Source: a virus. Taken from it: a stretch of 64,000 bases of DNA. This document shows positions 1-64,000 of this stretch, one piece after another; the stretch's first letter is position 1, and each line of letters opens with the position of its first letter. The notes beneath the pieces are model-generated. The model was not told the DNA's origin and did no database searches. It saw nothing but the letters and a program-made list of their open reading frames with translations. The position numbers were made by a program, and so were the translations under genes. The stretch is from the IMG/VR virus record IMGVR_UViG_3300042691_024284, positions 1 to 64,000 of that record, one strand, 5' to 3'.

Positions 1-70
1 AGGGGCTGGAGCCGGAGCGGGTGCAGGGGCTGGAGCCGGAGCGGGTGCAGGGGCTGGAGCCGGAGCGGGT
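1..70. repeat. 24-bp tandem repeat, about 2.9 copies, coding
   Basis: A 24-bp unit (starting aggggctggagccggagc) is repeated almost perfectly from 1 to 70 and probably continues beyond the edge. On the minus strand it encodes the alternating Pro-Ala tail of the truncated protein. Such repeats expand and contract easily and can also break assemblies, so the boundary here may be technical. Confidence 0.85.
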
Positions 71-2775
71 TGTGGCTCAGGTGGCTGTGGCTGTGGCTCA
101 GGCGGTTGCGGTTGTGGTGGCGTAGGCGTCGGTATAAAAGGCCGAATCTCAGGCGCCGGAGTCTCTATAGGAGGCCTTTCTACCGGAGGCAAAGGCGGCT
201 CAATAATTGGAGGTGGAGGTGCCGGTCGAGGCGGAGTAATCTGCGGCTCATTTTCGGGCGGCGGAACGTCTTTCGGCGGAACGACAGGAGTCGAAGGAGC
301 CGGAACCAAATCAGGTTTAGGCTCATTTTCCGCCGGAGGAATTTCTTCTGGCGTAACAATTGGTTGAACCGGAGCAGGACTCGGCCTTGGTGGAGCTTGC
401 GGAGGAGCAGCAGGAGCAGGCAATCCAGATTTTGGTTGGGAAACAACTTTCTGAACTTCTTCTACGTACCTATTTAATCTAGCTGTTTCAGCCTCCGATT
501 GATTCGGAGTGGGTAAGAGACTTACGGTAGTGTCTCCGGTCATCCCCACCGTTACAGCAATTCCAGCCGCAGAAAGAAGCTGTTGTACATAGGGATTAGA
601 TGCAACAATTTGAGCAAAGCGAGGATCGTTTGCTGCAAATCTTGCAATTTGTTTAGCTACTTCCGGAGCGGCTCTGGCGGCTGTTTGTGTGGCCGCGCTT
701 GCGGCAAGCGGCAAAGCTAAAGCAGGCAAAGCTGCAGTTTGTTCACCAGAAATAGCATCATCAAATGCTTGACGAGCCATGGCTTCGCCAATCGCGCTGG
801 CTTTGTCGCTAACAGAAAGCGGACGGTTTCCAACTGAAGCTTGTGCAATGTCTAACTCAGTTTGATACCCAGGGTTTGCTTTTAGTTCAGCAGCAATTAA
901 ATTTTCTGTAACGTCTGTTTGTTTGGTAGAAGAAGAATTAATTTGAGCAACAGCATTAGCCGCATTGGTGGCATCTTCTTTTGTTGCTCCAGCAGCTATC
1001 GCAGATTGATAAGTCGAGCTCCAAAGAGTCTCTTCTCCAGTTTTTTCAACCAGGCCATCAGAAGCGGCCTTGGTAATATCAGAAGCAACTTTTGGATTTG
1101 TAACGTTGCTTGCTGCTTTTAACGTACTGTCTAATCCTCGAATTGCATCTGCTGCGGCCATGTAATTTCCGCTTTGTAACGCTTGAACAACCCTTGAAGC
1201 TGCTGCGGCAGTTTGTAAATCTTTACTGTTAGATAGTTGTCCGCCTATTTGAGCAACAGTAGTCCAATCTTGTCTTGCAACGGCGTTTGCCAAACTAGCT
1301 GCTCTCGATACATCTGAAAGTGTAATGTTGCCAGTTAAATTAACTGAACCAATACTATTTGAAATGTTAGGATTGTTAATGAGCGCGGTAACAATTCCTA
1401 ACGGGTTGTCGTTTTTAATTGCGTTAGCTACGTTCAAAGCGGTTGCCGCGTCTGTAAATTGCCCTATGCCTGCAAGGCTTGCCAACCCTCCTAGTGTATT
1501 GCCTTGACTAATTGCAAGCGCAGCATTAGCAGCTTGGGCATAAGGGGCAACGCCAGGGATAAATGACGCAACAGCTAATGCCTGGGAAATAAGCTGTCCT
1601 TGGCCTGTATCAGCACCAAAGGTTGTAAACTGCAGCTTTCCAGTGGCGGGGTTAACAATCATGTTATAACCCGTCATGCCTGGACCGCTATAGGTCTTGC
1701 CGATTTGAAATCTATATGGGTCGGTTGCCGATGTGTAACCCAAAGTTTGTGTTGGAGTCTTTACTATTTTTCCAACCGACACATCGGGCAAGAAATACTG
1801 TGTGTATAAGTTTCCCTCTTCATCTTTAATTTGACGGCTCTGAACTCTTGCCAACTCTTCCGGAGTCAGCTCTCGATTAACGGCCGCACTGCCTGCGCTT
1901 TCATCCAGTGCAATATACGGGTTGAAAGCAGACAACATGTATCTTGGAGTTGTCGAGCCTTCATCAAACCTTTGCGAAACCTGGCCCTCACGAAGCATGT
2001 CCTCAAGTTTTACTTGACTGAGGTCAGTAATTCCTTTGTTCATTAGCTCTCGAGCCATGTCAAGAACTACCTGTTCGCCAGCGTTTGGATCACGACCTAA
2101 AAGTTTTTTAGCCTCGTCGTAACCAAAGCCTACGCTTTCACCTGTGGTGCCAAAGATTCCTCCGCGCAGTTCACCTAGGTTAGGAACAATCTGTTGAGCT
2201 AATGTTAAAAGCGTATTTTTGTCATACACGTTTCCGGATCTGTCTACCGCAGCTTGTTCCGCAACATTTAACCCAGAATATTGTGGCGTCAAACCTTTAG
2301 AAATAAAATATGATGCCTGTTGTTGTGGAGTAAAACCTGTAGCCCGTTGAATGTCTTCTGCAGAAACATTAAACTTAGCAATCGCATTTGCAATCGCTGC
2401 CGGATCATCTTGATTCTGTTTAATAAAATCGCTAATTTGAAGCTTTGTTAGCGGTGTTAAACCAGGGGCGGGGGTCGGAGCTGTGGCTGAGACCAGAGCC
2501 GGTGTAGGTGCAGGCGCTGTAACTCCAACAGGGGCCGGCGCGGGCGCGGGCGCAAGTAGATCCAGTCCTGAATACGAAGGAGTTATATTTGCGGCGGAAA
2601 AGAAAGAAGCCTGTTGCGCTGGCGTGTAACCAGTGGCAGACTGAATGTCAGACGCAGAAATGCCAAACTTCCCGGCAACATCAGAGATGAGTTGCGGGTC
2701 AGATAAATTTTGAGCAACGAAGTTGCTGATGTCAGCAGCTGAAAATTGCCCTTGATTTCCGAAAGTTTGGCTCAT
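1..2775 (-). CDS. Large Pro/Ala-rich virion-type protein, partial at left edge
   Basis: The frame is open from an ATG at 2775 to the left edge (925 codons, no stop), so the C-terminus lies outside the window. The N-terminus carries two copies of a ~60-residue module (about residues 11-72 and 110-170) sharing the patterns KFxxSAxDIQ and ATGxTPxQQAS, joined by a Pro/Ala linker. The middle is Ala/Asn-rich with no fold I recognise. From about residue 770 it turns strongly proline-rich, ending in PAPAPA encoded by a 24-bp tandem repeat. There is no signal peptide or clear membrane span. It is the last visible gene of the structural operon, after the gp10-like tail gene, and has its own promoter motif at 2786-2800. 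Size, composition and position suggest a virion-internal or tail component; this is inference. Confidence 0.8.
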   Translation of the reverse strand, partial: MSQTFGNQGQFSAADISNFVAQNLSDPQLISDVAGKFGISASDIQSATGYTPAQQASFFSAANITPSYSGLDLLAPAPAPAPVGVTAPAPTPALVSATAPTPAPGLTPLTKLQISDFIKQNQDDPAAIANAIAKFNVSAEDIQRATGFTPQQQASYFISKGLTPQYSGLNVAEQAAVDRSGNVYDKNTLLTLAQQIVPNLGELRGGIFGTTGESVGFGYDEAKKLLGRDPNAGEQVVLDMARELMNKGITDLSQVKLEDMLREGQVSQRFDEGSTTPRYMLSAFNPYIALDESAGSAAVNRELTPEELARVQSRQIKDEEGNLYTQYFLPDVSVGKIVKTPTQTLGYTSATDPYRFQIGKTYSGPGMTGYNMIVNPATGKLQFTTFGADTGQGQLISQALAVASFIPGVAPYAQAANAALAISQGNTLGGLASLAGIGQFTDAATALNVANAIKNDNPLGIVTALINNPNISNSIGSVNLTGNITLSDVSRAASLANAVARQDWTTVAQIGGQLSNSKDLQTAAAASRVVQALQSGNYMAAADAIRGLDSTLKAASNVTNPKVASDITKAASDGLVEKTGEETLWSSTYQSAIAAGATKEDATNAANAVAQINSSSTKQTDVTENLIAAELKANPGYQTELDIAQASVGNRPLSVSDKASAIGEAMARQAFDDAISGEQTAALPALALPLAASAATQTAARAAPEVAKQIARFAANDPRFAQIVASNPYVQQLLSAAGIAVTVGMTGDTTVSLLPTPNQSEAETARLNRYVEEVQKVVSQPKSGLPAPAAPPQAPPRPSPAPVQPIVTPEEIPPAENEPKPDLVPAPSTPVVPPKDVPPPENEPQITPPRPAPPPPIIEPPLPPVERPPIETPAPEIRPFIPTPTPPQPQPPEPQPQPPEPQPAPAPAPAPAPAPAPAPAPAPAP

Positions 2776-2785
2776 GGTTCTATAT

Positions 2786-2800
2786 CTACTAATGCATAAA
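2786..2800 (-). promoter_or_regulatory. Phage promoter motif (TGCATTAGTAG class)
   Basis: Read on the minus strand this is TTTATGCATTAGTAG, a member of the recurrent motif found before many operons in this window. It lies 10 nt before the ATG of the gene at 2775, and a weak terminator-like hairpin (AAAGAG/CTCTTT followed by T residues, 2800-2820) sits directly upstream. The terminator-then-promoter arrangement matches 25.2 kb and 52.65 kb. The short distance to the ATG leaves little room for a leader, so this copy is less certain than the others. Confidence 0.5.
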
Positions 2801-2818
2801 AAGAGAGGATTTTGCTCT

Positions 2819-3076
2819 TTATTCCGTGGGGCCGTTTACTAAAGATATGACAGACGAGACCCAATCTTGCCAGCGTTCAAAACCGTCGGGGGACGGCACG
2901 CCGTAAGACATAAACGTGGGCAGGCCAGCCATTTGAGCGGCAAACTGGGGCCAGTTTTCTTCATCGACCCTTGGCAAAGGCTCCTGTCCAAAATAGTGCA
3001 GCATATTGCCATTCCAGCTTTCCCAGGTGTTATCCCCAGCAATAAACGGAATGCTTTGATTAATTGGCGCGCTCAT
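2819..3076 (-). CDS. Small hypothetical protein after the tail hub gene
   Basis: An 85-residue soluble protein rich in Trp and Pro, with no membrane segment or known motif. Its ATG overlaps the stop of the gp10-like gene by four bases (ATGA), so translation is probably coupled and a tail or head-completion role is likely by context. I do not recognise the family. Confidence 0.75.
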   Translation of the reverse strand: MSAPINQSIPFIAGDNTWESWNGNMLHYFGQEPLPRVDEENWPQFAAQMAGLPTFMSYGVPSPDGFERWQDWVSSVISLVNGPTE

Positions 3077-5163
3077 GGACGCTCATCCCCGTATTCTGCC
3101 GTAATCAAAATCCGACCCATTTGGTAGTCGCCGCCGGCAACGTTGCTTTCAAATTTAAGCTTACTTTCGCGGTTTTCAATACGCAGGTCAACCTTGCCTT
3201 CGTTTGGGCCAAAAGTAAAAACAGGAGATAACTCCTGGTCTCCTCTTGCAAACTTCCGACCGATCACTTGCAGTGTCATGTCTCCCGTTTGCGCAAAGTC
3301 TGGCTCAACTCGTCTTAGATGAATACGTCGATTCACCCCTTTGGCGGCGTCTTGTGATGGATCTCCTCCCACCCAACTTATGTCGCAAGTTGTTATGTTT
3401 GATTGAATGGCAAGGGTGCCGTTATCACTAACCTCATTAACGCCGTACTCATGTTGCCACATGGTATACCCGTTGCTTGTGGGATACACATTGTCGCCAA
3501 CAGCGGGGTAAGCAGCAAAATTTGTATTTGCAACAAGAAATGTTGTGTTTGTTACGGCACTGTAAGTTACACTAACAACCTTGTAGAACACATCCCCAAC
3601 AATCGTTGAGAACTGAAAGTTTTTCCCTGGGGGGAGCAATGGGGTTGCATCACCCACTAAATATAATTGATTTGATGCTGGTGCTGGTGATCCTCCCGGG
3701 GTTGCCGCAACCTTAGCCGGGTTAGAAAAACTAGCTACATACTCCCAACCAAACCAAATTGGGCTTGGAAACACTTCAGTTGTATAGCCGCACGATCTAC
3801 GAGCCCCGACCGCCTGCCCAGCGTCGTACCAGATTTTATCTTTAACGTTGTAAATTACGGCATCGGTACACTCAGTGGCCGTGCCTCTTGGATAAAAAAA
3901 CCAGATTTCATTATATCTAGGCACTTTTGTTGCCCAAACTTTTTGGCGTTGTTCGAAGTTTAGGTTATCGTAGATCCAGTTTATGTTTTTATCATTGGCG
4001 AGAACCTGAACCGAACCGTTGTATAAATAAAAACGGTCAACGCCCATCCAGTAATAAACTCCGTCCATTTCAACGACGCAGTTTGATGACATAATGGAGG
4101 TCTGGCTAGAAATAATGTCGTACTTCCAGTACTGCGCTGCGTTTCCAGTAAATGAAACACGAATCAAACTGTCAGTAGCCCAGAACAAACCTGACGGAGA
4201 ATTTGTTCCGCCGCGCACCGGCATGCCGCGAACTATCTTACCGGCCGTCATGTTTACGCGATTGGCAAGCGGCCCGTTCCAATCATTTAAGCTTTGATTT
4301 GCGTATACGGCATCAACGTGATTGTTTGCAATAAACCCATTTGATCCGTAAATAAACAAAAACGGATACAGCACTACTATACCGCCATCGGCTGTTACTG
4401 GCGCAAAAGTTGGATTTGTGCCCTGCGTATCAGCAAGCCCATAAAAATTCCAAACATTACCCGAACCGGGTAAAATATTTCCGGCGTAAACTTGAGTCTC
4501 AACGCCGTTGTCTATGTTTGCTAAGTTACGACCAGGATGCGCAATAACTTCAAGCGCAGCACCTTGGGGGTTGTACTGAATGTCAAACTGCCAAATGTTA
4601 TTTACGTTAGGTTGGTAATACGTATTGGCAATCCAGACGTTAGTAGGGGGCGTGCCTGGCATGGCGGGCGTTACACTAACGGTGGTGTTTACCGCAAACA
4701 CGGAACCTGTAACAGTGTAAATTTGCGCTCCTGGCGTTTGATCAAACACTACCTTAGTGCCAATTGGGTACTTAGCAGTTTGATCTCCAGTAACATCAAA
4801 ACTATTAACGGCAGTTGCAACGATGGGTTCTTTTGCGTAACCTACGTTCATGACCGCTGGAAATGGTCCGTTACCAGCGCCTAAAGTTGTGCCCGTGGTA
4901 AACGCATCAACTGTTGTTGCATTGCCGGCAAACAAATAATTTAAACCATTGTATGCATTTACAATCATGCCTCTGGCGATGCCGTTTGAGTCGCGGAACA
5001 TTTGGCGGTATCCGCCTGTTTTTCTCGGAGTTCCGCGTTGAAAGCGAGCCCAAACACCGTCAGTAAACTCGCGCGACTCAAAAGTAGTTCCGTCGCGTTT
5101 AATCCCTGGCTGAACGCCAAGGGTATAAATCATACTTAAGTTTTGATCAAACTTTTCGGCCAT
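3073..5163 (-). CDS. P22 gp10-like tail / DNA-stabilisation protein
   Basis: A 696-residue beta-rich protein. The N-terminus (GVQPGIKRDGTTFES) and internal aromatic stretches such as GVYYWMGVDRFYLYNG and YNEIWFFYPR are typical of podovirus tail-hub proteins described as packaged-DNA stabilisation protein (P22 gp10 type), which close the portal channel and form the tail-tube hub. The length is somewhat above the family norm. The ATG overlaps the stop of the upstream 423-residue gene (5163), and the two connector-like genes lie just before that, matching the gp4/gp10 order of short-tailed phages. Assignment rests on overall character and position rather than a single diagnostic motif. Confidence 0.75.
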   Translation of the reverse strand: MAEKFDQNLSMIYTLGVQPGIKRDGTTFESREFTDGVWARFQRGTPRKTGGYRQMFRDSNGIARGMIVNAYNGLNYLFAGNATTVDAFTTGTTLGAGNGPFPAVMNVGYAKEPIVATAVNSFDVTGDQTAKYPIGTKVVFDQTPGAQIYTVTGSVFAVNTTVSVTPAMPGTPPTNVWIANTYYQPNVNNIWQFDIQYNPQGAALEVIAHPGRNLANIDNGVETQVYAGNILPGSGNVWNFYGLADTQGTNPTFAPVTADGGIVVLYPFLFIYGSNGFIANNHVDAVYANQSLNDWNGPLANRVNMTAGKIVRGMPVRGGTNSPSGLFWATDSLIRVSFTGNAAQYWKYDIISSQTSIMSSNCVVEMDGVYYWMGVDRFYLYNGSVQVLANDKNINWIYDNLNFEQRQKVWATKVPRYNEIWFFYPRGTATECTDAVIYNVKDKIWYDAGQAVGARRSCGYTTEVFPSPIWFGWEYVASFSNPAKVAATPGGSPAPASNQLYLVGDATPLLPPGKNFQFSTIVGDVFYKVVSVTYSAVTNTTFLVANTNFAAYPAVGDNVYPTSNGYTMWQHEYGVNEVSDNGTLAIQSNITTCDISWVGGDPSQDAAKGVNRRIHLRRVEPDFAQTGDMTLQVIGRKFARGDQELSPVFTFGPNEGKVDLRIENRESKLKFESNVAGGDYQMGRILITAEYGDERP

Positions 5164-6434
5164 TAGAATGTACCGCCAGCAATAAGCGCCGCATTAAATT
5201 GAGCAGGCGTTGATACTTGACGATTGCCAAGGTTTGTTGCGTTAAACTCAAATATATTTTGCCCATTTGCCGTTACATTTAACACGTTAGCCGCGGACAG
5301 ATAAAGTCCGGTATTTGTGTCGCTGATGAACGAAAATGTAGGCACAGCTGCTGTGCCGTTATTTGCTAAAAAAGTTCCCGTTAAAGCAGTAGTAGCAACA
5401 ATTGTTAAATTTGTACCATTACTTAATACAATTGCCGTAACGCCATTACCAAAAACTAAAGGCGGTTGCGCACTTCCTGTTATTTGAAACTGAATATTAT
5501 AGCCCGGTTGTCCCGTAGCATTAGAAAAAACATACAGCTGTGTAATGGCCGGCAGGGTTACTGTTAGCGTCTGCGTCCTTGTTCCGGTAAACGCAACGTA
5601 TGTTTGGATGGTAGGAGCAAAAGTTACAAGACTTAAGCTATTGCCAACAATTGCATCAACGTCATACGTTGCCGAAGTATAAGTTACTGATGATTGACGC
5701 GATAAACCGACGGTAAAGAAATTGTCCGTGTCTGCGTCATAAACAATGATGGCTGAATCTGACGGATAAAATGTAGATGTGCTGCCGTTGTCAATTAGAG
5801 AGCCTGCAAACGGTACAATGGTAAGCGCGCCGGTTCCACCGTTACGGACCATGATAAACCAACCAGGCTCAATCGTAGCCGGGTTGGGTAAGTTAAACGT
5901 ACCGGCTCCGCTTGTCCATACATAAGCCAAAGCGCGGCTGTTTTCATCGAGAGTGGGGGCAACAGCAATTTCAATAACATCAGTAGATGTTTCAAGTTTG
6001 CCTGCCATGGTAGTAAGACCACTACCGACAAGAGACGCAGCATCCGCAACTGATGTGCCCGCGCCATAAGTAAAGTTACGGTAGACGCCTGCCGCGGTGC
6101 TATTATCGACTAGATAAAAATACCTAGCAGTGCCAGCAGTAATGGTTACATCGTTGCCGCCCGTGTAATCCTCGACAACAAAGTCCTGCGCGCCGCGGTT
6201 ACGGAACAGTATGTCCGTGCCAACCGAGATCTGGTTGGCTGGCGGCAGCCTGATTGACAGACCGGCGTTGTTGGCAATACAGTCAATGATCCTGGCAGCC
6301 ACGACGGTAGTACCGCCGGGTATGGTACTATCAGGCCAGGATAGTTGCTGGTTGGTTGAGAACGTAAGCGACTGATAGCTTACGTCGGTTGGCTGAACAA
6401 CGTCCCCAGTAAATGGCGAAACGTACGTCGGCAT
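5163..6434 (-). CDS. Beta-rich tail-associated structural protein
   Basis: A 423-residue Ser/Thr/Gly/Val-rich protein with many short beta-type segments and no membrane span, the composition of phage fibre or tail-appendage proteins. It is packed between the connector-like gene (ending one base away at 6435) and the gp10-like gene, so it belongs to the connector-tail block. The exact role (tail knob, fibre anchor or adaptor) cannot be told from the sequence. Confidence 0.7.
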   Translation of the reverse strand: MPTYVSPFTGDVVQPTDVSYQSLTFSTNQQLSWPDSTIPGGTTVVAARIIDCIANNAGLSIRLPPANQISVGTDILFRNRGAQDFVVEDYTGGNDVTITAGTARYFYLVDNSTAAGVYRNFTYGAGTSVADAASLVGSGLTTMAGKLETSTDVIEIAVAPTLDENSRALAYVWTSGAGTFNLPNPATIEPGWFIMVRNGGTGALTIVPFAGSLIDNGSTSTFYPSDSAIIVYDADTDNFFTVGLSRQSSVTYTSATYDVDAIVGNSLSLVTFAPTIQTYVAFTGTRTQTLTVTLPAITQLYVFSNATGQPGYNIQFQITGSAQPPLVFGNGVTAIVLSNGTNLTIVATTALTGTFLANNGTAAVPTFSFISDTNTGLYLSAANVLNVTANGQNIFEFNATNLGNRQVSTPAQFNAALIAGGTF

Positions 6435-7052
6435 TTACGGCTCCAATACGCTGGTGTTGCGGTCGATGTTCCTGCTTGTGTTCTCGGCTTTGAGCGCTTG
6501 CATGGCGTTATCATACATACTACGCCAGAGTTGAAGCTTATCCGGAGACTTTAAGTAGCCTTGCGCTTGTAGCAGGGTGCCAAACAGAATAGCCTGCGGG
6601 GCTACTTGCGTGATAAGATTTTGCTGATTCGTTGAGTCAAGCGGCTGAACGAGGCTGTAATAGATGATTTCAACTGTGTAAGCGCTGTTTGGAATCGGGC
6701 CCAGAGCCCAGTTATTGTAGTCATAATCTGCATAGTACTTTGGTTCTCCTTGTGAAAACTCGGTTTGTACTTGAGCAACATAATCCTGTGATCGATGCAA
6801 AACCGGCTTACCATTAATTTTCATGGAGACGGTCTTTCTCCAACGGGTCGGCTTTAAAAGCGTTCCCAAAGCCGGGACCAGGGTGGTGGTTACCACGTTC
6901 AGCTCCCAAAGAGTTTTTATCTGCGCCGCTATCTCTTGCTCAGCCATAGCGATCAGGCGAGGGATCTGCTGCACGAAAGACGTGTCGTTACGCTCTGAGT
7001 AACGGATTATGTCCTCAACCAGCGAGTCATAGGTCATTACGTATGCTGGCAT
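6435..7052 (-). CDS. Head-tail adaptor-like protein (gp4-type)
   Basis: A 205-residue protein with an alpha-helical N-terminal half (IPRLIAMAEQEIAAQ) and the motif YNNWALGPIPNSAYTVEI followed by IIYYSLVQPL. This layout is seen in phage adaptor proteins that join the portal to the tail (P22 gp4 / T7 gp11 group). It sits beside a second connector-like gene and upstream of the tail hub, as expected for this role. Family identity is from pattern memory, so the precise subfamily is open. Confidence 0.7.
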   Translation of the reverse strand: MPAYVMTYDSLVEDIIRYSERNDTSFVQQIPRLIAMAEQEIAAQIKTLWELNVVTTTLVPALGTLLKPTRWRKTVSMKINGKPVLHRSQDYVAQVQTEFSQGEPKYYADYDYNNWALGPIPNSAYTVEIIYYSLVQPLDSTNQQNLITQVAPQAILFGTLLQAQGYLKSPDKLQLWRSMYDNAMQALKAENTSRNIDRNTSVLEP

Positions 7053-7055
7053 TTA

Positions 7056-8111
7056 TTATCTCGTGTAATAAGAAATTACCGGAGCGTAGTAAATTGGCGA
7101 CTTATCGCGCTCTTCGCTCTCTGCTTGAGCCAGCCACTTGTTGGCTTGGTCCTCTAGGTAAACAATACGGTTTTGGTCAACGTTAGGGATTTGCAAAGCC
7201 ATCTGATGCGATAGCATTTTTTGTACGGCTGCAATCCAACGATTGGGAATGTACAGCTCGTTTGACAAACTGCCAACGTCTTGTATTTGCTTTTCAATAA
7301 TTAACTGGAAAAGCTGAAAGTCGTTGTTTGGGATAGGCCACAAATACATTTGCGGCGTAATCTGGCGATCAAACCAATACTGCAAAGACCGCTGAGAAGA
7401 AAACTGTTTGTTTGGTAGATTCCAGTAGTCGTCCCGGTTTAGTCGTGCCAGGGGAATGTCTTGCTGCGTGTAAGAAAACACCATCTGGCGAAGCGAAAAA
7501 GTGGGAGCTACTGTTTCACGCAGCCTAAAAAACTGATAGCCTGGAGTTGGCTCTACAGGGAAATAATACCACTCGCGATCCTGTAAAGTTACCGTTGGCA
7601 GGGTCTGCCTGAGCGTCCAAGTAATTCCGTCTTCGCTCGTCTCAAAAACAAAATTATATGTAGAGTTTCCGTAAGAGTTAAACCCTACTTGGTATATCCT
7701 CTGATCAGACGAATAGGGGACACCAAACCAGTTGTCCAGCACGGTTGATGTGCCGTGGGTGTTTAGATCTTTATCAAACACCAGCGGCGCTGTGGCGTTA
7801 CTTGCAGGCAGCGCCCCTTGAGCTTCTGGCACAACAACATAACGCCAGTTGGCCTCGCGCACATCCACCGTGCCCTCGGGCAAGGTGATAATGGTTTGGT
7901 CTTTGACTGTGCCAATGAGCTTATTCTCCAACATCCACAGGTTAACTCCGCGGTTGGAGAGGTTTTGCAAAATGTAGAACAGCGCCTGCTTGCCGGCAAC
8001 GACATACTGCGCGGTCTGCTCTTCAGAGGGCTTTCCACTTTCGCGAAAAGCATACTCTATCAGCTGCCCGACATTTATCTTTGTCTGATTAGTTGTGCCC
8101 GAATAGGCCAT
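7056..8111 (-). CDS. Connector / tail-completion structural protein
   Basis: A 351-residue protein. Its N-terminus (INVGQLIEYAFRESGKPSEE) resembles gp4-like helical adaptor segments, and the middle is beta-rich and aromatic. It is separated by three bases from the next adaptor-like gene, so the two probably act together at the head-tail junction. I cannot assign it to a single named family. Confidence 0.7.
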   Translation of the reverse strand: MAYSGTTNQTKINVGQLIEYAFRESGKPSEEQTAQYVVAGKQALFYILQNLSNRGVNLWMLENKLIGTVKDQTIITLPEGTVDVREANWRYVVVPEAQGALPASNATAPLVFDKDLNTHGTSTVLDNWFGVPYSSDQRIYQVGFNSYGNSTYNFVFETSEDGITWTLRQTLPTVTLQDREWYYFPVEPTPGYQFFRLRETVAPTFSLRQMVFSYTQQDIPLARLNRDDYWNLPNKQFSSQRSLQYWFDRQITPQMYLWPIPNNDFQLFQLIIEKQIQDVGSLSNELYIPNRWIAAVQKMLSHQMALQIPNVDQNRIVYLEDQANKWLAQAESEERDKSPIYYAPVISYYTR

Positions 8112-8114
8112 GGA

Positions 8115-8294
8115 TTATCTCCCGCGGCCGGCTGCTCGCTTGGGGGCTTGTGACTTAACGCGCTCAGGAAGATTCTTTTTGGCCGGACCAGCTTTGACAA
8201 ACTCTTTGCCTACTTTTTTAGGGATGCCAATGTTGGATTTGCCAGCTGCTGCAGCATACATGGCGCGCTGTTGAGCTTTAGATTCAATAGGCAT
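8115..8294 (-). CDS. Small basic phage protein
   Basis: A 59-residue Lys/Arg-rich protein beginning [18 protein letters not shown] and containing [12 protein letters not shown], a pattern common among small phage proteins of unknown function. The start at 8294 was chosen because the strong ribosome-binding site GGAAGGA lies nine bases upstream and the previous gene's TAA ends one base before this ATG. A longer frame to 8456 exists but would overlap the neighbour heavily. The charge suggests nucleic-acid or capsid-interior binding; this is inference. Confidence 0.75.
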
Positions 8295-8295
8295 T

Positions 8296-9093
8296 TTAGC
8301 AAGTCCTTCCGCCATCAGCGTATTGCCCAAGCGCCTGCAAACCACGCATGATTTGACGCTCCTGGTCTGAGATAACTCCAAGGGGAGCTGCATTACCCAT
8401 GGGGCCGCTAGGCATGGCAGCACCCATACCGCCCGACGGTGTGCGGGGGCGGACAATTGGCTCGGCCATTGGTGCGCGGCTGATCATCGTGCTATCGTAA
8501 TCAGAAATAGTTCCACCATCCATATACCCGCCAGCAGCCATCATTTCGATGGGCTGGTTCTCTGGCATGGACATCGCAGCGCTTTCGGCTCCAGCAGCTT
8601 CAGGCAGCGCTCCAACAGAGGATGCCGTCATGGTCTTTTTTGCAGGCCGGTTGCCGGTTGCGGGAGACTCTTTCTTTTTGCCGGTGGCTGCGCTGGGAGC
8701 GTCAGCTTTGCCGGCCTTAGTCTTTTTTGTTTGGGCAATCGCTTTCTTGTCGTCTTTGCCCTTCTTCATCTCGATGGCGCCACCCTCTTTTTTGACGTTA
8801 GCTACGCCGCCGGTTTTCATGGGGTTGCACAGACCGCCAGTTTTGTATTTGTTAACTACACCGCCCGTCTTTTTGACGCGCCGACCAGTTTTCAGCTTAA
8901 GCTCAGTTTTTTCCTCGCCTTTGTGCTTGGAGCCCTCATGCTGACCCACAGCCTTTTTGATCATTGCCTTATCTTTGGCAATATCCTTGGCTTCCTCTTT
9001 CTCTTCGGAGTGCTTTTTACGGGAGACATAGCCGCCTTCTTTGTAACAGCTGATGTCAGACTTCATTTTGACATTTGGTTTAAACCCTTCCAC
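8296..9093 (-). CDS. Lys-rich low-complexity virion-type protein
   Basis: A 265-residue protein with a very basic N-terminal half containing repeated KTGG(V/L) units and a Met/Gly/Pro-rich C-terminal half. The start codon is GTG at 9093, preceded by AAGGAG at a normal distance. Low-complexity basic proteins of this type occur among freshwater phage virion genes, possibly contacting packaged DNA, but no function is known to me. A promoter motif lies 37 bp upstream (9130-9145), so this gene heads a transcription unit that continues into the connector and tail genes. Confidence 0.75.
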
Positions 9094-9129
9094 GGCAGTA
9101 CTCCTTATAAAAAGTTGTGGATTCTCTTA

Positions 9130-9145
9130 CTACTTATGCAAAAAT
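9130..9145 (-). promoter_or_regulatory. Phage promoter motif (TGCATAAGTAG class)
   Basis: Minus-strand sequence ATTTTTGCATAAGTAG, a full match to the recurrent motif. It sits in the 67-bp gap between the endolysin gene and the GTG-start gene at 9093. A short hairpin (GGCTA/TAGCC) followed by T residues ends just before it, giving a terminator-promoter pair. There is no recognisable -35 element. Confidence 0.7.
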
Positions 9146-9160
9146 CAGGGCTAAATTAGC

Positions 9161-9637
9161 CTAGCTTAGATACAGATTGCGCTCGTCTTTGCGGCGTTTT
9201 ACCAGCCCCGGAAGCTCTTTTCCTGCGGCCTTGGTCCACGCCATAAAGGACTCTGCGGCCTCATCAAACTCGCCGCGGTTGTGTTTCATCCTGATGGTAG
9301 ACCGCTGGAGGTTGCCCAGGCCAGCGTTAAAAGCGAATGAAACGAGTGCCCCAAAGCGACCAGGAGTAAGGCCATTAGGACAAAGTCGTAATACGCCGGT
9401 TTCAAACCTTGCCAGATCCTGAGCAAGAATCTGGTTGACTTCGTCCATGCTGAGGGTGCGATCCCAACCGTCTGGTATGGGTAAGTTTTTACGCTCTTCA
9501 AGTTTTACCCCTATGTGGCGAGGATCGATGACATGGCCGACCGCAGTGGTCCAAAGAAGCGCCGGGCACCTATACGGCCTAAATCGCACCCCCTCGTGGT
9601 GCTTAATCATCTCAATGACCCGCTGGTCTACCTTCAT
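9161..9637 (-). CDS. Endolysin, GH24 lysozyme family
   Basis: A 158-residue muramidase that cleaves peptidoglycan glycan strands at lysis. The signature is visible near the N-terminus: Glu15, Cys24 and Thr30 in HHEGVRFRPYRCPALLWTT fit the E-8-C/D-5-T catalytic spacing of T4/P22/P21-type lysozymes. No N-terminal signal or signal-anchor segment is present, so it should need a holin for export. The upstream 3-TM holin gene overlaps it by four bases. Length is normal for the family. Confidence 0.93.
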   Translation of the reverse strand: MKVDQRVIEMIKHHEGVRFRPYRCPALLWTTAVGHVIDPRHIGVKLEERKNLPIPDGWDRTLSMDEVNQILAQDLARFETGVLRLCPNGLTPGRFGALVSFAFNAGLGNLQRSTIRMKHNRGEFDEAAESFMAWTKAAGKELPGLVKRRKDERNLYLS

Positions 9638-10116
9638 TTTTTAAAGGATTGTGACCCAAACCAGAATGCGATCACCGAAGAAAATATGATGGCGGAGTCT
9701 TCATCCCATAGAATTGACATCGCTTGATCAAACGGCACCCCAGTCTTCCATGCATAGAAAAAACCAAAGATGTTTACAAAGAGCAGCATGCAGAACATGC
9801 CGTATGTAATCACAGGCCGCACAGAGGCTCGCATGTTGACTACCCACTGAGACGCTCCTTTGCCAATCTCGATGTCGTGTTTGTACAGCGCCTCGCGCTC
9901 CTGCACCGCCGTTTGCATAGCAATTTGATCAGTCCGTATCTCCTCGATGCGGGCCTGCGCTGCAAACCCACGCTCAAGCATCTGCAGCTCGCGCTCGGTC
10001 TGCATGCGTGCCAGGGCTAACTCGTGTGACTTATCAGAGCGGTCTTGGAAGAAATCCAAGATCTTTGGCAGACCGCCCATCAGGAAAGATACAAGTGTGG
10101 AAAGCAGCGTGATCAT
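9634..10116 (-). CDS. Holin of the three-TM, GTA-holin-like type
   Basis: A 160-residue protein with a hydrophobic N-terminal segment (about residues 3-17), a long charged coiled-coil-like stretch, and two clear membrane segments (about 100-122 and 136-153). This architecture is that of the 3-TM holins related to gene-transfer-agent release proteins. It overlaps the endolysin start and would let the endolysin cross the inner membrane. Confidence 0.8.
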   Translation of the reverse strand: MITLLSTLVSFLMGGLPKILDFFQDRSDKSHELALARMQTERELQMLERGFAAQARIEEIRTDQIAMQTAVQEREALYKHDIEIGKGASQWVVNMRASVRPVITYGMFCMLLFVNIFGFFYAWKTGVPFDQAMSILWDEDSAIIFSSVIAFWFGSQSFKK

Positions 10117-10457
10117 TTTGCGTCTCCCATGCTGACGGTATCATCGCCCTTACGAACGGTGACCTTTCCGTCCTCCACGTCCACCCGCATTGGCGGCTCT
10201 TTCTGATCAAGCCGGGCGATAAGGTTTTGTATGACCTGGAACTCGGGCTTCTCTTCCTTATCCTTGGTGCCGGTGATGCCGCCGATCATTGAGATCAGGG
10301 CCATGATGACACCAGAGGCCATACCCACAATCGGAGTAAGGGCCTCAGAAGAAAGCTGCATGGCCGAGTAAATCACCATGCCAACCATCAGCACAATAGC
10401 GGGGATTCCTATGACCCCGATGACTTTACTTGCCAGTTCTTTTGCGGTCTTTTCCAT
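10113..10457 (-). CDS. Small two-TM lysis-cassette membrane protein
   Basis: A 114-residue protein with two hydrophobic segments (about residues 12-34 and 42-65) and a charged C-terminal tail ending in a Lys/Asp-rich stretch. The ATG at 10457 shares one base with the upstream stop (TAATG), which is why this start was preferred to the longer frame at 10523. By position it could be a second holin, an antiholin or a lysis regulator. No diagnostic motif is visible. Confidence 0.7.
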   Translation of the reverse strand: MEKTAKELASKVIGVIGIPAIVLMVGMVIYSAMQLSSEALTPIVGMASGVIMALISMIGGITGTKDKEEKPEFQVIQNLIARLDQKEPPMRVDVEDGKVTVRKGDDTVSMGDAK

Positions 10458-10915
10458 TACCACACCTTTGCTATTTTTAAAATTGCGTAAACAATTAAAG
10501 CGCATAAACCAAGAATAAGCCACTCGTTTCTTGTGGCCTTTCTATCTGAGTCGTACTCTTTTTGCAGCTCTTTTCTGTCTTTTCTTAAACGCTCTTCCAG
10601 GGCTTGTACTTCTTGGATGGCGCGCTTTCCAAACTCTTTTTCTATCTGTTTGAAAGCTTGTTCTTTTTGTTGTCTTATGTCGTAAAGAAGCCGGTACTCA
10701 TTTATTGCGTCGATGTACATCATGTCGCCGCGGCGTTGGACTTCTTGCTGGCGTCGGCGCCAGGCTACGCGGGCGCGTGCTTCTTCATCAAGGAAGGTGT
10801 TAACCTCCTTGGCGGTCTCCTTTATCTCTCGGCCGGCGGCTAGTGCTTCTTTGATCCCGCCTAAAGCTGACTTGACAACCTGCGACGGATCGCTGGGGTC
10901 CGGGAGTTGTACCAA
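10457..10915 (-). CDS. Coiled-coil protein with C-terminal membrane anchor
   Basis: A 152-residue protein, highly charged and probably coiled-coil from about residues 25 to 125, ending in one hydrophobic segment (WLILGLCALIVYAIL). Such tail-anchored helical proteins occur in lysis cassettes, but the orientation (membrane segment at the C-terminus) is not that of a typical i-spanin. Position inside the lysis block is the only hint of function. Confidence 0.7.
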   Translation of the reverse strand: MVQLPDPSDPSQVVKSALGGIKEALAAGREIKETAKEVNTFLDEEARARVAWRRRQQEVQRRGDMMYIDAINEYRLLYDIRQQKEQAFKQIEKEFGKRAIQEVQALEERLRKDRKELQKEYDSDRKATRNEWLILGLCALIVYAILKIAKVW

Positions 10916-10939
10916 GGCAAAGCTCCATTTTTATAGTTG

Positions 10940-11161
10940 TTATTTGTCTACTTTGTCATCCAGACGGTCAAAGATCCTGGTGAGCATGGCTTTGATTTCG
11001 TCTATGTCTCGCTTGTAGTCGTCCTTTGTGACGTACAGCAGCGGCATTTCGGATATGCGGTCCTCGATGCGGATGATGGATTTGGAGAGGCTGTTGACCA
11101 CCCAGCCGCCAAAGAATCCCGCCAGACCCACCGCGATGTTGATGATCGACTGGGTTTCCAT
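10940..11161 (-). CDS. Small membrane protein of the lysis cassette
   Basis: A 73-residue protein with an N-terminal hydrophobic segment (about residues 6-24) followed by an amphipathic charged helix. The layout resembles haemolysin/XhlA-like phage proteins, in mirror order, and small holin partners. It opens the lysis block. A 69-bp A/T-rich spacer upstream with the ribosome-binding site GAGGTT may hold a promoter, but I see no convincing consensus. Confidence 0.65.
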   Translation of the reverse strand: METQSIINIAVGLAGFFGGWVVNSLSKSIIRIEDRISEMPLLYVTKDDYKRDIDEIKAMLTRIFDRLDDKVDK

Positions 11162-11230
11162 TTAGTTACAACCTCGTAATGTTTTATCCAATAAAGTTAA
11201 TTGACTTAATCTTTTAACAATAGTTGTGGT

Positions 11231-11641
11231 TTATTGCACTAAAACCCAAGAGGTTGTTGCTTCATTCCATTCATACATTTTTCCGTCTTCTGGATACGGA
11301 ACGGGCGCTATAAAGGCGCAGGTAGTCTCATCAAAAATCCACGATGGAAAACCTGTTTGCGCCCAAGATTCTTTAACTTGATTTTGTTTTTGTGTTTTTT
11401 CTTCCGTTGTCATTTGGCGGACACGGTGTACATCTTTCATTTTGTCCGTGTCCCACTCGTACGTTACACCTTCATAAATCTCATACGGTCCAACCGTAGG
11501 TGGTGCAACGCGAATGAACTCAGTGTAACCGTCTGGAAGATTATCCACATCAATAGATGGAAATGCTTCTTTAAAATTGTCTTCAAAAATTGGGTGCTGA
11601 AAAGCACGCCCGTTTTTTATGCGAATAAACAAACGCATCAT
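11231..11641 (-). CDS. Tail-fibre-associated small protein (assembly-type)
   Basis: A 136-residue acidic soluble protein rich in Trp, Tyr and Pro, ending WNEATTSWVLVQ. Small proteins of this look follow glycine-rich fibre genes in many aquatic phages and are often regarded as fibre-assembly or adaptor proteins. The ATG overlaps the stop of the upstream fibre gene (ATGATG; either ATG could be used). The role is inferred from context. Confidence 0.65.
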   Translation of the reverse strand: MMRLFIRIKNGRAFQHPIFEDNFKEAFPSIDVDNLPDGYTEFIRVAPPTVGPYEIYEGVTYEWDTDKMKDVHRVRQMTTEEKTQKQNQVKESWAQTGFPSWIFDETTCAFIAPVPYPEDGKMYEWNEATTSWVLVQ

Positions 11642-12903
11642 AGATCCCCAGTATTTGTTGACGGAAATGCTCTAGTTGTACCCGTTGTACCAGCCCAAAT
11701 AATACGTACTGCGCCTTGAGAGCCAGTAGATCCAGTGCCGTTGCTTCGGGCATTACCGCCACCGCCAGCGCCGTAAACACCTGCTGTAGAGCCATTGCCC
11801 GATCCTTGCGAGTTACCTGTGGGTGCTCCTACACCACCAGAACCGCCACCACCTGCTGTAGCGCTTGAACCTCCACTTGGGTCACCAACGCCTCCTGCTC
11901 CATTAGATCCTTGCCCAAGAATGCCAACGCCGCCCCCGCAAGCGGCTGTAAGACTATTACTTGAATTACCTCCTCCGCCTCCGCCTCCGCCTCCGCTACC
12001 AGCAGAACCGTTTCCACCGCCCGAACCAGTTCCACCATTACCACCATTACCAGCATACCCGCCAGCACCGCCACCGCCGCCACCATTAACGTTAAAACTT
12101 CCAGAGCCTCCGTTGCCTCCGTTGCCGCCACCATCGCCAACGTAACTGCCGCCTGTGCCTGTGCCTGACCCACCACGCGTACCACCATTACCAGCAACAG
12201 TAGCCGCGCTAATAAAAGATGACTGACCGCCAGATGTTGATGGGTTTGTATTTCCAGTTCCGGCTGCGCCCACAACGACGGTATACGAACTGCCGGGTGT
12301 GACAGAGATATTGTTTTTATATCCAAGACCGCCACCGCCGCCACCGACGGCTGTTTCACTGTAAATCCCTGCACCGCCAGCACCGCCGCCACCAACACAG
12401 ACCACCGAAACCAAAGTAACTCCAGCGGGAGCAACCCACGAATAAGTTCCCGCAGTTGTATAGGCTTGTTGCCCTGCTGCTACCGCAGCTGCTGTAATTG
12501 ATATAGTTCTACCGTTTACTGTAAAACTAGCTGCACCAACTGCTGTCGGGGTAAAAGTAATAGTGTTTGTAGTACGAGAAACGCTACCATTGGAAGCAGA
12601 TAAAGTATAAGTAGCGTAGGAATCAAAATCTGTAATCGTCCAAGTATATGCCACACCTGGATAATAAGTACCGCCATTATTGTTATCTAGTAAGGTAACA
12701 GGTAGCGATGTAAGAGGTAGTGTGCCAGTTACGTTTGTTGCTAAATTTATAGTAGCCCCTACCAACGTCGGAATAGACACGCCCGAAGCACTTACGGTCA
12801 TTTTGGTCGAACCGTTTGCTTGCAGCTCGAGCTGGCCGGAGGCGTCCCCGGTCGAGATCAAGCCGCCGGAGCCGGTTGAGGTTGCGTTTATGGTTGAAGG
12901 CAT
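11638..12903 (-). CDS. Glycine-rich tail-fibre-type protein
   Basis: A 421-residue protein. The N-terminal ~50 residues (SGGLISTGDASGQLELQANG) are a module shared with the gene at 17409-18275, typical of fibre attachment segments. Next comes a possible Ig-like beta domain (about 75-140). The C-terminal ~250 residues are extremely Gly-rich (long GGGG tracts), beginning with TYSWVAPAGVTLVSVVCVGGG, the glycine-rich domain of phage fibre proteins. It probably forms part of the receptor-binding apparatus. Confidence 0.75.
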   Translation of the reverse strand: MPSTINATSTGSGGLISTGDASGQLELQANGSTKMTVSASGVSIPTLVGATINLATNVTGTLPLTSLPVTLLDNNNGGTYYPGVAYTWTITDFDSYATYTLSASNGSVSRTTNTITFTPTAVGAASFTVNGRTISITAAAVAAGQQAYTTAGTYSWVAPAGVTLVSVVCVGGGGAGGAGIYSETAVGGGGGGLGYKNNISVTPGSSYTVVVGAAGTGNTNPSTSGGQSSFISAATVAGNGGTRGGSGTGTGGSYVGDGGGNGGNGGSGSFNVNGGGGGGAGGYAGNGGNGGTGSGGGNGSAGSGGGGGGGGGNSSNSLTAACGGGVGILGQGSNGAGGVGDPSGGSSATAGGGGSGGVGAPTGNSQGSGNGSTAGVYGAGGGGNARSNGTGSTGSQGAVRIIWAGTTGTTRAFPSTNTGDL

Positions 12904-12906
12904 TTC

Positions 12907-13242
12907 TTACTCCATTGTTTCAACAACAACACCATTTGGTATCATTGTTGTGTCGATTACATTTCCATCCATGTCGCGCAAAGCATGAATACAAAACGCT
13001 ACGGTGTTGTCCTCTAAGGCAACCAGCTCGTGCATTTTGTCTTTGTGGATATAGATCATGTGAGGCGCTTTAAAAACCGTAACCTGCCCGTCAACTGTAA
13101 CTTTTAAAGAGCCCGATGCAAGCAAAGTTAAATGGTCAAACTCATGAGTATGACCCTGCTCGTAGTCACCGGCATGACGGAAAACCATCTGCCGGCTGTA
13201 GACGTTAGCGACTGCCCCTAATGCTATCTCTGCTGGCTTCAT
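12907..13242 (-). CDS. Cupin-fold protein 1
   Basis: A 111-residue single-domain cupin. GHTHEFDH gives the His-x-His metal-binding pattern, followed by a Gly turn (LASGSLKVTVDG) and a second conserved part with PHMIYIHKDKMHEL supplying a further His. It is paralogous to the cupin at 15653-16015. Both sit inside the fibre array, each just downstream of another fibre or unknown gene. Cupins can be enzymes or sugar-binding domains; here a role in modifying or binding glycans near the fibre is possible but unproven. Confidence 0.8.
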   Translation of the reverse strand: MKPAEIALGAVANVYSRQMVFRHAGDYEQGHTHEFDHLTLLASGSLKVTVDGQVTVFKAPHMIYIHKDKMHELVALEDNTVAFCIHALRDMDGNVIDTTMIPNGVVVETME

Positions 13243-13243
13243 A

Positions 13244-13681
13244 TCAGGTCGTGGTTACAGGAATCGTTGAGCTAACTGGGTTTTTCTTAATGTCGATAAC
13301 CTTGTCAGCCGATGCCTGAGAAATGACATTAGTGGCAACCAAAAAGTCCAAAACCTCTTTAACCTTGACTTCGGGGTTTTGCCCAGCCATCTCAGCCTTA
13401 GCCGTCTTAACTTCAGGCACCGTGTCGTTATCCCACTTGACCTTTTCAGCCAAAGACAAGCCCAGACGAACATCATCTGCGGTCCACACGGGGGGCTCTG
13501 AAGCTAGCGGAGCTGGCGGATTTGGTTTTACCAGCTGACCGTTTACCCAGCCGTCATCGTTAACCGCATCATCCGGAACTTGGGTGTCATAGAACTTAGC
13601 TATATCAGGGTGGTAAATTTTATTCGGGTCGTTATGTGCGACATCCCGAATTTTACCGTTTTCAATCCATGCCCATTTCAT
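13244..13681 (-). CDS. Hypothetical fibre-region protein
   Basis: A 145-residue protein starting MKWAWIENGKIRDVAHNDP, then a Pro-rich stretch and a helical charged C-terminal half. The ATG at 13681 has an AGGA ribosome-binding site and lies two bases after the upstream stop; a longer start at 13702 would overlap that gene. The Trp-containing N-terminus resembles small tail-fibre-assembly proteins. Family not recognised with certainty. Confidence 0.65.
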   Translation of the reverse strand: MKWAWIENGKIRDVAHNDPNKIYHPDIAKFYDTQVPDDAVNDDGWVNGQLVKPNPPAPLASEPPVWTADDVRLGLSLAEKVKWDNDTVPEVKTAKAEMAGQNPEVKVKEVLDFLVATNVISQASADKVIDIKKNPVSSTIPVTTT

Positions 13682-13683
13682 AA

Positions 13684-14913
13684 TTAATATCCTTCTGTCC
13701 AATAAAGGAGTACGGCTCCGTCGCCGCCTTTGCCGCTATTTATTGATGCTGAACTATCACTTCGTTGACCAGCACCGCCGCCACCGCCATTCCCACCGGG
13801 TCCCCCGAACGGTGTCGAGCTTGAAACTTGAGCGCCGCCACCGCCACCGCCAAAACCACCCGGACCACCAAATGTTTGAGCGTTACTAGTATTAGCGCCG
13901 CCGCCACCACCACCAAAACCGCCTGGGCCTCCAAATGCAAAATTGCTGCTGCTTTGTGCCCCGCCTCCGCCGCCGCCAAAACCACCAGAACCGCCGTTAG
14001 AATCAAACGATGTGCTTGGTCCTCCGCCGCCACCACCTCCACACAATGCCCAATACGCAAGGTAAGGAGATGCAAGACTTAACCCTCCTTGCGTACTAGT
14101 TGCTACAGGGACGCTTTGACCGCCGCTAGTTCCCACAAAATTTGTTGTTACTCCGCCTCCTGGTCCACCACCATTTCGACCATTGCCATCGCTTGCTGAT
14201 CCACCACCACCGCCCGCACTCGAAGCAGATCCATTTTTTAACCCGCCTCCACCTGAACCGCTTGGCCCTTGAGGCCCAAAACCGCCGCTACCACCAAAAC
14301 CACCCCCACCCGTTCCGTTTTGGCTAGTTGAAGTAGATCCTGCGGGTCCGCCATTTCCCCCATTACCATAAATAGACCCCGCTCCTCCGCCGCCAGTACC
14401 TCTGATATCTGAACCAGAGCTGCTTGAATACCCACCGTAACCGCCAGTAGCGGTATAGGCTTGCCGAAGCCCTCCAGATGCTGTGCCTGTACCGGGACTT
14501 CCGGGTGAAGTACTGTTAGTTATTGACCCACCGCCGCCGCCGGTAGAAGTTAAGAGAGTGCCAAATGATGATGTTCCGCCAGAAGCTCCAGAAGATTGAG
14601 TGCTAACTCGTGCTGCTCCTCCAGCGCCAACAGTAATTGTCGGCAACACCTGCCCTGGAACTACATCAATAATGCCTTGAGCGTAACCACCGCCATCACC
14701 CCCGCGAGCATATTGACCAGAATAACTACTACCAGCACCGCCAGATCCACCAGCACCCCAAACGCAAACCATAATTTGATACACGTTTGCTGGAACAACA
14801 AAGTCGTTATACGTACCCGCAATAACATACGGGCGGCAATTAGTCCAAGCAGCAGGCGCTACACGGGTTGCATAGTTAGGCGGCAACCCAAAGCCGTACA
14901 TTCCCTTGTTCAT
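13684..14913 (-). CDS. Glycine-rich tail-fibre-type protein
   Basis: A 409-residue protein that is almost entirely a glycine-rich domain: after a ~35-residue start it reads NVYQIMVCVWGAGGSGGAG and continues with Gly/Ser tracts to a short hydrophobic end (VLLYWTEGY). The domain type matches the C-terminal part of the gene at 11638-12903, so these are likely alternative or cooperating receptor-binding components. Confidence 0.75.
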   Translation of the reverse strand: MNKGMYGFGLPPNYATRVAPAAWTNCRPYVIAGTYNDFVVPANVYQIMVCVWGAGGSGGAGSSYSGQYARGGDGGGYAQGIIDVVPGQVLPTITVGAGGAARVSTQSSGASGGTSSFGTLLTSTGGGGGSITNSTSPGSPGTGTASGGLRQAYTATGGYGGYSSSSGSDIRGTGGGGAGSIYGNGGNGGPAGSTSTSQNGTGGGGFGGSGGFGPQGPSGSGGGGLKNGSASSAGGGGGSASDGNGRNGGGPGGGVTTNFVGTSGGQSVPVATSTQGGLSLASPYLAYWALCGGGGGGGPSTSFDSNGGSGGFGGGGGGAQSSSNFAFGGPGGFGGGGGGANTSNAQTFGGPGGFGGGGGGAQVSSSTPFGGPGGNGGGGGAGQRSDSSASINSGKGGDGAVLLYWTEGY

Positions 14914-15314
14914 TAGAAGTCACCTCCGTAAGCAATTACACGAATGCCAGTCTGCGTTACAGACACAGTCGCACGAAGCGAGTATCCGGTCGGAATCGTC
15001 AGCGGCATGATGTTGGCGTTGCCGTTACTAGATAAAGCCGCGGTAAATGCCGGTGCTGTCGTGCTTGAGGTAACCGCAATTACCGGAACCTGTTGCCACA
15101 AAAAGTAGTTTGTGCCATCGAAGATAAACAGGTTTACGATACACGCGGTTGTTGTGGCTACACCCTGGATGTCAATGTAGTCGATCCGCGAGCCGCTCGA
15201 ACCCGCCGTAAATACCGTACCAACCGTCGTAGGCGCGGTCAGCGAGGTGTCCGCTGTCGTTAAAAGCGCAGATCCAACCTTTGGGGTGGCTGCGTACTGT
15301 GCAGAAGTTGCCAT
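14913..15314 (-). CDS. Small beta-rich structural protein
   Basis: A 133-residue Ala/Thr/Ser-rich protein with regularly spaced beta-type segments and no membrane span. It overlaps the downstream fibre gene start by one base. Its look fits a fibre, decoration or shaft subunit. No motif allows a firmer call. Confidence 0.6.
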   Translation of the reverse strand: MATSAQYAATPKVGSALLTTADTSLTAPTTVGTVFTAGSSGSRIDYIDIQGVATTTACIVNLFIFDGTNYFLWQQVPVIAVTSSTTAPAFTAALSSNGNANIMPLTIPTGYSLRATVSVTQTGIRVIAYGGDF

Positions 15315-15324
15315 TTAAATCTCC

Positions 15325-15639
15325 TTAAATTAGGGCAAATGAATCGTTGACTGTTCCGGGAGACACATTTGCCCCGGTCGCTTGTGTTACAAAACCTTGT
15401 GCGCCGCCTACTATTGAAACGAAGCTCAGAGCTCCGCTACCGTTGGTCTGTAAAACCTGTCCTGTCGTACCGTCCGCTGATGGCAGCGTAAAGGTGACAT
15501 TTGAGGCTACGCTTGCAGGGGCCTGCAGCTCTACATAATTAGTACCGTTGTCGGTATCCTCACCAAGACGCAAGCGCCCCTGGGTGGTTGATGTTCCCTC
15601 TGCGGTAAAAATTCCATCGCCGTTAATGATTGCTGGCAT
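15325..15639 (-). CDS. Fibre-attachment-type small protein
   Basis: A 104-residue protein containing VTFTLPSADGTTGQVLQTNG, a repeat-like segment recurring in the gene at 24639-25127 (TLTFPNGAGTNGQVLTTNG) and common at the N-terminus of aquatic phage fibre proteins. It may be a stand-alone attachment module to which other fibre proteins bind. Confidence 0.65.
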   Translation of the reverse strand: MPAIINGDGIFTAEGTSTTQGRLRLGEDTDNGTNYVELQAPASVASNVTFTLPSADGTTGQVLQTNGSGALSFVSIVGGAQGFVTQATGANVSPGTVNDSFALI

Positions 15640-15652
15640 GATTTACTCCGGT

Positions 15653-16015
15653 TTAATGTTCTATAAGCATTGGAAATCTAGCCAATAATTCTTTGGCTTG
15701 TTCTTCCGTAATATCTTGCGATGCAACATCTTCTACTGCTTCACCTTCACGAACCGCATGTACACAGCATAAAACAGTGTCTGGTTGTGTCGCAATAAAC
15801 TGATGGCGCACTAATTTTGGCACTATGATTAAGCACGGAGCCGTATGCTCTTGGACTCCGTCGTTAAACTCAATTCTAACGCTACCCCGGGATAGCACAG
15901 AAATATGGTTAAAGCGATGAACGTGACCGTTGTGCGTATCGCCAGCGGCTTGAAAGTGCATCATCCGAACAGCCACATTATCTGCAACGTCTATGTATGT
16001 AATTGGTTCTGCCAT
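15653..16015 (-). CDS. Cupin-fold protein 2
   Basis: A 120-residue cupin paralogous to the protein at 12907-13242. The metal-binding segment is GHVHRFNH, followed by VLSRGSVRIEF and the second conserved part with HQF. A ~25-residue acidic tail follows the barrel. Two copies within 3 kb of fibre genes suggest a shared role with the fibres, for example in sugar recognition or modification (inference). Confidence 0.8.
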   Translation of the reverse strand: MAEPITYIDVADNVAVRMMHFQAAGDTHNGHVHRFNHISVLSRGSVRIEFNDGVQEHTAPCLIIVPKLVRHQFIATQPDTVLCCVHAVREGEAVEDVASQDITEEQAKELLARFPMLIEH

Positions 16016-16022
16016 GATGTAC

Positions 16023-17393
16023 CTATATTGAAATTGGGTTAAGCGGTTTATTAAACGTACCAGTAGTAGGCGAAACTGACCCGGTTCCCATACTTGTAGA
16101 GTATGTAGATAAACTCATAGCAGAAGCCGATGGCGAGTACGTGCCAGTATTTACGTTAGTGCTTCCGTATGTAAAACGTCGATCTGCACTTGCGTAGTTA
16201 TATGCGCCTGTTTTTGTTCCGTCAGCAGGTAAATTTAAATATCCGCCATAAGATGCACTAGGATTAACAAGTGCAGTAATCATTCCTGTAGAAGATGGCG
16301 ATACAAGGCTAGTTCCACTACCTAAAGAAGAACCACCTGATATTGTTGTTACGGCAATCTGCCTAGTAAAAACAGTAGATCCGTTTGTGTCTAATTTAAC
16401 GATAAAGTTTCGGCTTGAGCTGGAAGATGAAATACCAAAATTTGTTGATGCAGCCATATAAGAAGCGCCGGTTGAATCAACCGCTATATTGTATGGTCTA
16501 GTTTGTAAAGTTGTACCACCAGATGAGGATGGGCTTATATTCCTAATCCATTGGTGTGCCCCAGACGAATTTAATTTTCCAACTCGTGCGTACTGTTCTC
16601 CCCCGCTTATAAATTGAGCTGTCCAATACAAATTATTAGATGAATCAGTAACTAACCCATTAACTGTGTCTCTAGCATCCATGCCAGACATAAAGTTTTG
16701 CCATATGGGAGAGCTTAAATTTGATCCAACTTGCATCCACATGCCATTTAAACTGCTACCACGAGCGCCAAAAATATATAAACCACCACTTGCTGCTGGC
16801 GCACAGCCTATCGCCTCTAATGTATTGCCGCCATCAATGTAGTTTTGTGTGCTGTTAATATTTCCGTTGGCGTCATAACTTCGAACCCACAACAACCCAC
16901 CAACGCCCGGTTCGCTTTGATTGCCTACTATAAAGATGTTGCCGCTAGAAACAGCAACCCCATCCCAACTAAAAGAACTACTACCGCTTATTTGCCTTGC
17001 CCAAGAAACAGACCCATCAGCAGCAGAAATTTTTATTAGTACTGCAACTTTATCGCTAGATCTCCCAGCTAACATATAAACAAACGAAGGAGATGATGTG
17101 TTATCTAACGTAATAATTGGTACGTTAAATACATTACTACCCGTTCCATAAAATCTTCCCCAAAGCAAAACTCCCGCCGCGCTGTATTTTTGAATAAAAC
17201 AACGGTAATACCCGTAAGTAAAATCAAAGTTGTAATCGCCAGCGATGTAAATATTTCCAGAACCATCTACCTGAATACTTCTAATAGTCTCAAAAGTATT
17301 TGGGCTAGAAAAACCTAGCCAATAAGGAGAGGATGTGGCTCCAAAACCAAATCCACTTGCGCTAGCAACCCCTCTGGTTCCAATCAATGGCAT
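16023..17393 (-). CDS. Beta-propeller-type fibre protein
   Basis: A 456-residue protein with about five repeats of the type DGSGNIYIAGDY, DSSNNLYWTAQF and DSTGASYMAAS, each followed by a WGRxF or WxRxI strand. These are the strands of SBBP/NHL-like beta-propeller repeats. Propeller domains are used as receptor-binding or spacer modules in phage fibres. It starts with MPLIGTRGVASASGFGFG, a Gly-rich leader. Assignment to the adsorption apparatus is by context. Confidence 0.7.
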   Translation of the reverse strand: MPLIGTRGVASASGFGFGATSSPYWLGFSSPNTFETIRSIQVDGSGNIYIAGDYNFDFTYGYYRCFIQKYSAAGVLLWGRFYGTGSNVFNVPIITLDNTSSPSFVYMLAGRSSDKVAVLIKISAADGSVSWARQISGSSSFSWDGVAVSSGNIFIVGNQSEPGVGGLLWVRSYDANGNINSTQNYIDGGNTLEAIGCAPAASGGLYIFGARGSSLNGMWMQVGSNLSSPIWQNFMSGMDARDTVNGLVTDSSNNLYWTAQFISGGEQYARVGKLNSSGAHQWIRNISPSSSGGTTLQTRPYNIAVDSTGASYMAASTNFGISSSSSSRNFIVKLDTNGSTVFTRQIAVTTISGGSSLGSGTSLVSPSSTGMITALVNPSASYGGYLNLPADGTKTGAYNYASADRRFTYGSTNVNTGTYSPSASAMSLSTYSTSMGTGSVSPTTGTFNKPLNPISI

Positions 17394-17408
17394 TATTAGT
17401 CTCTTTAT

Positions 17409-18275
17409 TTAAGCAAACTTGGTTTGTGCTGCAAATACAGTAAACGCAGCATTACCAGTTTTAATAATAGTGTAGACGTAAACATCAATGCTGTTTGTAT
17501 TACCAGAAGTCCAAGCAGTACCGCCTTGGTATTTAGGCGTTATAGAATTGCCGTCAACTTGTACAGCGCTATTGTAATAAGCGGTGCTACCCTGCGTAAC
17601 TAAAAACGCTACAGTCACACTTTGTCCGGTAGCCATTGCTGTATTTAAACTAGTACCACTAGAAGCACGAAAATTTACCGTCCAGTTAGCTGAAGCATTA
17701 GAGGTGTAATACAACACAGATTGTGTTGTTACATCATAGTTAATTGTGCCGGTAGCAGCCGTGGCCGAAACAGTGGCAACTTCCGCTGCATCGTTGAGCA
17801 CAACGGCCAATGTACTAGAAGAACCACTAAAAGTTTGCGTAGCTGTAAATGTTTGTGCAGTCCCAAGCACAGCAACTGTATCAGTGACATTTGGAAGTGT
17901 TAAGGTTGTATTTGACGATAAAGTTGTTGGTACTACTGTAACTGCGTAGGAACTTGTGCCTCCCGCTCTTCCCGCAATAACAACAGCATCTTGAGTTGAC
18001 GCGGCTTCTGATCTAACAGCATTTGCAGCCCTAAATGTTTGTGCTGCAGTAAATGTATTTGCAGAGCTAGTAGATGGAATGCCTGCGCCGGATAACGTTG
18101 TTGCCCCCGTTCCTCCAGAGCCGACGGGCAGCGGTTGAGCGAGCGTAACTACTTGGTTGGTGCCAATTGTAACGGCCGTCGTTGTGCCGTTAGTTTGTAA
18201 CACTAACTGGCCAGTCGTATCTCCACTATTAACTAACGCGGTGCCGGATGTGGTTCCTGCTGCAATCGTACTCAT
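17409..18275 (-). CDS. Tail-fibre-type protein with shared N-terminal module
   Basis: A 288-residue beta-rich protein whose N-terminus (SGTALVNSGDTTGQLVLQTNG) is homologous to that of the glycine-rich protein at 11638-12903. PLPVGSGGTGATT follows, a typical fibre-shaft element. The remaining ~200 residues form a different C-terminal domain. The shared start with divergent ends is the pattern of fibre-module exchange. Confidence 0.7.
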   Translation of the reverse strand: MSTIAAGTTSGTALVNSGDTTGQLVLQTNGTTTAVTIGTNQVVTLAQPLPVGSGGTGATTLSGAGIPSTSSANTFTAAQTFRAANAVRSEAASTQDAVVIAGRAGGTSSYAVTVVPTTLSSNTTLTLPNVTDTVAVLGTAQTFTATQTFSGSSSTLAVVLNDAAEVATVSATAATGTINYDVTTQSVLYYTSNASANWTVNFRASSGTSLNTAMATGQSVTVAFLVTQGSTAYYNSAVQVDGNSITPKYQGGTAWTSGNTNSIDVYVYTIIKTGNAAFTVFAAQTKFA

Positions 18276-18284
18276 CTTTGCTCC

Positions 18285-18608
18285 TTAAATCACGACCCAG
18301 CGTTGGCCGGAAGAAACTATTACTGTTATTCCAGAAGCCACAGTTATTGGGCCCACAGAAAACCCATTCGTGCCAGAAGGAAACGTGTAGCTCTCGGTCG
18401 CGGTTGTTGTGTTAACAACGATTGCGCCGCCGGCTTTATTTCCACTTCCGCCAATTGCAACAACGTTGCCGCCACTGTCTTTTGTATAAAGTAATTTATC
18501 AGTAACGTTGACCGCAAGCTCACCCACCAGCAAATTTGCAGCAGACGGTTGCGCTCCAGCTGTTGTGGAGTGATAAGTTTGTATTGGGGTATAGCCTGCC
18601 TGTGCCAT
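18285..18608 (-). CDS. Small fibre-attachment protein
   Basis: A 107-residue protein with AANLLVGELAVNVTDKLLYTKDSGG, the segment that begins many aquatic phage tail-fibre proteins (shown here only as a description of the pattern LxxGELAVNxxDxxLY). It ends in a short beta domain. Probably the anchor unit of the adjacent fibre genes. Confidence 0.65.
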   Translation of the reverse strand: MAQAGYTPIQTYHSTTAGAQPSAANLLVGELAVNVTDKLLYTKDSGGNVVAIGGSGNKAGGAIVVNTTTATESYTFPSGTNGFSVGPITVASGITVIVSSGQRWVVI

Positions 18609-18610
18609 TT

Positions 18611-19048
18611 CTATTCCTTGTTTATATGCTGCAAAACTTCTTCCGGCCCAACAAATCTATCCTCGCTGTGCTCGGTATGCTCCCACCAAAGAAATTGGTT
18701 TGCTGCCAAATGTTTTCTATCTTTTAACAAATTTATATTTTCCGGGTGTCCAAATATTAACGGGTCGGACACACCCCACACTACTACCCCCGGTTTACCT
18801 TCATCCCAAGCTAGGTGCTGAAAAAAGCTGTCACATGACACCCACGTCCTACACTGCCTAATTAGCTTTCTGAGCTCAACAAGCGGCAGGTTTTTTCTAA
18901 AATCATCAACGAGCTGCGTCTCGCCTTCCACACCCACCTGCACGATTGGGTCTTTAATACCGGCAATCACTTGCTCCCAAAAAGGATAATCTTTTGGGTT
19001 GCGCTTGCCGTTTAATAACTTTTTGGCAAAAGGCGCTATGATTACCAT
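18611..19048 (-). CDS. C-terminal half of a GT9-like glycosyltransferase
   Basis: A 145-residue protein with the character of the C-terminal Rossmann half of heptosyltransferase-like (GT9) enzymes: VIIAPFAKK, then RTWVSCDSFFQHLAWDEGKP, where GT9 proteins bind the nucleotide sugar. The matching N-terminal half (NSGMGDHIVFSHVLP) is at the end of the upstream gene, in another frame. The start at 19048 (ATGG) overlaps the upstream stop by seven bases; the longer frame to 19096 would overlap more. The halves may work as a complex or be joined by a -1 frameshift (see findings). Confidence 0.65.
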   Translation of the reverse strand: MVIIAPFAKKLLNGKRNPKDYPFWEQVIAGIKDPIVQVGVEGETQLVDDFRKNLPLVELRKLIRQCRTWVSCDSFFQHLAWDEGKPGVVVWGVSDPLIFGHPENINLLKDRKHLAANQFLWWEHTEHSEDRFVGPEEVLQHINKE

Positions 19049-20022
19049 ACGTACAGCTTTCGGTAGGCGTCTTCCAAACTGCCCGTCCACTTCCACTGAT
19101 CCATTTTACCGTACACATTAAACGGCTCAATGTTTCCAAACAAACTCTGGGCTTCAGCAATCGACCTACAAGGCACAATTTCCGGGTAACACCCAAACAC
19201 CAGCGGATTTTTAATGTCCGGCAAAACGTGGGAAAACACAATGTGGTCTCCCATACCGCTATTTAGCACGACAATCGTCTTGTCTTTGTGCTTCAGGAAG
19301 TTCCTGAAGATCCGTTCGTCGTGCTCAAACATCTCCTGCTTAGCCCCCGTCCTGATGCCTCCGGTCGGGCTTTTTAGGTGCCATGTTGTCGCGTCTGGCA
19401 CCACCAGCAATTTATAGCCCCGCTGGTGCAGGCCCCAGGTAAACAGCGTCTCCTCTCGGTGTGCTACCCGGCTCAAACCCAGGTTAAAGTCGTGCACCCC
19501 AGCTCGGTACAAAAAGGTGCTGTAAAGGTGCTCGACTTGCCTTACTTCCTTGACTCTTGACCACTGCAAATTGGGCTCGGCCAAAACGTCTTTTATAAGC
19601 CCTGTAGAGCCCTCAGAGCCGCTCGTTGACGGGGGATTAAGTACTGCCCCAGCCACAGCTCCGACGCCCTCTACGGCGTGTTTTAATAGGTTCTCGAGCA
19701 CGTTTGGCTCGGGTACTGCGTCATCATCGCACCGCCAGACCCAATCCAAGCCCATGCGGTTCGCGTGCTGGTGAATGTGGTGCTGTCCCCTTTTCTCAGC
19801 GAACAGCCACTCCCAGGCAATTTTCTTCTCATTCAGCATCCAGAAGAGCTGCTGGTACAGCGGCTCCTGTCGCACATCCGCCGGCTCGTCGGTGTCATCA
19901 AATATGACTAATCGGTCGACCGGGCGCGTCTGGTTAGCAATTGCCTGGATTACCAGCGGCAGCGTCGTAAAGTACCTGCCCCTCGTGGGCAACGAACACA
20001 GTACGCTAGGCATTCCACTCAC
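19042..20022 (-). CDS. GT2 glycosyltransferase fused to GT9 N-terminal half
   Basis: A 326-residue protein. Residues ~5-220 form a GT-A glycosyltransferase with the start CSLPTRGR and the Asp triad in CDDDAVPEPNVL. From about residue 250 a second domain begins (TIVVLNSGMGDHIVFSHVLP) that looks like the N-terminal half of GT9 heptosyltransferases and stops abruptly. It lies between another glycosyltransferase and the GT9 C-terminal half, inside the tail-fibre array. A role in glycosylating fibre proteins or host surface glycans is possible. Confidence 0.75.
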   Translation of the reverse strand: MSGMPSVLCSLPTRGRYFTTLPLVIQAIANQTRPVDRLVIFDDTDEPADVRQEPLYQQLFWMLNEKKIAWEWLFAEKRGQHHIHQHANRMGLDWVWRCDDDAVPEPNVLENLLKHAVEGVGAVAGAVLNPPSTSGSEGSTGLIKDVLAEPNLQWSRVKEVRQVEHLYSTFLYRAGVHDFNLGLSRVAHREETLFTWGLHQRGYKLLVVPDATTWHLKSPTGGIRTGAKQEMFEHDERIFRNFLKHKDKTIVVLNSGMGDHIVFSHVLPDIKNPLVFGCYPEIVPCRSIAEAQSLFGNIEPFNVYGKMDQWKWTGSLEDAYRKLYVW

Positions 20023-21265
20023 ACAACATCAAATTCATGCCGGGAAAAGGCGCGTCGGAAATTTTTCCGTCTTCTCCCATAAACCTATACAAAAATCCGG
20101 GTAAATGTTCCTCGCCCAGCATGTGGAGCCTGTGGTGCTCGCCCCAAAAACCTGGCGTCTCCCGATAAGGCACCGTGATAAGGAGCCGCTTGCAGTGGCC
20201 TTTTAATCTCTGCGCCACCTCCAGCCCATTATCAAGGTGCTCGATCACCTCCATGGCCACAATCGTGTCGTACTGGCCTAGCTCAAAGGTGTTGATGTCG
20301 GCATGGACAAATTGCTTGTTTTTGCCCCAGCCTTCTTCCTGCGCCACGACGACAATCTTTTCGTCGTAATCCAAACCCAGGTAATTGACCTCGTCACCAA
20401 AAAACTGGCTTCCGTACCCGTTTGAGCAGCCAACCTCAAACACACTACTGCCAAGCATTTTGCTTGAGGCCCACAAATACCGGCTTTTCTCGCGCGGCTG
20501 AACCTCTTCGCCTTTTATCGCCACGTAGCGCTCAAAGTTATTCATGAGCGACCACTTGTAAAACTTCGGGTTGTACTTCCTAGCAAGCTTGCGGTTGTTT
20601 CTGGCAAACACACTGCCAAAGTCTTGCACAAGCTGCGGGTCGTGCATTGTTCCTTCACCCTTGTGGTAGATCGGGAACGCCCCGCTGTACATCGTGGCCG
20701 ACACCAAGTGTTTTGGTGCTGGCTCTACAACTTTAAACCCCGCGTTTTGCGCCTCGACGCAAAACTCTACATCCTCGCCCGTCCCAACGCCATACTCTTC
20801 GTTTAGCAGGCCAATCCTGTCAAACACGCGCCTGTCAATCATGGCGCAGAAAAACACGCAGAAGTCTCTGCCGGCGTCCGCCGAGTGCTGCACCACGGGC
20901 CCCACCACGCCAACACTTGGGTCGGCAAGAAACGGAGCCTCGAGCATCTGTAGCCACTGATCTTTGGCCTGATCAAGTAGCAGGGTGTCATTGTTCAGCA
21001 GAACAATCTTACCCGCCGATGCCCGCTCGATGCCGCGGTTGGTTGCTGCGGGGTAGCCTAACGCCTTGGCGTCCCACTCAACCTTTAGGTGCGGCACCAC
21101 GGACCACAGGTAGCCTAGATAGGCAAACGTGTTATCCGTACATCCATTGGCCGAGATAATTAACTCGACCTCTTCCATATTTGAATACTTTATTACCGAC
21201 TCAACACAAGGTTTTAAATACTTCTCACAATGGTTGTACGTCGGTATTACGACGCTGTACTTCAT
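20006..21265 (-). CDS. Bifunctional GT2 glycosyltransferase - SAM methyltransferase
   Basis: A 419-residue two-domain protein. The N-terminal ~230 residues are a GT2 transferase (SVVIPTYN, the metal-binding NNDTLLL, and GEDVEFCVEAQNAG typical of the acceptor site). From about residue 275 follows a class I methyltransferase (VFEVGCSNGYG as motif I, YLGLDYDEKIV as motif II, DTIVAMEVIEHL as motif III). Such fusions make or cap methylated sugars. It overlaps the next GT gene by 17 bases. The target is unknown; the adjacent Ser/Thr-rich collagen-like fibre is an attractive candidate. Confidence 0.85.
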   Translation of the reverse strand: MKYSVVIPTYNHCEKYLKPCVESVIKYSNMEEVELIISANGCTDNTFAYLGYLWSVVPHLKVEWDAKALGYPAATNRGIERASAGKIVLLNNDTLLLDQAKDQWLQMLEAPFLADPSVGVVGPVVQHSADAGRDFCVFFCAMIDRRVFDRIGLLNEEYGVGTGEDVEFCVEAQNAGFKVVEPAPKHLVSATMYSGAFPIYHKGEGTMHDPQLVQDFGSVFARNNRKLARKYNPKFYKWSLMNNFERYVAIKGEEVQPREKSRYLWASSKMLGSSVFEVGCSNGYGSQFFGDEVNYLGLDYDEKIVVVAQEEGWGKNKQFVHADINTFELGQYDTIVAMEVIEHLDNGLEVAQRLKGHCKRLLITVPYRETPGFWGEHHRLHMLGEEHLPGFLYRFMGEDGKISDAPFPGMNLMLCEWNA

Positions 21266-21292
21266 ACATTCCCTTCAAGGCTCTTACGAACC

Positions 21293-23686
21293 TTAAAATG
21301 TTCCGCCGACTACTCCACTAGTAAAGGCGTTGGTACTTGCATTATAAGTTAAATCAGAATCTACGTACACAGCCTGACTTCCGCTCGTTCCAGTCACAAG
21401 CGTGGGGTAGGTTGTTGTTGCAGCTGTGGTTGTTACACTTACTGTTGTGGGTGGCAAGCCGCTAAATCCAGAGAAGCCGGAGAAACCGGAGATGCCACTA
21501 AATCCGGAGATGCCACTAAATCCGGAGATGCCACTAAATCCGGAGGTGCCCGAGAAGCCGCTAAACCCTGACGTGCCCGAAAAGCCGCTGAACCCAGAGA
21601 TGCCTGAAAAACCACTAAACCCGGAAGTGCCACTAAATCCAGATGTGCCTGAGAAGCCACTAAATCCAGACGTGCCTGAAAAACCACTGAATCCGGAAGT
21701 GCCACTAAATCCAGATGTGCCAGAAAAACCACTAAATCCAGATGTGCCTGAGAGGCCACTGAATCCGGAGGTGCCGCTAAATCCGGAAATGCCGCTAAAT
21801 CCGGAGGTGCCTGAGAAGCCAGACTCACCAGAAAAACCGGAAATGCCCGAAAAACCTGAGAAGCCAGAAAAGCCCGATGTGCCGCTGTAGCCGGACTGGG
21901 TGTACATGACCTGCGTCGCGGTGAAGATGACGCCAGGAATGCTCGGACTGACCGGGCTTGTGCCCGCAGGGACGGACTGAATTGAGACGGCGGTGTTTGT
22001 TGTCGCCCATATCATTTCGATATAGTCGCCCGCAACAAGCGATAGCACAAAGTTGACGGTCATCAGACCATAGCCGTCAATCCCGCCGTGTCGCTGCTGA
22101 ATACTTAACCGCGTGTCGCTGTCTGGAATATCACCAGCACTACCAGCATTATTTTTACGCAGCCAGACATTTACGTCGTGGATCTGTGTGTCTGTGTTGA
22201 CAAACTGGATTGAGAACGTGAGGCTGTATACACCAGTTGTACTAAATGTAACGCGGCTACCAGAAACAACGCTAACCCCGAGGTTTGCCGGATCAGCGCT
22301 GTTTAATCCAACCGGATAGGCAGTGTTTGCTGCGACAGCTACCTGATCGGTGGTGTCCCAGAACGAGCCCCAATTGCCTATCGCTCCGCCAACGCCCGGA
22401 GCTCCGCTTTGTCCGGAGAAACCGGAGAAGCCGGAAGTACCTGAGAAGCCGCTAAAGCCCGACGTGCCGGAGAAACCGCTGTAACCTGACTCGCCAGAAA
22501 AGCCACTAAAGCCTGAAGTGCCGGAGAAGCCGCTGTAACCTGATTCGCCAGAGAAGCCACTAAAGCCTGATGTTCCACTAAAGCCCGAGATGCCGGAAAA
22601 GCCGCTGTAACCAGATTCACCAGAAAAACCGCTATAACCCGACTCACCTGAAAAACCGGAGAAACCGCTGTAGCCTGATTCACCAGAAAAGCCACTAAAG
22701 CCGGAGATACCGGAGAAGCCGCTGTAACCCGAGATGCCACTAAACCCACTAAAACCAGAGATGCCGCTGTAACCAGAAATGCCGTTTACAACGGCAAAAA
22801 TGATTGGCAAGTCATTTGCGAAGTTTGTTGTGCCCGTACCAGACGACGACAAGAGCGTAACCGGAATTGACCAATACGTGCCGTTATCTGTGGGAGTGCC
22901 TGTTACGCTCCATGTTTGTTTGTTGGCGCTGTTGGCACTATCTTGGATTACAAACTGCTCGGTTGCGCTAATAAGCGCTAAGAAAATGCTAATGTCAACG
23001 TTATTATCAGCAAAACTACTGATGTTGATTTGTGTAGCGCTAGTTTGTGTTACGTTATTCCACAGGATGTATTCTGCGCCCGGATCACCGCTTTGGCTTG
23101 TAGTATTTGCCTTGTAGAAATAATAGGTGCTTGATACGCCGCTTGTTCCAGAAAAACCGCTGTACCCTGAAAAACCACTCGTGCCCGAGAAACCAGACGT
23201 ACCAGAAAAGCCGCTAAAGCCGGACGTGCCGGAGAAGCCACTAAAGCCGGAGATACCAGAAAAGCCACTAAAGCCGGAGATACCGGAGAAGCCTGAGATA
23301 CCTGAAAAGCCTGAGATACCTGAAAAACCGCTAAATCCTGACGTGCCAGAGTAGCCGCTGAATCCAGACGGGCCAATAACATTACCGGCGTTTATCGTTG
23401 TGTTATCAGTTTCAACAAGGATAAGATCGCCGTTTATATCAACATAGGCGTTCTTAAATCCAGGTACTGGGCCTACGGTAGACGTAGATCCATCACTGTA
23501 GTAAAACGTGATAAGATAAGTTGTCGGGTCATAAGTGACATTTGTAATCAACTTGCCCGGAGTGGCGGCATTAGCAATCTGCGAGACAGACGCCTGTTTT
23601 GTGATGCCGTTTTGTACAATAGGCACCTGCTCGTTGCCAGTCAAGGACAACGCGACAGGTAGCTGGGTTATCGCTTTGTTGGCCAT
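21293..23686 (-). CDS. Collagen-like tail fibre with GFSG/TSG repeats
   Basis: A 797-residue fibre. The N-terminus (ITQLPVALSLTGNEQVPIVQNG) is a typical fibre anchor. Three blocks of Gly-x-Ser repeats (SGFSG, SGTSG, SGISG, SGYSG) occupy about residues 110-180, 295-435 and 595-755. They are separated by two globular beta domains (about 185-295 and 435-590) and followed by a ~40-residue end. The repeats keep Gly at every third position, so a collagen-like trimer is likely, but Pro is nearly absent, so stability must come from other features. Ser/Thr density makes it a plausible substrate of the neighbouring glycosyltransferases. Confidence 0.85.
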   Translation of the reverse strand: MANKAITQLPVALSLTGNEQVPIVQNGITKQASVSQIANAATPGKLITNVTYDPTTYLITFYYSDGSTSTVGPVPGFKNAYVDINGDLILVETDNTTINAGNVIGPSGFSGYSGTSGFSGFSGISGFSGISGFSGISGFSGFSGISGFSGFSGTSGFSGFSGTSGFSGTSGFSGYSGFSGTSGVSSTYYFYKANTTSQSGDPGAEYILWNNVTQTSATQINISSFADNNVDISIFLALISATEQFVIQDSANSANKQTWSVTGTPTDNGTYWSIPVTLLSSSGTGTTNFANDLPIIFAVVNGISGYSGISGFSGFSGISGYSGFSGISGFSGFSGESGYSGFSGFSGESGYSGFSGESGYSGFSGISGFSGTSGFSGFSGESGYSGFSGTSGFSGFSGESGYSGFSGTSGFSGFSGTSGFSGFSGQSGAPGVGGAIGNWGSFWDTTDQVAVAANTAYPVGLNSADPANLGVSVVSGSRVTFSTTGVYSLTFSIQFVNTDTQIHDVNVWLRKNNAGSAGDIPDSDTRLSIQQRHGGIDGYGLMTVNFVLSLVAGDYIEMIWATTNTAVSIQSVPAGTSPVSPSIPGVIFTATQVMYTQSGYSGTSGFSGFSGFSGISGFSGESGFSGTSGFSGISGFSGTSGFSGLSGTSGFSGFSGTSGFSGTSGFSGFSGTSGFSGFSGTSGFSGTSGFSGFSGISGFSGFSGTSGFSGFSGTSGFSGISGFSGISGFSGISGFSGFSGFSGLPPTTVSVTTTAATTTYPTLVTGTSGSQAVYVDSDLTYNASTNAFTSGVVGGTF
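21467..21893. repeat. Coding tandem repeats of the collagen-like fibre, block 3
   Basis: Imperfect 9- to 27-bp repeats (minus strand GGATTTAGTGGC-type units) encode the third Gly-x-Ser block. Related blocks lie at about 22395-22790 and 23140-23360. Such DNA is prone to length change and to misassembly with short reads. Confidence 0.8.
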
Positions 23687-23690
23687 TTAA

Positions 23691-24314
23691 TTATGTATAT
23701 GTAAAGGCGCCGTGGTACACCGCTGTTCCGTAAGTAGAGGTTGCTGAAATATCAATCAGGCCTGTAACGGGATATGCCGGCGAGGTTGCAATTATTTGCT
23801 GTGGATTTGTTATGGAGAACGTTGCGTTTTGATTTCCAAACTTAACCGTTACCACGCTGTTAAAATTTGTTCCAGTAATTGTTACTGAAGTGCCGCCGGC
23901 CTGCGGTCCTGTAATTGGTGTTACATTAGTGATGGTCGGCGCAAGCGATGAGGGGAGATTTATAAACTTGCTGGCTAAGTTTATATCGCCGGGAGCCCCA
24001 GCCTCACCATACGGTGTGCCCTCGATAAAAAAGTTATCGTACTGAATAAAGTTATTTGGGTTGCCTTCTGTGTCTAACAGATTGTTTTCAATTGCAATAG
24101 ACACATCCGGACGCGGAAATCTAAGTGTGATGTTTTCCGTCTGCCGCGCGGGCAAGCGCCAAGGATCGTAGTTATCCTTGTCGTCCTTGCACACGCGCAT
24201 GCCGGGGAAATTTGGATCCGGCATTAAATCGACGTACGGAAACTTCCTGTTGCAGCGATCACAGATCGCCACAGACAGGACAGAATTACCTCGAGTATCG
24301 AGGTAAACAGACAC
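23691..24314 (-). CDS. Zinc-ribbon plus IPT/TIG-domain structural protein
   Basis: A 207-residue protein. The N-terminus has CDRCNRKFPY and a later Cys (MRVCKDD), a small metal-ribbon pattern seen in phage virion proteins. From about residue 125 (PTITNVTPITGPQAGGTSVTI) it has one IPT/TIG Ig-like domain, common in phage surface and tail proteins. It overlaps the next gene by one base. Likely a capsid- or tail-surface protein. Confidence 0.75.
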   Translation of the reverse strand: MSVYLDTRGNSVLSVAICDRCNRKFPYVDLMPDPNFPGMRVCKDDKDNYDPWRLPARQTENITLRFPRPDVSIAIENNLLDTEGNPNNFIQYDNFFIEGTPYGEAGAPGDINLASKFINLPSSLAPTITNVTPITGPQAGGTSVTITGTNFNSVVTVKFGNQNATFSITNPQQIIATSPAYPVTGLIDISATSTYGTAVYHGAFTYT

Positions 24315-24625
24315 TACTTAACTCCAGCCTGGACTACAGTTAACGTGTCTCCAATTGCTCCACCGCTTAAACGTATAGCACGAAACGGCTGACCCAAAGA
24401 GGTTGCGCCGTTGGGGGCTGTTGTCGGTGCAGCAATCCACGAAAAAGTGGGAGAAACAAAGTTTCCGTTTGACACAGGAAAAGGATCGGTAAGCGAGACC
24501 TCAACTGTTCCCGACCCCGTTTTAGCGTAAGAAACGCTAAACGGGGTCAAGTACTGGTCAAGCACAACCGGAGGAGTTTCCGTAGCGCCTAATAAATTAG
24601 GCACGGTTACGGTTGTCTGACGCAT
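24314..24625 (-). CDS. Small structural protein
   Basis: A 103-residue Thr/Val/Pro-rich beta-type protein without membrane span, sandwiched between the first fibre-type gene and the IPT-domain gene. No family recognised; probably part of the fibre or head-surface set by position. Confidence 0.6.
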   Translation of the reverse strand: MRQTTVTVPNLLGATETPPVVLDQYLTPFSVSYAKTGSGTVEVSLTDPFPVSNGNFVSPTFSWIAAPTTAPNGATSLGQPFRAIRLSGGAIGDTLTVVQAGVK

Positions 24626-24638
24626 AGTTGCCTCCTAA

Positions 24639-25127
24639 TTAAACAGGAGTTACAAGGCCGCTGGCGTCGGACGGAGCCCAGTCAGATCCGGCAGTTGCAC
24701 CGACTGCGGTGTAGATAATTCCTGTAGCGTAGTCAACAACCATCTTGCCGGTGTATTTGCCGGTAGTGTTGATAGCGTTGGTGATATCTGCAACTGCTGC
24801 AGCTGTACTGGTTGGCAGGGCAAACGATCCACCGAGCGTAATGTTGCCGGTTGATGTGACGGTGCCTGTCAGTGTGAGGCCGTTTACAGTGCCAGTGCCT
24901 GCGACTGATGTAACGGTGCCCGCGCCGTTCGTGGTCCAGGTTAGCGTGCCGGTGCCGTTAGTCGTGAGAACTTGGCCGTTGGTGCCGGCGCCGTTGGGGA
25001 ACGTCAGAGTGGTGTCGACCGACAGAGCTGCGGGAGCCTGAATGGTCAGAGTTTTTTCAGACGTCGATGCGATGCTGATAAAACCGTTTTGGGACGCTAC
25101 TGGTCCCGAAAAAGTAGTGCGTGACAT
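24639..25127 (-). CDS. Fibre-type N-terminal module protein
   Basis: A 162-residue protein with TLTFPNGAGTNGQVLTTNG, also found in the gene at 15325-15639, then Gly/Thr-rich repeats (GTVTSVAGTGTVNGLTL). It is the first gene after the capsid terminator and has its own promoter motif at 25222-25238 and a 95-nt leader, so it heads the tail-fibre transcription unit. Confidence 0.7.
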   Translation of the reverse strand: MSRTTFSGPVASQNGFISIASTSEKTLTIQAPAALSVDTTLTFPNGAGTNGQVLTTNGTGTLTWTTNGAGTVTSVAGTGTVNGLTLTGTVTSTGNITLGGSFALPTSTAAAVADITNAINTTGKYTGKMVVDYATGIIYTAVGATAGSDWAPSDASGLVTPV

Positions 25128-25221
25128 GTTCTATTCCATTTCTTAGTGGATTCCCCAGCAGTCTCTAAGTCGTCTGCCGGGAAGTGCGCGGCAGTCTGAA
25201 TGGGGTAAATTCTTCCTATGT

Positions 25222-25238
25222 CTACTTATGCAGAAAAA
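25222..25238 (-). promoter_or_regulatory. Phage promoter motif (TGCATAAGTAG class)
   Basis: Minus-strand sequence TTTTTCTGCATAAGTAG, five bases downstream of the capsid-gene terminator in transcription order. The 95-nt leader between it and the ATG at 25127 can form a hairpin (CTGCCG/CGGCAG, about 25172-25192). It drives the tail-fibre array. Confidence 0.7.
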
Positions 25239-25242
25239 CCAA

Positions 25243-25276
25243 TAAAAAAGCCCCGAAGATTTCTCTCCGGGGCTTT
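25243..25276 (-). terminator. Rho-independent terminator after the major capsid gene
   Basis: On the minus strand AAAGCCCCG and CGGGGCTTT form a 9-bp stem around a 12-nt loop, followed by a run of T residues (TTTATT). It lies 18 bp after the capsid stop codon and just before a promoter motif, isolating head genes from the fibre array. Confidence 0.9.
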
Positions 25277-25293
25277 GCCTGCTTGGGTCTTGA

Positions 25294-26211
25294 TTAGACG
25301 CCAGGCGTTCCGTAAATGTTACGGGCATCGTGCCAACCAGTGGCGTAACGCTCCGTAGCTTTGTAACGCATAGAGTCAGTCTCAAAATCACCTTCCATGG
25401 ATTTCTCCATGGGGCGACGCATGACCAGCATTAGACCGTTTTCGGCGTCGGTCTGGATCCACCAAGCCTTCGTGGAGCTCAGACGGGTCACAACGTGTGC
25501 GCCCTTCGGAAGCATACCAGTTGACTTGATCGGGTTCAGATCGTTGTCGGCCGTACCGGAGCGGAGAACAGACTTGAGGATAACCTCTGCCTGGAACTCG
25601 AGCGCCGGCGGAACGATCAGCTGCTCTGCCTTCAGACGGATACGCTTACCATTGTTGTCAATAGCGCCGCGGATCTGGATGAGCATCTGCTCAACCGAGG
25701 TCTGGGACAGGTTGGCTGGCGTTGCCAGGACGTTGCTGTACGTCAGACCGTTAGCAACAGGGTGTGCGCTGTTGTTCAGCGTCACGCCGTCGCCGCCGGT
25801 GTAGCCTGCGGTGAACGCGAAGTTCAGCAGGTTGGCGCACAGGGTTTCTTTGGTCTCAATCATGGACTGAGCCAGATGTTTAGCAAACGTGCTGCCGATA
25901 CGGATATGATCGCCGTCTTCCATCAAAACCTTGGTCAGCGCGTAAGCAAGACCGTAGATCTGATAAATGAATCGGGTGATGTACAGCGTACCGCCTTGAT
26001 CGTACGAAACCGGGGTTCCGTCGGGCATTGCGGGTGCTGCGTTCATACCGAAGAGCATCACTTCTTCATGATAGTTGCGCGGAATACCTTGGATTTGCTG
26101 TACAAACCCTTTCCACTCATCATCACGTTGCTCATAAACACCGTCAAAGACTTCGTTGATAATCGGTTCGACTACCGCACGAAAGTCCGTACTACGCATT
26201 GGGGCTGCCAT
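25294..26211 (-). CDS. Major capsid protein
   Basis: A 305-residue protein with the composition and spacing of an HK97-fold phage capsid subunit. Supporting features are a helical N-arm (RAVVEPIINEVFDG), a central TLCANLLNFAFTAGYTGGDG, a VPPALEFQAEVILKS segment, and a C-terminal WHDARNIYGTPG. It is the last gene of the head module (portal, co-chaperonin, scaffold) and is followed by a strong terminator, as expected for the most abundant virion protein. No prohead-protease gene is seen nearby. Confidence 0.8.
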   Translation of the reverse strand: MAAPMRSTDFRAVVEPIINEVFDGVYEQRDDEWKGFVQQIQGIPRNYHEEVMLFGMNAAPAMPDGTPVSYDQGGTLYITRFIYQIYGLAYALTKVLMEDGDHIRIGSTFAKHLAQSMIETKETLCANLLNFAFTAGYTGGDGVTLNNSAHPVANGLTYSNVLATPANLSQTSVEQMLIQIRGAIDNNGKRIRLKAEQLIVPPALEFQAEVILKSVLRSGTADNDLNPIKSTGMLPKGAHVVTRLSSTKAWWIQTDAENGLMLVMRRPMEKSMEGDFETDSMRYKATERYATGWHDARNIYGTPGV

Positions 26212-26235
26212 TGCTTAATCCTTTCTTTCGTTTAG

Positions 26236-26898
26236 TTAGGGCGATACACGGGCTGCAACGAAGGTGTTGTTGGCGATTTGAACTTGCACGATAGTGTAGG
26301 TGTCGCCCCATGCGTTTGTTTCGCCCGGGGGATACGCCACTTCGCGGCCCAAACCAACAACTCTAACTTGACCTTGAGCTCCTGAAGCGACAGGTGTGTC
26401 GTTCAGTGCGCAGGTCGAGAAGCCAGCACCACCGTTACCGATGGCAGTACCATCTGTAGGCGCTAGACCCGCTGCGGTTTCAAAATTAAACTGCTCGCCA
26501 ATGCCTGCGGTTGTAACCGAGCCATTAACTTGAGCTTCGTAGATCACTGCCGGATCAGTCCAGACCCAGAAGACGATGTCAGAAGAAGCATCAAGAGTCA
26601 GCTTAGACGCCCACTTAGCTACGGAGCGACGGCCTTGCGAATCGGTAAATTCGACGCCATCAAAAACACCGTAAACAGGAGACGTGGCAGCCGCTGCAGC
26701 AGCAATTGTCAATTGGCCAGAAGCATTAAGGCCTACGGGCTGGTATTGGTAAAAAGCTTCACCAGAACCAAGCGAGTACGGCGCCGAGTATACACTTCCG
26801 GTGGTGTAGCTGTTCGTGCCAACAAAAGGAGTTGCACGATCAAGACCACTGGGGTGATACACGGGCTTCAGACCAAAGGGTTTCAATGTAGTTGCCAT
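26236..26898 (-). CDS. Head structural or decoration protein
   Basis: A 220-residue Ala/Gly/Thr-rich beta-type protein starting MATTLKPFGLKPVYHPSG. It is immediately upstream of the major capsid gene and downstream of the scaffold block. That position and composition suggest a capsid decoration or minor head protein. Family not identified. Confidence 0.65.
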   Translation of the reverse strand: MATTLKPFGLKPVYHPSGLDRATPFVGTNSYTTGSVYSAPYSLGSGEAFYQYQPVGLNASGQLTIAAAAAATSPVYGVFDGVEFTDSQGRRSVAKWASKLTLDASSDIVFWVWTDPAVIYEAQVNGSVTTAGIGEQFNFETAAGLAPTDGTAIGNGGAGFSTCALNDTPVASGAQGQVRVVGLGREVAYPPGETNAWGDTYTIVQVQIANNTFVAARVSP

Positions 26899-26925
26899 TT
26901 GATTTCCTTTGTTTGTTGAAGAATG

Positions 26926-27477
26926 TTATTCAAAGCGAACACTCTTGTTCGCTCTGGCGGCCTCTTTTTCCATTTCCAAAATTCCACCTTCCAGGATTGA
27001 CCGACCGCCTTTACCCTCTTGCGAGTTGCTCCGGACAGCGGACGTAATGTTACGCTGGTGCTCGAGGGGGTCCTCAAGGTGCAGCATACGCATTACTTCC
27101 TGATAGATTTCTTCTGGTAACTTGAAGAGAACCATCTCGTTACAGCTAACACAGCCTTCAAACTTGCCTGAACTCATCTTGCCAAGTGATTCAAAGCCTT
27201 TTCCTAACTCGCTGGCTTTCACGGGCTCATAGCCTAGTGCTAAACGTTTGTCGATACTGTCGTACTGGTTTGTAGTGCTTAACCAGCACAAATGAAATCC
27301 CGGAATTGCATCTTTCGGGAGGCTTGGCAGTGCGCTATTCTGCCATTTATCACGGAACGCATCAATACGTTCCCGGCGCTTGACATCTTCTTCGTTCGCA
27401 GTGTTGCGATTCTTAACTTCGTTGACTCGTTCTTCTAAACGGTCATCCAAGTCGCGTTTAATTCTTGCGTTTGCCAT
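26926..27477 (-). CDS. Charged helical head-module protein
   Basis: A 183-residue highly charged protein with a coiled-coil-like N-terminus and four Cys residues, two in EGCVSCNE. It abuts the scaffold gene by two bases. It could be a scaffold partner or internal head protein. No family recognised. Confidence 0.65.
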   Translation of the reverse strand: MANARIKRDLDDRLEERVNEVKNRNTANEEDVKRRERIDAFRDKWQNSALPSLPKDAIPGFHLCWLSTTNQYDSIDKRLALGYEPVKASELGKGFESLGKMSSGKFEGCVSCNEMVLFKLPEEIYQEVMRMLHLEDPLEHQRNITSAVRSNSQEGKGGRSILEGGILEMEKEAARANKSVRFE

Positions 27478-27479
27478 AA

Positions 27480-28475
27480 TTATCCTCGATTCTGTCTATC
27501 GTACGCGGCGTAAGCCTTAATCATTGCGTTGCGCTTTGTGGGATCGTCCCATGCGCCCGCATCCTTAATCGCTTGAACACGTTCACGACTTAGCGTGATT
27601 GTGTTGGCGGACTTGGCTGACGGATTTGCCGTCCGGCTTGATGCCGTGGGGCTGACCCGTTTAGCGCTTGTCCCCGTTCTTGCTGCGTACCTGTGAGGCA
27701 AACGTACAGCCAATCGATTATCCAGCTCGTCCCAATATTCCGGATCTGCTGGGTCCCATCCATCAGCTGCTAACTCTTGGTCGATCACTTTGGCGATGCG
27801 GCTGTCTGTGTCGCGCGCCTGCGGATCGTACCATTTATTCTTTTGCAACCACCCTGTTGCCAATTCCTGCATCTCTGATGCGCGCGGTGTTGGCACATTT
27901 TGAGGGGGTTGCTTTACTTGATCCAGCTGCTGCTTTTTGTAAGCCTGCATGCCGGCAAGTCTATTTTTTGCTTCCTGCAGCTGCTCCAAGTATTCAACCT
28001 GAGAAGCTGCGTCGTTACTTTGCGCTGCTTGTAGCAGCTTCATCTTGGCATATTCGACCCGAGTTGCCTCGTCTTCGATAGCCTTGTCTACCTGAGCAAA
28101 CTGGTATGAGGTTGCTGCGTTCTCTACGGCAGCAAGGCGCCTAGCAAGTTCCTCATTTTTACGCTCAAGCGCGCTGATTTTGTGTTTAGCAGAGGCTTCC
28201 CGCTGTTTAGCAAGTTCTTTTTTAAGCCTACGCTCTTCCCGACGAGCCTCGCGAATTCTCTGTCGATCTTCGTCGGTCTCAGCATCCTCGTCGTCTGAAC
28301 CGTCAGCGTCCCCGGACTCGTCAGAATCATTTGCGTCAGAGGCTTCAACTTCAATTTCGGCCTCCTTCTCATTATCTTTCTTGTCTTCATCGAAGGGATC
28401 CTCTTCCGCTTCTACAGCCGCCATTACGCGGCCGTCGTCCAGTTCTTTCACTGGGATATTCTTTTCGTCTGCCAT
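27480..28475 (-). CDS. Scaffolding protein
   Basis: A 331-residue protein with a very acidic N-terminal third (runs of Asp/Glu, residues ~20-75), a long Arg/Lys/Glu coiled coil (~75-190) and a basic C-terminal region that could bind the capsid subunit. This acidic-coiled-basic layout is typical of podovirus scaffolds that guide procapsid assembly and then leave. It lies between the co-chaperonin and the capsid genes. Confidence 0.75.
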   Translation of the reverse strand: MADEKNIPVKELDDGRVMAAVEAEEDPFDEDKKDNEKEAEIEVEASDANDSDESGDADGSDDEDAETDEDRQRIREARREERRLKKELAKQREASAKHKISALERKNEELARRLAAVENAATSYQFAQVDKAIEDEATRVEYAKMKLLQAAQSNDAASQVEYLEQLQEAKNRLAGMQAYKKQQLDQVKQPPQNVPTPRASEMQELATGWLQKNKWYDPQARDTDSRIAKVIDQELAADGWDPADPEYWDELDNRLAVRLPHRYAARTGTSAKRVSPTASSRTANPSAKSANTITLSRERVQAIKDAGAWDDPTKRNAMIKAYAAYDRQNRG

Positions 28476-28493
28476 TTTTCACTTTCTACAAAG

Positions 28494-28934
28494 TTAATCT
28501 ACGAAGGCGCGCATGCGTTGTGCGTGCTCAAAGCTTTTGATGACCGAGATAATTTCCCTGGCTTGGATGGTGATAAACACCACCGGGGATCCCTCATCAT
28601 CAGGCGAAACAACAAATCGGTCACCACCGTATTTGATTGTCCGCACCAAGTCTCCAACCTTACACCAGGGGCCCTCGGGCCACGGCTCCAGTGAGTCTGG
28701 GCTTTTGTACGCAAGCTGTCCTATCTGGATAACCTTTGCCACCGTTTCGTTAAATCTTAGGGTGGCTCGGGTCTCGTCTACCAAGATAATCCCGCCTTTG
28801 CTTTTTGCCTTCTCTCGACGCAGCTGGACCAAAACTCGGTCGCCTACTACGTCAATGCCCGGATCGATTTTCGGAAAACATTCCTCTTCCGTTCGGAGGT
28901 CGGGCTCCTCTTTTTGCATAACATCAAATGCCAT
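28494..28934 (-). CDS. GroES-like co-chaperonin
   Basis: A 146-residue protein with the GroES beta-barrel pattern: VVGDRVLVQLRREKAKSKGG, then the mobile-loop position GGIILVDETRATLRF, the core VAKVIQIG and VGDLVRTIKYGGDRFVV. It is longer than host GroES (~95 residues), with insertions after the barrel. Phage co-chaperonins such as T4 gp31 replace GroES so that host GroEL can fold the capsid protein. Its place between portal and scaffold genes supports that role. Confidence 0.8.
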   Translation of the reverse strand: MAFDVMQKEEPDLRTEEECFPKIDPGIDVVGDRVLVQLRREKAKSKGGIILVDETRATLRFNETVAKVIQIGQLAYKSPDSLEPWPEGPWCKVGDLVRTIKYGGDRFVVSPDDEGSPVVFITIQAREIISVIKSFEHAQRMRAFVD

Positions 28935-28951
28935 ACGGCAGTCCTCCTAGG

Positions 28952-29143
28952 CTATTCAGCCTCGTCGTTCTCAGTTAAAATGTCATCGATGATGACGAGG
29001 GCTTTTGTTAAGCCCTCTGCTTGACCCACGAGCCTCTGGTACTGATCAAAGCTGTGAACATTCGCTCCGGACGCGATACCCGCGTCCAAAATAGATTTCT
29101 GTTCTCGAATTCGGCGAATTACCTCGCCGATAATATCTCGCAT
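28952..29143 (-). CDS. Small helical head-region protein
   Basis: A 63-residue protein predicted helical, with the central VHSFDQYQRLVGQAEGL and an acidic end. Similar tiny proteins lie near portal genes in many phages; function unknown. A weak copy of the promoter motif (TTGCATAGGTGG, 29148-29160) overlaps its ribosome-binding site. Confidence 0.7.
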   Translation of the reverse strand: MRDIIGEVIRRIREQKSILDAGIASGANVHSFDQYQRLVGQAEGLTKALVIIDDILTENDEAE

Positions 29144-29183
29144 AAAACCACCTATGCAAGATATAAGGAACTACCGCCCCAAA

Positions 29184-29405
29184 TTAATAGCGCGGGCCGA
29201 AAGTATCTTTTACGTTGGTGTAGGGGCCGACCGGCGCGCGACTCGAAGTCTTAGCCTGGGCAGCACCACGCTTCCAGTTATTATCGCGATGAGATCCTGA
29301 TGAGCCCGGATCAATATCCGTCGCTCCGTTGCCGCCGCCATAACCCGGTTTGCCGGTCTCCTGATAGGTCTGACGAAATCCTTTTAGTTGCTGGTCTGAT
29401 GCCAT
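29184..29405 (-). CDS. Small Gly-rich protein next to portal
   Basis: A 73-residue Gly/Asn/Ser-rich, apparently unstructured protein (PGYGGGNGATDIDPGSSG). Its start overlaps the portal stop by one base, so it is probably co-translated. No function can be inferred beyond membership of the head operon. Confidence 0.65.
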   Translation of the reverse strand: MASDQQLKGFRQTYQETGKPGYGGGNGATDIDPGSSGSHRDNNWKRGAAQAKTSSRAPVGPYTNVKDTFGPRY

Positions 29406-32152
29406 TAAACTACTCCTTGTGGTGGTTGTTGGGCTTGTATTTGTGCCTTAACTGCTTCTGCTTGTTGACGAAATGCTTCTTGCTCTACGGCGATGCCATG
29501 TTTACGGATGTCCGCATCGGCCGTGTTGATTGCATCAATAGCAGACATAATCTGCTCGCTCTCAAGCTGACGCTGCATGCCGTCTAGCTGAGCGCCAGTT
29601 TGCATGGCCGCAATTCGCTCGCGCGATGCGTTGTTGATGTTTGCCGCCGCAATATTGGTTGCGTTTTTCTGGCTGTCAATCTGGCTCTGAGTCTGATACT
29701 TAGCCATGAGCTCAGTAACACGCTGCTGCAACTCGGCAACCTTGATCTCGTAATCTTGCTTTTGCTGAGCTGCTTGCTGTTGCATCTTAGCCATAGCTTC
29801 CTGCGCCTTGCGCTGGGTCTCAGCCATCTGCGTTTTCATCAGCACGTTAGCTGTCGGATCCATCGCCGCGGCCTGCTCCATCGCAGCCTGCTTAGCCTGC
29901 TGCACTTTCTGCACCAGGCCCATAATCGCGGGCTGTGCGCCTTGGAATGTGGCCTGAGCGTCCTGGCTGACCATTTCTGCAGCCAAAGCAAGCGCTTGTT
30001 GGTCTTCCAACGTAAGCGGTTTCTCTTCGTGCAGTCGCAGCACGTCTTGCCCGCCAGCTGCCTCGGCCACATACGAGCGCATTGACTGCAGATAATGCAA
30101 TGTCAAGTGCTGTTTTAAGTGCTCCAAAGCGATGGGCGCAAATTGTGGCCCAATAAGGGGGCTGCCACCATAATTGGGGTCCTGAGCATACGCCAAGTGA
30201 ACCTTGATGTGCGCTAGATGGTCCTGATCCGGGTAGGCTGCCGCGGGGCGGCCCATGGACATTGCAACGTTCTCCAGGGCAGGATTAGACTCCTTGATTC
30301 CGTCCGGATCTGGCAATATCTCGCTAATCGCAGGAACTTTTAGCTGCTTCAGAACGCGCCGGTGGGCAGCGCGAAGGTCGTACAATTGCGGCGCAGAATT
30401 AGCTATCTGCAGGATAGCTTGCGCCTGTGCCAAGCGCTGTGTCTCTGAGAAGATGTTAGGGTCCGACACCGGCCGGATGTCGTTGTTGGATGCAAAGTCA
30501 CGCACTTCAATCTCGGTGCCCGACTGATTGTCCATTTCCTCCAAGTACCAGTGATTGATACGTGAAAGGATCTTAAACGACTTGGCCTGTGAGCGATGCA
30601 TCCGCGCATGGATGCTTGAAAACACCTTAGCGCCTTGCTCAATAAGTGCCTGGGTGGTGCCCACTGGCGTGTTAGCGTTTGCGTCGCCAATTTTCTCTTC
30701 GGCGGTTGTCACCACGCCTTTTGCAGCGGTTGTTAACCATCCGAGGAGGTTGTATAAAACACTCGAGGGTTGGTTAAACGGCAACGGCATAGCCAACTTG
30801 CGGACATCGTCCACACCAGGGGCACCTTCAATTTCTAAAACCTGCGTCGGTTCAATTCGATCACTCTGACCGGAGATGCGTCCGCCCTTAAGCTTAAGCA
30901 TCGTCTGACTGTTGTTGATATGTGCAGAATCCAACAGAGCGCGAAGAGCGCCAGTAAGGGCGGCAGACAAACCACCAATAAGATGAGGAAGCCCAATGGC
31001 GTACGCACCACGCCACGGAATAAACTTAAACTCGACAATCCAGTCCAGTTTCGTAAGCTTTTCATCGCCTGACTCCCAGTTACGGTAAAGCGACAGAACC
31101 TTGTTGCTGCTGTCGTCGATGGTTAAAATGTATGGAGCGCGACGACCTTCTGTTTCTGGATCATCTTTCAGTCGCAAAAAGCAAGTGATCTCATAAACAC
31201 GACGGACGTTGTCAATGTTTTTATCCGGCAGCGACTTGCCCTCGATCTTGTCGTTGGCTTTTGTCGAGCGCGTTTGTTCGTCTTGCTCAATGCCAGAGGG
31301 TGGGATGCTATCGATGTCACGATATAATCCTTGATCCACACGCTGGCGGAACACATCTTCCGTAATGTCTTGCTGTTCAGTTACTCGCGGCGAACTGTAA
31401 AAGTTTGTCGTTGAGTACGGCAAGAAGATGTTGTCAATCGGGATCCACTCGCAGGTGGGCCGGCACTGCTCATTGTCCCAGCGCCACTTGAAGTATTGCG
31501 AGCCTCCCAACGGAAGCTGCGTGAGGATCTGCTCCATCTCATCGCGGTATTCCTCAACCTGCTCCGTGAGCTGCCAGTTAAGAAACTGCGACTTGCGCTC
31601 TGCAACTTCTACGCGTTTGCGGTCTGCCTCACCTTTTATTTCCGACTTAACAATACCTTCAGGCGGAAGAAGCTCTCTTGCGCTAGATGCTGCAAAGTCG
31701 ACACAAGCTTCTGCCATGACAGGATGCACAACTTTGGAAGCTCCGTCAAAAGTTGCGCCACCTGGCGCGTCTTTTCCAAGTCCTGTCCTTCGTAGTCCTT
31801 CTTCATACTGCTTATCTCTTTCTTTCCGCGCCTCGCGGTCAACCGTTATGTATTCTTCGTATTCGTTAGCAAGCGCGTCCAAGACGCCCTCATCCATAGT
31901 TTCCGCAAGGTTAGCGTAAAACTCTGGGTTTTGGTTGGGGCCTTCTTTTGGCGCGTAATTAATTACAACTGAACCATCGTCAAGCTCAATAACCTCTTCA
32001 TCGCTTTCGCCCGGCTCTAAGCCAAGGACCTCTTCGATGTTTTCAATCTCTTGCTCTTGCATCAAAGACTCTTGAAAATCTTCATCTTTGCGCAAGTCAA
32101 GCGAGCTTAGTGAAGCTCCTTGCTGAATTGGCATTTGAGGCAGTTGGGGCAT
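29405..32152 (-). CDS. Portal protein (P22-type)
   Basis: A 915-residue protein: an acidic N-terminus, then the portal core with TFDGASKVVHPVMAEACVDF, LPLGGSQYFKWRWD and FKFIPWRGAYAIGLPHLIGG. A long Gln/Ala-rich coiled coil (about residues 720-880) corresponds to the barrel/stem extension of P22-like portals. The portal forms the dodecameric DNA channel and sets headful packaging. It follows the terminase block and precedes the scaffold, as usual. It is longer than P22 gp1 (~725 residues) because of the C-terminal coil. Confidence 0.9.
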   Translation of the reverse strand: MPQLPQMPIQQGASLSSLDLRKDEDFQESLMQEQEIENIEEVLGLEPGESDEEVIELDDGSVVINYAPKEGPNQNPEFYANLAETMDEGVLDALANEYEEYITVDREARKERDKQYEEGLRRTGLGKDAPGGATFDGASKVVHPVMAEACVDFAASSARELLPPEGIVKSEIKGEADRKRVEVAERKSQFLNWQLTEQVEEYRDEMEQILTQLPLGGSQYFKWRWDNEQCRPTCEWIPIDNIFLPYSTTNFYSSPRVTEQQDITEDVFRQRVDQGLYRDIDSIPPSGIEQDEQTRSTKANDKIEGKSLPDKNIDNVRRVYEITCFLRLKDDPETEGRRAPYILTIDDSSNKVLSLYRNWESGDEKLTKLDWIVEFKFIPWRGAYAIGLPHLIGGLSAALTGALRALLDSAHINNSQTMLKLKGGRISGQSDRIEPTQVLEIEGAPGVDDVRKLAMPLPFNQPSSVLYNLLGWLTTAAKGVVTTAEEKIGDANANTPVGTTQALIEQGAKVFSSIHARMHRSQAKSFKILSRINHWYLEEMDNQSGTEIEVRDFASNNDIRPVSDPNIFSETQRLAQAQAILQIANSAPQLYDLRAAHRRVLKQLKVPAISEILPDPDGIKESNPALENVAMSMGRPAAAYPDQDHLAHIKVHLAYAQDPNYGGSPLIGPQFAPIALEHLKQHLTLHYLQSMRSYVAEAAGGQDVLRLHEEKPLTLEDQQALALAAEMVSQDAQATFQGAQPAIMGLVQKVQQAKQAAMEQAAAMDPTANVLMKTQMAETQRKAQEAMAKMQQQAAQQKQDYEIKVAELQQRVTELMAKYQTQSQIDSQKNATNIAAANINNASRERIAAMQTGAQLDGMQRQLESEQIMSAIDAINTADADIRKHGIAVEQEAFRQQAEAVKAQIQAQQPPQGVV

Positions 32153-33429
32153 TATTTGTAATCTTCCATTACGGATCTATAACCAACAGGTCCTGTTGCC
32201 GCGGGAGCCGCTGCCAGCCCCAGACCGCCTACTGCTTGTCGGCCTTTTGATGCCTGAGCCGCAGCTCGAGCCATCCGACCATAGGGCGCAGCAAAAAGAT
32301 AATTTATCGGGTCACCTAACAAACTTGCTACGTTAACGCCAGTCTGATAGGCGTCGCTTTGCGTGTCAAGCTGCGGAACAAATCGTCCCTGTGGCACCGA
32401 CATGTACGTTTCTTCTGAGCGAGTAGGTGTGTACATGCCAGCCATTTCGCCAAGGTTCATGTAACTGCGAGCTGTTTGGATCGGCGCGTCACGCAAACCA
32501 GACATAAACTTTTTTGCCGCTTCTAACGATTGCTGATACCCACGTAGTCGCTGCGGTGTGCGTCCTTGTGATGCCATCTCTGCTTCCATGTCGCGCACAG
32601 AGCGGCCTTCTGCTTTTCCTGGCACTTGGCCTTGCATCAACATCAATTCATCTTTCAAATACTGCGGGTACTCTGACGGCGGACGCTCAAGGTAACGCTC
32701 CTCAATGCCCTCCGTTCTAGCGCGCTGTTTCCAGTCTGCCATGCCACGAGCAGTTGGCGGACGCTCACCTACAATCGCCGCTCCCGTCTCACCATACTGG
32801 TGGCGCGATGGGTTAAACTCAGCGATGATCATGTCAAGCTCTTCGTCTGTCGGGAAGCGCTTGTGACGAGAGAAAAAATCTTGTTTTAATTTATCAATCA
32901 GCGGCGTCTTGCCGGCGGACAACTTGGCGTTCTCAATTCCCTGCGCCATGCGCGCCATGTAGTCTGCGCTCGGTGTAATCGATGCTTGCCCCTCAACAGG
33001 GATCGCTTCCAACGTGCCTGCTTCTTGCGCCCGCTCGATGTTTTGCATCACGTTTGGGTCGTTGATGTCTTGTACCTTGGGTTTGAGGTACGTACCCTTA
33101 ACCGTGCGTCCAGTCATTGCTTTGGTCAAGAAAGGATCCGGGCCTGCGGGAAACATCAGGTTGGGGTCAGTGGCCAGCTCATGAAACGCACGAGCCTCTG
33201 CTTCTTTCCCAGTGCGCAATGTGCTGCTTGGCTTAGAAAGAGACAACACATGCTTTCTTAACTCTTGCATATCGGCAGCCGGAGGCTCTTTGCCATAGGT
33301 GCGCTTATACCGAGCGATTGCCTTAGCAACCTGCGCCATCATATCCTGGCCCACGAGCCTGCCTGCGGACATGGATGGAATGCCAGCCATCTCTAGCAGC
33401 ATCTCTCGTGGTGACTTAATTGGGTTCAT
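32152..33429 (-). CDS. Hypothetical protein between terminase and portal
   Basis: A 425-residue, Met/Arg/Pro-rich, mainly helical protein with a small hydrophobic Ala/Gly-rich C-terminus. The start at 33429 (MNPIKSPREML) was chosen over the longer frame at 33465 because the latter begins inside the promoter motif; GGGAG lies upstream of 33429. Similar arginine-rich proteins occur between terminase and portal genes in other phages. Function unknown. Confidence 0.7.
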   Translation of the reverse strand: MNPIKSPREMLLEMAGIPSMSAGRLVGQDMMAQVAKAIARYKRTYGKEPPAADMQELRKHVLSLSKPSSTLRTGKEAEARAFHELATDPNLMFPAGPDPFLTKAMTGRTVKGTYLKPKVQDINDPNVMQNIERAQEAGTLEAIPVEGQASITPSADYMARMAQGIENAKLSAGKTPLIDKLKQDFFSRHKRFPTDEELDMIIAEFNPSRHQYGETGAAIVGERPPTARGMADWKQRARTEGIEERYLERPPSEYPQYLKDELMLMQGQVPGKAEGRSVRDMEAEMASQGRTPQRLRGYQQSLEAAKKFMSGLRDAPIQTARSYMNLGEMAGMYTPTRSEETYMSVPQGRFVPQLDTQSDAYQTGVNVASLLGDPINYLFAAPYGRMARAAAQASKGRQAVGGLGLAAAPAATGPVGYRSVMEDYK

Positions 33430-33451
33430 TATTTTTGGAGTCTCCCTAGCA

Positions 33452-33466
33452 CCACTTATGCACAAT
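33452..33466 (-). promoter_or_regulatory. Phage promoter motif (TGCATAAGTGG variant)
   Basis: Minus-strand ATTGTGCATAAGTGG in the 53-bp gap between the terminase stop and the start at 33429. It would transcribe the portal-scaffold-capsid block separately from the terminase. Confidence 0.6.
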
Positions 33467-33482
33467 CGCTATGGGGTGCGCC

Positions 33483-34922
33483 CTACTGAGCGTACGGGTT
33501 GTAGCGTTGCTTGCTGCGATCATCTGCGTAGTCATAGTCGCGCGCTGGCAGCGGATCAAGCTGTATCCACCCCGAGTCACGCAGCACGCGCAGCGCTTGG
33601 GACAGGCTGTCCACGTAGTCATCGTGTCCCCCAGACTCGGGAAACGCACAGACCTGGCGCAGAAAACGTTTGGCCCACTCGGCGTACTCGCCGTCCTTTT
33701 TGGCATCCTCCGGTATGTACACCTTGCCCTTTGCTATGAGAGGCGCCACGATGTTGATACGCTGCACCTTGTCCGCTCTACCAGGGTTGTACGCCCTGAC
33801 CGGCACGCCGGCACCTTGCAGCTCCTGGATGAGCGAGATACCAGCCGACTTATCCTCCATCAGAATCAAGTCCGCCTTTCTGCCTTTGGCAAACGTGTTA
33901 TCCGCGCCGTACACAACCTCTTTAAAGTCGTTGATTACCTTTTTGCGCAGCTCCGGATATGACAGGTGCGCGTCCCATGCGTCTAGCAAGATGATGCACG
34001 TGCCCTTGTCCTGGTTCTCAAACACGCCCCACACCTCACAGGCTGTCGGGTCGTTGTGTGTCTTCTCGCTGGTAGCCGGGTCGTATGACGCAATCACATA
34101 CTCCAGCGTTGGCGTTTCCTTTTTGGACGGCCACATCTTAAACCACTTGCGCTTTACAATCCCCGCGTCCTCCGGGTTTAGGATCTCGCCATAGATCTCC
34201 TGCTTACCCAGGTCTGTGCCTTCGTACGTCTCAAGCTGCTTGAAAAACGTCGCTGACAGGTTTTGACGGTTATCATAAGACGACGCGTTCACCATGTACA
34301 CGTCGCCCCCGACCTTCCCTTCAGCCAGATCGACAATTAACTCCTTTGGCTTAGGCGTAGTGGTTATGATCTGCTGCACCCGGGCTATGTTTGGGTGCTT
34401 TAAGCGCAGGGTGAACTGCACTTGATCGTACGCATCGTCGATGTACTCGAATGCGCACAGCTCATCAAACCAGGCCCCGTGAAACTGCTTGCCTCGATAC
34501 CGCTCTGGCTCAGAGCCGGGTATGCCCTGGATGATAGAGCCGTTGATTAGCGTCACCTCAAAGAGCGATTTGTTGTAGTCCTGGATTAACGAGTGCGGGA
34601 TGATGTTAAGCAATCCCGAGTCACCCTCAAAACACGTCGCCCGGATGTCATTTGACGTCGGCGCTGTCACTAACCACCTCGTTTGCGCGTTTTTCCACGC
34701 CCGAATCCCAATCCAGTGGCTTGCGGTGTGCGTTTTGCCTGATCCGCGGCCGGCAAGCATCAAAAACGTGTCATATTCGCCGCCGTCCGGCTCTCTTTGG
34801 TGTCCCAAAGCGCTTAATTCCCATCTAACCTGCCACAAAGCCGCGTCTAGCTGCGGTTTTGGCCAGTGTTTGTTGTTCTTCGCAAAATCCGCCAGGATTT
34901 TTTCTTGCTTTTTGCTCAACAT
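33483..34922 (-). CDS. terL: Terminase large subunit
   Basis: A 479-residue packaging ATPase-nuclease. Walker A is GRGSGKT (residues 58-64), and Walker B is FHGAWFDEL with the catalytic Glu at about 154. The C-terminal nuclease domain has conserved acidic positions in ASYDPATS and ESGGHDDYVDSL. It translocates DNA into the prohead and cuts concatemers. The ATG overlaps the end of the upstream intein-like gene by seven bases, so translation is coupled. The small subunit appears to be encoded far away on the other strand (52210-52599). Confidence 0.95.
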   Translation of the reverse strand: MLSKKQEKILADFAKNNKHWPKPQLDAALWQVRWELSALGHQREPDGGEYDTFLMLAGRGSGKTHTASHWIGIRAWKNAQTRWLVTAPTSNDIRATCFEGDSGLLNIIPHSLIQDYNKSLFEVTLINGSIIQGIPGSEPERYRGKQFHGAWFDELCAFEYIDDAYDQVQFTLRLKHPNIARVQQIITTTPKPKELIVDLAEGKVGGDVYMVNASSYDNRQNLSATFFKQLETYEGTDLGKQEIYGEILNPEDAGIVKRKWFKMWPSKKETPTLEYVIASYDPATSEKTHNDPTACEVWGVFENQDKGTCIILLDAWDAHLSYPELRKKVINDFKEVVYGADNTFAKGRKADLILMEDKSAGISLIQELQGAGVPVRAYNPGRADKVQRINIVAPLIAKGKVYIPEDAKKDGEYAEWAKRFLRQVCAFPESGGHDDYVDSLSQALRVLRDSGWIQLDPLPARDYDYADDRSKQRYNPYAQ

Positions 34923-35878
34923 ATTGAGATAAATCCCTCACTTGCCAGAAAAGGCCGGTCCGCAATGACATGAACGCACTGCTTAGGGTCGATTTTCTTG
35001 ATTTTTCGTATGTATCTGCGCTTTAAGCGCCCGTTTTTGTCATCTAACCTGAACGCCAGCTTGTAGTTTGACGTATTCTCAGGCAAATACAGCATCGTCT
35101 TACACCCAAACGACTCAACCAGCGCCTGGTAGCGCCTGATTGTGGGGTAGTGCGCGTCGTAGATGCAGTATTTTTTGTACTCCTCGTCCCATCTGACGTA
35201 CGAGTTGGCATCAATTAGCCCCTCGAGCAACTCCCTTCGCTGTTCCGGTGAGCTCTCGATGTAACTAAACGGCAGCGTCGTTGGGATGTCGGCCCCAGCA
35301 AACAAAAACGTGTCCTTAATCGACGGCCGAAACTCAAACATCAGTTTGCGGTGTCTGGATCTGCCCACCTTTATAAAAAACCCGTGCCGCCTGCAGCGCT
35401 TCCTAACCTTCTCCACATCCATCTTACCTACCAGGTTTAGGCCCGACGGTCGCAGTGAGCCTAACCACACACCCATCACGTAGGGCGGCACCGGCAGATC
35501 CTTCCATGTGTAACGCAGCGGCTCGCACACTTGTATGGACCAAGTCTTAGGCTCGCCCTTAACCAGCTCATCGACAGCCAGGATCTTTGGCTGCGATCTC
35601 AGCGGTTTGGAATACTTTTTGCCGCGGTTCTTCACCCACCTCGACAGATTGTCTCTATACGTCTTGTCTTGTAGCGGGAGCGTCATGTGCGCATCACCTA
35701 CCAGGTCCAGCCCATCGTCGAACGCCACCTGATAGCACGCGCTCGGTATGTACTGCTGCACCGATCTCACCGGCTGGGCGCAGCCCTCTTGGTCAAAAAC
35801 TAGATCACCAGGGCGTAGATCGATTGCCCGTCGCCAGCCATCAAGCGTTGGTATTGGCGTCGTTGCTGCTAGGCCCAT
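34916..35878 (-). CDS. Free-standing degenerate intein (Hint plus LAGLIDADG)
   Basis: A 320-residue protein with the layout of an intein but its own start codon. Block A is recognisable (GLAATTPIPTLDGW then LRPGDLVFD), with Gly in place of the catalytic Cys1. Block B has FDDGLDLVGDAHMTLPL. Two LAGLIDADG-like helices follow (YVMGVWLGSLRPSG and LLEGLIDANSYV), in which the catalytic Asp is Ser and Asn respectively. Block F reads CVHVIADRPFLASEGFI, but the terminal His-Asn is missing and the protein ends SIC. Neither splicing nor normal cleavage is expected. It precedes and overlaps terL, a common intein host gene. Confidence 0.75.
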   Translation of the reverse strand: MGLAATTPIPTLDGWRRAIDLRPGDLVFDQEGCAQPVRSVQQYIPSACYQVAFDDGLDLVGDAHMTLPLQDKTYRDNLSRWVKNRGKKYSKPLRSQPKILAVDELVKGEPKTWSIQVCEPLRYTWKDLPVPPYVMGVWLGSLRPSGLNLVGKMDVEKVRKRCRRHGFFIKVGRSRHRKLMFEFRPSIKDTFLFAGADIPTTLPFSYIESSPEQRRELLEGLIDANSYVRWDEEYKKYCIYDAHYPTIRRYQALVESFGCKTMLYLPENTSNYKLAFRLDDKNGRLKRRYIRKIKKIDPKQCVHVIADRPFLASEGFISIC

Positions 35879-36065
35879 GCCTTTTTGTCTTCTTTCTTTT
35901 CCGGTCGTTTAACAGCGCGCGCTGGGATGCGCCAGGGGACAACCAAATTTCCTTAAAGTATCCATCGAGCTTGCGCTTATTGGTGTACGCAAAAAAGATA
36001 TAACCGTCCTTGCGCAGATCTCCTCTGTGGAAGTGCACGTTTGTTTCTGGGTTAAGTCGCTTCAT
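35841..36065 (-). CDS. Small basic protein, first gene of the minus operon
   Basis: A 74-residue basic protein with FHRGDLRKDGYIFFAYTNKRK and DGYFKEIWLSPGASQ, a pattern I associate with small proteins next to phage endonuclease genes. It has a good ribosome-binding site (GGAGG) and a promoter motif 18 bp upstream. It overlaps the intein-like gene by 38 bases. A link to homing or DNA binding is only a guess. Confidence 0.65.
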   Translation of the reverse strand: MKRLNPETNVHFHRGDLRKDGYIFFAYTNKRKLDGYFKEIWLSPGASQRALLNDRKRKKTKRHGPSSNDANTNA

Positions 36066-36082
36066 ACCAGGCCTCCATATAC

Positions 36083-36099
36083 CTACTAATGCAAAAAAT
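36083..36099 (-). promoter_or_regulatory. Phage promoter motif for the minus-strand operon
   Basis: Minus-strand ATTTTTTGCATTAGTAG, 12 bp beside the large inverted repeat and 18 bp upstream of the first structural-operon ATG. It is the only promoter-like element I see for terminase transcription. Confidence 0.65.
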
Positions 36100-36110
36100 A
36101 AATGGGGACA

Positions 36111-36234
36111 GCTGTCAAGGGTTGCGGGGGTTGCTGGGGTCTAAACCAGGTCCGTCTCTCTTTTTGTTTTTTCTTTTTTCTAAAAAAAAATAAAAGTGAA
36201 ATAGACCCCAGCAACCCCCGCAACCCTTGACAGC
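36111..36234. repeat. Palindromic element, left copy (32-bp arms)
   Basis: Left arm 36111-36142 (GCTGTCAAGGGTTGCGGGGG...) and right arm 36203-36234 are perfect reverse complements, with a 60-nt loop of T- and A-rich tracts. A second copy of the whole element, inverted, is at 44055-44178. CAACCCTTGACA is the outermost repeated core and could be a protein-binding site or contribute TTGACA -35 sequences. Confidence 0.9.
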
Positions 36235-36303
36235 AGAAAAATTTTATCAACAAAATCAACAACTTACAAAAACGCGGTATAGAGAAAAATGACCCTTATA
36301 CCC

Positions 36304-36331
36304 TTGACACGACCCCGGCAACCCTTGACAA
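36304..36331. repeat. Inner motif of the inverted duplication, left copy
   Basis: TTGACACGACCCCGGCAACC followed by CTTGACAA. It matches the reverse complement of 43959-43986 at 26 of 28 positions and stands 69 bp inward of the palindromic element, against 68 bp in the other copy. Confidence 0.85.
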
Positions 36332-36351
36332 CTTGTACGCACAAGCAAAAG

Positions 36352-36382
36352 TTATCCAAAGTTATCCACAGAGTTATCCACA
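36352..36382 (+). promoter_or_regulatory. Three DnaA-box sequences
   Basis: TTATCCAAA (36352-36360), TTATCCACA (36362-36370) and TTATCCACA (36374-36382). The last two equal the consensus DnaA box TTATNCACA, and all are in the same orientation about one helical turn apart. This suggests that the host initiator DnaA helps open this region. Confidence 0.75.
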
Positions 36383-36551
36383 GGTTGCCTATTTTTGCGA
36401 TTGTCTCTATACCTGTCTCTATACCTAAAAAAATATAAAAAATTGCAAAAACTGGCGGTTTGGGGTGGGGCCACCGCCGCCCTCCCCGACAGGACCCGTT
36501 CAGGTGTATCGTCCCTATTTTCGACCCCGGCCCTGCTGCAGCGCACCAATT

Positions 36552-36709
36552 TGCTGCATTGCACCACCCCCAGTTAGCGCTCACTAACTTTGTGCAGTGC
36601 AACATGTTAGTGAGTACTAACTAACCTACGTGCTGCAGTGCAGCACCCCCAGTTAGCGCTCACTAACATACATGCTGCATTGCACCACCCCCAGTGAGCG
36701 CTCACTAAC
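36552..36709. repeat. Three 37-bp iterons with operator palindromes
   Basis: Near-identical 37-bp units lie at 36552-36588, 36631-36667 and 36673-36709. Each begins TGCTGCA(T/G)TGCA and ends in a palindromic half such as GTTAGCGCTCACTAAC (GTGAGCGCTCAC in the third is a perfect palindrome). Extra related palindromes without the first half occur at 36606-36621 (GTTAGTGAGTACTAAC) and 36731-36750. They look like binding sites for a phage repressor or replication initiator. Confidence 0.8.
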
Positions 36710-36763
36710 CTAATTGCCGCGCTGCAATATGTGAGTGAGCACTCACTGACATATAGGCAAGAC

Positions 36764-36860
36764 CCCTAGCAAGAATCATGCCAGCTTGGGCAGGCACGCA
36801 TATTGCCCTAGCAAGAATCATGCCAGCTTGGGCATGCAAGAATCGTGCCAGATTGCCGGC
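36764..36860. repeat. 29-bp direct repeats
   Basis: CCCTAGCAAGAATCATGCCA with the following nine bases is identical at 36764-36792 and 36806-36834 (42-bp period). A diverged third copy (GCAAGAATCGTGCCAGATTG) starts at 36837. They lie between the palindromes and the early promoter-like element. Confidence 0.8.
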
Positions 36861-36951
36861 TAAGTGAGTGAGTACTCGCGTGCGCGAGCTAGAGATCTGG
36901 GCATAAAGCAAAAAACGTGCCCGCGCTCCGGATCCGGCAGGCATAAAAAGT

Positions 36952-36974
36952 ACCCTGAAAAAACCAGTATAGTG
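36952..36974 (+). promoter_or_regulatory. Early promoter-like element, copy 1
   Basis: A 23-bp element with core CCCTGAAAAAACCAGTATAG, repeated at 37811-37833 and 39321-39343, each upstream of a gene group. TATAGT could act as a -10 hexamer. No -35 match is visible at the usual distance, so the CTGAAAAAACCAG part is presumably the specific determinant. The gene start follows at 37002. Confidence 0.6.
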
Positions 36975-37001
36975 AGACCATTACATATAGGAGATCTCAC
37001 C

Positions 37002-37748
37002 ATGCTAAAAAAACCTAAGACCCTGCTATCAGTCGACACGAATGCCAAGACCGTTAAAGGCCAAACACTGGGTTTTCTCACTGGCATTTTATATCTGGCG
37101 CCGTCGGACCAATCGGGCCATCAGATCTGTCCCATGGCCAAGCTTGCACAATGCGAGGCACCATGCCTCTACACTGCCGGCCGTGGCGCCATGTCATCAG
37201 TGCAGCGCGCACGCCTAAATCGTACAGCGCTCTTTTTTAATGAGCGCGAATGGTTTATGCAACAGCTAGTGCAGGACGTCGCCTCGTTAGTCCGTAAGGC
37301 AGCGCGGCGAGGCATGACCCCGTTAGTCCGCCTCAATGGCACGTCCGATATTCGCTGGGAAAATATTCGCATGGCCGACGGCCGAACCATTTTCGAGATC
37401 TTCCCGGACGTGCAGTTTTACGATTACACGAAGCTTGCCAATCGTCGCGACGTCCCTGCCAATTACGATCTGACGTTTTCTTACTCCGGCGCTGCAGGGT
37501 TTCGCGATTATGCGCGGCGTGCAATTGATGCAGGCATGCGCGTCGCCGTCGTTTTCCGCACGCGTGAGTCTATCCCGGAGACATTCGAGGGCATGCAGTG
37601 CATTGGCGGAGACGATAGCGACGTGCGTCATCTTGAACCCCGTGGCGTCGTCGTCGCGCTGTACGCTAAAGGTCCTGCACGCCGTGACGTGTCGGGTTTC
37701 GTGATCGACAGCGCGCCGCGCGTGATCCCGATCAAGCTTGCAGCGTAA
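37002..37748 (+). CDS. GP88-family phage protein
   Basis: A 248-residue protein of the phage family known as gene product 88. The conserved pattern is clear: NAKTVKGQTLGFLTGILYLAP, then CPMAKLAQCEAPCLYTAGRG with clustered Cys, then MTPLVRLNGTSDIRWEN. The start at 37002 has an AGGAGA ribosome-binding site; an in-frame start at 36864 would run through the control repeats. The clustered cysteines suggest metal or iron-sulphur binding. Biochemical function is not known to me. It is the first early gene. Confidence 0.8.
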   Translation: MLKKPKTLLSVDTNAKTVKGQTLGFLTGILYLAPSDQSGHQICPMAKLAQCEAPCLYTAGRGAMSSVQRARLNRTALFFNEREWFMQQLVQDVASLVRKAARRGMTPLVRLNGTSDIRWENIRMADGRTIFEIFPDVQFYDYTKLANRRDVPANYDLTFSYSGAAGFRDYARRAIDAGMRVAVVFRTRESIPETFEGMQCIGGDDSDVRHLEPRGVVVALYAKGPARRDVSGFVIDSAPRVIPIKLAA

Positions 37749-37752
37749 TCCA

Positions 37753-37804
37753 GCATCACTGATGAGGCCTGAATGGCCGAAACCCCGGCGACGGGGTCTG
37801 ATGC
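37753..37804 (+). ncRNA. Type I hammerhead ribozyme, copy 1
   Basis: All core residues of the hammerhead are present in order. Stem I is GCATCA/TGATGC (37753-37758 with 37799-37804). The core CTGATGA (37759-37765) precedes stem II GGCC-TGAAT-GGCC, then GAAA, stem III CCCCG/CGGGG closed by a GCGA tetraloop, and T97-C98 (37797-37798). Cleavage is expected after C37798. It lies between the GP88 gene and the next early promoter-like element. Confidence 0.92.
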
Positions 37805-37810
37805 AAAACC

Positions 37811-37833
37811 ACCCTGAAAAAACCAGTACAATG
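37811..37833 (+). promoter_or_regulatory. Early promoter-like element, copy 2
   Basis: CCCTGAAAAAACCAGTACAA, seven bases after hammerhead 1. Flanks (CAAAACCA before, GCAAC after) are also shared with copy 3. It precedes the ATG at 37860 and the leader AACACGGAGAAAACACC, which recurs before several genes here. Confidence 0.6.
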
Positions 37834-37859
37834 CAACACCACAACACGGAGAAAACACC

Positions 37860-38033
37860 ATGAGCACACCACAGACCCCGATCACTGTCAGCATGTTGTC
37901 CGAGTACTTGCGCGGCGATAGCTGTTCCGAATTACAGGCATTCAGCGCCATGGCCATGCTGGCCGAAATCCTAAACGGCGAGATCGATCTCGAGCAGATC
38001 CGCCTCAGCGTGCTAGCGGAGACCCAACCATGA
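37860..38033 (+). CDS. Small early protein
   Basis: A 57-residue protein (MSTPQTPITVSMLSEYLRGD...), predicted helical, with ribosome-binding site GGAGA nine bases before the ATG. It overlaps the next ATG by four bases (ATGA). No family recognised. Confidence 0.7.
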   Translation: MSTPQTPITVSMLSEYLRGDSCSELQAFSAMAMLAEILNGEIDLEQIRLSVLAETQP

Positions 38034-38218
38034 GCGAGCAGCAAGTAATTCGCCACAGCAAAGGGCCCGAGGGCTGGGCCCGCGCCACCATGGGCCCGAT
38101 CAACGGCCGGCACTGGGACGCCACAGATCGACAGTGGATCCAGTGGCTGCAGGATCAAGGGCAGGACGTCGTGACAATCGGCGACACCATGTATCAGATC
38201 GTCACGCCGCGCGAATAG
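38030..38218 (+). CDS. Small early protein ending in hammerhead 2
   Basis: A 62-residue protein with WARATMGPINGRHWDATDR and a Trp-rich middle. Its stop codon TAG shares its last base with the first base of hammerhead 2. Translationally coupled to the previous gene. Function unknown. Confidence 0.7.
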   Translation: MSEQQVIRHSKGPEGWARATMGPINGRHWDATDRQWIQWLQDQGQDVVTIGDTMYQIVTPRE

Positions 38219-38269
38219 CATCACTGATGAGGCCTAAGTGGCCGAAACCCCGGCGACGGGGTCTGATGC
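38218..38269 (+). ncRNA. Type I hammerhead ribozyme, copy 2
   Basis: Same fold as copy 1: stem I GCATCA/TGATGC, core CTGATGA (38224-38230), stem II GGCC-TAAGT-GGCC (the loop differs from copy 1 at two bases), GAAA, stem III CCCCG/CGGGG with GCGA, and U-C at 38262-38263. Cleavage is expected after C38263, releasing a 5' leader for the gene at 38293. Confidence 0.92.
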
Positions 38270-38292
38270 ATACAACACGGAGAAAACACACC

Positions 38293-38499
38293 ATGCAAAA
38301 CTGGCAATTAATAGATGCAAACAATAGCCCGGTAGCTATCGGCGACGCTATCGTTTCATTTCGCGGCGAGCAGGCCACACTCAAGGGCTGCAGCCCTCCG
38401 CAACATGCGGGATCTACTGGCAGGGTTTACGTAGGCGGAGGAGAGTATTATCCGTCCGTGTACGGTTTGAAATGGGTCAGCATCACTGACGAGGCCTGA
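38293..38499 (+). CDS. Small early protein (SH3-like pattern)
   Basis: A 68-residue protein: NSPVAIGDAIVSFRGEQATL, then a Gly-rich turn and VYVGGGEYYPSVYGLKW. This spacing is that of small beta-barrel phage proteins. The final codons (SITDEA) and stop are inside hammerhead 3, so the ribozyme must keep a coding constraint on its 5' half. Start preceded by GGAGA. Confidence 0.7.
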   Translation: MQNWQLIDANNSPVAIGDAIVSFRGEQATLKGCSPPQHAGSTGRVYVGGGEYYPSVYGLKWVSITDEA

Positions 38500-38531
38500 A
38501 TGGCCGAAACCCCGGCGACGGGGTCTGATGC
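38480..38531 (+). ncRNA. Type I hammerhead ribozyme, copy 3
   Basis: Stem I GCATCA/TGATGC; core CTGACGA (38486-38492), where the variable position 7 is C. Stem II is GGCC-TGAAT-GGCC, then GAAA, stem III CCCCG/CGGGG with GCGA, and U-C at 38524-38525. Cleavage is expected after C38525. Its first 20 bases are also the 3' end of the upstream coding sequence. The ArdC-type gene follows at 38555. Confidence 0.92.
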
Positions 38532-38554
38532 ATATAACACGGAGAAAACACACC

Positions 38555-39346
38555 ATGACAACAGAAAACGCACAATGGGCAGCGCTGCTGTCCGACGCTG
38601 TCAACAAACCCGGCATTCTGTCGAGCGCCTACTCGGCATTCCATAATTACAGCATCGGGAATCAGATGCTGGCTTGGGGTCAGCTACACCAGCGAGGAAT
38701 TCCGCTCGGGCCAATTGCCACATTCAAAGACTGGCAAAAACTCGGCCGGCAAGTGAAAAAAGGCGAAAAGGCCATTTCTCTTGTCATGCCAGTGACAGTG
38801 AACAAAAAAGACGAGACCGGCGAAAAGACGGGCGACTCGTTTACATGGTTTGCGCTCAAACCCCGCTGGTTTGTGCTCAGCCAGACAGACGGCACTGACT
38901 ACGTACACGAGGCCAAGACGCCAGACTGGGACCCTGCGCTGGCACTGGCAGCGCTCGACATTCAGGAAATTCCATTCGAGAGCGCCGACGGCAATTGTCA
39001 GGGCTATGCATCATCGCGGCAGATTGCAGTTAATCCAATTGCTGCACTGCCGCATAAAACGCGATTCCATGAGCTAGCGCACGTCGTGCTCGGCCACACT
39101 GCCGAGGGCACGATGCAAGACGACGAGCGCACGCCGCGGGACATTCGCGAAGTCGAGGCAGAGTGCGTCGCCTACATTTGTGTGTCCCTGCTGGGCTTGT
39201 CCGGACAGCAAGAGTCGCGCGGGTATATCCAGCACTGGCTAGCTGGCGCCGAGATCGGCGACAAATCAGCGCAGAAAATATTCGCCGCCGCGGACAAGAT
39301 TCTGAAAGCTGGCAAAAACCACCCTGAAAAAACCAGTACAGTGTAA
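38555..39346 (+). CDS. ArdC-type antirestriction protein
   Basis: A 263-residue protein with the two parts of ArdC-family antirestriction proteins. One is an N-terminal ssDNA-binding domain (NYSIGNQMLAWGQLHQRG, FKDWQKLGRQVKKGEKAISL). The other is a C-terminal zinc-metalloprotease-like domain with HELAH at residues 172-176. Such proteins protect incoming DNA from host restriction. The start at 38555 follows the leader AACACGGAGAAAACACACC. Early position right after the probable origin fits a role immediately after entry. The third early promoter-like element is inside its 3' end. Confidence 0.88.
   Translation: MTTENAQWAALLSDAVNKPGILSSAYSAFHNYSIGNQMLAWGQLHQRGIPLGPIATFKDWQKLGRQVKKGEKAISLVMPVTVNKKDETGEKTGDSFTWFALKPRWFVLSQTDGTDYVHEAKTPDWDPALALAALDIQEIPFESADGNCQGYASSRQIAVNPIAALPHKTRFHELAHVVLGHTAEGTMQDDERTPRDIREVEAECVAYICVSLLGLSGQQESRGYIQHWLAGAEIGDKSAQKIFAAADKILKAGKNHPEKTSTV
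39321..39343 (+). promoter_or_regulatory. Early promoter-like element, copy 3
   Basis: CCCTGAAAAAACCAGTACAG within the last codons of the ArdC-type gene, preserving the reading frame. Structured RNA copy A begins 10 bp downstream, so that RNA may be the start of this transcript. Confidence 0.6.
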
Positions 39347-39353
39347 CGATCAC

Positions 39354-39463
39354 GGAGGCGGGGAAGTGCAGCCCAGAGAACGTGGATCACGGCATGGACT
39401 AATAACCTCCATGCTGCCACGGACGGGCAGGATCGGGAGCTAGCTGCCCGCCCGCCTCCACCA
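39354..39463 (+). ncRNA. Structured RNA element A (two-copy family, ends ACCA)
   Basis: A ~110-nt sequence closed by the 9-bp helix GGAGGCGGG (39354-39362)/CCCGCCTCC (39451-39459) with ACCA overhanging 3'. Inside are CGTGG/CCACG (39381-39385 with 39417-39421), the hairpin GCATGGA/TCCATGC (39392-39398 with 39408-39414), and CGGGCAG/CTGCCCG (39424-39430 with 39444-39450). The second copy at 41105-41216 keeps the ends and loop GGGA while helices vary. No known family recognised. Confidence 0.7.
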
Positions 39464-39484
39464 CCACAACACGGAGAAAACACC

Positions 39485-39757
39485 ATGCAAAAAACATTCT
39501 ACTTCATCACAGACCCCGGCCACGGCTGGGTCAAAGTGCCGGTCAATTTGCTGCATACACTCGGCATCGCCGACAAAATCTCGCTGTACTCGTACCAGCG
39601 CGGCGACTTTGCGTATCTCGAAGAGGATCAAGACGCCTCGCTGTTTCATCGCGCGTTTTTCGATAAGTACAACAGATTTCCGGTGTATCGGGAGCAAAAC
39701 AGCATGCACAAATACTCGCGTGTTCGCGGGTATGACATCTACAGGAGCACACCATGA
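39485..39757 (+). CDS. Small early protein
   Basis: A 90-residue protein starting MQKTFYFITDPGHGWVKVP, with Tyr/Asp-rich C-terminal part; a recurrent small-phage and plasmid type of unknown function. Preceded by the common leader AACACGGAGAAAACACC; overlaps the next gene by four bases. Confidence 0.75.
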   Translation: MQKTFYFITDPGHGWVKVPVNLLHTLGIADKISLYSYQRGDFAYLEEDQDASLFHRAFFDKYNRFPVYREQNSMHKYSRVRGYDIYRSTP

Positions 39758-39966
39758 ATAAGACAATCAACGACATATTCGACAAATACTTTGCCGACTG
39801 CGAGGCCGGCTACATGGAGGCAGAGCGCCGGCGCCTCGAGCGCGCCCGGCGCCGCGCAGAGCATGATAAAAATCTGCATAGCTGCGGGTTTCCTCCGCCT
39901 GCCGTTATCGATCTAGGCTATACCGACTACGCTAAAGACAGCGCCGCCGGTCTCAATACAGACTAA
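39754..39966 (+). CDS. Small early protein
   Basis: A 70-residue protein with a strongly Arg/Glu-rich helix (YMEAERRRLERARRRAEHD). Coupled to the previous gene through ATGA. Family not recognised. Confidence 0.7.
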   Translation: MNKTINDIFDKYFADCEAGYMEAERRRLERARRRAEHDKNLHSCGFPPPAVIDLGYTDYAKDSAAGLNTD

Positions 39967-39981
39967 CCACAGGAGCACACC

Positions 39982-40200
39982 ATGAGTAAGTACACCATGC
40001 ACCCCTGCCGTGACGTCGGCGGGGGTGAAATCGAGCGCTGCGAGGCTTGCGAGGCCGACATGTTCACGATCTATCGCATCGAAGCAGACGGGACCGAGAC
40101 AGCCCACATCGACTACGAGTTTGAGGATTCAGTCGAGATGGTGTCTCAGTGGGCAAACGCAACGCGCGAGCTAGAGCGCCTAAACAGGAGCACAGCATGA
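39982..40200 (+). CDS. Small early protein with Cys pair
   Basis: A 72-residue protein with CRDVGGGEIERCEACEADM, a short Cys cluster that may bind a metal, followed by an acidic helix. Ribosome-binding site AGGAG. Function unknown. Confidence 0.7.
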   Translation: MSKYTMHPCRDVGGGEIERCEACEADMFTIYRIEADGTETAHIDYEFEDSVEMVSQWANATRELERLNRSTA

Positions 40201-40484
40201 CAACACAGGCAGAACAACCAAAAGTTCATCTACAGGGCATCAAGATCAAGGCCAAGATCAATCTTACGGCTGACGATTGGCAGCTCTACTCCATACCCGG
40301 CCGAGATACGGCAGCACGCCGGATGAACCGGGCCATGGAGCGCAAGCTTGCCAAGGGAGAGCTAGGATCTCTGCTGGACATTCTTGAGCCATACAGCAAG
40401 TGGGGCGCCTGCGATAGCGAAAGCTATCACACCGTCTACGCTGTGCTTCGCCGGCTGGGTTTGGACGACGAGAAATTTGCGTAA
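40197..40484 (+). CDS. Small early protein
   Basis: A 95-residue protein (MTTQAEQPKVHLQGIKIKAK...). The ATG at 40197 overlaps the upstream TGA and is preceded by AGGAG; the longer in-frame start at 40149 has no such site. Basic N-terminal half, no known motif. Confidence 0.7.
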   Translation: MTTQAEQPKVHLQGIKIKAKINLTADDWQLYSIPGRDTAARRMNRAMERKLAKGELGSLLDILEPYSKWGACDSESYHTVYAVLRRLGLDDEKFA

Positions 40485-40530
40485 AACCCCCGGCGATTCA
40501 CCATATATTTGATAACGACAGGAGCACACC

Positions 40531-40764
40531 ATGAAAGAAATAAAACCAGACCCCTACATTCGCATGCTGGGCATGCCCGCCGAAGATCTGCGACAGCAGA
40601 TCGCGCATAGACTGGAGTCGGGCGAGGATCTAATAATGATCATCGCCTCGACATTGTCCGACGCGCAGGAGCTAGTGCAGATGCGGGATCAAACCCGCGC
40701 TCTGCAGGCCATTAATCGGGCCAAATGGATTTTGTTTGAAAACAAAGAGGAGACAACGCTATGA
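40531..40764 (+). CDS. Small early helical protein
   Basis: A 77-residue mostly helical protein with IIASTLSDAQELVQMRDQ. AGGAG precedes the ATG. It overlaps the next gene by four bases. Function unknown. Confidence 0.7.
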   Translation: MKEIKPDPYIRMLGMPAEDLRQQIAHRLESGEDLIMIIASTLSDAQELVQMRDQTRALQAINRAKWILFENKEETTL

Positions 40765-41099
40765 CAGTGCAATCATTCTGGAACAACGACAGCGACATGC
40801 AAGACGTCGCGGACGAGCTATCCAGTCTTGTGCCGGCCATGGGGCCAGTGCCCGATCCGCGCAAGAACAAGGCGCTCGAGCGCTTCCGTCGCGCGAGCAA
40901 TTGCTACTATGACCTGTACAACAACGGGCTGGACAATCGCCGGCAAGAGTTTTATAGGTTATTCAAAATCCGCGTGAGCGACTTTTATAAACGCGGCCGT
41001 CGTCGTGACATCGACTTTGACAGGATCATGCCAGTCGTCGAGCCGGTCATGCGACAGTTTGTGCTGGATGCTGCAGCCGAGCAGGGCATCGAGCAATGA
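40761..41099 (+). CDS. Small early protein
   Basis: A 112-residue charged protein with Arg/Tyr-rich YRLFKIRVSDFYKRGRRR, suggesting nucleic-acid contact. It is followed by structured RNA copy B. No family recognised. Confidence 0.7.
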   Translation: MTVQSFWNNDSDMQDVADELSSLVPAMGPVPDPRKNKALERFRRASNCYYDLYNNGLDNRRQEFYRLFKIRVSDFYKRGRRRDIDFDRIMPVVEPVMRQFVLDAAAEQGIEQ

Positions 41100-41104
41100 T
41101 CAAC

Positions 41105-41216
41105 GGAGGCGGGAAAGTGTGGCCTATGACGGTCCGGACAGCGGCGCAGGCATCAAACCCTGCGTTGAAACCCCGGCCGGGGCGTAACGGGAATCACTGC
41201 CCCCCTGCCTCCACCA
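41105..41216 (+). ncRNA. Structured RNA element B (second copy, ends ACCA)
   Basis: Begins GGAGGCGGGAAAGTG and ends CTGCCTCCACCA-like (…TGCCTCCACCA), pairing GGAGGCGGG (41105-41113) with CCTGCCTCC (41204-41212); one G-C pair of copy A is a G-U pair here. Internal hairpins are CGCAGG/CCTGCG and CCCC-GGCC-GGGG. The 3' domain GGGGC/GCCCC encloses the conserved CGGGA. Between conserved ends the sequence differs from copy A, while pairing is kept. Confidence 0.65.
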
Positions 41217-41229
41217 ACACTAAAAAAAG

Positions 41230-41442
41230 ATGACTAAAAAGACAGCAAAAAAGCTCGAAGACAGCCTGCAGCAGCTTTACGCAGAGCAGGAAGCCCTCGA
41301 GGCTACGATGGACCCGTGGAACCGGGAAACGGCCGTAAAGTGGCAGCAGCTTGAAAACAAAATCCGCCAGCTTACGATGCAAATTGACATACTTCACATG
41401 AAAGAGGCACAGCATGAAAGTGATTCTGACCGTCTGTTATAA
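41230..41442 (+). CDS. Small coiled-coil protein
   Basis: A 70-residue helical, probably coiled-coil protein rich in Glu, Gln and Lys (KKLEDSLQQLYAEQEALEAT). It overlaps the next gene by 29 bases. Function unknown. Confidence 0.7.
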   Translation: MTKKTAKKLEDSLQQLYAEQEALEATMDPWNRETAVKWQQLENKIRQLTMQIDILHMKEAQHESDSDRLL

Positions 41443-41587
41443 CCCCGACATCGAGCACGACGGCGACGAGGGTAAAAGCTTGATCGAGTTTTATTATCCG
41501 CCGCACATCAAAGACGCGCTCATCGAGTTGCTGGGTGCAACAAGCATCAAGGCTGAGGCCGTCTCAAGCCAGGAAGAGGAGGAGTAA
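41414..41587 (+). CDS. Small acidic protein
   Basis: A 57-residue protein starting MKVILTVCYNPDIEHDGDEG and ending in a run of Glu. It starts inside the previous gene; the next ATG is two bases after its stop. Unknown function. Confidence 0.65.
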   Translation: MKVILTVCYNPDIEHDGDEGKSLIEFYYPPHIKDALIELLGATSIKAEAVSSQEEEE

Positions 41588-41589
41588 CC

Positions 41590-41787
41590 ATGCCGGCAAT
41601 CATTACAATCGAGCAGTCGGGCCACGAGTTGTGGGTCACAGGCGACGACAGCGCGCAGCATGCCGACTTCGAGGAGCAGATGTACACGCTGCCGTACTAC
41701 GGCGAGGCAGTGCTTGCGAAAGATGCAGCACACGAGTATGCTATCGCATGGGCCGCGGCAGTCGGCGGCACCGTTGAATATAAATAA
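41590..41787 (+). CDS. Small early protein
   Basis: A 65-residue acidic protein (MPAIITIEQSGHELWVTGDD...), probably alpha/beta. The leader GAGGAGTAACC gives its ribosome-binding site. Unknown function. Confidence 0.65.
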   Translation: MPAIITIEQSGHELWVTGDDSAQHADFEEQMYTLPYYGEAVLAKDAAHEYAIAWAAAVGGTVEYK

Positions 41788-41799
41788 AGGAGTTACACC

Positions 41800-41994
41800 A
41801 TGGCAACCAACACCATAACCACAAAAGAGGGCAGCAGCGTGTACATGACAGCGCACGAAGCTGGCATGCTCTTGGCTGTGTTTTCGGAAAATGTATCGCT
41901 CACACTCACATTCAAAGAGCAGGACGCGCGAGCTCTAGCAGAGCGTATAATTAACGCGCTGGACAATTTTAAATTAACCACAATCAAGGAGTAA
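41800..41994 (+). CDS. Small early protein
   Basis: A 64-residue protein with EHEAGMLL-like helix (TAHEAGMLLAVFSENVSLTL). The leader AAGGAGTTACACC resembles those of the flanking genes (AGGAGTAACACC), indicating a duplicated expression cassette. Unknown function. Confidence 0.65.
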   Translation: MATNTITTKEGSSVYMTAHEAGMLLAVFSENVSLTLTFKEQDARALAERIINALDNFKLTTIKE

Positions 41995-41998
41995 CACC

Positions 41999-42148
41999 AT
42001 GAAACGAATTAACGTGCCAACCGAAGAGCTACTCGGTATAATCGAGTGGCTGGATGCGCTAAACGCTACGATCCACAGCATTGAAGATGATCGCGGCGGC
42101 AGCGACAGCTGGCTGATAAATTACACAACCGTTAAAACTGAGGAGTAA
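41999..42148 (+). CDS. Small early protein
   Basis: A 49-residue acidic protein (MKRINVPTEELLGIIEWLDA...), preceded by AGGAGTAACACC. Below the usual size cut-off but with a strong start signal and tight packing. Unknown function. Confidence 0.65.
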   Translation: MKRINVPTEELLGIIEWLDALNATIHSIEDDRGGSDSWLINYTTVKTEE

Positions 42149-42152
42149 CACC

Positions 42153-42419
42153 ATGCAAAACTTCGGAATCAAGATTGACCCCGTACAATCCCGCGCACTG
42201 GCTGCGCGTCTCGAGCAGGCCAACGGGTTTGTGACCGTGACGTTCCTGAAAAAAGACGGCACCATTCGCAAGATGAATTGCCGCATGGGCGTCACAAAGT
42301 ATTTAAAAGGTGGCGAGTCAAAGCTCAACGCTGAGCAGTACGTGACGGTTTTTGACATAACCAAGAGTGCGTATCGCGCAATTAATCGCGAGACCATTCT
42401 CGAAGTGAAAGGGGTGTGA
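42153..42419 (+). CDS. SH3-barrel-fold phage protein
   Basis: An 88-residue protein with FVTVTFLKKDGTIRKMNC, GVTKYLKGG and YVTVFDITKSAYRAINRET. This is the pattern of the small SH3 beta-barrel proteins present in many phage early regions. They may bind nucleic acid or host factors; function is not established. Confidence 0.75.
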   Translation: MQNFGIKIDPVQSRALAARLEQANGFVTVTFLKKDGTIRKMNCRMGVTKYLKGGESKLNAEQYVTVFDITKSAYRAINRETILEVKGV

Positions 42420-42420
42420 G

Positions 42421-42768
42421 ATGCGTTACTCAGTAAGCGGAATAAAAGATTCCGACACTTCGGTTTATGATCGCGACATCGACTGCTGGTATATGAAACA
42501 AAACGTCATCGCGTTCACGGGCCTATGCCAAGTCCGCGGCGAGCGTGACGTGTTTTTTGGCGGCGAGGAGAGCCGGCCGTATCGCTCGAGGGTCCTGCTG
42601 AACCCGACGTGGCGGCAGCTCTTCAACGCAGCCAAAAAGCAGCAGCAGGCCACCAAAGACTGGCACCATGATTTCTTTGAGGGCTATATCGACAGGGGCG
42701 AGGATGACTTCTCCGTACATCCACACAACCTGCCCGTTCGAGTGATCGAGCTTGTACTGGGGTCATGA
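42421..42768 (+). CDS. Hypothetical early protein
   Basis: A 115-residue protein rich in Arg, Asp and aromatic residues (WYMKQNVIAFTGLCQVRGER). It starts one base after the previous stop. No motif recognised. Confidence 0.65.
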   Translation: MRYSVSGIKDSDTSVYDRDIDCWYMKQNVIAFTGLCQVRGERDVFFGGEESRPYRSRVLLNPTWRQLFNAAKKQQQATKDWHHDFFEGYIDRGEDDFSVHPHNLPVRVIELVLGS

Positions 42769-42769
42769 G

Positions 42770-42898
42770 ATGGAAAACAACACAACGCGCCGCCGCGGCA
42801 TTGTTCTGTCCCTAAGCGGCATTGAGTACATCGTTTATACTTGTGTTGCTTTGGCAATTTTAATCGTGGCCTGCATGGCCATACTGGAGCTGCTATGA
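42770..42898 (+). CDS. Small single-TM protein
   Basis: A 42-residue protein with a basic N-terminus and one hydrophobic segment (YTCVALAILIVACMAILELL). Its stop overlaps the next ATG (CTATGA). Possibly an inner-membrane protein that alters host physiology or excludes superinfection; this is only a suggestion. Confidence 0.65.
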   Translation: MENNTTRRRGIVLSLSGIEYIVYTCVALAILIVACMAILELL

Positions 42899-43029
42899 AG
42901 ATGCTCGGATTTTTAATGATGCTGTTTGGTTTTTTGTTAACCACGCAGGGCACGTCGTGGAATGCGCTCATGCTCATGGGCGGCGGCGCCGCGCTAATTT
43001 ATGGAGCGTACAGATTTGAAAAGAGATAA
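42895..43029 (+). CDS. Small two-TM protein
   Basis: A 44-residue protein with two hydrophobic stretches (about residues 3-19 and 25-38) linked by a short polar turn. The start at 42895 overlaps the previous stop by four bases. It overlaps the sigma gene start by 29 bases. Function unknown. Confidence 0.65.
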   Translation: MKMLGFLMMLFGFLLTTQGTSWNALMLMGGGAALIYGAYRFEKR

Positions 43030-43588
43030 GACCGCGCTGTCTGACTATATCCGGGTGCTTTACAGGCACACGGTGCTGCCAGTACAGGAAGAAGAGCGGC
43101 TATCGAAGATGATACAGGCCGGAGACAACGCCGCATTGGAAAAGCTAGTGCGGCACAATCTCCGGTTTGTCGTTTCGGTGGTCAAAGAAATGCCAATCTG
43201 GCAAAACGGCTCGGTGCCGTTCGAGGACATCGTTGCTATCGGTAACGAGTCGCTGCTGAAAGCAGCCCGCAAGTGGGTGCCAAAAAATGGGGCTCGGTTT
43301 GCCACGTACGCCAAGCCATTCATTATCAAGGGAATCAGGAGGGCTCTTGATAATGAGTGGTCAATGATCCGCGTGCCGGTGAACATCCTCGAAGAGATCC
43401 GCCGCATGAAGTATCTCGAGCGGGTTTTGTCGCAAGAGTTAAAACGGGACCCGACAGCCAGGGAGATTGCAGACCGGATGAAAGTGCACGAAAGCAGGAT
43501 CACGGAGCTGCAAAATCTCCTGACCCTGGAGCCGGTGTCGCTTGAGGCCTACAACCAAGAGAAATTCCACGAGGAGAGCGAAGAATGA
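43001..43588 (+). CDS. Phage sigma factor with regions 2-3 only
   Basis: A 195-residue sigma-70-family protein. Region 1.2/2.1 is LEKLVRHNLRFVVSVVKEM. Region 2.2-2.3 contains FEDIVAIGNESLLKAARKW and RFATYAKPFIIKGIRRAL. Region 3 follows (IRVPVNILEEIRRMKYL...). It ends about ten residues after a region 3-like helix, with no region 4 (-35 binding). It should direct RNA polymerase to extended -10 promoters, like T4 gp55. A TTG start at 43016 with GGAG upstream is an alternative to the ATG at 43001. Probable master switch from early to middle/late genes. Confidence 0.85.
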   Translation: MERTDLKRDKTALSDYIRVLYRHTVLPVQEEERLSKMIQAGDNAALEKLVRHNLRFVVSVVKEMPIWQNGSVPFEDIVAIGNESLLKAARKWVPKNGARFATYAKPFIIKGIRRALDNEWSMIRVPVNILEEIRRMKYLERVLSQELKRDPTAREIADRMKVHESRITELQNLLTLEPVSLEAYNQEKFHEESEE

Positions 43589-43788
43589 AGCCAATCCAAA
43601 AAGAGGTTTACGATGACCGCGGCAATCTCAAGATCATCGAGGTAATCGACGCAGAAACCAGCAAACACATTGCAGACTTTCTGTGGGACCCGCACGATGC
43701 GCAGACGCCGGAGAATCGCAATAAGTTTAGGGACTGGGTAGTTAACTGGATTAACAATCGCATGAAAGGAAAAAGAGATGGAAACTAG
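43585..43788 (+). CDS. Small protein after sigma gene
   Basis: A 67-residue alpha/beta protein (VYDDRGNLKIIEVIDAETS...), basic at the C-terminus. It overlaps the sigma stop by four bases and the next gene by eleven. It may be a co-factor of the sigma protein by position only. Confidence 0.65.
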   Translation: MKPIQKEVYDDRGNLKIIEVIDAETSKHIADFLWDPHDAQTPENRNKFRDWVVNWINNRMKGKRDGN

Positions 43789-43936
43789 GCAAGAGCTGAT
43801 TCTAAAATTCATGCTGGCTTTGGCCAGCTCGAGTGAGGTCACAAGGCTGTTTGCACAAAACGACAGCACCCTCGTGGCCAGCAGGATATACCTCAATGCG
43901 GCAAAACTTGCCGATCAATACATCGAGGGAGTGTAA
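43778..43936 (+). CDS. Small helical protein ending the early cassette
   Basis: A 52-residue helical protein (METRQELILKFMLALASSSE...). Preceded by AAAGGAAAAAGAG. Last gene before the Fur-box-like site and the right copy of the inverted duplication. Confidence 0.65.
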   Translation: METRQELILKFMLALASSSEVTRLFAQNDSTLVASRIYLNAAKLADQYIEGV

Positions 43937-43938
43937 TG

Positions 43939-43961
43939 CAAATGAGAATCATTCGCATTTG
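43939..43961. promoter_or_regulatory. Fur-box-like palindrome
   Basis: GCAAATGAGAATCATTCGCA. Its reverse complement contains TGCGAATGATTCTCA, which agrees with the 7-1-7 Fur consensus TGATAATnATTATCA at 11 of 14 fixed positions and with the common variant AATGAGAATCATT. It sits between the early cassette and the primase gene. Binding by host Fur is predicted, not shown. Confidence 0.5.
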
Positions 43962-43986
43962 TCAGGGGTTGCCGGGGTCGTGTCAG
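43959..43986. repeat. Inner motif of the inverted duplication, right copy
   Basis: TTGTCAGGGGTTGCCGGGGT followed by CGTGTCAG. Inverted relative to 36304-36331, with two mismatches in 28, and 68 bp from the palindromic element. Confidence 0.85.
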
Positions 43987-44054
43987 GGGTAGAGACGCGA
44001 TTTTCCATATACTACCCCCTTTGCAACCCATTGATTTAATTGAAGAAAAAATTT

Positions 44055-44178
44055 GCTGTCAAGGGTTGCGGGGGTAGCGGGGGTCTATTTCACTTTTATT
44101 TTTTATTTTGAAAAAAGAAAAATAAATTTAAGAGGGAAGTACGTTTAGACCCCAGCAACCCCCGCAACCCTTGACAGA
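44055..44178. repeat. Palindromic element, right copy (inverted)
   Basis: Left arm 44055-44086 and right arm 44147-44178 pair over most of their 32 bp, around a loop of exactly 60 nt as in the left copy. The loop edge TATTTCACTTTTATT continues the identity with the reverse complement of 36181-36202, showing that the whole element is duplicated in opposite orientation. The primase ATG is 40 bp downstream. Confidence 0.9.
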
Positions 44179-44217
44179 GTTAAAGTAAAACATTAAGTTT
44201 GTATAAGTTGAGGAACC

Positions 44218-46524
44218 ATGACCAGACCAACAGCTTTGCCGGTGCAATTTGACCAGATCCCCATGACGCTGAAGATGATTCCGCGCTGGGTAGTCTGGCA
44301 ATTTGTCGAGGTGGAAACCGCCGATGCCCGCAAATGGGCTAAAATTCCCCTACAAGCCGCTACTGGACTTCGTGCTAGTAGCACCAACCCCGACACGTGG
44401 GCAGACTTCCTAACAGCCCAAAAAGCCTATCAGACGGGCAAGTATGATGGCGTCGGATTTGTCTTCATCAATTCTGACAACCTGGTAGGCGTCGATTTGG
44501 ACGATTGTTTGTCCGAAAATGGGCAAATCACTAGCCCTGATGCAGCCACGATGCTGGAAAACATCGACGGCTACGCTGAAAAGAGCCCATCAGGAACCGG
44601 CGTGAAGATCTTCACGAGGACCACGCTGCACTCAGCCCACGTTGACCACAGCAAAGGCCTGGAGATCTACCCACACGCCCGATACTTTACAGTGACGGGC
44701 CATTATCTGCAGGGTGCCATACCCGAGCATGAAATTGATCTGTCCCCATTTATTCCGCCGCGCACGATCCATCGCTCGGGGGATGACTTCGCGGACTACA
44801 CGCCGCCGGTGGAGGAGTATGACCTGGCCAGGGTGGAGCGGGAGATCCTCGCTAACCTGGACCCCGACTGCGGCTACACAGACTGGCTGACAGTGGGCAT
44901 GGCCATGCACCACCAGTTCCAAGGCTCGGACGATGCGCTCGAGATGTGGGACAACTGGTCCTACCAAAATGGGGACTGTCCCTCATATTCACCCAACGAG
45001 TGCCGGCGCAAGTGGTCAACGTTTTCCAAAAAGGGCGGGGCCACGCTGCGCTCGTTGATCTTCAAAATTAACCAAGTAAAAAAGCAGGAGGCCCTAGCAC
45101 GTGGCGAGATCGTGCTAGACCAGGCCCCGCTGGACCACGCTCGCCAGTTCCTCGAGGCTAACCACACAACCGAGGAGGGCGTGCGGCTGGTGCACTACGC
45201 AGAGGACTACTTCGTGCACAAGGCCACGCACTACGAGGAGATTGAAGAGGCGACGATACGCTCGCAGCTCTACAAGTTCCTCGACAAGTGCAAAAAGACA
45301 GACCGGCGAAGTAACTTGCTGCCGTTCATGCCAACGCCGGCGACGGTGACCGCGGCGCTCGACGCAACCAAAGCGCTCGTGCACCTGGAGAATCACCCCA
45401 ACACCAAACCGCCGGTGTGGTTAGATGGTTACGCTAACGGCAAGCCCGCAGCATCGAAGCTGATTAGCGTAAAAAATGGGCTTTTCCATTTGGAAGAGTC
45501 GGTGCTGCTGCCACACAGCCTGGGGTTTTTTACGCAGAACAGTTTGCCGTTCGAGTATGACCCCAAGGCAGCGTGTCCGACGTGGGAGAAGTTTCTCACG
45601 CAGATATGGGGCCACGATCAGGAGTCAATCGACACACTGCAAGAGATCTTCGGCTACGTCTTATCGGGCGACACGCGGCAGCAGAAATTTTTCAACGTGA
45701 TCGGTCCGCGCAGATCAGGCAAGGGCACGATCAACAAGGTGCTCGTGGAGCTGCTGGGTCAGCACAACACAGTCGCACCAGAATTAGGAGAGCTCTGTGA
45801 TACTTTCGGTCTTCAGCCTTGGCTGGGCAAGTTGCTCGCTAGTTTTACGGACGCACGAGCGCCTGAACGGAATCGAAGTGCTGTTGTCTCTCAGCTTTTA
45901 AGGATTGTAGGGGGCGACACGGTAACGGTGAACCGCAAAAACAAAGAGGCCTGGAACGGCTACTTGCCAACGCGGATCATTGTTTACTCAAACGAGGTCC
46001 TGCAGCTGACAGAAAACTCAAACGCGCTGACAGGCCGCATGATTGTGTTAAAGATGACGCAGTCGTTTTACGGCAAAGAGGATACCGAGCTTGCCGCCAA
46101 ACTGATGAAGGAGTTATCCGGCATCTTTAATTGGAGCATGGTCGGCCTGCGGCGCCGGATGGAGCGGGGCGGGCACTTCCTGCAGCCAACCAGCGGCATC
46201 GATTTGCTGGAGATCATGGAGGATCTGTCCAATCCGATCAATCTGTTTTATCGTGATGTGCTCATGGAAGACCCCGAGGGATCAGTCGATAAAGATGATC
46301 TGTTTAAAGTCTTCAAAAAGTGGTCGCAGGAAAAAGGCATGCACCCTGGCACCGATTTATCATTTAAGCGTAAGTTCCTCGCAGCAACGCAAGACAAGCC
46401 CATTACAACGGCAGTGTCGAGGGTTGAGGGCCGGCGTGAGAATGTGTATCGCGGGGTGAAGCTGACCGATAAGGCACAAAGTTTTGTCAATAGTCTAAGT
46501 GAATTTAACGAAAGGATTTTCTAA
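44218..46524 (+). CDS. Primase-polymerase / SF3 helicase
   Basis: A 768-residue replication protein. The N-terminal domain (VGFVFINSDNLVGVDLDDCL, with the DxD pair near residues 94-97, and FTVTGHYLQG) is of the bifunctional primase-polymerase type (NrS-1-like). About residues 214-275 (DPDCGYTDWLTVGMAMHHQF) match a PriCT-2-like linker domain. Then comes a D5-type region and an SF3 helicase with Walker A GPRRSGKGT (about 497-505). It would prime and unwind at the origin. It has its own control region, so it can be expressed apart from the early cassette. Confidence 0.88.
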   Translation: MTRPTALPVQFDQIPMTLKMIPRWVVWQFVEVETADARKWAKIPLQAATGLRASSTNPDTWADFLTAQKAYQTGKYDGVGFVFINSDNLVGVDLDDCLSENGQITSPDAATMLENIDGYAEKSPSGTGVKIFTRTTLHSAHVDHSKGLEIYPHARYFTVTGHYLQGAIPEHEIDLSPFIPPRTIHRSGDDFADYTPPVEEYDLARVEREILANLDPDCGYTDWLTVGMAMHHQFQGSDDALEMWDNWSYQNGDCPSYSPNECRRKWSTFSKKGGATLRSLIFKINQVKKQEALARGEIVLDQAPLDHARQFLEANHTTEEGVRLVHYAEDYFVHKATHYEEIEEATIRSQLYKFLDKCKKTDRRSNLLPFMPTPATVTAALDATKALVHLENHPNTKPPVWLDGYANGKPAASKLISVKNGLFHLEESVLLPHSLGFFTQNSLPFEYDPKAACPTWEKFLTQIWGHDQESIDTLQEIFGYVLSGDTRQQKFFNVIGPRRSGKGTINKVLVELLGQHNTVAPELGELCDTFGLQPWLGKLLASFTDARAPERNRSAVVSQLLRIVGGDTVTVNRKNKEAWNGYLPTRIIVYSNEVLQLTENSNALTGRMIVLKMTQSFYGKEDTELAAKLMKELSGIFNWSMVGLRRRMERGGHFLQPTSGIDLLEIMEDLSNPINLFYRDVLMEDPEGSVDKDDLFKVFKKWSQEKGMHPGTDLSFKRKFLAATQDKPITTAVSRVEGRRENVYRGVKLTDKAQSFVNSLSEFNERIF

Positions 46525-46748
46525 TGGAAAGCTGGGCACAACCTGACCGATGGGTGCGCATCGTCGCCACCAAAAAACTGGGCTGCATTCGAGCCGTTGA
46601 TGAAAGAGGGCGGCTGTCAATTGCCGTTCCAAGTGAGACTGATTGGCCATTTCCGACACGCGTGTTTTGCGATATTGACAGCGTCGTGCCGATAGCCAAA
46701 CCAAGAGTGCCAAAGGCAAAACTCGTATTTGAACCGGCGTTATTTTAA
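46524..46748 (+). CDS. Small protein
   Basis: A 74-residue beta-rich protein (VRIVATKKLGCIRAVDERGR...), starting one base within the primase stop. Unknown function. Confidence 0.65.
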   Translation: MESWAQPDRWVRIVATKKLGCIRAVDERGRLSIAVPSETDWPFPTRVFCDIDSVVPIAKPRVPKAKLVFEPALF

Positions 46749-46760
46749 ATGGAGAAAAGC

Positions 46761-46955
46761 ATGCAAAGAGATTTAGAGCAGATCAAACAATTCGTAAATG
46801 GCATGTGGGCCCGCTCGCTGGCTGCAATGATTGCCATCGTGCTGGGCTTTATTGCCGGCACGCTGACGGCGCAGTGGCGCATCATGGACGATTGCAAGTT
46901 TATCAATAACTTCCGTGTTGATAATCAGGCTTTCTCATGTCAGCGCCGTATTTAA
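46761..46955 (+). CDS. Small single-TM protein
   Basis: A 64-residue protein with one membrane segment (SLAAMIAIVLGFIAGTL). The start at 46761 was preferred because GGAG lies ten bases upstream, inside the five-codon-longer frame from 46749. Two Cys flank the C-terminal part. Unknown function. Confidence 0.65.
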   Translation: MQRDLEQIKQFVNGMWARSLAAMIAIVLGFIAGTLTAQWRIMDDCKFINNFRVDNQAFSCQRRI

Positions 46956-47152
46956 AAAGAGCTGTTAGGTTTGCAATCGAAACAGTAATCTTGGCTGCCG
47001 TGTTGTTTGCCGTGTTCATGTGGGGCATGCAACACGGCAAACGCGAGGCCATGAAAACTGCTTTGTCGACTAACCCCGTGTCTGAAGAGCTTGAGATGAC
47101 TTGCTTGAGTATCTGGGCCACGGAGCAAAACAAAAAAGGAAACATGAAATGA
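46937..47152 (+). CDS. Small single-TM protein
   Basis: A 71-residue protein with one membrane segment (FAIETVILAAVLFAVFMWGM) and a hydrophilic C-terminal half with one Cys. It overlaps the previous gene by 19 bases and the next by four. Unknown function. Confidence 0.65.
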   Translation: MSAPYLKRAVRFAIETVILAAVLFAVFMWGMQHGKREAMKTALSTNPVSEELEMTCLSIWATEQNKKGNMK

Positions 47153-47283
47153 CCGTCATCGTGCTACACGCCAAAAGTTTAGACCCGATATTTTTTGCGC
47201 TGTTTGCTATCGGGGTTGCAATGTTCGCTACATGGAGGAGCTATCGTGAAGATAAAAGTGAGTGGCGTTCCCTACGAGGTTGA
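47149..47283 (+). CDS. Small single-TM protein
   Basis: A 44-residue protein with one hydrophobic segment (PIFFALFAIGVAMFATW) and a charged tail. The ATG at 47149 overlaps the previous TGA (ATGA). Third of three consecutive small membrane proteins. Confidence 0.6.
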   Translation: MTVIVLHAKSLDPIFFALFAIGVAMFATWRSYREDKSEWRSLRG

Positions 47284-47539
47284 AACGCTAGCCCTACGCA
47301 AAGCAGCAGAGTTAGCGTTGGATGCGTTAGATATTTACCGTGAACATGATGCTGAGAACATTGGGTTGGCAGATGCGGCATACGAAGCACTACGCCAAGC
47401 ACTAGCGCAACCGGAATGGGTTGGGCTGACGGATGAGGATTTGGAACCTATGTGCGATGACTGGAGAATTGTTTTTGGCTCATATGTGCATGATTTTGCC
47501 AAAGCGATTGAAGCCAAAATAAAGGAGAAGAACACATGA
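47246..47539 (+). CDS. Small helical protein, EWVGLTDE family
   Basis: A 97-residue protein with GTG start, preceded by GGAGGAG. Its C-terminal part EWVGLTDEDLEPM...AIEAKIKEKNT recurs in the next two genes, so the three are diverged duplicates or share a C-terminal module. Unknown function. Confidence 0.7.
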   Translation: MKIKVSGVPYEVETLALRKAAELALDALDIYREHDAENIGLADAAYEALRQALAQPEWVGLTDEDLEPMCDDWRIVFGSYVHDFAKAIEAKIKEKNT

Positions 47540-47979
47540 CTGACCTACGCAAAGCAGCAGAGATGGCGTTAAAAGTTTTGAATGTTGGGTCTAATGAAGT
47601 TATCCCAAATAATTACGAAAAAATGGCTAGTGAAGCAGCCAGACGCCTTAATGATGCGTTATCTAATTTATCTACTTTGGAATGGTTCGATGCGCCAACA
47701 AAAACTGAATGGGGCGAAATGATGGTAAAGACCTCAATAGAAATTGATGCTAATCATTACTTTGATGTGTATTGCGAAAGATCGCAAAAAGAAAATGTTG
47801 AATTATTGCTTGGAGTCAAAAAGCGTGAATGGGCTGGGCTAAGCCGTGACGAGGTTGACTATTGTTTTGAGCAGAACGTGGTTAGAAAATTTGATCAAGA
47901 CGGGACAGAGCAAGGATTTGTCAGCATCTATCAAGCAGCTCAAGCAATTGAAACCGAATTAAAGGAGAAGAACACATGA
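47536..47979 (+). CDS. EWVGLTDE-family protein, long form
   Basis: A 147-residue protein with the same N-terminal DLRKAAEMALKVL as the previous gene, a central insertion, and the C-terminal module REWAGLSRDEVDYC...ELKEKNT. Overlaps neighbours by four bases each. Unknown function. Confidence 0.7.
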   Translation: MTDLRKAAEMALKVLNVGSNEVIPNNYEKMASEAARRLNDALSNLSTLEWFDAPTKTEWGEMMVKTSIEIDANHYFDVYCERSQKENVELLLGVKKREWAGLSRDEVDYCFEQNVVRKFDQDGTEQGFVSIYQAAQAIETELKEKNT

Positions 47980-48206
47980 GCAAGCAGGCACTAGACGCGC
48001 TTGGCGTTGCAATAACAAACGCAGGGTACACGTGGACACCTGAGATGCGAAGCGCTTATGAAAAAGGTATTCGTGAGAGTGAATGGGTTGGGCTGACGGA
48101 TGAGGAAATTGAGGAGTGCAAGATCAACGGCGGCTTACCACACGCCATCAATTGGAGGCTTTCTGTAAAGGTCATGCAAGCCAAACTAAAGGAGAAGAAC
48201 ACTTGA
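47976..48206 (+). CDS. EWVGLTDE-family protein, short form
   Basis: A 76-residue protein with EWVGLTDEEIEECKINGGL and the identical end AKLKEKNT. The repeated end overlaps the ribosome-binding site AAGGAGAAGAACAC used for each following gene, explaining why it is conserved at DNA level. Confidence 0.7.
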   Translation: MSKQALDALGVAITNAGYTWTPEMRSAYEKGIRESEWVGLTDEEIEECKINGGLPHAINWRLSVKVMQAKLKEKNT

Positions 48207-48454
48207 GCGACGGGGGCAAAGGCTCGGCGCCCAGGCCGATAGAAGATTGGGCGCGCTTTGAGAAAAATTGGGACGAGATATTTAAACCAAAAGTAAAGTC
48301 GCCATGCGTGGAGGTTTGCTTTTTAAACTTCGAGCAAGGCATGTGTATGGGCTGCAAGCGCACGTTAAACGAAATAGAAAACTGGTCCTCGATGAGCACA
48401 GAACAAAAACGCGCGCTCGTCGAGGCGTTGAAAACTAGGGAGCTGCATGGGTAA
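48203..48454 (+). CDS. DUF1289-domain protein
   Basis: An 83-residue protein starting with TTG, overlapping the previous TGA and preceded by AAGGAG. The C-terminal half matches the DUF1289 pattern: SPCVEVCFLNFEQGMCMGCK, RTLNEIENW and the four Cys expected for metal binding. The N-terminus SDGGKGSAPRPI resembles other phage small proteins. Function unknown. Confidence 0.8.
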   Translation: MSDGGKGSAPRPIEDWARFEKNWDEIFKPKVKSPCVEVCFLNFEQGMCMGCKRTLNEIENWSSMSTEQKRALVEALKTRELHG

Positions 48455-49028
48455 AAACTGGGGGTACTACCACGTCGACTGCGGACATTTTCCTGCGGAG
48501 ATAAAGCTGTGTTTCTCCAACGAAATGTTCCAGCGCGTGTTGCTTGATCATGGCATCACAGCCAAAGCGACAGCCTTGGACGAAGGCATCGCGGAGACAC
48601 ACTATCTTACCGACGGCAAGATGGGTGTGATTGTCATGGTGTTTGATCTAAAAGAATGCATCGACGAGGACCCGGCTTACTTGGCCGGCGTCATCGCGCA
48701 CGAGGCTACGCATTGCGTGTGCCGCGTGTTTGAGCACATTGGGGAAGAGCCTGACGAAATTGGCGAAGAGTCCCGCGCGTATCTCACCGAACACATTGTG
48801 AAACAAATCACAACCGGCATACGCATGGAGATGGAAAAAGATGTTAGAAAAACAAATAGAGCAGTACCTGGGGAAAAAGGTAAAGGAAAACGGGGGCCTG
48901 AGCCTAAAGTGGATAAGCACGATAACGGGGGTGCCGGATCGAATAGTATTCCTAAACAAAAAGATCCACCTGGTGGAGCTAAAAACAAGCGGCGGCGTGT
49001 TATCAGAAAGGCAAAAGATAGTCTTTAA
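48447..49028 (+). CDS. Putative zinc metallopeptidase-like protein
   Basis: A 193-residue protein with HEATH (about residue 88) in GVIAHEATHCVCRVFEHIGE, an HExxH zinc-binding motif in a helix, followed by conserved acidic residues. Residues ~1-130 form the domain. The remaining ~62 residues are Lys/Pro/Gly-rich and encoded in DNA that also encodes the start of the VRR-NUC gene in another frame, so this tail is probably unstructured. Substrate unknown. Confidence 0.75.
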   Translation: MGKNWGYYHVDCGHFPAEIKLCFSNEMFQRVLLDHGITAKATALDEGIAETHYLTDGKMGVIVMVFDLKECIDEDPAYLAGVIAHEATHCVCRVFEHIGEEPDEIGEESRAYLTEHIVKQITTGIRMEMEKDVRKTNRAVPGEKGKGKRGPEPKVDKHDNGGAGSNSIPKQKDPPGGAKNKRRRVIRKAKDSL

Positions 49029-49116
49029 ACAATTAGAAGAACAAGGCTATCCGGTAACAGTGCTGCGGTCCAGGGAGGATGTAAATGTATTTGTCAGCTC
49101 GAGAACAGTTTATTAG
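48841..49116 (+). CDS. VRR-NUC domain nuclease
   Basis: A 91-residue stand-alone VRR-NUC protein: EKQIEQYLGKKVKENGGL, the catalytic GVPDRIVFL with Asp, and HLVELKTSGGVLSERQ with Glu-x-Lys, ending SREDVNVFV. Such minimal nucleases cut branched DNA such as Holliday junctions, useful for resolving replication intermediates before packaging. It starts 188 bp inside the previous gene. Confidence 0.88.
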   Translation: MLEKQIEQYLGKKVKENGGLSLKWISTITGVPDRIVFLNKKIHLVELKTSGGVLSERQKIVFKQLEEQGYPVTVLRSREDVNVFVSSRTVY

Positions 49117-49603
49117 TAATGCTTTACAAAATGCTAAAAGAAGGGCGCAAAGAAAAAATGTTCCGTTTGATCTTGATAAGGAATATTTATTATCAATCGC
49201 AGGAGAACGTTGCCCTGTGTTTGAAACAATTTTTGTTTGGAGAGCTTCCGGGCTAGGCAGAGGACGCACAGAGCCAAATTCCCCATCACTTGACAGAGTT
49301 GTACCAGAGTTAGGTTATGTGAAGGGAAATATGGTTTTTATTTCGCACGTTGCAAACAAAGTAAAACAAGACGCAACCGAAAAAGAATTGTACGCCGTGG
49401 CCGATTGGCTGCACGACAAACGTAAAGAGGTGTTAGATGCTTTCAAAGACAAACTTCCACGACTACCAGAACCGTGTGTTACACCAGGCAGAAAAACTGC
49501 CGCACGTTGGCCTTTTCCTGGAGCCGGGCCTGGGAAAGACAGTGACAGCACTCAGCATCATCAAGGAGAGCTCTTCGGGCCGGACACTGGTAGTGGCACC
49601 TAA
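49085..49603 (+). CDS. HNH/endonuclease-VII-like protein
   Basis: A 172-residue protein with ERCPVFE, then PSLDRVVPELGYVKGNMVFI and HVANKVKQDATEKEL, the pattern of phage HNH-type endonucleases (SLDRI.P..GY..GN). The usual second Cys pair is not obvious, so activity is uncertain. Its C-terminal ~55 residues are encoded over the start of the helicase gene and are Pro/Gly-rich. Confidence 0.7.
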   Translation: MYLSAREQFISNALQNAKRRAQRKNVPFDLDKEYLLSIAGERCPVFETIFVWRASGLGRGRTEPNSPSLDRVVPELGYVKGNMVFISHVANKVKQDATEKELYAVADWLHDKRKEVLDAFKDKLPRLPEPCVTPGRKTAARWPFPGAGPGKDSDSTQHHQGELFGPDTGSGT

Positions 49604-50771
49604 GCGCGTCGCTGAGTCTGTATGGGCGCAGGAATGTCAAAAGTGGGAACACTTAAAAAATTTGAAGGTTGTAAAAATAATGGGCACGCCACGGGATCGA
49701 TTGTTGGCGTTGCACGGAAATCACGATATTTACATTATCAATGTCGACAATTTAGCGTGGCTTGTCGACAATTGGATTCCTGGAAAGTTTGATTATTTAA
49801 TTATTGATGAAAGCTCTCGGTTTAAAGATCCCAGCACAAAACGTTTTAAAGCACTAAAGACTGTGCTGCGCTCTTTCAAACGACGAATCATAACCACCGG
49901 CACACCGACGCCGCAGGGCATGGGGGATCTATGGTCCCAAGTAGCCATCCTTGATCTCGGCTCCCGTCTTGAAACAAGCCTCACAAAGTTTAGAGATAAG
50001 TACATGCACGCCACCGAGCGTAACCGGCACACCAATGTTGTGTATAAGTGGGAGGTGCGCCCCGGTATGGACAAAGTAATTACAGACAGAATCTCAGACA
50101 TTTGTTTTAGTTTGAAAGCAGAAGATTATTTAACATTGCCAGAGTTAACTAAACTCCATCACAGAATAGAGCTGGAGCCGGATCTCATGGCCAAGTACAA
50201 AACCTTAAAAAAGGAGATGGTCAGTGAGATCGATGGTCAGCAAATTACGGCGATTACGGCGGCGACGCTTGTCAATAAGCTTTTACAGTTTACCAGTGGC
50301 ACCCTTTACACCGAAGACAATAATCGTGCGTTCGCACACTCGGCCAAGATTGAATTTCTGGAGTCGCTTGTTGAAGAAAACAGCGCCCCGACTCTGGTCT
50401 TTTATCACTATAAGTCGGCGCTAGAAAAGCTGCGGGAAGTTTTTCCATACGCTGAGCTGTTGACTGATGACAATATAGAAAGGTGGAGAGATGGCAAAAT
50501 TAAGATGATGCTGGCGCATCCGCAATCAGGGGGCATTGGATTAAACCTACAGTGCAACGTAGGGGATGTAGCGCAGTGCGTTTGGTATGACTTACCCTGG
50601 AGCTCAGAGAATTACATCCAGGCCAACGCGCGCATTTACCGGCAGGGACAAACGAAGCCGGTCATCATTCATCATCTGATGATAAGCAAGACAATCGACG
50701 AGCAAGTTATAAAAGTGCTGGAAGGTAAGATCAGCCTGCAAGACGCGCTCATGGATTCGCTAAAAATATGA
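49437..50771 (+). CDS. SNF2-type DEAD/H helicase
   Basis: A 444-residue SF2 ATPase. Motif I is LEPGLGKT (about residues 29-36), motif II is LIIDESSRFKD, and motif III is TTGTPTPQG. Motifs V-VI are PQSGGIGLNLQ and QANARIYRQGQ. This is the compact SNF2-like form common in phages, often beside nuclease and polymerase genes. It may remodel or translocate on DNA during replication or recombination. The start has GAGGTG upstream and overlaps the HNH gene by 167 bp. Confidence 0.92.
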   Translation: MLSKTNFHDYQNRVLHQAEKLPHVGLFLEPGLGKTVTALSIIKESSSGRTLVVAPKRVAESVWAQECQKWEHLKNLKVVKIMGTPRDRLLALHGNHDIYIINVDNLAWLVDNWIPGKFDYLIIDESSRFKDPSTKRFKALKTVLRSFKRRIITTGTPTPQGMGDLWSQVAILDLGSRLETSLTKFRDKYMHATERNRHTNVVYKWEVRPGMDKVITDRISDICFSLKAEDYLTLPELTKLHHRIELEPDLMAKYKTLKKEMVSEIDGQQITAITAATLVNKLLQFTSGTLYTEDNNRAFAHSAKIEFLESLVEENSAPTLVFYHYKSALEKLREVFPYAELLTDDNIERWRDGKIKMMLAHPQSGGIGLNLQCNVGDVAQCVWYDLPWSSENYIQANARIYRQGQTKPVIIHHLMISKTIDEQVIKVLEGKISLQDALMDSLKI

Positions 50772-51076
50772 ATGTTATAAAATATAAAAAGAATGCTGTA
50801 GCCCCTCGCTTGTCCGACGAAGAGCCGGATCTTATGGAGCAGGAGGATGTTGAGGGGATAACAATAACGCAAGGGGACGGGTGGCTGCCATGGACTCACG
50901 ACGACTTAATTGATATACGTCGCGTCATCGACGAACGTATGCCAATTAAGCAACGCGAGATCATGGAGGCGTTTCTTGTTGGTAACACCGCAGCAGATTT
51001 AGGTGTCACGGAAAAGTATTGGCGCTACCATTTTAAACGCGCGGTGGAGTTTATAAAAAAGGAACTCGGGGTATGA
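50768..51076 (+). CDS. Sigma-region-4-like HTH protein
   Basis: A 102-residue protein whose C-terminal half, MPIKQREIMEAFLVGNTAAD then LGVTEKYWRYHFKRAVEFI, looks like the sigma-70 region 4 / LuxR-type helix-turn-helix with one shortened helix. The N-terminal half is acidic. With the region 2-3 sigma protein at 43001-43588, this could complete a split sigma factor or act like T4 gp33. An ordinary HTH regulator is the alternative. Confidence 0.6.
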   Translation: MNVIKYKKNAVAPRLSDEEPDLMEQEDVEGITITQGDGWLPWTHDDLIDIRRVIDERMPIKQREIMEAFLVGNTAADLGVTEKYWRYHFKRAVEFIKKELGV

Positions 51077-51321
51077 AACATTACGGAACATTGATACAGC
51101 TAGAAACGACGCTTATAGATTTAGATCTGTTTGTTTCTACTATGCGCACTCTTGTCGGGGGCGTTGAAGAAGTCAACAGAAAAGATATAACAAACATGAT
51201 GTATTTTATGTTAGACCGCGTTGAGAACATCCAACAGCGCAGCCAAGAAACTTTTCAAATACTTTTTGATGAGATAAAAAATGAAAAACCAGAAAAAAAG
51301 CCCGTTCGCAAAGCCAGATAG
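51073..51321 (+). CDS. Small helical protein
   Basis: An 82-residue helical protein (QLETTLIDLDLFVSTMRTLV...) with a basic end. It overlaps both neighbours. Unknown function. Confidence 0.65.
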   Translation: MKHYGTLIQLETTLIDLDLFVSTMRTLVGGVEEVNRKDITNMMYFMLDRVENIQQRSQETFQILFDEIKNEKPEKKPVRKAR

Positions 51322-51544
51322 ATTTGACCTTGAGCAAGCCCTTTTGGCTCTGTGGGGCACCGCCGATGATTTGATGTTGTTTTACGAGCACTACTACACG
51401 CACCACGAGTCCATGTCAGTGGATGATGTGGCCAACGCGTTGTTGGGTTTGCACCAGCTTACCCACATGCGCGCACAAAAAGCCTTTAACATTTTTGAAA
51501 GTCTTGTACATGAAAATCCCAAAAAATCTTCTAACCCCGTTTAA
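51281..51544 (+). CDS. Small helical protein
   Basis: An 87-residue protein with FDLEQALLALWGTADDLMLF, related in length and helical pattern to the previous gene (both are about 80 residues and end in a charged tail). Starts 41 bp inside it. Unknown function. Confidence 0.65.
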   Translation: MKNQKKSPFAKPDRFDLEQALLALWGTADDLMLFYEHYYTHHESMSVDDVANALLGLHQLTHMRAQKAFNIFESLVHENPKKSSNPV

Positions 51545-51686
51545 AAACCCTTTTGTCGAAGCTAAACGCCAGGAGCTGGCCATAGCTATGACTAAAAAGA
51601 TGATCAACGAGGCCATCAAAGACGGCAAAGGCCTAGCAAAAGAGCGTGATGCAATGAAGGGCCAAAAACCTAAAGATTCTGCATAA
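51510..51686 (+). CDS. Small basic protein
   Basis: A 58-residue Lys-rich protein (MKIPKNLLTPFKNPFVEAKR...). Its stop codon lies inside the promoter motif at 51676-51690. The ribosome-binding site is weak, so coupling to the previous gene is likely. Confidence 0.6.
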   Translation: MKIPKNLLTPFKNPFVEAKRQELAIAMTKKMINEAIKDGKGLAKERDAMKGQKPKDSA

Positions 51687-51690
51687 GTAG
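51676..51690 (+). promoter_or_regulatory. Phage promoter motif (TGCATAAGTAG class)
   Basis: ATTCTGCATAAGTAG overlapping the stop codon of the previous gene; the transcript would begin with the structured leader at 51689-51742 and continue through the signal-peptide gene and the tmRNA-like RNA. Confidence 0.7.
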
Positions 51691-51742
51691 GTGTAGGCAC
51701 GTCGGGAGACGTCCCGCAGGCCGGGTGTAAGCCCCGGCACCT
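51689..51742 (+). ncRNA. tRNA-like structured leader
   Basis: AGGTG (51689-51693) pairs with CACCT (51738-51742). Inside are ACGTC-GGGA-GACGT (51699-51712) and CCGGG-TGTAAGC-CCCGG (51721-51737). The last arm has the 5-7-5 geometry of a T-arm joined directly to the closing stem, and its loop agrees with TTCRANY at five of seven positions, so the whole resembles a miniature armless tRNA. It may be a processing signal or regulatory leader of the downstream gene. Confidence 0.5.
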
Positions 51743-51763
51743 ATTAAATTAAGTGAGGAAGCT

Positions 51764-51898
51764 ATGAAAAAAGTATTAGCAGCTGTCATGTCAGGCCTTT
51801 TTGCTCTGACCGCCGTCCCCGCTCTTGCAGCTGACAAAAAGGCAGACAAGCCGGCCGAGAAAAAAGCGGCCGACAAGAAGGCAGAGAAAAAGAAATAA
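51764..51898 (+). CDS. Short secreted Lys/Ala-rich peptide
   Basis: A 44-residue protein: a clear signal peptide (MKKVLAAVMSGLFALTAVPA, cleavage likely after ALA at residue 22) and a mature part made almost only of Lys, Ala, Asp and Glu (KKADKPAEKK). Ribosome-binding site GTGAGGAAGC. Its stop codon is immediately followed by the first base of the tmRNA-like RNA. Similar short Lys/Ala-rich periplasmic peptides occur in betaproteobacteria, suggesting host origin; function unknown. Confidence 0.8.
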   Translation: MKKVLAAVMSGLFALTAVPALAADKKADKPAEKKAADKKAEKKK

Positions 51899-51979
51899 GG
51901 GGTTGGAATAGTTTCGACGTGGGCCAAGGCCTAAGCGGCAACCTTGCGGACCTGGGTGCGATTCCCAGCAACTCCACCA
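51899..51979 (+). ncRNA. Minimal tmRNA-like RNA (tRNA-like domain only)
   Basis: 81 nt. The acceptor GGGGTTG (51899-51905)/CAACTCC (51969-51975) has a G3-U70 pair (51901 with 51973), discriminator A and encoded CCA, the alanine identity set. The 5' part GAATAGTTTCGACG matches the tmRNA signature (E. coli ATTCTGGATTCGACG). The T-arm CTGGG-TGCGATT-CCCAG with GGAC before it aligns base for base with the tmRNA 3' end. Only ~30 nt (including CAAGG/CCTTG) replace the ~280-nt mRNA-like and pseudoknot domain, and no tag ORF is visible. An attP copy of ssrA is an alternative, but both ends are present. Confidence 0.8.
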
Positions 51980-52018
51980 ATACGAAAATGTCTGTACTTA
52001 TTAAAAAGGTCCTACAAA

Positions 52019-52207
52019 ATGGAAGACTTTAAATGCCTACCCAAGATGGCAACCGGCGGCTCAGCCAAGCCGGGGCTGTATGCCAACATCCACGCCAAGC
52101 GCGAGCGAATCGAGCGCGGCTCTGGTGAGAAAATGCGCAAGCCCGGGTCCGAGGGCGCGCCTACAGCTAAGGCATTCAGGGAGTCAGCCAAGACGGCCAA
52201 AAAATAA
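52019..52207 (+). CDS. Small basic phage protein
   Basis: A 62-residue basic protein with KPGLYANIHAKRERIERGSG and MRKPGSEGAPTAKAFRESAK, a pattern common in small conserved phage proteins next to packaging genes. The start at 52019 has AAAGG upstream; the longer frame from 51944 would begin inside the tmRNA-like RNA. It is two bases before the terminase small subunit. Function unknown. Confidence 0.75.
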   Translation: MEDFKCLPKMATGGSAKPGLYANIHAKRERIERGSGEKMRKPGSEGAPTAKAFRESAKTAKK

Positions 52208-52209
52208 AT

Positions 52210-52599
52210 ATGGCGAAATCGAAGCACGAATTTAAACCCGAGATGTGCGACACGCTCATCGAGATGGGTAAATCCGGAGCATCACAAAAGATGATGTGGT
52301 CCGCGCTCGGCATCTCGGCCGGCGTGGCCGACACATGGAAAAAGAAGTACCCCGAGTTTGCTGATTCACTTGGTGTGGCGCTGGTCCACAGTCAAGCCTA
52401 CTGGGAACGCGAAATGTTGGCCAACGTTGGCAACAAGGCGTTTAACTCGCGCATCGCAGAGATTGCCCTGCGTGGCCAGTTCCCGCAGGACTACAAAGAG
52501 ACACGAGATCAAAAGCTAGAAGTCAAAGCAGATGTGGTAGTTGACTTTTCTGGTGCTGTCAATGACCTGATCAAAAGCCTGAAAGCAGCAAAAGAATAG
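52210..52599 (+). CDS. terS: Terminase small subunit-like protein
   Basis: A 129-residue protein with an N-terminal helix-turn-helix (LIEMGKSGASQKMMWSALGI, then SAGVADTWKKKYPEF), a central helical oligomerisation region (SQAYWEREMLANVGNKAFNS) and a DYKETRDQK-type C-terminus, the usual order in small terminases. It recognises the packaging site and stimulates the large subunit. It is unusual that it lies on the opposite strand, 17 kb from terL. A terminator and promoter motif follow. Confidence 0.75.
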   Translation: MAKSKHEFKPEMCDTLIEMGKSGASQKMMWSALGISAGVADTWKKKYPEFADSLGVALVHSQAYWEREMLANVGNKAFNSRIAEIALRGQFPQDYKETRDQKLEVKADVVVDFSGAVNDLIKSLKAAKE

Positions 52600-52627
52600 C
52601 GTACCCAAAAAGGGCACGGTTGTAACC

Positions 52628-52654
52628 AAAAAGGGCACTTCCAAGTGCCCTTTT
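52628..52654 (+). terminator. Rho-independent terminator
   Basis: AAAAGGGCACT and AGTGCCCTTTT form an 11-bp stem with loop TCCA, ending in TTTT, 29 bp after the terminase small subunit gene. Its T-run is shared with the promoter motif that follows. A direct repeat of ACCAAAAAGGGCAC stands 22 bp upstream. Confidence 0.85.
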
Positions 52655-52665
52655 GCATTAGTGGG
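52651..52665 (+). promoter_or_regulatory. Phage promoter motif (TGCATTAGTGG variant)
   Basis: TTTTGCATTAGTGGG directly fused to the terminator T-run; transcribes the PD-(D/E)XK nuclease gene starting at 52700. Confidence 0.6.
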
Positions 52666-52699
52666 TATACGACTAACCCGCCTTATCAGGAGAACCGCC

Positions 52700-53833
52700 T
52701 TGACTGCGCACGCTATTCTTTCGGCATCTGCCTCCAAACGTTGGCTTACATGCCAACCCTCGGCCCGACTCGAGGCCAGCCTACCAGAACCCCCACGCCG
52801 ATCCGGCGACTTCGACTACAGCCAAGAGGGTACAATGGCCCACACCCTGGCTGAGATAAAACTTCGTCATCAATTTGGACAGATTGGAATTGAAGAATAT
52901 GAGCGCGAATACGAAATCATCAAAAACACGCCGTACTACGACGAAGAGTTCGAGCGCTACGTCGACGACTACGTCCTCTACGTTCGTAGTCAGATTGGCG
53001 AAGGCGATACACCATTCTTTGAGCAGCGTGTGGATTTTTCTGACTTCGTACCTGACGGATTTGGTACTGCGGATGTCATTATTATTTCCAAGCACGCAAT
53101 CCGAGTCATCGATCTCAAGTTCGGAAAAGGCATCTTCGTCGAAGCCAAAGACAACCCGCAGCTCCGCCTCTACGCGCTCGGTGCGTACTGCAAGTTCAAA
53201 GACGAGTACCCGGACCTCAAAGAAGTCCACTACACAATCCACCAGCCGCGGGTAGAGAACATCTCCACCGACGGAACAACCGTCACCAAACTGCTGGACT
53301 GGGCGCAGTACTTCGTAAAACCAAAAGCCAAGCGCGCGTGGGCCGGCACCGGCGAGTTCATCCCTGGAGATCACTGCCAGTTTTGCCGCGCCAAGAGCAC
53401 TTGCCGGGCACGCAGCGACTTTGTCAATGAAGTGGCCAAGCTCGAGTTTAGAGAGCCGGCGCTGCTGACTGACGAGGAGCTCGAGCTGGTGTTCTCGCGA
53501 GCAGCCGATCTGAAGTCTTGGGTTAGCGACGTCGAGGGTTACTTTACCGAGCGCGCAATCAGGGACAACCTAATGCCCGCCGGATATAAGTTAGTGAGTA
53601 CTCGCACACATCGTAAGATTTCTGACCCGCCTCTTGCGGCTCAGGTGTTGCTGGAGAATAATTTCAAAGAGGATGACATCTGGGAGCCAAGGACTTTGAG
53701 ATCGATTGCACAGCTCGAGAAACTGTCTAAAAAGGGCCATGTTGCCTCTCTGCTGGGTGGGTTGATAGTCAGGCCAGAGGGAAACCAAAAGCTCGTCAAG
53801 GACGAGAATTCAGCCACAGAGGACTTCAAATGA
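52700..53833 (+). CDS. PD-(D/E)XK nuclease of the DUF2800 type
   Basis: A 377-residue protein with TTG start and AGGAG upstream; no good ATG exists. The N-terminus AILSASASKRWLTCQPSARL is the first Cys motif of DUF2800/Cas4-like exonucleases. GTMAHTLAEIKLRH, FGTADVIIISKHAIRVIDLK (catalytic Asp and Asp-x-Lys) and DHCQFCRAKSTCRARSDF (clustered Cys for an iron-sulphur cluster) follow. Probably a recombination or end-processing exonuclease working with the neighbouring ssDNA-binding protein. Confidence 0.88.
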   Translation: MTAHAILSASASKRWLTCQPSARLEASLPEPPRRSGDFDYSQEGTMAHTLAEIKLRHQFGQIGIEEYEREYEIIKNTPYYDEEFERYVDDYVLYVRSQIGEGDTPFFEQRVDFSDFVPDGFGTADVIIISKHAIRVIDLKFGKGIFVEAKDNPQLRLYALGAYCKFKDEYPDLKEVHYTIHQPRVENISTDGTTVTKLLDWAQYFVKPKAKRAWAGTGEFIPGDHCQFCRAKSTCRARSDFVNEVAKLEFREPALLTDEELELVFSRAADLKSWVSDVEGYFTERAIRDNLMPAGYKLVSTRTHRKISDPPLAAQVLLENNFKEDDIWEPRTLRSIAQLEKLSKKGHVASLLGGLIVRPEGNQKLVKDENSATEDFK

Positions 53834-54000
53834 GCCCACAGATATTCCTCAGCATGGTGGGGCTTATGTACATCGCCACCTGTTTGTCATACTTCAAAGT
53901 CCGCCGCATAGGTATGATGGTGGCGTTTATAGGCTACACTATCGGGCAGATCGGTTTGATAATTGACGCCTATGAAATGGGTGGCAATGATAGTAGTTGA
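53830..54000 (+). CDS. Small two-TM protein
   Basis: A 56-residue protein with two hydrophobic segments (IFLSMVGLMYIATCLSYF and MMVAFIGYTIGQIGLII). Its ATG overlaps the nuclease stop. Too small to have been called by length; strong coupling supports it. Confidence 0.65.
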   Translation: MSPQIFLSMVGLMYIATCLSYFKVRRIGMMVAFIGYTIGQIGLIIDAYEMGGNDSS

Positions 54001-54244
54001 GAACGGCAAAAAGTTTCATGTGCCAGATTCATTGATTGAAGATTACAAAAATGATTTTCACGATATGAAAAATAACCATGATCGCGATTTGCTGACAGCT
54101 TTTAGAAACGCGATAATAATTCTGTTAGAGATGGCCAGAAAAGATGCAAATCTTTTGGAAGACCCTGACTTTATTAAGGATATTATCAGGGCCCTCGCTG
54201 TACGGGAGGCCCTGAAGCAAACTAAAATGTTGTACGATGCATGA
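53972..54244 (+). CDS. Small helical protein
   Basis: A 90-residue protein with VENGKKFHVPDSLIEDYKN and a helical C-terminal part. It overlaps the previous gene by 29 bases. Starts at 53963 (TTG), 53972 or 53987 (ATG) are all possible and none has a strong ribosome-binding site. Unknown function. Confidence 0.6.
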   Translation: MKWVAMIVVENGKKFHVPDSLIEDYKNDFHDMKNNHDRDLLTAFRNAIIILLEMARKDANLLEDPDFIKDIIRALAVREALKQTKMLYDA

Positions 54245-54274
54245 TTCCACATCGCGCAATAAAAAAGTATGCAG

Positions 54275-54290
54275 TTTTTGCATAAGTAGT
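54275..54290 (+). promoter_or_regulatory. Phage promoter motif (TGCATAAGTAG class), best copy
   Basis: TTTTTGCATAAGTAGT in the 106-bp gap before the ssDNA-binding protein gene, with a 60-nt leader. No TTGACA-like element is present 17 bp upstream. Confidence 0.75.
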
Positions 54291-54350
54291 AGTACGGGAT
54301 TGAAGAGCTAACCCGCTAAATCGGCTCAAACGTCTAACAAGGAAGCCAAG

Positions 54351-54863
54351 ATGGCAAAAGCAATTAAAGTAGTGACAGGTAAAGTTCGTTTTTCTTACGC
54401 TCATGTGTTTCAGCCCCAAACTCCCAACGAGGGCGGCACACCAAAGTACTCCGTGTCTTTAATTATCTCTAAGAGCGATAAAGAAACCATCGACAAAATC
54501 AACAAGGCTGTTGAAGAGGCCAAGAAAGAGTACGCATCCATTTGGGGCGGCACTGTTCCTAAAGGTCTCAAGGGCGGTCTGCGCGATGGCGACGCAGAGA
54601 AAGACGATCCTGCTTACGAAAATTCGTATTTCATCAACGCAAACTCTACGCAAAAACCTGGAGTTGTCGACGCTGATCTAAACTCGATCCTAGATGTGTC
54701 AGAGTTTTACTCGGGCTGCTATGGTCGCGCTTCAATCAGCTTCTACGGCTACAATAGCAATGGCTCCAAAGGTATTGGCTGCGGCTTAAACAACGTCCAG
54801 AAGATGGAGGACGGCGAGAAGCTTGGCGGCGCCACAAGCGCTGCGGCAGACTTTGCGATTTAA
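54351..54863 (+). CDS. ssDNA-binding protein (DUF2815 type)
   Basis: A 170-residue protein. GKVRFSYAHVFQPQ, KYSVSLIISKSDKETIDKI, DAEKDDPAYENSYFINANS and CYGRASISFYGYNSNGSKGI are the conserved blocks of the T7 gp2.5-like DUF2815 family, an OB-fold single-strand DNA-binding protein, with an acidic/aromatic end. It lies between nuclease, ribonucleotide reductase and polymerase genes and has its own promoter motif. Confidence 0.88.
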   Translation: MAKAIKVVTGKVRFSYAHVFQPQTPNEGGTPKYSVSLIISKSDKETIDKINKAVEEAKKEYASIWGGTVPKGLKGGLRDGDAEKDDPAYENSYFINANSTQKPGVVDADLNSILDVSEFYSGCYGRASISFYGYNSNGSKGIGCGLNNVQKMEDGEKLGGATSAAADFAI

Positions 54864-54881
54864 AAAACTAAGACGCGACAT

Positions 54882-54909
54882 CCGCATACACCTTTTACGG
54901 TGTATGCGG
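54882..54909 (+). other. Strong intercistronic hairpin
   Basis: CCGCATACACC and GGTGTATGCGG form an 11-bp perfect stem with loop TTTTAC, directly after the ssDNA-binding gene. No T-run follows, so it is more likely an mRNA stabiliser, processing site or partial terminator than a simple rho-independent terminator. Confidence 0.8.
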
Positions 54910-54933
54910 CAAGCTTCTGTACAGGAGAAAAAA

Positions 54934-55299
54934 TTGAAAACTAAAGCAGCAGAAAAAATGAGCTTTTATCGGTTCTTCCCCAACAACCAAAACTTCGTAG
55001 TTGCTTCGGGCGAAGCTCGCAGCCCCTCGGACTTTTGGATGTCGTTAGATTTTGGTGATGGCATTGATAAAGCCTCATTCTCGTTTGGTGACTGGGACAA
55101 CAAAGCCTCCATGGAAATGCTCAAGAGCATGCAACGTGCTGTTGAGGAAGCAATTCACTTCTATGAGAAGGCCCTCAATCTTCCAAAAGTTGGTAACTTC
55201 TCAAAAAATTACGACGAAATGTTAAAAGGTTTAACGCCGGTGGTTCCCAAAAAGAAACCCGCGGCAAAGAAAGCAGCAAAGACCAAAGCTAAATCGTAA
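54934..55299 (+). CDS. Hypothetical protein with basic tail
   Basis: A 121-residue protein with TTG start (AGGAG six bases upstream). It has an aromatic core (MSFYRFFPNNQNFVVASGEA, DFWMSLDFGDG) and a Lys/Ala-rich C-terminal tail (KKKPAAKKAAKTKAKS) likely to bind nucleic acid. Located between ssDNA-binding protein and ribonucleotide reductase. Family not recognised. Confidence 0.7.
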   Translation: MKTKAAEKMSFYRFFPNNQNFVVASGEARSPSDFWMSLDFGDGIDKASFSFGDWDNKASMEMLKSMQRAVEEAIHFYEKALNLPKVGNFSKNYDEMLKGLTPVVPKKKPAAKKAAKTKAKS

Positions 55300-55340
55300 T
55301 TTTTCCAAAGCAGTAAACCGCCTTCTTCTAATATTTAAGA

Positions 55341-55386
55341 CGCCCGGCTGTGCGGGTGAATGTGGTGTGAAAATCCCACAGGCGGC
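55341..55386 (+). promoter_or_regulatory. Cobalamin-riboswitch-like leader hairpin
   Basis: GTGAATGTGGTGTGAAAATC followed by CCACA closely matches the P5/L5 part of adenosylcobalamin riboswitches (GGGAAtgtGGTGnnAAnTCCcaca). TGTGG/CCACA (55361-55365 with 55376-55380) form the stem, and GCCCG/CGGGT or CGCC/GGCG can form adjoining stems. The canonical CCCGCCACTGT half is not seen, so this would be a reduced or variant element. It stands 37 nt before the ATG of an adenosylcobalamin-dependent reductase. Confidence 0.45.
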
Positions 55387-55422
55387 TTCTTTTACTTCAC
55401 CATTTACCAAAAAGAAAAATAC

Positions 55423-57288
55423 ATGGACCAGTATCAGGAATACATTGCAGCAAGCCGTTATGCCCGTTACATCGATGACAAGGCACGTCGTGAGAATTGG
55501 AGCGAGACCGTTTGGCGTTACGTCGATTACATTTTTGCACGCACGCCGGCGATTACAGAAAACCAGGATTTAAAACACAAAGTCTATTCGGCCGTTTACA
55601 ACCTTCAAGTTATGCCGTCCATGCGCGCCATGATGACGGCAGGAAAGAGCGCTGACCGTGACAATACCTGTGTCTATAACTGTTCGTATCTCCCCGTCGA
55701 CGATCCGAAGTCTTTCGACGAAGCTATGTTCATCCTGCTCTGCGGTACTGGTGTCGGGTTCAGTGTTGAATCCAAATATGTTACTGAATTGCCCGAGGTG
55801 CCGGAAAAACTTTTTAACAGCGACCACACAATATCGGTCCACGACTCAAAAGAAGGCTGGGCGAAAGCGCTGAGGCTTCTGATTGCGCATCTGTACGCTG
55901 GCGAAATTCCAAAGTGGGACGTGTCTGGCGTCAGACCCGCAGGCGCGAGACTCAAAACGTTTGGTGGCCGCGCCTCTGGCCCGGAGCCGTTGGTTGATCT
56001 GTTCCAGTTCGTTGTCAATACATTCAAACACGCAACCGGGCGCAAGCTTAACTCGCTTGAGTGTCACGACATTATGTGCAAAATCGGTGAGGTGGTTGTG
56101 GTTGGCGGCGTTCGTCGCTCTGCCATGATCTCTTTGTCAGACCTGGACGACGAAAGGATTCGCCATGCCAAAGCTGGTCCTTGGTGGGAGACTGCTCCCC
56201 ATCGTGCCCTCGCCAACAATAGCGCGGTTTACAATGAGACTCCGACGGTTGGAAAGTTTATGGAAGAGTGGTTGTCCTTATACAACTCACATTCTGGAGA
56301 ACGGGGTATTTTTAATCGTGAGGCTGCGCGTAAGACCGTTTCAAAATATGGGCATCGCGATCCCAACTATGAGTTTGGAACAAACCCCTGCTCTGAAATT
56401 ATTCTACGACCGTATCAATTCTGTAATCTCACAGAGGTTGTCGTCCGTGCAGATGACACGGTGGATACGCTTAAAGATAAAGTGGAGCTGGCTACGATTC
56501 TTGGCACAATACAAGCCACGTTTACAAAGTTCCCGTATCTTCGCAAGGTCTGGCAGCGCAACACCGAAGAAGAAAGATTGCTAGGTGTATCGCTGACTGG
56601 CATTTATGACAACGACATGATGGTGCAAGGCAAAGAGGATGTGTTGTCAGTCTTGCGCGAGCATGCCAGAAAGGTGAATGAAGAATATGCCGCGCTCCTC
56701 GGAATACCTAAATCTGCTGCTATCACTTGTGTTAAACCATCAGGAACAGTATCACAACTTGTCGATTCGGCTTCTGGAATACACCCAAGACACTCCAAGT
56801 ATTACATCCGAAGAGTACGAGGAGACAAAAAGGATCCTCTCACAGCTTTCCTTATCGGACAGGGAGTTCCATCAGAAGATTGCGTCTATAAGCCGACCCA
56901 GACTACGGTGTTTAGTTTTCCCCAAAAGGCCCCCGCTGGGATTGTCAGATCAGATGTGACGCCAATCAGTCACCTGGAAAACTGGCTGCGCTATCAGCGG
57001 CACTGGTGTGAGCACAAGCCGTCGGTTACTATCTCCGTAGAAGAGAAAGACTGGCCTACGGTTGGCGCGTGGGTGTGGGAGCACTTCGATGAGATTTCCG
57101 GCGTGTCTTTCCTGCCGTATGATGGAGGCACGTATCGTCAGGCGCCCTATGAGGAGTGCACTGAAGATGAGTACAACCAGCTAAAGGATAAAATGCCTAC
57201 GCTGGATTGGGGCAAGTTTCGCGAAGAGACGGACAACGTCGAGGGAGCTCAAATGCTCGCTTGTGTTTCTGGGGTCTGTGAAATATGA
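55423..57288 (+). CDS. nrdJ: Class II (adenosylcobalamin-dependent) ribonucleotide reductase
   Basis: A 621-residue monomeric class II reductase that makes dNTPs from ribonucleotides using cobalamin. Visible sites are the N-terminal Cys in CVYNCSYLPV, NPCSEIIL (radical Cys323 and Glu325), RPYQFCNLTEV, GGVRRSAMISL, VKPSGTVSQL, and the C-terminal redox pair Cys614/Cys619 in ACVSGVC. The start at 55423 was chosen; an upstream in-frame ATG (55360) lies inside the riboswitch-like hairpin. It supplies nucleotides for the following DNA polymerase and needs host cobalamin. Confidence 0.95.
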   Translation: MDQYQEYIAASRYARYIDDKARRENWSETVWRYVDYIFARTPAITENQDLKHKVYSAVYNLQVMPSMRAMMTAGKSADRDNTCVYNCSYLPVDDPKSFDEAMFILLCGTGVGFSVESKYVTELPEVPEKLFNSDHTISVHDSKEGWAKALRLLIAHLYAGEIPKWDVSGVRPAGARLKTFGGRASGPEPLVDLFQFVVNTFKHATGRKLNSLECHDIMCKIGEVVVVGGVRRSAMISLSDLDDERIRHAKAGPWWETAPHRALANNSAVYNETPTVGKFMEEWLSLYNSHSGERGIFNREAARKTVSKYGHRDPNYEFGTNPCSEIILRPYQFCNLTEVVVRADDTVDTLKDKVELATILGTIQATFTKFPYLRKVWQRNTEEERLLGVSLTGIYDNDMMVQGKEDVLSVLREHARKVNEEYAALLGIPKSAAITCVKPSGTVSQLVDSASGIHPRHSKYYIRRVRGDKKDPLTAFLIGQGVPSEDCVYKPTQTTVFSFPQKAPAGIVRSDVTPISHLENWLRYQRHWCEHKPSVTISVEEKDWPTVGAWVWEHFDEISGVSFLPYDGGTYRQAPYEECTEDEYNQLKDKMPTLDWGKFREETDNVEGAQMLACVSGVCEI

Positions 57289-57313
57289 TTTGTGGTGCAT
57301 GGTGAGTAGCTTG

Positions 57314-57414
57314 TAGGGGGCGTCAGGCAGGCGTCAAAGGATGTGGCAAGCGGTGTATTTTCCTGCCTTCATAACCGCGTGTTGTAGCCACTAAATTTGG
57401 TCCCCTATTTTTTT
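57314..57414 (+). ncRNA. Pseudoknot-forming structured leader before polA
   Basis: Nested pairs: TAGGGG (57314-57319)/CCCCTA (57402-57407), GTGGC (57343-57347)/GCCAC (57387-57391) and GCGGT (57350-57354)/ACCGC (57374-57378). In addition GGCAGG (57326-57331) is complementary to CCTGCC (57362-57367) in the inner loop, giving a pseudoknot. ATTTTTTTAA follows the outer stem, so it can also act as a terminator. It lies in the 161-bp gap between ribonucleotide reductase and DNA polymerase. Confidence 0.55.
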
Positions 57415-57449
57415 AACGCCGATACGTCGGTTTGCCTTAGGAGCATGAT

Positions 57450-59348
57450 ATGGCTGTTATTGCATCAATCGATTTTGAAACTCGTAGCACCGTAGATTTA
57501 CCGGAATTTGGTCTTGATAAGTATTGCAAAGACCGCACCACAGAAGTTATCTGCATGGCGTATTCCATCGACGGAAACGCCGTCCGCATCTGGACACCGG
57601 ATCAAACGCCGCCCGAGTGGCTCTTTGATCCGGACACCAAATTCACAGCGTGGAACGCAGCGTTTGAAGTCAACATCATGCGCCACGTACTCAAGATCCC
57701 AGTCAGCTGGAATCAATTCACCGACAGCATGGCCCTGGCCGCGGCCAACAATCTTCCGCAGTCTTTGGAAGAGTGCGCGCTCGTGCTCAAAGTAACTGAG
57801 CAGAAAGATCCTACCGGCAAGCGGCTGATCCAGAAACTATCAAAACCCAAACGCAACGGGCAGTTTGAGAATGATTCTCTTTTGCTTGCGCAGATGTACG
57901 AGTACTGCAAGCAGGACGTGCGAACCGAGATGGCCGTGGCTAAGGAGCTGCGGGCTCTGCCAGAAAAAGAGCAGCGCGTTTGGGAAGTTACTCAGATGAT
58001 TAATGACCGCGGGGTGCCAGTAGATCCGATGGAGCTTGGCAATGCGATTGCAGCCGTTGTGACTAACAAGGCTACGATTGAAGCAGAGATTACTACTCTG
58101 ACTGGCGGCATCACTGCCAATCAACCGGCGAAGTTAGCTGAGATCCTCCGTAAGTCCGGGATCATGGTTGACGACCTCACCGCTGAGACGGTTACTAAAC
58201 TCCTTGCAAACCCCGATGTACCAGCCAAGATCAGGCGGATTCTCGAGCTGCGGCGTCTCGGTTCGCTCACCAGCGTAGCCAAGTATGAAAAGATGCTCGA
58301 AGTTCAAGTCGGGGGGCGTATCCGCAACACGCTCGTTTACCACGGCGCCTCCACCGGCCGCTTCGCTTCCAGGGGCGGGCTTAACCTTCAAAACCTGGCG
58401 CGACCGACATTAGACGATAAGGCCATAGAAGAGGCTGTAGGGCGGGTTTTGGTGCAGGGTAGGGGCGGCACCATGGATGAGCTTTCCAGCCTCGTACGGA
58501 GCGCTATAAAGGCTCCTAGGGGGTTTACTTTTGTGGACGCTGACTTCTCGAGTATAGAGAACAGGGTTGCGTCTTGGATCTCCGGCCAGAAAGACAAGGT
58601 GGAGTTGTTCCGTGAGGGGTTAGACGAATACAAAACGTTCGCTGCAAATAGTTTGTATAGGGTGCCGTACGAAGAAGTTACGAAAGACATGCGCCAGGTT
58701 TCTAAGTCGGCTGTCCTCGGGTGTATGTTTGGGCAGGGTGCTCGGGGGTTGGTTGAGTACGCCGATGGGATGGGCGTCAAGCTATCGCTAGATGAGAGTG
58801 AGCGCGCTGTGCGAGCTTACCGTGAGGAGTACCACATGGTTAAGGCAACGTGGTACGATTACGAAGCTTGTGCGGTACAAGCTATACAAAACCCCAACGA
58901 GGGATTTAAGGCAGGCAAGGTAGCCTTCAAGGTTGCCAAAAGCGCGCTGTGGATGCAGCTACCCAGCGGGCGGCTTATCTGCTGGCGAGATCCGCAAGTC
59001 GAGGACCAGCTGACTCCCTGGGGTGCTGTCCGGCCCGGCATCGTGGTCTTTAACCAAAACACTTTTACTCGGAAGTGGGGCCGAAACAAGCTTATTGGAT
59101 CGAGTATATTTCAGAGTGCTGTGCAAGCTACCGCCAGGGATATGCTTACCGAGGCTATGCTTGCGCTTGACGAAGAAAGATTTGAAGTGGTCAACAGCGT
59201 TCACGACGAAGTTCTCCTGCTGGTTAAGGAGGCAGATGCAGAGTCCGCCTTGGGACGGGTGATCGAGATCATGACCACTCCTCCCAAATGGGCTCTTGAC
59301 TTTCCTTTAGCCGCTGAAGGCTGGCAAGGCAAACGCTACAGGAAGTAG
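57450..59348 (+). CDS. polA: Family A DNA polymerase with 3'-5' exonuclease
   Basis: A 632-residue replicative polymerase. The exonuclease domain has IDFETRS (residues 7-13), TAWNAAFE and CKQDVRTEM. The polymerase domain has GRFASRGGLNLQNL, motif A VDADFSSIENR (about 361-371), motif B RQVSKSAVLGCMFGQG (about 414-429) and motif C VHDEV (about 584-588). The residue equivalent to E. coli Phe762 is Leu, a replacement frequent in virioplankton and discussed as a marker of slower or temperate replication. AGGAG precedes the ATG. It ends one base before the convergent gene. Confidence 0.95.
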   Translation: MAVIASIDFETRSTVDLPEFGLDKYCKDRTTEVICMAYSIDGNAVRIWTPDQTPPEWLFDPDTKFTAWNAAFEVNIMRHVLKIPVSWNQFTDSMALAAANNLPQSLEECALVLKVTEQKDPTGKRLIQKLSKPKRNGQFENDSLLLAQMYEYCKQDVRTEMAVAKELRALPEKEQRVWEVTQMINDRGVPVDPMELGNAIAAVVTNKATIEAEITTLTGGITANQPAKLAEILRKSGIMVDDLTAETVTKLLANPDVPAKIRRILELRRLGSLTSVAKYEKMLEVQVGGRIRNTLVYHGASTGRFASRGGLNLQNLARPTLDDKAIEEAVGRVLVQGRGGTMDELSSLVRSAIKAPRGFTFVDADFSSIENRVASWISGQKDKVELFREGLDEYKTFAANSLYRVPYEEVTKDMRQVSKSAVLGCMFGQGARGLVEYADGMGVKLSLDESERAVRAYREEYHMVKATWYDYEACAVQAIQNPNEGFKAGKVAFKVAKSALWMQLPSGRLICWRDPQVEDQLTPWGAVRPGIVVFNQNTFTRKWGRNKLIGSSIFQSAVQATARDMLTEAMLALDEERFEVVNSVHDEVLLLVKEADAESALGRVIEIMTTPPKWALDFPLAAEGWQGKRYRK

Positions 59349-59349
59349 T

Positions 59350-61392
59350 TTAGCAGTCCCACTTCCTGAGCGACAGGGCCTTGCGTGTTGGACGACCTTT
59401 CTCGTCCTTCATAGGCCCTGGCATGCCAGACATCCTGGCACAGAATGATTTCCTACGTGCGGCTTTGGCAGGCGACTTCTTTGCAGCCTCAGCACTAACC
59501 GGCGGCTTTAGTGTGCCGCCGGTTTCGCGCTTATATGACGCCCTGCCTGCGGCGTTTAACCCACCCTCTGGGTTCTTTCCCTCTTTGCGCTGCCACGCTG
59601 GTGTAGAGCCGCCTTCTTTGCGCTCGATGATCTGCGAGGACATAACATCCAGCGGGCTTAACTCGCGCGCCTGGGTGGTGACATACTCGCGATTAAGCTG
59701 ATCAATTGGCAGTGAGTGGCCATACTTGCGGCCTGCAAACGGATCTACCAGCACGGTCTCTAAGCCGGGCTTCTGGCCCGTCTGCGCAGCACGTTTGTCT
59801 GCGTAGTACTCAGCCACCCGACGTTGGGGCGACACAAAGACACGCTCTTTATCTGGCGCGCCAGCAAAGCCGCGGTACATTTGCTGTAGCATCTTGGCAG
59901 TCTGGCCTCCGCCGGCCATCTCTTCTACCTCACCACCCTCTGCCTTCTTTTGAATTAGTGCTCCCGCAGGACCTAATTTTAAGCGATTTATATCGTAGCC
60001 TTCTCCGAGCACATATTTAAGATAATCTTCGAGTTCGGTCGGAGTGAAGCCCTTTTGATAAGTGCCGGTTCCGGTGATAAAAGATACTGGTTCCGGACCT
60101 GGAGTCCCGCGCTTTGTTCGCAACACATCCATACCACGAGTTGTCACAATTCCAGAAGCTCCTGGCTCCATAACCCGACCAATGTTTTTGACTGCCTCGG
60201 CCCTAGATTCTGGATTTAATACGTTAAGAACATTCAAATTTAAAAGCCGGTTATATGCTTCTGACGGAATATCTTCAGGTCTTGTAAAGTCCGGCGTCCA
60301 TTTGCCTCTATCAAACGGCTCATAAGTATGAAATTTTCCGGACATTACTTTCACACCTTCACCAAGCCCCGCGCCGTAATCTAAACCAAGGCCTTGCGCG
60401 CCAAGAGTATTTAAAATTTCATTTGCTTTTCGATAAGTGGGAATTGTGCCTGGTATTTGTGTTTCTCCCGCTTTTTCTGCGGCAGGAAAAGCAAACTTTT
60501 TAATTGCTTCAGTTACGGATTTCCCCTTCGCCATGTGGGCTAATCCTCCCTCAGCCATGGGATTGTTTACCCCACCGGTTTCTTTTTTCTCTTCTTCTTT
60601 GTCGCCCATTATGCCAAGCAATAAAGGCGCGCCTGCTGCCAGCGCCGTGCCGCCAATACGGGTGAGTGGGTGTGGGATGAAAGATAAAGCGGAACCTAAC
60701 GCGCCAAGCCCACTAATGACTCCGCCGCTTACATCACCCTCACGTAATCTGTTTATTGCATCCGCAGCTTGGAATCCCGTGCTCGCTCCGGCTGCGCCTC
60801 GAGCCATCCAAGCGGGAAACTTGCTTGCTGCGCCTTCAGCAGCGCGCACTGCTGTTTGAGCTGAGGGAGGAAGCTTTTGCGACAGAGGGGCATTTTTGGC
60901 ACGCATGCGAGCTTCCATCTCTTCACGCGCTTTTTGAGCTTGATAGTCAGCAATTGTTAAAGGCTTGTCTTTGGTAATAGTTTTTGATATTTTGCCTTCA
61001 CCAATCGGAGCTTGTCTTGCTTTTAGCTCATCTACAACTTCACGAACCGTTTCGCCAGGTCCGGCACCGTAACCTGTTTTAGCAATATATTTTTGGCCGG
61101 GGGCTCGCGGATCTACCGCGCCAACGCCTGGTGCAGCAGGACCTCGCAACGCAGCCCGGCCCGCCTCAGTAACCATCGGCCCTAAAGCCAACCCACCAAC
61201 AGCGCCAACACCACCCCACAGCAAAGGGTCCTGTGCAGACACGCCAAGCTTATCAGCCATCTGGCTGACAAAACCGGGCTGTGCAGACATTTGCGCAGCA
61301 ATACTCTCTACAGTTTTTTGTTGTTGATCTGGAGGTAGATTGGCAAAGCTGTCGTCTACTTCGACAATACGGCCATTAATTTCTAATTTCAT
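59350..61392 (-). CDS. Multidomain virion-type protein with methyltransferase-like domain
   Basis: A 680-residue protein. It has a helical N-terminus, hydrophobic Gly/Ala segments (about 55-75 and 215-255), then a methyltransferase-like region (LGLDYGAGLGEGVKV as motif I, RVMEPGASGIVTTRG later). A basic C-terminal module (GGLNAAGRASYKRETGGTLK, RRKSFCARMSGMPGPMKD) also occurs alone in other phages. The ATG at 61392 shares a base with the upstream stop (TAATG), which is why it was chosen over 61410. Likely ejected or internal virion protein with enzymatic activity; not proven. Confidence 0.7.
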   Translation of the reverse strand: MKLEINGRIVEVDDSFANLPPDQQQKTVESIAAQMSAQPGFVSQMADKLGVSAQDPLLWGGVGAVGGLALGPMVTEAGRAALRGPAAPGVGAVDPRAPGQKYIAKTGYGAGPGETVREVVDELKARQAPIGEGKISKTITKDKPLTIADYQAQKAREEMEARMRAKNAPLSQKLPPSAQTAVRAAEGAASKFPAWMARGAAGASTGFQAADAINRLREGDVSGGVISGLGALGSALSFIPHPLTRIGGTALAAGAPLLLGIMGDKEEEKKETGGVNNPMAEGGLAHMAKGKSVTEAIKKFAFPAAEKAGETQIPGTIPTYRKANEILNTLGAQGLGLDYGAGLGEGVKVMSGKFHTYEPFDRGKWTPDFTRPEDIPSEAYNRLLNLNVLNVLNPESRAEAVKNIGRVMEPGASGIVTTRGMDVLRTKRGTPGPEPVSFITGTGTYQKGFTPTELEDYLKYVLGEGYDINRLKLGPAGALIQKKAEGGEVEEMAGGGQTAKMLQQMYRGFAGAPDKERVFVSPQRRVAEYYADKRAAQTGQKPGLETVLVDPFAGRKYGHSLPIDQLNREYVTTQARELSPLDVMSSQIIERKEGGSTPAWQRKEGKNPEGGLNAAGRASYKRETGGTLKPPVSAEAAKKSPAKAARRKSFCARMSGMPGPMKDEKGRPTRKALSLRKWDC

Positions 61393-63218
61393 TATGGTAC
61401 TACCCTCCACTTTAATCCGCCGGGGGCGGTTCCGGACTTCGGCGCGCCAGCAGGCGGCTGCGGGGGAAAGGCAACTTTCTCTCGCTGAATTTGCCGCAAC
61501 CTTTCCTCGTATGCCTTGACCGCATCTTTGTATTGATCTGTTGCTTTAAATTGAGAATAAGTCATGCCAGATGCTCGACGGCTATACATCTCCCCAAGCT
61601 TTTGATCTAATTCAGCACGAGCCATCAAACTTTGTTGAATCTTAATAATGTTTTCTGGTGTCGAGCGAATTGAACCGGCAACTTGTTGCAAGAGCGTACG
61701 CTCAAACTCAGTAACCTGGCCTTGTCCCTTAATAATTGTAGACAAGTGGAAAGCTGTTTTCTCAAGCAGTGTGCGTAGACGATCTCGAGCGGCAATGTCT
61801 TCTGGCTTGGTGCCCGGTCTTGCGCGGAATATGGCCTCATCAAGATCCTTCATGCCGATGGAATGACCACCGGAGATAGACATGCCGGACTGTAGCAGAG
61901 TTGCAAGCGCGCTAGCCACACCCTGGTTTTGCAGAATGCCAACTATTTGCGGACGCTGTTTTGTGATGTCAATAATTTCTCTGGCTGTTTCTATGCGATC
62001 AACCGCTACAGGAGCTTCTGTGGCTGTTAAAAAAGCTTCAAATTGTTTTGCTTCTTTTTCAGCGATGCCTCTGCGCTCTTCTTTTTCTGCCTCTAAACGA
62101 GCGCGCGCCTCGGGCAAGGTAAGTCTTGGCTGCGGCGCGGGAGCTTGTGCAACTTGAGTAGGAGCTGCAGGAGCCGCCGGAGCTGCTGGTGCTGCGGCAG
62201 GTTGACCAGAAACTGGAACCATCCCCTCATTTGCTTGCGCAAAAGCTCGCTGACGAATTTCAAGCGGGTAATTATTAAACCTTTCTGCAATGTCAGCTCT
62301 TCGCAAAGTGTCGCGGGGATCCACGCCCATCGACCTCATTTGATTTTCCAACCCAGCAATCTGCTGTTCACTTAGATTTTCAAATTTAAATTGATCGCCA
62401 GTTTGAGTAATTGGACGAGCTGCAGGAGTCGGAGCCGGTGCCGGAGCTGGTGTAGGAGCTGGCGCTGGCCCTGCCGCGGGTGCGGGAGCGGGACCTGCAG
62501 TCGGGGTTCGAGATGGCGCCGGAGCTGGTGTAGGAGCTGCGGCGGGCGGAAGAATAACTCCCTGACCACTCTCAGCCATACGTCGAGCAACTGTAGCGTC
62601 AACGGATTCAATTCTCCCATCCGGCAACACAACATCACGTAAGGTGGTATAAGTTGACGGATTTGTTATAAACTTAATTTCTTCCGTCATTTTGGTTTTA
62701 CGATAATTATCCAAAATGGCTTGAGCACCAGCAACGTCACCGAGCCCAATCTTTTCATTTATTGCCTGTAAGACTTCAGCTGGCATCTGGCCAACACCGG
62801 GGGCGCCAGCCATGCCAGGGGCTCCGGGTCGACTTAAACCTTGCAAAAATTCTGCTTGCTTAGCAAGCTGCTGTTGCTGCGCTTTAGCCGCAGCAATCTG
62901 AGAGCGCATTTGAAATAGCTCTGCTGCGCGATCTTCTTTTTCTTGCGAGCGGCGGCGCACTGTCTCGAGCGTTGTGCCCGGCTTTTCTGTTCCGCCCCAC
63001 GCCAGCACGTCTTTAATGTATTCTTGAAATGGGCTCTGTGCAGCAATGCGCTGCTGATAAATGCGCTCCATGTCCTCCAAAATGGAAGACGGCATGACGC
63101 CAGTGGTTGGAGCAACAGGCAGCACATATCTCGCCGTTTTTGGCGCGGCCACGGGCTTACCTTGAATTACTGGCTGCTCGGGTTCTTGCGGCAGACCACC
63201 TGTTAATTGATCAGCCAT
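61392..63218 (-). CDS. Internal virion-type protein with Pro/Ala linker
   Basis: A 608-residue protein: helical N-terminal region with Gln/Ala coiled coil (about 100-125), a long Pro/Ala linker (about 225-270), a second helical part, another linker (about 340-370) and a large charged helical C-terminus. No enzymatic motif is seen. The linker type is shared with the truncated protein at the left edge, and the gene is coupled to both neighbours, so it probably belongs to the same set of internal or ejection proteins. Confidence 0.7.
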   Translation of the reverse strand: MADQLTGGLPQEPEQPVIQGKPVAAPKTARYVLPVAPTTGVMPSSILEDMERIYQQRIAAQSPFQEYIKDVLAWGGTEKPGTTLETVRRRSQEKEDRAAELFQMRSQIAAAKAQQQQLAKQAEFLQGLSRPGAPGMAGAPGVGQMPAEVLQAINEKIGLGDVAGAQAILDNYRKTKMTEEIKFITNPSTYTTLRDVVLPDGRIESVDATVARRMAESGQGVILPPAAAPTPAPAPSRTPTAGPAPAPAAGPAPAPTPAPAPAPTPAARPITQTGDQFKFENLSEQQIAGLENQMRSMGVDPRDTLRRADIAERFNNYPLEIRQRAFAQANEGMVPVSGQPAAAPAAPAAPAAPTQVAQAPAPQPRLTLPEARARLEAEKEERRGIAEKEAKQFEAFLTATEAPVAVDRIETAREIIDITKQRPQIVGILQNQGVASALATLLQSGMSISGGHSIGMKDLDEAIFRARPGTKPEDIAARDRLRTLLEKTAFHLSTIIKGQGQVTEFERTLLQQVAGSIRSTPENIIKIQQSLMARAELDQKLGEMYSRRASGMTYSQFKATDQYKDAVKAYEERLRQIQREKVAFPPQPPAGAPKSGTAPGGLKWRVVP

Positions 63219-63997
63219 TATTCGCCCTCGCTTGTTGAATAAGCATCAGGATAACTGCTGCCACCAGAACCACCAAGCCCTTTCACCCAGTCAAACACGC
63301 CGGTTAAACCACCTTTAATATTGCTTAACTGTGTGGGAAGGCCTCCGATAAGAGTGCCTAACCCACCAATTTGACCAAGCAAACTAAGCTCTTTTTCTTG
63401 CTCTGTAGTTTTGCCTGTGTACGGGCCAATTCGGCCGTAGATGTTAGCCAGGTTAACAAGATTGGTAAACGGGTATGCTTGCTCAAATGTGCCTGTCTCA
63501 AGCGCGCCTTTAGCTAATTGAGATCCGAGCGTGCCAAGTCCGGCGCCAGCTTGAACTCCAGTTTGTTGTGCTTGTAATGCCGAAGACATTTGTTTCTGGA
63601 ATAGATCAGACGCTGCCGCAGCTCGAGCTCTTTGAATTGCCGACAAATTCATGCGCCCACCAAAACCGCCGCCAGCAATAGATTTAGCAGTTTCTTCGGC
63701 GGTGATGTCAGGAAGAATTTGATTTAGATAAGCTTGTTGCGCGCTAAACAAACCGCCTAATGGGGTTTTGACATCGGGTCGAACCGTTGTTTTTCCCGTT
63801 GCATCAGTGGAAGTAATCCATGGATTTGCAGCACCAGATCCAATAGCTTGTAGTGTGGTCTGGGCAGAAGAAAAAGGGCCTTGAGCGCCAAACACATCAA
63901 TTGCTTTTTGAGCCGTTGTTTGGCCAATAGGAGGCGTTGTTGCTGCTTGAGCCCCTTTAACAAGTCCTTCTTGCGCGGTCGTAAACCAAGAAGGCAT
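63218..63997 (-). CDS. Ala/Gly-rich virion-type protein, possibly partial
   Basis: A 259-residue Ala/Gly/Gln-rich helical protein (MPSWFTTAQEGLVKGAQAAT...), with a hydrophobic Gly/Leu segment near the C-terminus (LLGQIGGLGTLIGGLPTQL). The ATG is three bases from the window edge, so an upstream extension cannot be excluded. First visible gene of the right-hand structural block. Confidence 0.65.
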   Translation of the reverse strand: MPSWFTTAQEGLVKGAQAATTPPIGQTTAQKAIDVFGAQGPFSSAQTTLQAIGSGAANPWITSTDATGKTTVRPDVKTPLGGLFSAQQAYLNQILPDITAEETAKSIAGGGFGGRMNLSAIQRARAAAASDLFQKQMSSALQAQQTGVQAGAGLGTLGSQLAKGALETGTFEQAYPFTNLVNLANIYGRIGPYTGKTTEQEKELSLLGQIGGLGTLIGGLPTQLSNIKGGLTGVFDWVKGLGGSGGSSYPDAYSTSEGE

Positions 63998-64000
63998 CGT

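Follow-up and report, generated by a model that had tools for sequence, protein, structure and literature searches.

What do three near-identical hammerhead ribozymes do between the early genes of a phage? The elements lie in an uncultivated virus whose IMG/VR record comprises 64,758 bases; the window, that is, the whole stretch of 64,000 nucleotides analysed here, is nearly all of it. Structural genes (large terminase, portal, tail fibre) occupy the minus strand, and replication and early genes (primase, helicase, exonuclease, DNA polymerase, ribonucleotide reductase) the plus strand. The three 52-nt hammerheads are positioned where the plus-strand gene block begins, all of them on the coding strand (Table 1).

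Table 1. Hammerheads (HHR1 to HHR3) and neighbouring features, in window coordinates
Feature	Position	Strand	Remarks
gA, GP88 family protein (PF17338), 248 aa	37002..37748	+	upstream of HHR1
HHR1, type I hammerhead	37753..37804	+	predicted cleavage after C37798; 79.3 bits
Promoter-like repeat copy CCTGAAAAAACCAGTA	37813..37828	+	immediately 3' of HHR1; related motif in relatives
g2, 57 aa	37860..38033	+	no family match
g3, 62 aa	38030..38218	+	ATGA overlap with g2; no family match
HHR2, type I hammerhead	38218..38269	+	predicted cleavage after C38263; 78.8 bits
Segment HHR2-g4-HHR3-ArdC	38218..39314	+	absent from closest relative L228; left edge is first base of HHR2
g4, 68 aa	38293..38499	+	C-terminus SITDEA* encoded by HHR3
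HHR3, type I hammerhead	38480..38531	+	predicted cleavage after C38525; 78.9 bits
g5, ArdC N-terminal domain (PF08401) and zincin-like metallopeptidase region	38555..39346	+	anti-restriction-type protein

The repeat next to HHR1 occurs in three exact 16-nt copies on the plus strand ahead of early genes (36954–36969, 37813–37828 and 39323–39338), which extend into TATAGTG, TACAATG and TACAGTG. A related motif, GAAAAACCAGTA, is found at gene junctions in relatives, and there it doubles as coding sequence for the ends of genes. The repeat is likely a phage-specific promoter. It has no obvious −35 box and could be read by a phage sigma-70-type factor encoded at 43001–43588 (+), in which regions 2 and 3 are detected and region 4 is not.

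Elsewhere in the window, the large terminase is encoded on the minus strand by two overlapping ORFs (33483–34922 and 34916–35878), both matching terminase families; a split gene, a frameshift and an assembly error are candidate readings. Between the divergent gene blocks lies an inverted-repeat-rich cluster (TTAGTGAG...CTCACTAA; 36560–36760), perhaps an origin or regulatory region. At 51899–51979 (+), an 81-nt RNA element matches the Rfam tmRNA model at both of the model's ends (53.3 bits), 19 nt taking the place of 312. This element has a tRNA-like domain (GGGGUUG...CAACUCCACCA; G3-U pair as in tRNA-Ala), no mRNA-like part and an unremarkable predicted fold energy, and it is 96–98% identical in two related phages. 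A tRNA-Ser (anticodon act) called by ARAGORN within a long structural ORF (14392–14483, minus strand) is probably false.

Three compact type I hammerheads

Each copy is built in the order GCATCA (5' arm of stem I), CTGANGA, GGCC-loop-GGCC, GAAA, CCCCG-GCGA-CGGGG, TC and TGATGC. Stem II has 4 bp, and stem III has 5 bp in addition to the A15.1-U16.1 pair and is capped by a GCGA loop in all three copies. Differences are limited to loop II (TGAAT, TAAGT and TGAAT) and core position 7 (T, T and C), as the first-pass annotation had stated. Its description of three complete hammerheads, with their coordinates, core, stems and cleavage sites, proves exact to the base. The elements carry the invariant type I core (CUGANGA ... 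GAAA); the A15.1-U16.1 pair is present as A30-U45 in 24 of 24 cases, and position 17, which in this class is not G, is C in all three copies. Stem I is an open helix and stems II and III are closed by loops, the three helices around the core being supported by covariation.

The core-plus-spacing pattern is observed three times, each time at this locus, against 0.15 expected in shuffled sequence. A covariance model derived from the window and its relatives picks out just these three copies in the 64 kb at ~79 bits, the next best match scoring 12.5 bits, and neither this model nor the pattern search reveals further hammerheads in the 64-kb window. For each isolated 52-mer the hammerhead is the minimum-energy fold (copy 2 has a z-score of −3.7); in the native context of ~170–210 nt, stem I is missing from the predicted minimum for copies 1 and 3, which counts against efficient folding there.

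At gathering thresholds, Rfam finds no hammerhead in the window. The single match in the copies at E ≤ 1 is to RAGATH-1, in copy 2 (26.7 bits, E = 0.21), and Hammerhead_1 (RF00163) is absent from the window's matches even at E < 1. The first-pass annotation had proposed that a sub-threshold Rfam covariance score would refute the assignment; the scores do fall short, but we judge this test invalid. Twelve related hammerhead-rich loci, containing 46 hammerheads according to our motif finder, also give no Rfam match at gathering, and one of them yields sub-threshold Hammerhead_1 and Hammerhead_3 matches at E ≤ 1. Because all hammerheads in these loci are missed as well, the failure in the window reflects a limit of model sensitivity, and an above-threshold Rfam score is not a defining biochemical feature of type I hammerheads. 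The elements share with Hammerhead_1 (RF00163) the core, the three helices, the open stem I and the UH cleavage site, but differ from it in a stem I of exactly 6 bp with an invariant A/A flank and in a UNANU loop II. A large class of phage hammerheads is thus overlooked by current Rfam thresholds, and phage hammerheads are therefore undercounted.

A covarying family of relatives

DNA-pattern searches of public viral contigs gave at least 287 non-redundant hammerheads from at least 177 loci, nearly all viral. This collection consists of the matches listed and is not a census; its metagenome loci are partly redundant in ancestry, and the controls are simple. Among 27 relatives of equal length, all 384 pair cells hold standard pairs, and both sides have changed in 12 of the 16 pairs (five in helix I, two in helix II, five in helix III). 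The resulting covariation score of 0.589 compares with 0.145 in shuffles and is reached by none of them. Since the searches behind the collection partly required pairing, a fair test of pairing is provided by one pattern that fixed the core, stem II and stem III and left stem I free. Among the matches listed for it, all 107 non-redundant sites have a 6-bp stem I (Watson–Crick or GU), and all 107 carry an A on either side of this stem (A-7/A+7), at a fixed distance from the core; UNANU in loop II was fixed by the search pattern itself. The combination of a fixed 6-bp stem I, an A/A flank and a UNANU loop II suggests a tertiary contact between loops I and II.

The covariance model matches 28 of 30 virus records, with one cluster per ~60-kb record sampled. 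Neither the 3.6-kb region nor the 52-mer matched any deposited phage at the DNA level, so that no isolate with exactly these elements was found; Limnohabitans phage DC31 and Podoviridae sp. ctYwJ313 encode GP88 homologues, yet the covariance model finds no hammerhead in them. In three Flavobacteriales/Bacteroidetes genome contigs (L010–L012), a compact hammerhead lies ~25 nt upstream of the start codon of a gene for a small, secreted-looking protein. The closest relative, L228, contains a variant ahead of its g2 (L228:3070-3122; 56 bits) in which stem II is preceded by one additional U (CTGACGAT-GGGG), possibly with altered activity.

The low Rfam scores are what inactive motifs, in decay or arisen by chance, would give. 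Such an origin is extremely improbable in view of the number of copies, their covariation and their retention at orthologous sites (see below). On these comparisons, functional type I hammerheads are the best-supported identity of the three elements.

Stop codons, start codons and cassette boundaries

The ribozymes of the window are found just after the preceding stop codon, with predicted cleavage ~30–60 nt ahead of the next start. The stop of the GP88 gene is 4 nt upstream of HHR1, HHR2 starts on the final base of the g3 TAG, and the last codons of g4 are encoded by HHR3, whose loop II is the g4 TGA (38497–38499). The overlap of the third copy with the end of a coding sequence had been pointed out previously; the 1-nt overlap at the second is an addition. 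HHR1 is followed by the promoter-like repeat and only then by the g2 RBS, which is not directly adjacent to the ribozyme. The ribozymes had been described as separating four small genes and preceding the ArdC gene. They do delimit four transcription units (GP88, g2+g3, g4 and ArdC), but these contain five genes, the overlapping g2 and g3 being unseparated.

The same arrangement is observed across the collection. Among the first 166 non-redundant hammerheads, an SD-led start on the same strand lies within 60 nt of the cleavage site in 77%, against 19% at random and 9% in antisense, with a median distance from cleavage to start of 29 nt. In the enlarged set (at least 287) the median is ~27–28 nt, and an ATG with SD is found in 59% (control, 9%) and an ATG alone in 89% (control, 33%). 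Upstream, an ORF with 60 or more codons ends at the ribozyme (stem I) in 93% of cases, compared with 22% at random. Among the matches listed, 265 hammerheads have an upstream ORF, some of which may be spurious; the stop codon falls within the ribozyme in 97 of them and abuts or overlaps the start of stem I in another 73. The internal stops are at the core UGA in 67 cases and in loop II or the codon after it in 30, a frequency that is partly mechanical because the core always holds UGA. Genes thus often terminate within the ribozyme; roughly one in three of the preceding genes appears to do so.

No locus collected has hammerheads on both strands, and arrays of 2–5 are present in 33 of the 97 loci among those listed. 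The Pfam family seen most often downstream is ArdC, yet it accounts for 4 of 113 proteins, a raw count without a background rate, and we claim no special link to anti-restriction.

Hammerheads are retained at orthologous junctions. One follows the GP88 gene in five phages (the window, L228, L229, L230 and L162) and one follows g4 in four (the window, L229, L230 and the distant L233, whose g4 is 41% identical). Across orthologues stem I reads GCATCA/TGATGC, GCACTG/CAGTGC or GCGCAA/TTGTGC, and the arms always match. Identity to the window is 80–98% in the ribozyme core and 41–79% in the 150 nt before the ribozyme; a conserved ribozyme amid diverging flanks is the pattern expected under purifying selection on the RNA. 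The placement of HHR1 just before a promoter-like repeat recurs in L230 and L162, and the gene downstream of the g4 ribozyme differs among other relatives.

Comparison with L228 reveals where genes have been exchanged. In L228, g3 and the promoter-like motif are consecutive, and the window has HHR2-g4-HHR3-ArdC exactly between them, the extra segment starting at the first base of HHR2 and ending just before the motif. HHR1 aligns to two L228 hammerheads that flank an extra gene, and upstream of GP88 this relative has an additional gene and hammerhead. As gene differences between the two phages break at hammerheads, the ribozymes mark boundaries of gene gain and loss. These breaks, together with the near identity of the copies within one phage, could also mean that the 52-bp repeats are conserved as DNA, serving as homology for cassette exchange with cleavage incidental. 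We regard this as unlikely: homology would not call for an intact catalytic core with compensatory stem changes, stem I differs between neighbours (30 of 69 neighbouring pairs are not cross-compatible), and some window/L228 breaks fall at promoter-like motifs instead.

Hammerheads as probable processing elements of early mRNA

In T7, early mRNA is cut between cistrons at RNase III sites by a host protein, and RiboJ is an engineered ribozyme insulator, synthetic and present as a single copy downstream of a promoter. Like these, the phage hammerheads would cut between cistrons or ahead of an RBS, yielding defined, context-independent messages. Covariation, retention at orthologous junctions and the location of at least 287 phage hammerheads between stop codon and RBS make mRNA processing the best-supported reading, and on this sequence evidence the elements are probably intercistronic processing elements for early mRNA.

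The ribozyme would fold in the nascent early mRNA and cleave itself in cis once it has been passed both by transcription and by the ribosomes translating the gene before it. The upstream product would end in the folded ribozyme with a 2',3'-cyclic phosphate, and the downstream product would begin with a short leader that carries a 5'-OH and leads up to a standard RBS. The operon would in this way be divided into independent one- or two-gene mRNAs (GP88, g2-g3, g4 and ArdC), each translated and degraded independently of its neighbours. Because each gene cassette would bring its own cut site and leader, cassettes could be exchanged without disturbing those next to them. The first-pass annotation had likewise favoured self-cleaving mRNA processing, with a separate 5' end for each gene; the latter part does not hold, as g2 and g3 remain joined, which counts against processing into single-gene messages.

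The most likely benefits are differential stability and context-independent expression. Ends with a 5'-OH would be poor substrates for 5'-phosphate-dependent decay, and a folded ribozyme would protect the 3' end. Unmasking of the RBS is ruled out as the main effect by predicted accessibilities that are similar before (0.61–0.69) and after cleavage (0.62–0.74); the effect is therefore more likely to be message separation, stability and independence of context. With a promoter-like motif directly behind it, HHR1 may serve to form a 3' end instead of setting a 5' end, trimming read-through RNA in place of a terminator.

The ribozymes might instead be switches, in which an ion, a ligand or translation controls cleavage and toggles the downstream genes. 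Cleavage could be coupled to translation, since a ribosome terminating at an internal stop would cover the ribozyme, and a halovirus hammerhead 13 nt ahead of a helicase gene has been suggested as a salt sensor (PMC3088659). We consider switching somewhat less probable even than repeats kept for exchange, given a compact 52-nt element without an extra conserved aptamer-like domain, an RBS whose predicted accessibility is unaltered by cleavage, and downstream genes that vary among relatives.

As direct repeats sharing one stem I, the three copies would also free RNAs of 465 and 262 nt with joinable ends, which could be ligated into retrozyme-like circles. Stem I is cross-compatible in 39 of 69 neighbouring pairs over all loci, too even a split to discriminate as an indicator of circles. 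Circularization is very unlikely: the remaining pairs are incompatible, the released segments are whole genes with an RBS, and circles or spliced products were sought by Perreault et al. 2011 and none were found (PMC3088659). Nor do the ribozymes flank a repeat or retroelement unit, as in retrozymes; the intervening segments are distinct genes.

The tandem series that the first-pass annotation saw punctuating an operon is present, and its processing is supported by our comparisons, but neither the array nor the idea is new. Tandem hammerheads in prophages were published in 2011 (A. tumefaciens, with a triple array around ardA, C. scindens and A. caulinodans), together with the suggestion that they cut phage mRNA into pieces the length of an operon or a gene, and cleavage by the A. 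tumefaciens array was shown both in vitro and in E. coli (PMC3088659). In both cases two or more hammerheads on the same strand flank single genes or short phage gene blocks near an anti-restriction gene. Here, however, this gene is ardC rather than ardA, and the copies, near-identical, compact and of type I, lie in the early region of a phage that is uncultivated. The HHphage hammerhead of haloviruses HF1/HF2 also lies in a virus early region shortly upstream of a start codon (13 nt), with the 5' end of a major transcript discussed at the cleavage site (PMC3088659), but it is a single copy with a variant core in an archaeal virus. Theta ribozymes of gut phages are likewise self-cleaving elements for RNA processing in Caudoviricetes; they differ in their HDV-like fold and in lying beside tRNAs, whose 3' trailers they are proposed to trim (PMC10879173). 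A 2017 review left the role of prokaryotic hammerheads open and noted the link to phages (PMC6155905).

We found no mention of stop codons, reading frames or a cassette-boundary pattern in the main text of the 2011 study (PMC3088659), and no later open-access paper on such an architecture; the subscription literature was outside this search. New here are a compact subfamily missed by Rfam, the quantified arrangement of stop, ribozyme and RBS, and the pattern of cassette boundaries. More tentatively, and at rather less than even confidence, phage early cassettes may widely consist of an ORF whose stop is supplied by or abuts a hammerhead, followed by a short A-rich leader with the RBS for the next ORF. 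The ribozyme would then be a natural translation-coupled insulator, acting as stop donor, as former of 3' and 5' ends and as cassette boundary and cleaving at a time set by the terminating ribosome. If this is true, such insulators would let phages swap anti-defence and other small genes freely. The succession of stop, ribozyme, leader with RBS and start, its conservation at orthologous junctions and its coincidence with cassette boundaries make the function of phage hammerheads directly testable.

Follow-up and report, generated by a model that had tools for sequence, protein, structure and literature searches.

The 64,000-nt stretch of DNA analysed here (the window; positions 1–64,000 of the IMG/VR virus record IMGVR_UViG_3300042691_024284, 64,758 bases in full) encodes at 51899–51979, on the + strand, an 81-nt RNA that corresponds to the tRNA-like domain (TLD) of tmRNA without its message part. 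This RNA, designated mini-tmRNA, belongs to a large and diverse RNA class that is widespread in unrelated phages. As to its role, we consider it probable, at roughly 60%, that the phage RNA, alanylated and bound to SmpB, would replace the host tmRNA on stalled ribosomes without adding a tag.

Identification and anatomy of the mini-tmRNA

In the cmscan search, the window RNA matched the tmRNA family RF00023 with 53.3 bits (E 3.8e-18; gathering score 47), and the tmRNA model was its best match within the tRNA/tmRNA clan. The match spans model positions 1–374, both model ends included, with 19 nt standing for about 312 model positions. Its identity as a tmRNA TLD lacking the message part is firm and agrees with the initial annotation, which had read the RNA in this way and had suggested scoring it with tmRNA covariance models. 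The 5' signature indicated there, the D-region motif UUUCGACG, is indeed in place at 51912–51919. No anticodon, tag ORF or mRNA-like domain with resume codon and pseudoknot was found in the window RNA, either in its sequence or by cmscan, so that the reduced middle without resume codon or tag ORF also stands; that middle is however not empty, as P2, a helix of at most 8 bp, and a small P3 hairpin lie in it. The RNA reads GGGGUUG-GAAUAGU-UUCGA-CGUGGGCC-AAGG-CCU-AAG-CGG-CA-ACCUUGCG-GAC-CUGGG-UGCGAUU-CCCAG-CAACUCC-A-CCA. Its acceptor (GGGGUUG/CAACUCC) forms 7 of 7 pairs, G3-U70 included, A73 and CCA are encoded, and the T-loop is the unusual UGCGAUU instead of UUCGAUU. The features, all on the + strand, are the following:

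51899–51979, +: mini-tmRNA, tRNA-like domain only, 81 nt (RF00023 53.3 bits; family model R1 79.7 bits, a score high by construction, the window being among the R1 training sequences)
51899–51905, +: 5' strand of acceptor stem P1, GGGGUUG, with G3 at 51901 (G3 in at least 108/108 plus 23/23 valid relatives; P1 covaries)
51906–51917, +: D-region GAAUAGU-UUCGA, without D-stem and with A instead of G18 (from sequence; A18 and G55 co-occurring in the L016 type as well as in the window lineage)
51918–51925, +: predicted P2 helix, 5' strand, partner 51941–51948, the two innermost pairs unformed in the window (covarying among 52 relatives, with double-sided changes at 7 of the 8 pairs)
51930–51938, +: predicted P3 mini-hairpin occupying the site of the mRNA-like domain, with an A-rich internal loop flanking it (72% of cells paired; weakest helix)
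51941–51948, +: predicted P2 helix, 3' strand (covariation)
51952–51968, +: T-arm CUGGG-UGCGAUU-CCCAG (T-stem paired in 100% of alignment cells)
51969–51979, +: acceptor 3' strand CAACUCC with U70 at 51973, A73 at 51976 and encoded CCA at 51977–51979 (from sequence; 0 valid RNAs in the V70 control scan)

Distribution of the family

IMG/VR was scanned with a pattern that required the D-region, the T-arm and the acceptor and allowed a short middle only; it returned at least 120 matching loci. A locus was taken as structurally valid when at least 6 of 7 acceptor pairs, a P2 helix and a T-stem were present, and 108 of 120 among the matches listed (74 unique) were valid by this definition. A second scan, aimed at genes in which CCA is not encoded, brought 23 further valid loci, of which 17 are unique. 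The search in related phages advised by the initial annotation was therefore productive, with at least 108 plus 23 valid IMG/VR loci in addition to phage isolates. At 88% identity, the unique sequences of the scan 1 matches listed, taken together with the phage isolates, fell into 47 clusters. Of 50 records tested, the cyanobacterial genome described below among them, 48 gave an RF00023 score above cut-off.

Lengths cluster at 62–86 nt across the family. A scan for longer middles (46–76 nt), which ran to completion, gave 22 matches, about three of them valid (90, 112 and 116 nt), longer forms being thus rare; these intermediate-length relatives (L393, L389 and L385, respectively) have a longer inner arm. 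Of 78 unique inner regions, only 17 contain a GCN-to-stop frame, and such frames are not conserved. A UAA in the loop, considered as a built-in stop "resume codon", was rejected since it occurs in only 48 of 78 unique sequences, the conserved feature being AA and not UAA.

Among isolate phages, the Streptomyces phages LuckySocke, BRock and pSt2308 carry an unannotated mini-tmRNA in their tRNA arrays, as does, with a weaker match, Streptomyces phage Alone3. By BLAST, Streptomyces phage GiJojo has a 78-nt sequence identical to that of LuckySocke, lying under a gene called hypothetical, and a further unannotated copy is carried by Stenotrophomonas phage Jojan60. Current annotation misses the class: ARAGORN called neither a tRNA nor a tmRNA at the window RNA, and in most isolate records the locus has no annotation. 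The presence of the RNA in phages of laboratory hosts (Streptomyces lividans, Stenotrophomonas) makes testable why phages would target or rewire rescue, and whether charging is needed.

In 84,980 bacterial and archaeal species genomes, 87 pattern matches were obtained and two were accepted (L144 and L157). The second is a Prochlorococcus single-cell contig that equals the IMG/VR viral contig L066 in length and has the same RNA at the same position. The first (L144:7186-7269, − strand) lies within a tRNA array of cyanobacterium FACHB-471, a genome that also has a full tmRNA and SmpB.

Controls and alanine identity

A decoy pattern with scrambled D-region (TTGCAC) gave 0 structurally valid RNAs in 120 matches, against 108 of the 120 listed for the real pattern, and its matches were mostly short and of a tRNA-Ala-like kind. 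A chance match and a tRNA-Ala are both ruled out by the decoy and the structural filter; the window RNA also lacks a D-stem and an anticodon arm with a 7-nt loop.

Position 3 was never imposed by the search patterns, and G3 was found in 108 of 108 valid scan 1 loci listed and in 23 of 23 scan 2 loci, that is in at least 131 loci. When A, C or G was required at position 70 (V70 control), only 8 matches and 0 valid RNAs were retrieved. In the 52-sequence alignment, the acceptor pairs 5-68 and 6-67, near G3-U70, vary freely. Together these results indicate selection on the alanine identity pair as such, the main argument that charging matters. On this comparative evidence the alanine identity proposed by the initial annotation is real and under selection.

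Comparative support for the fold

Folding of the window RNA as a single sequence was no better than that of shuffles (z -0.31). The proposed fold is supported instead by comparative data: a covariance model (R1) was built from 14 sequences and 52 sequences were aligned with it. Standard pairs filled 92.2% of pair cells versus 66.1% in shuffles, and changes on both sides of a pair were seen in 319 cells versus 100 in the control. The covariation score was 0.654 versus 0.158 when shuffled and at most 0.102 in slid controls; the alignment being fitted to the structure, these figures lean towards it, and the effect size is given by the slid controls. According to the alignment, P1, P2 and the T-stem are firm, and P3, with 72% of cells paired, is weaker. 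In the usual layout P2 is followed by an A-rich internal loop and then by P3, and in the shortest forms (62–68 nt, e.g. L023) P2 is capped by a plain hairpin. The elbow nucleotides of D-loop and T-loop and the GGA linker are conserved across the family. A18 accompanies G55 both in the lineage of the window and in the L016 type, which would be expected of a D/T elbow that is maintained. When an origin of the inner arm was sought in the E. coli tmRNA, several segments were equal in score, with no clear source.

The covariation bears also on the idea that the mini-tmRNA is a decaying relic of a phage full-length tmRNA. Full-length tmRNAs do exist in phages, as do a few forms of 90–116 nt, but compensatory changes, invariant identity elements, clustering of lengths at 62–86 nt and 47 divergent clusters all oppose it; relics would lose pairing, and covariation refutes this extremely improbable reading. 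A two-piece or permuted gene with the mRNA-like domain elsewhere is unlikely: P2 is a self-closing, covarying helix, and the phage records gave no further standard tmRNA that passed the cut-off (the permuted model was run on some of them only). ARAGORN made full-length tmRNA calls in L041, L089 and L119; those in L041 and L089, on inspection "tag not identified", were judged artefacts.

Conservation and genomic neighbourhood

The RNA is 96–98% identical in close relatives while the flanks fall to 72–88%. In L095 and L040 it is 97.7% identical, with flanks at 83–88% and the adjacent intergenic sequence replaced; in L020 it is 96.3% identical, with flanks at 72–77% and a compensatory change from U6-A67 to C6-G67.

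The 3' ends of ssrA genes are common integration sites, and the locus might in principle be an attP site or a captured fragment of host ssrA. Some phage BLAST hits are probably ssrA integration sites (cluster K phages, PMC10865867). In the mini-tmRNA, however, both acceptor halves are present and the 5' half is complete, the RNA co-varies and stays conserved while its flanks change, and no tyrosine integrase (PF00589) was found in the window record and one in 49 records tested. The attP site beside an integrase, named by the initial annotation as what would overturn it, is thus refuted, and we leave this reading practically no weight.

Upstream in the window, a 44-aa signal-peptide-like ORF has its stop codon abutting the first base of the RNA; on the 3' side are a 62-aa ORF and then a terminase-small-subunit-like gene, 230 bp downstream of the RNA. 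This last position would fit a role outside ribosome rescue, for example as replication primer, packaging signal or alanine donor. In other phages, though, the neighbours are completely different (terminase large subunit, DnaB-like helicase, DNA ligase, endolysins, phosphatase, tRNA arrays), and the retained features are tmRNA-specific, making such a role very unlikely. An ARAGORN call was found within 2.5 kb at only 25 of 116 loci, a few being artefactual tmRNA calls, so that most copies lie outside tRNA arrays.

Relation to known systems

An RNA of this kind is already known, from phage DS6A and from mitochondrial and plastid forms. The statement of the initial annotation that no phage equivalent was known does not hold, since the TLD-only tmRNA of mycobacteriophage DS6A precedes it (Mao et al. 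2009, as cited in PMC4131195 and PMC11915505). By its description in these papers, the DS6A RNA shares with ours a one-piece, non-permuted TLD without tag CDS; it is a single case, against a family in many unrelated phages with a P2-P3 arm and strict G3-U70. The CDS-less standard-form tmRNA was so far a curiosity with one phage case reported in the account of PMC11915505 (DS6A), and the 2025 tmRNA database has only 9 "standard, no CDS" among 97,179 entries (PMC11915505).

Mitochondrial tmRNAs without tag CDS (jakobids, oomycetes; RF02544) show the same loss of the mRNA-like region and use SmpB from another genome, but they are organellar and usually permuted. The CDS-less plastid tmRNAs of Mallomonadaceae, about 65 bp (PMC11915505), are by their described size similar to the shortest phage forms, and belong to plastids, not phages. 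The engineered TLD (2CZJ; 4ABR), about 63 nt with P2 capped by a tetraloop, has the same layout as the 62–68 nt phage forms such as L023 (PMC3929946), yet is man-made. Full-length tmRNAs of phages Bongo, Wildcat and Melnitz are phage-encoded and include a TLD like the mini-tmRNA, but keep the message domain. The searchable papers, most subscription journals lying outside the search, gave no account of how broadly the RNA occurs, of its P2-P3 arm or of the constraint on G3-U70.

Proposed mechanism

The mini-tmRNA would probably be transcribed as part of a longer phage RNA, from which the RNase P of the host releases it; the host AlaRS would then recognise G3-U70 and alanylate it, and SmpB and EF-Tu, likewise of the host, would bind the product. 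A search for SmpB gave no match in the window record or in 49 phage records (some of them fragments, in which absence is no proof), so that the host protein would be needed. The complex would enter stalled, mRNA-vacant ribosomes instead of the host tmRNA and could accept the nascent chain, with no degradation tag following for want of a resume codon. Release, alanine tailing and drop-off are candidate outcomes after peptide transfer. Overall, the phage would in this way, presumably to its benefit, compete with trans-translation in the host.

Such competition by an alanylated RNA is favoured by published TLD biochemistry together with the inhibition reported for DS6A. SmpB binding is known for an engineered TLD made of 25+34 nt with a UUCG link (PMC3929946), and a crystal structure has the alanyl-TLD-SmpB-EF-Tu complex entering stalled ribosomes (PMC3968760). 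The DS6A RNA, as summarised in PMC11915505 and PMC4131195, inhibits the endogenous tmRNA in E. coli, which by analogy speaks for interference with trans-translation in the host. In mycobacteriophage Wildcat, no lytic gene is more highly expressed than the full-length tmRNA (PMC7474061), making strong expression of a phage tmRNA plausible. Against competition, U55G in the window T-loop could weaken elbow contacts, though the D-loop changes alongside.

The main rival is that the RNA merely titrates host SmpB, with charging irrelevant and no action on the ribosome needed. It is the main one because the tmRNA inhibition by the DS6A-like TLD RNA is reported, in the account of PMC4131195, whether or not the RNA is chargeable, perhaps by SmpB titration, a result that fits a plain sponge equally well; the elbow contacted by SmpB is also conserved. 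A sponge, however, would not need the alanine pair, and G3-U70 is present in all of the at least 131 valid loci with V70 versions absent, for which reason we regard titration alone as unlikely.

A different use of charging would be for Ala-RNA-SmpB to act repeatedly on a ribosome, adding one or several alanines without a template and then freeing it, resulting in tag-less recycling or alanine tails. Strict conservation of G3-U70 is compatible with it, and polyalanine was obtained in vitro from a TLD fragment and SmpB in the absence of mRNA (PMC3929946, citing Shimizu and Ueda 2006). That synthesis is however an in vitro observation, and no RF-1-domain release factor (PF00472) was found in 49 records, the window record included, a result by which a phage release factor was also rejected as partner; we hold this explanation to be quite unlikely. 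More broadly, and as a low-odds suggestion, many phage lineages might run a message-free rescue with a stand-alone Ala-TLD RNA and host SmpB, untemplated alanine replacing the tag; if true, trans-translation would here be rewired by viruses to run tag-less or with alanine tailing. The spread of this kind of RNA over unrelated phages suggests that many viruses interfere with or rewire the host rescue of stuck ribosomes.

Other elements in the window and in related records

A second conserved structured element (GUAGGCACGUCGNGAGACGCCC...GGCCGGGUGNAAGCCCCGGCACC) was observed at window 51685–51745, directly upstream of the mini-tmRNA, and is kept in six relatives (L020, L035, L036, L072, L095 and L247); in L020 and L036 it stops about 6 nt short of the mini-tmRNA. 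Against Rfam it gave only an insignificant match (Twister-sister, 11 bits, cut-off 34). An ARAGORN tRNA-Ser(act) call at window 14392–14483 (− strand), where the Rfam tRNA model is below cut-off, is probably spurious. The Rhizobiales sRNA Atu_At1 gave repeated sub-threshold matches (27–31 bits, cut-off 60) in window-type phages (L035:333-429, L020:12969-13065 and L072:1118-1213). Pistol ribozymes were seen near phage tRNA/tmRNA genes (L216:1142-1198 and L157:1621-1716), and in Tunturiibacter phage Tunturi_4 (L215:418-1179) an RF-1-domain release factor gene lies directly upstream of a permuted tmRNA.
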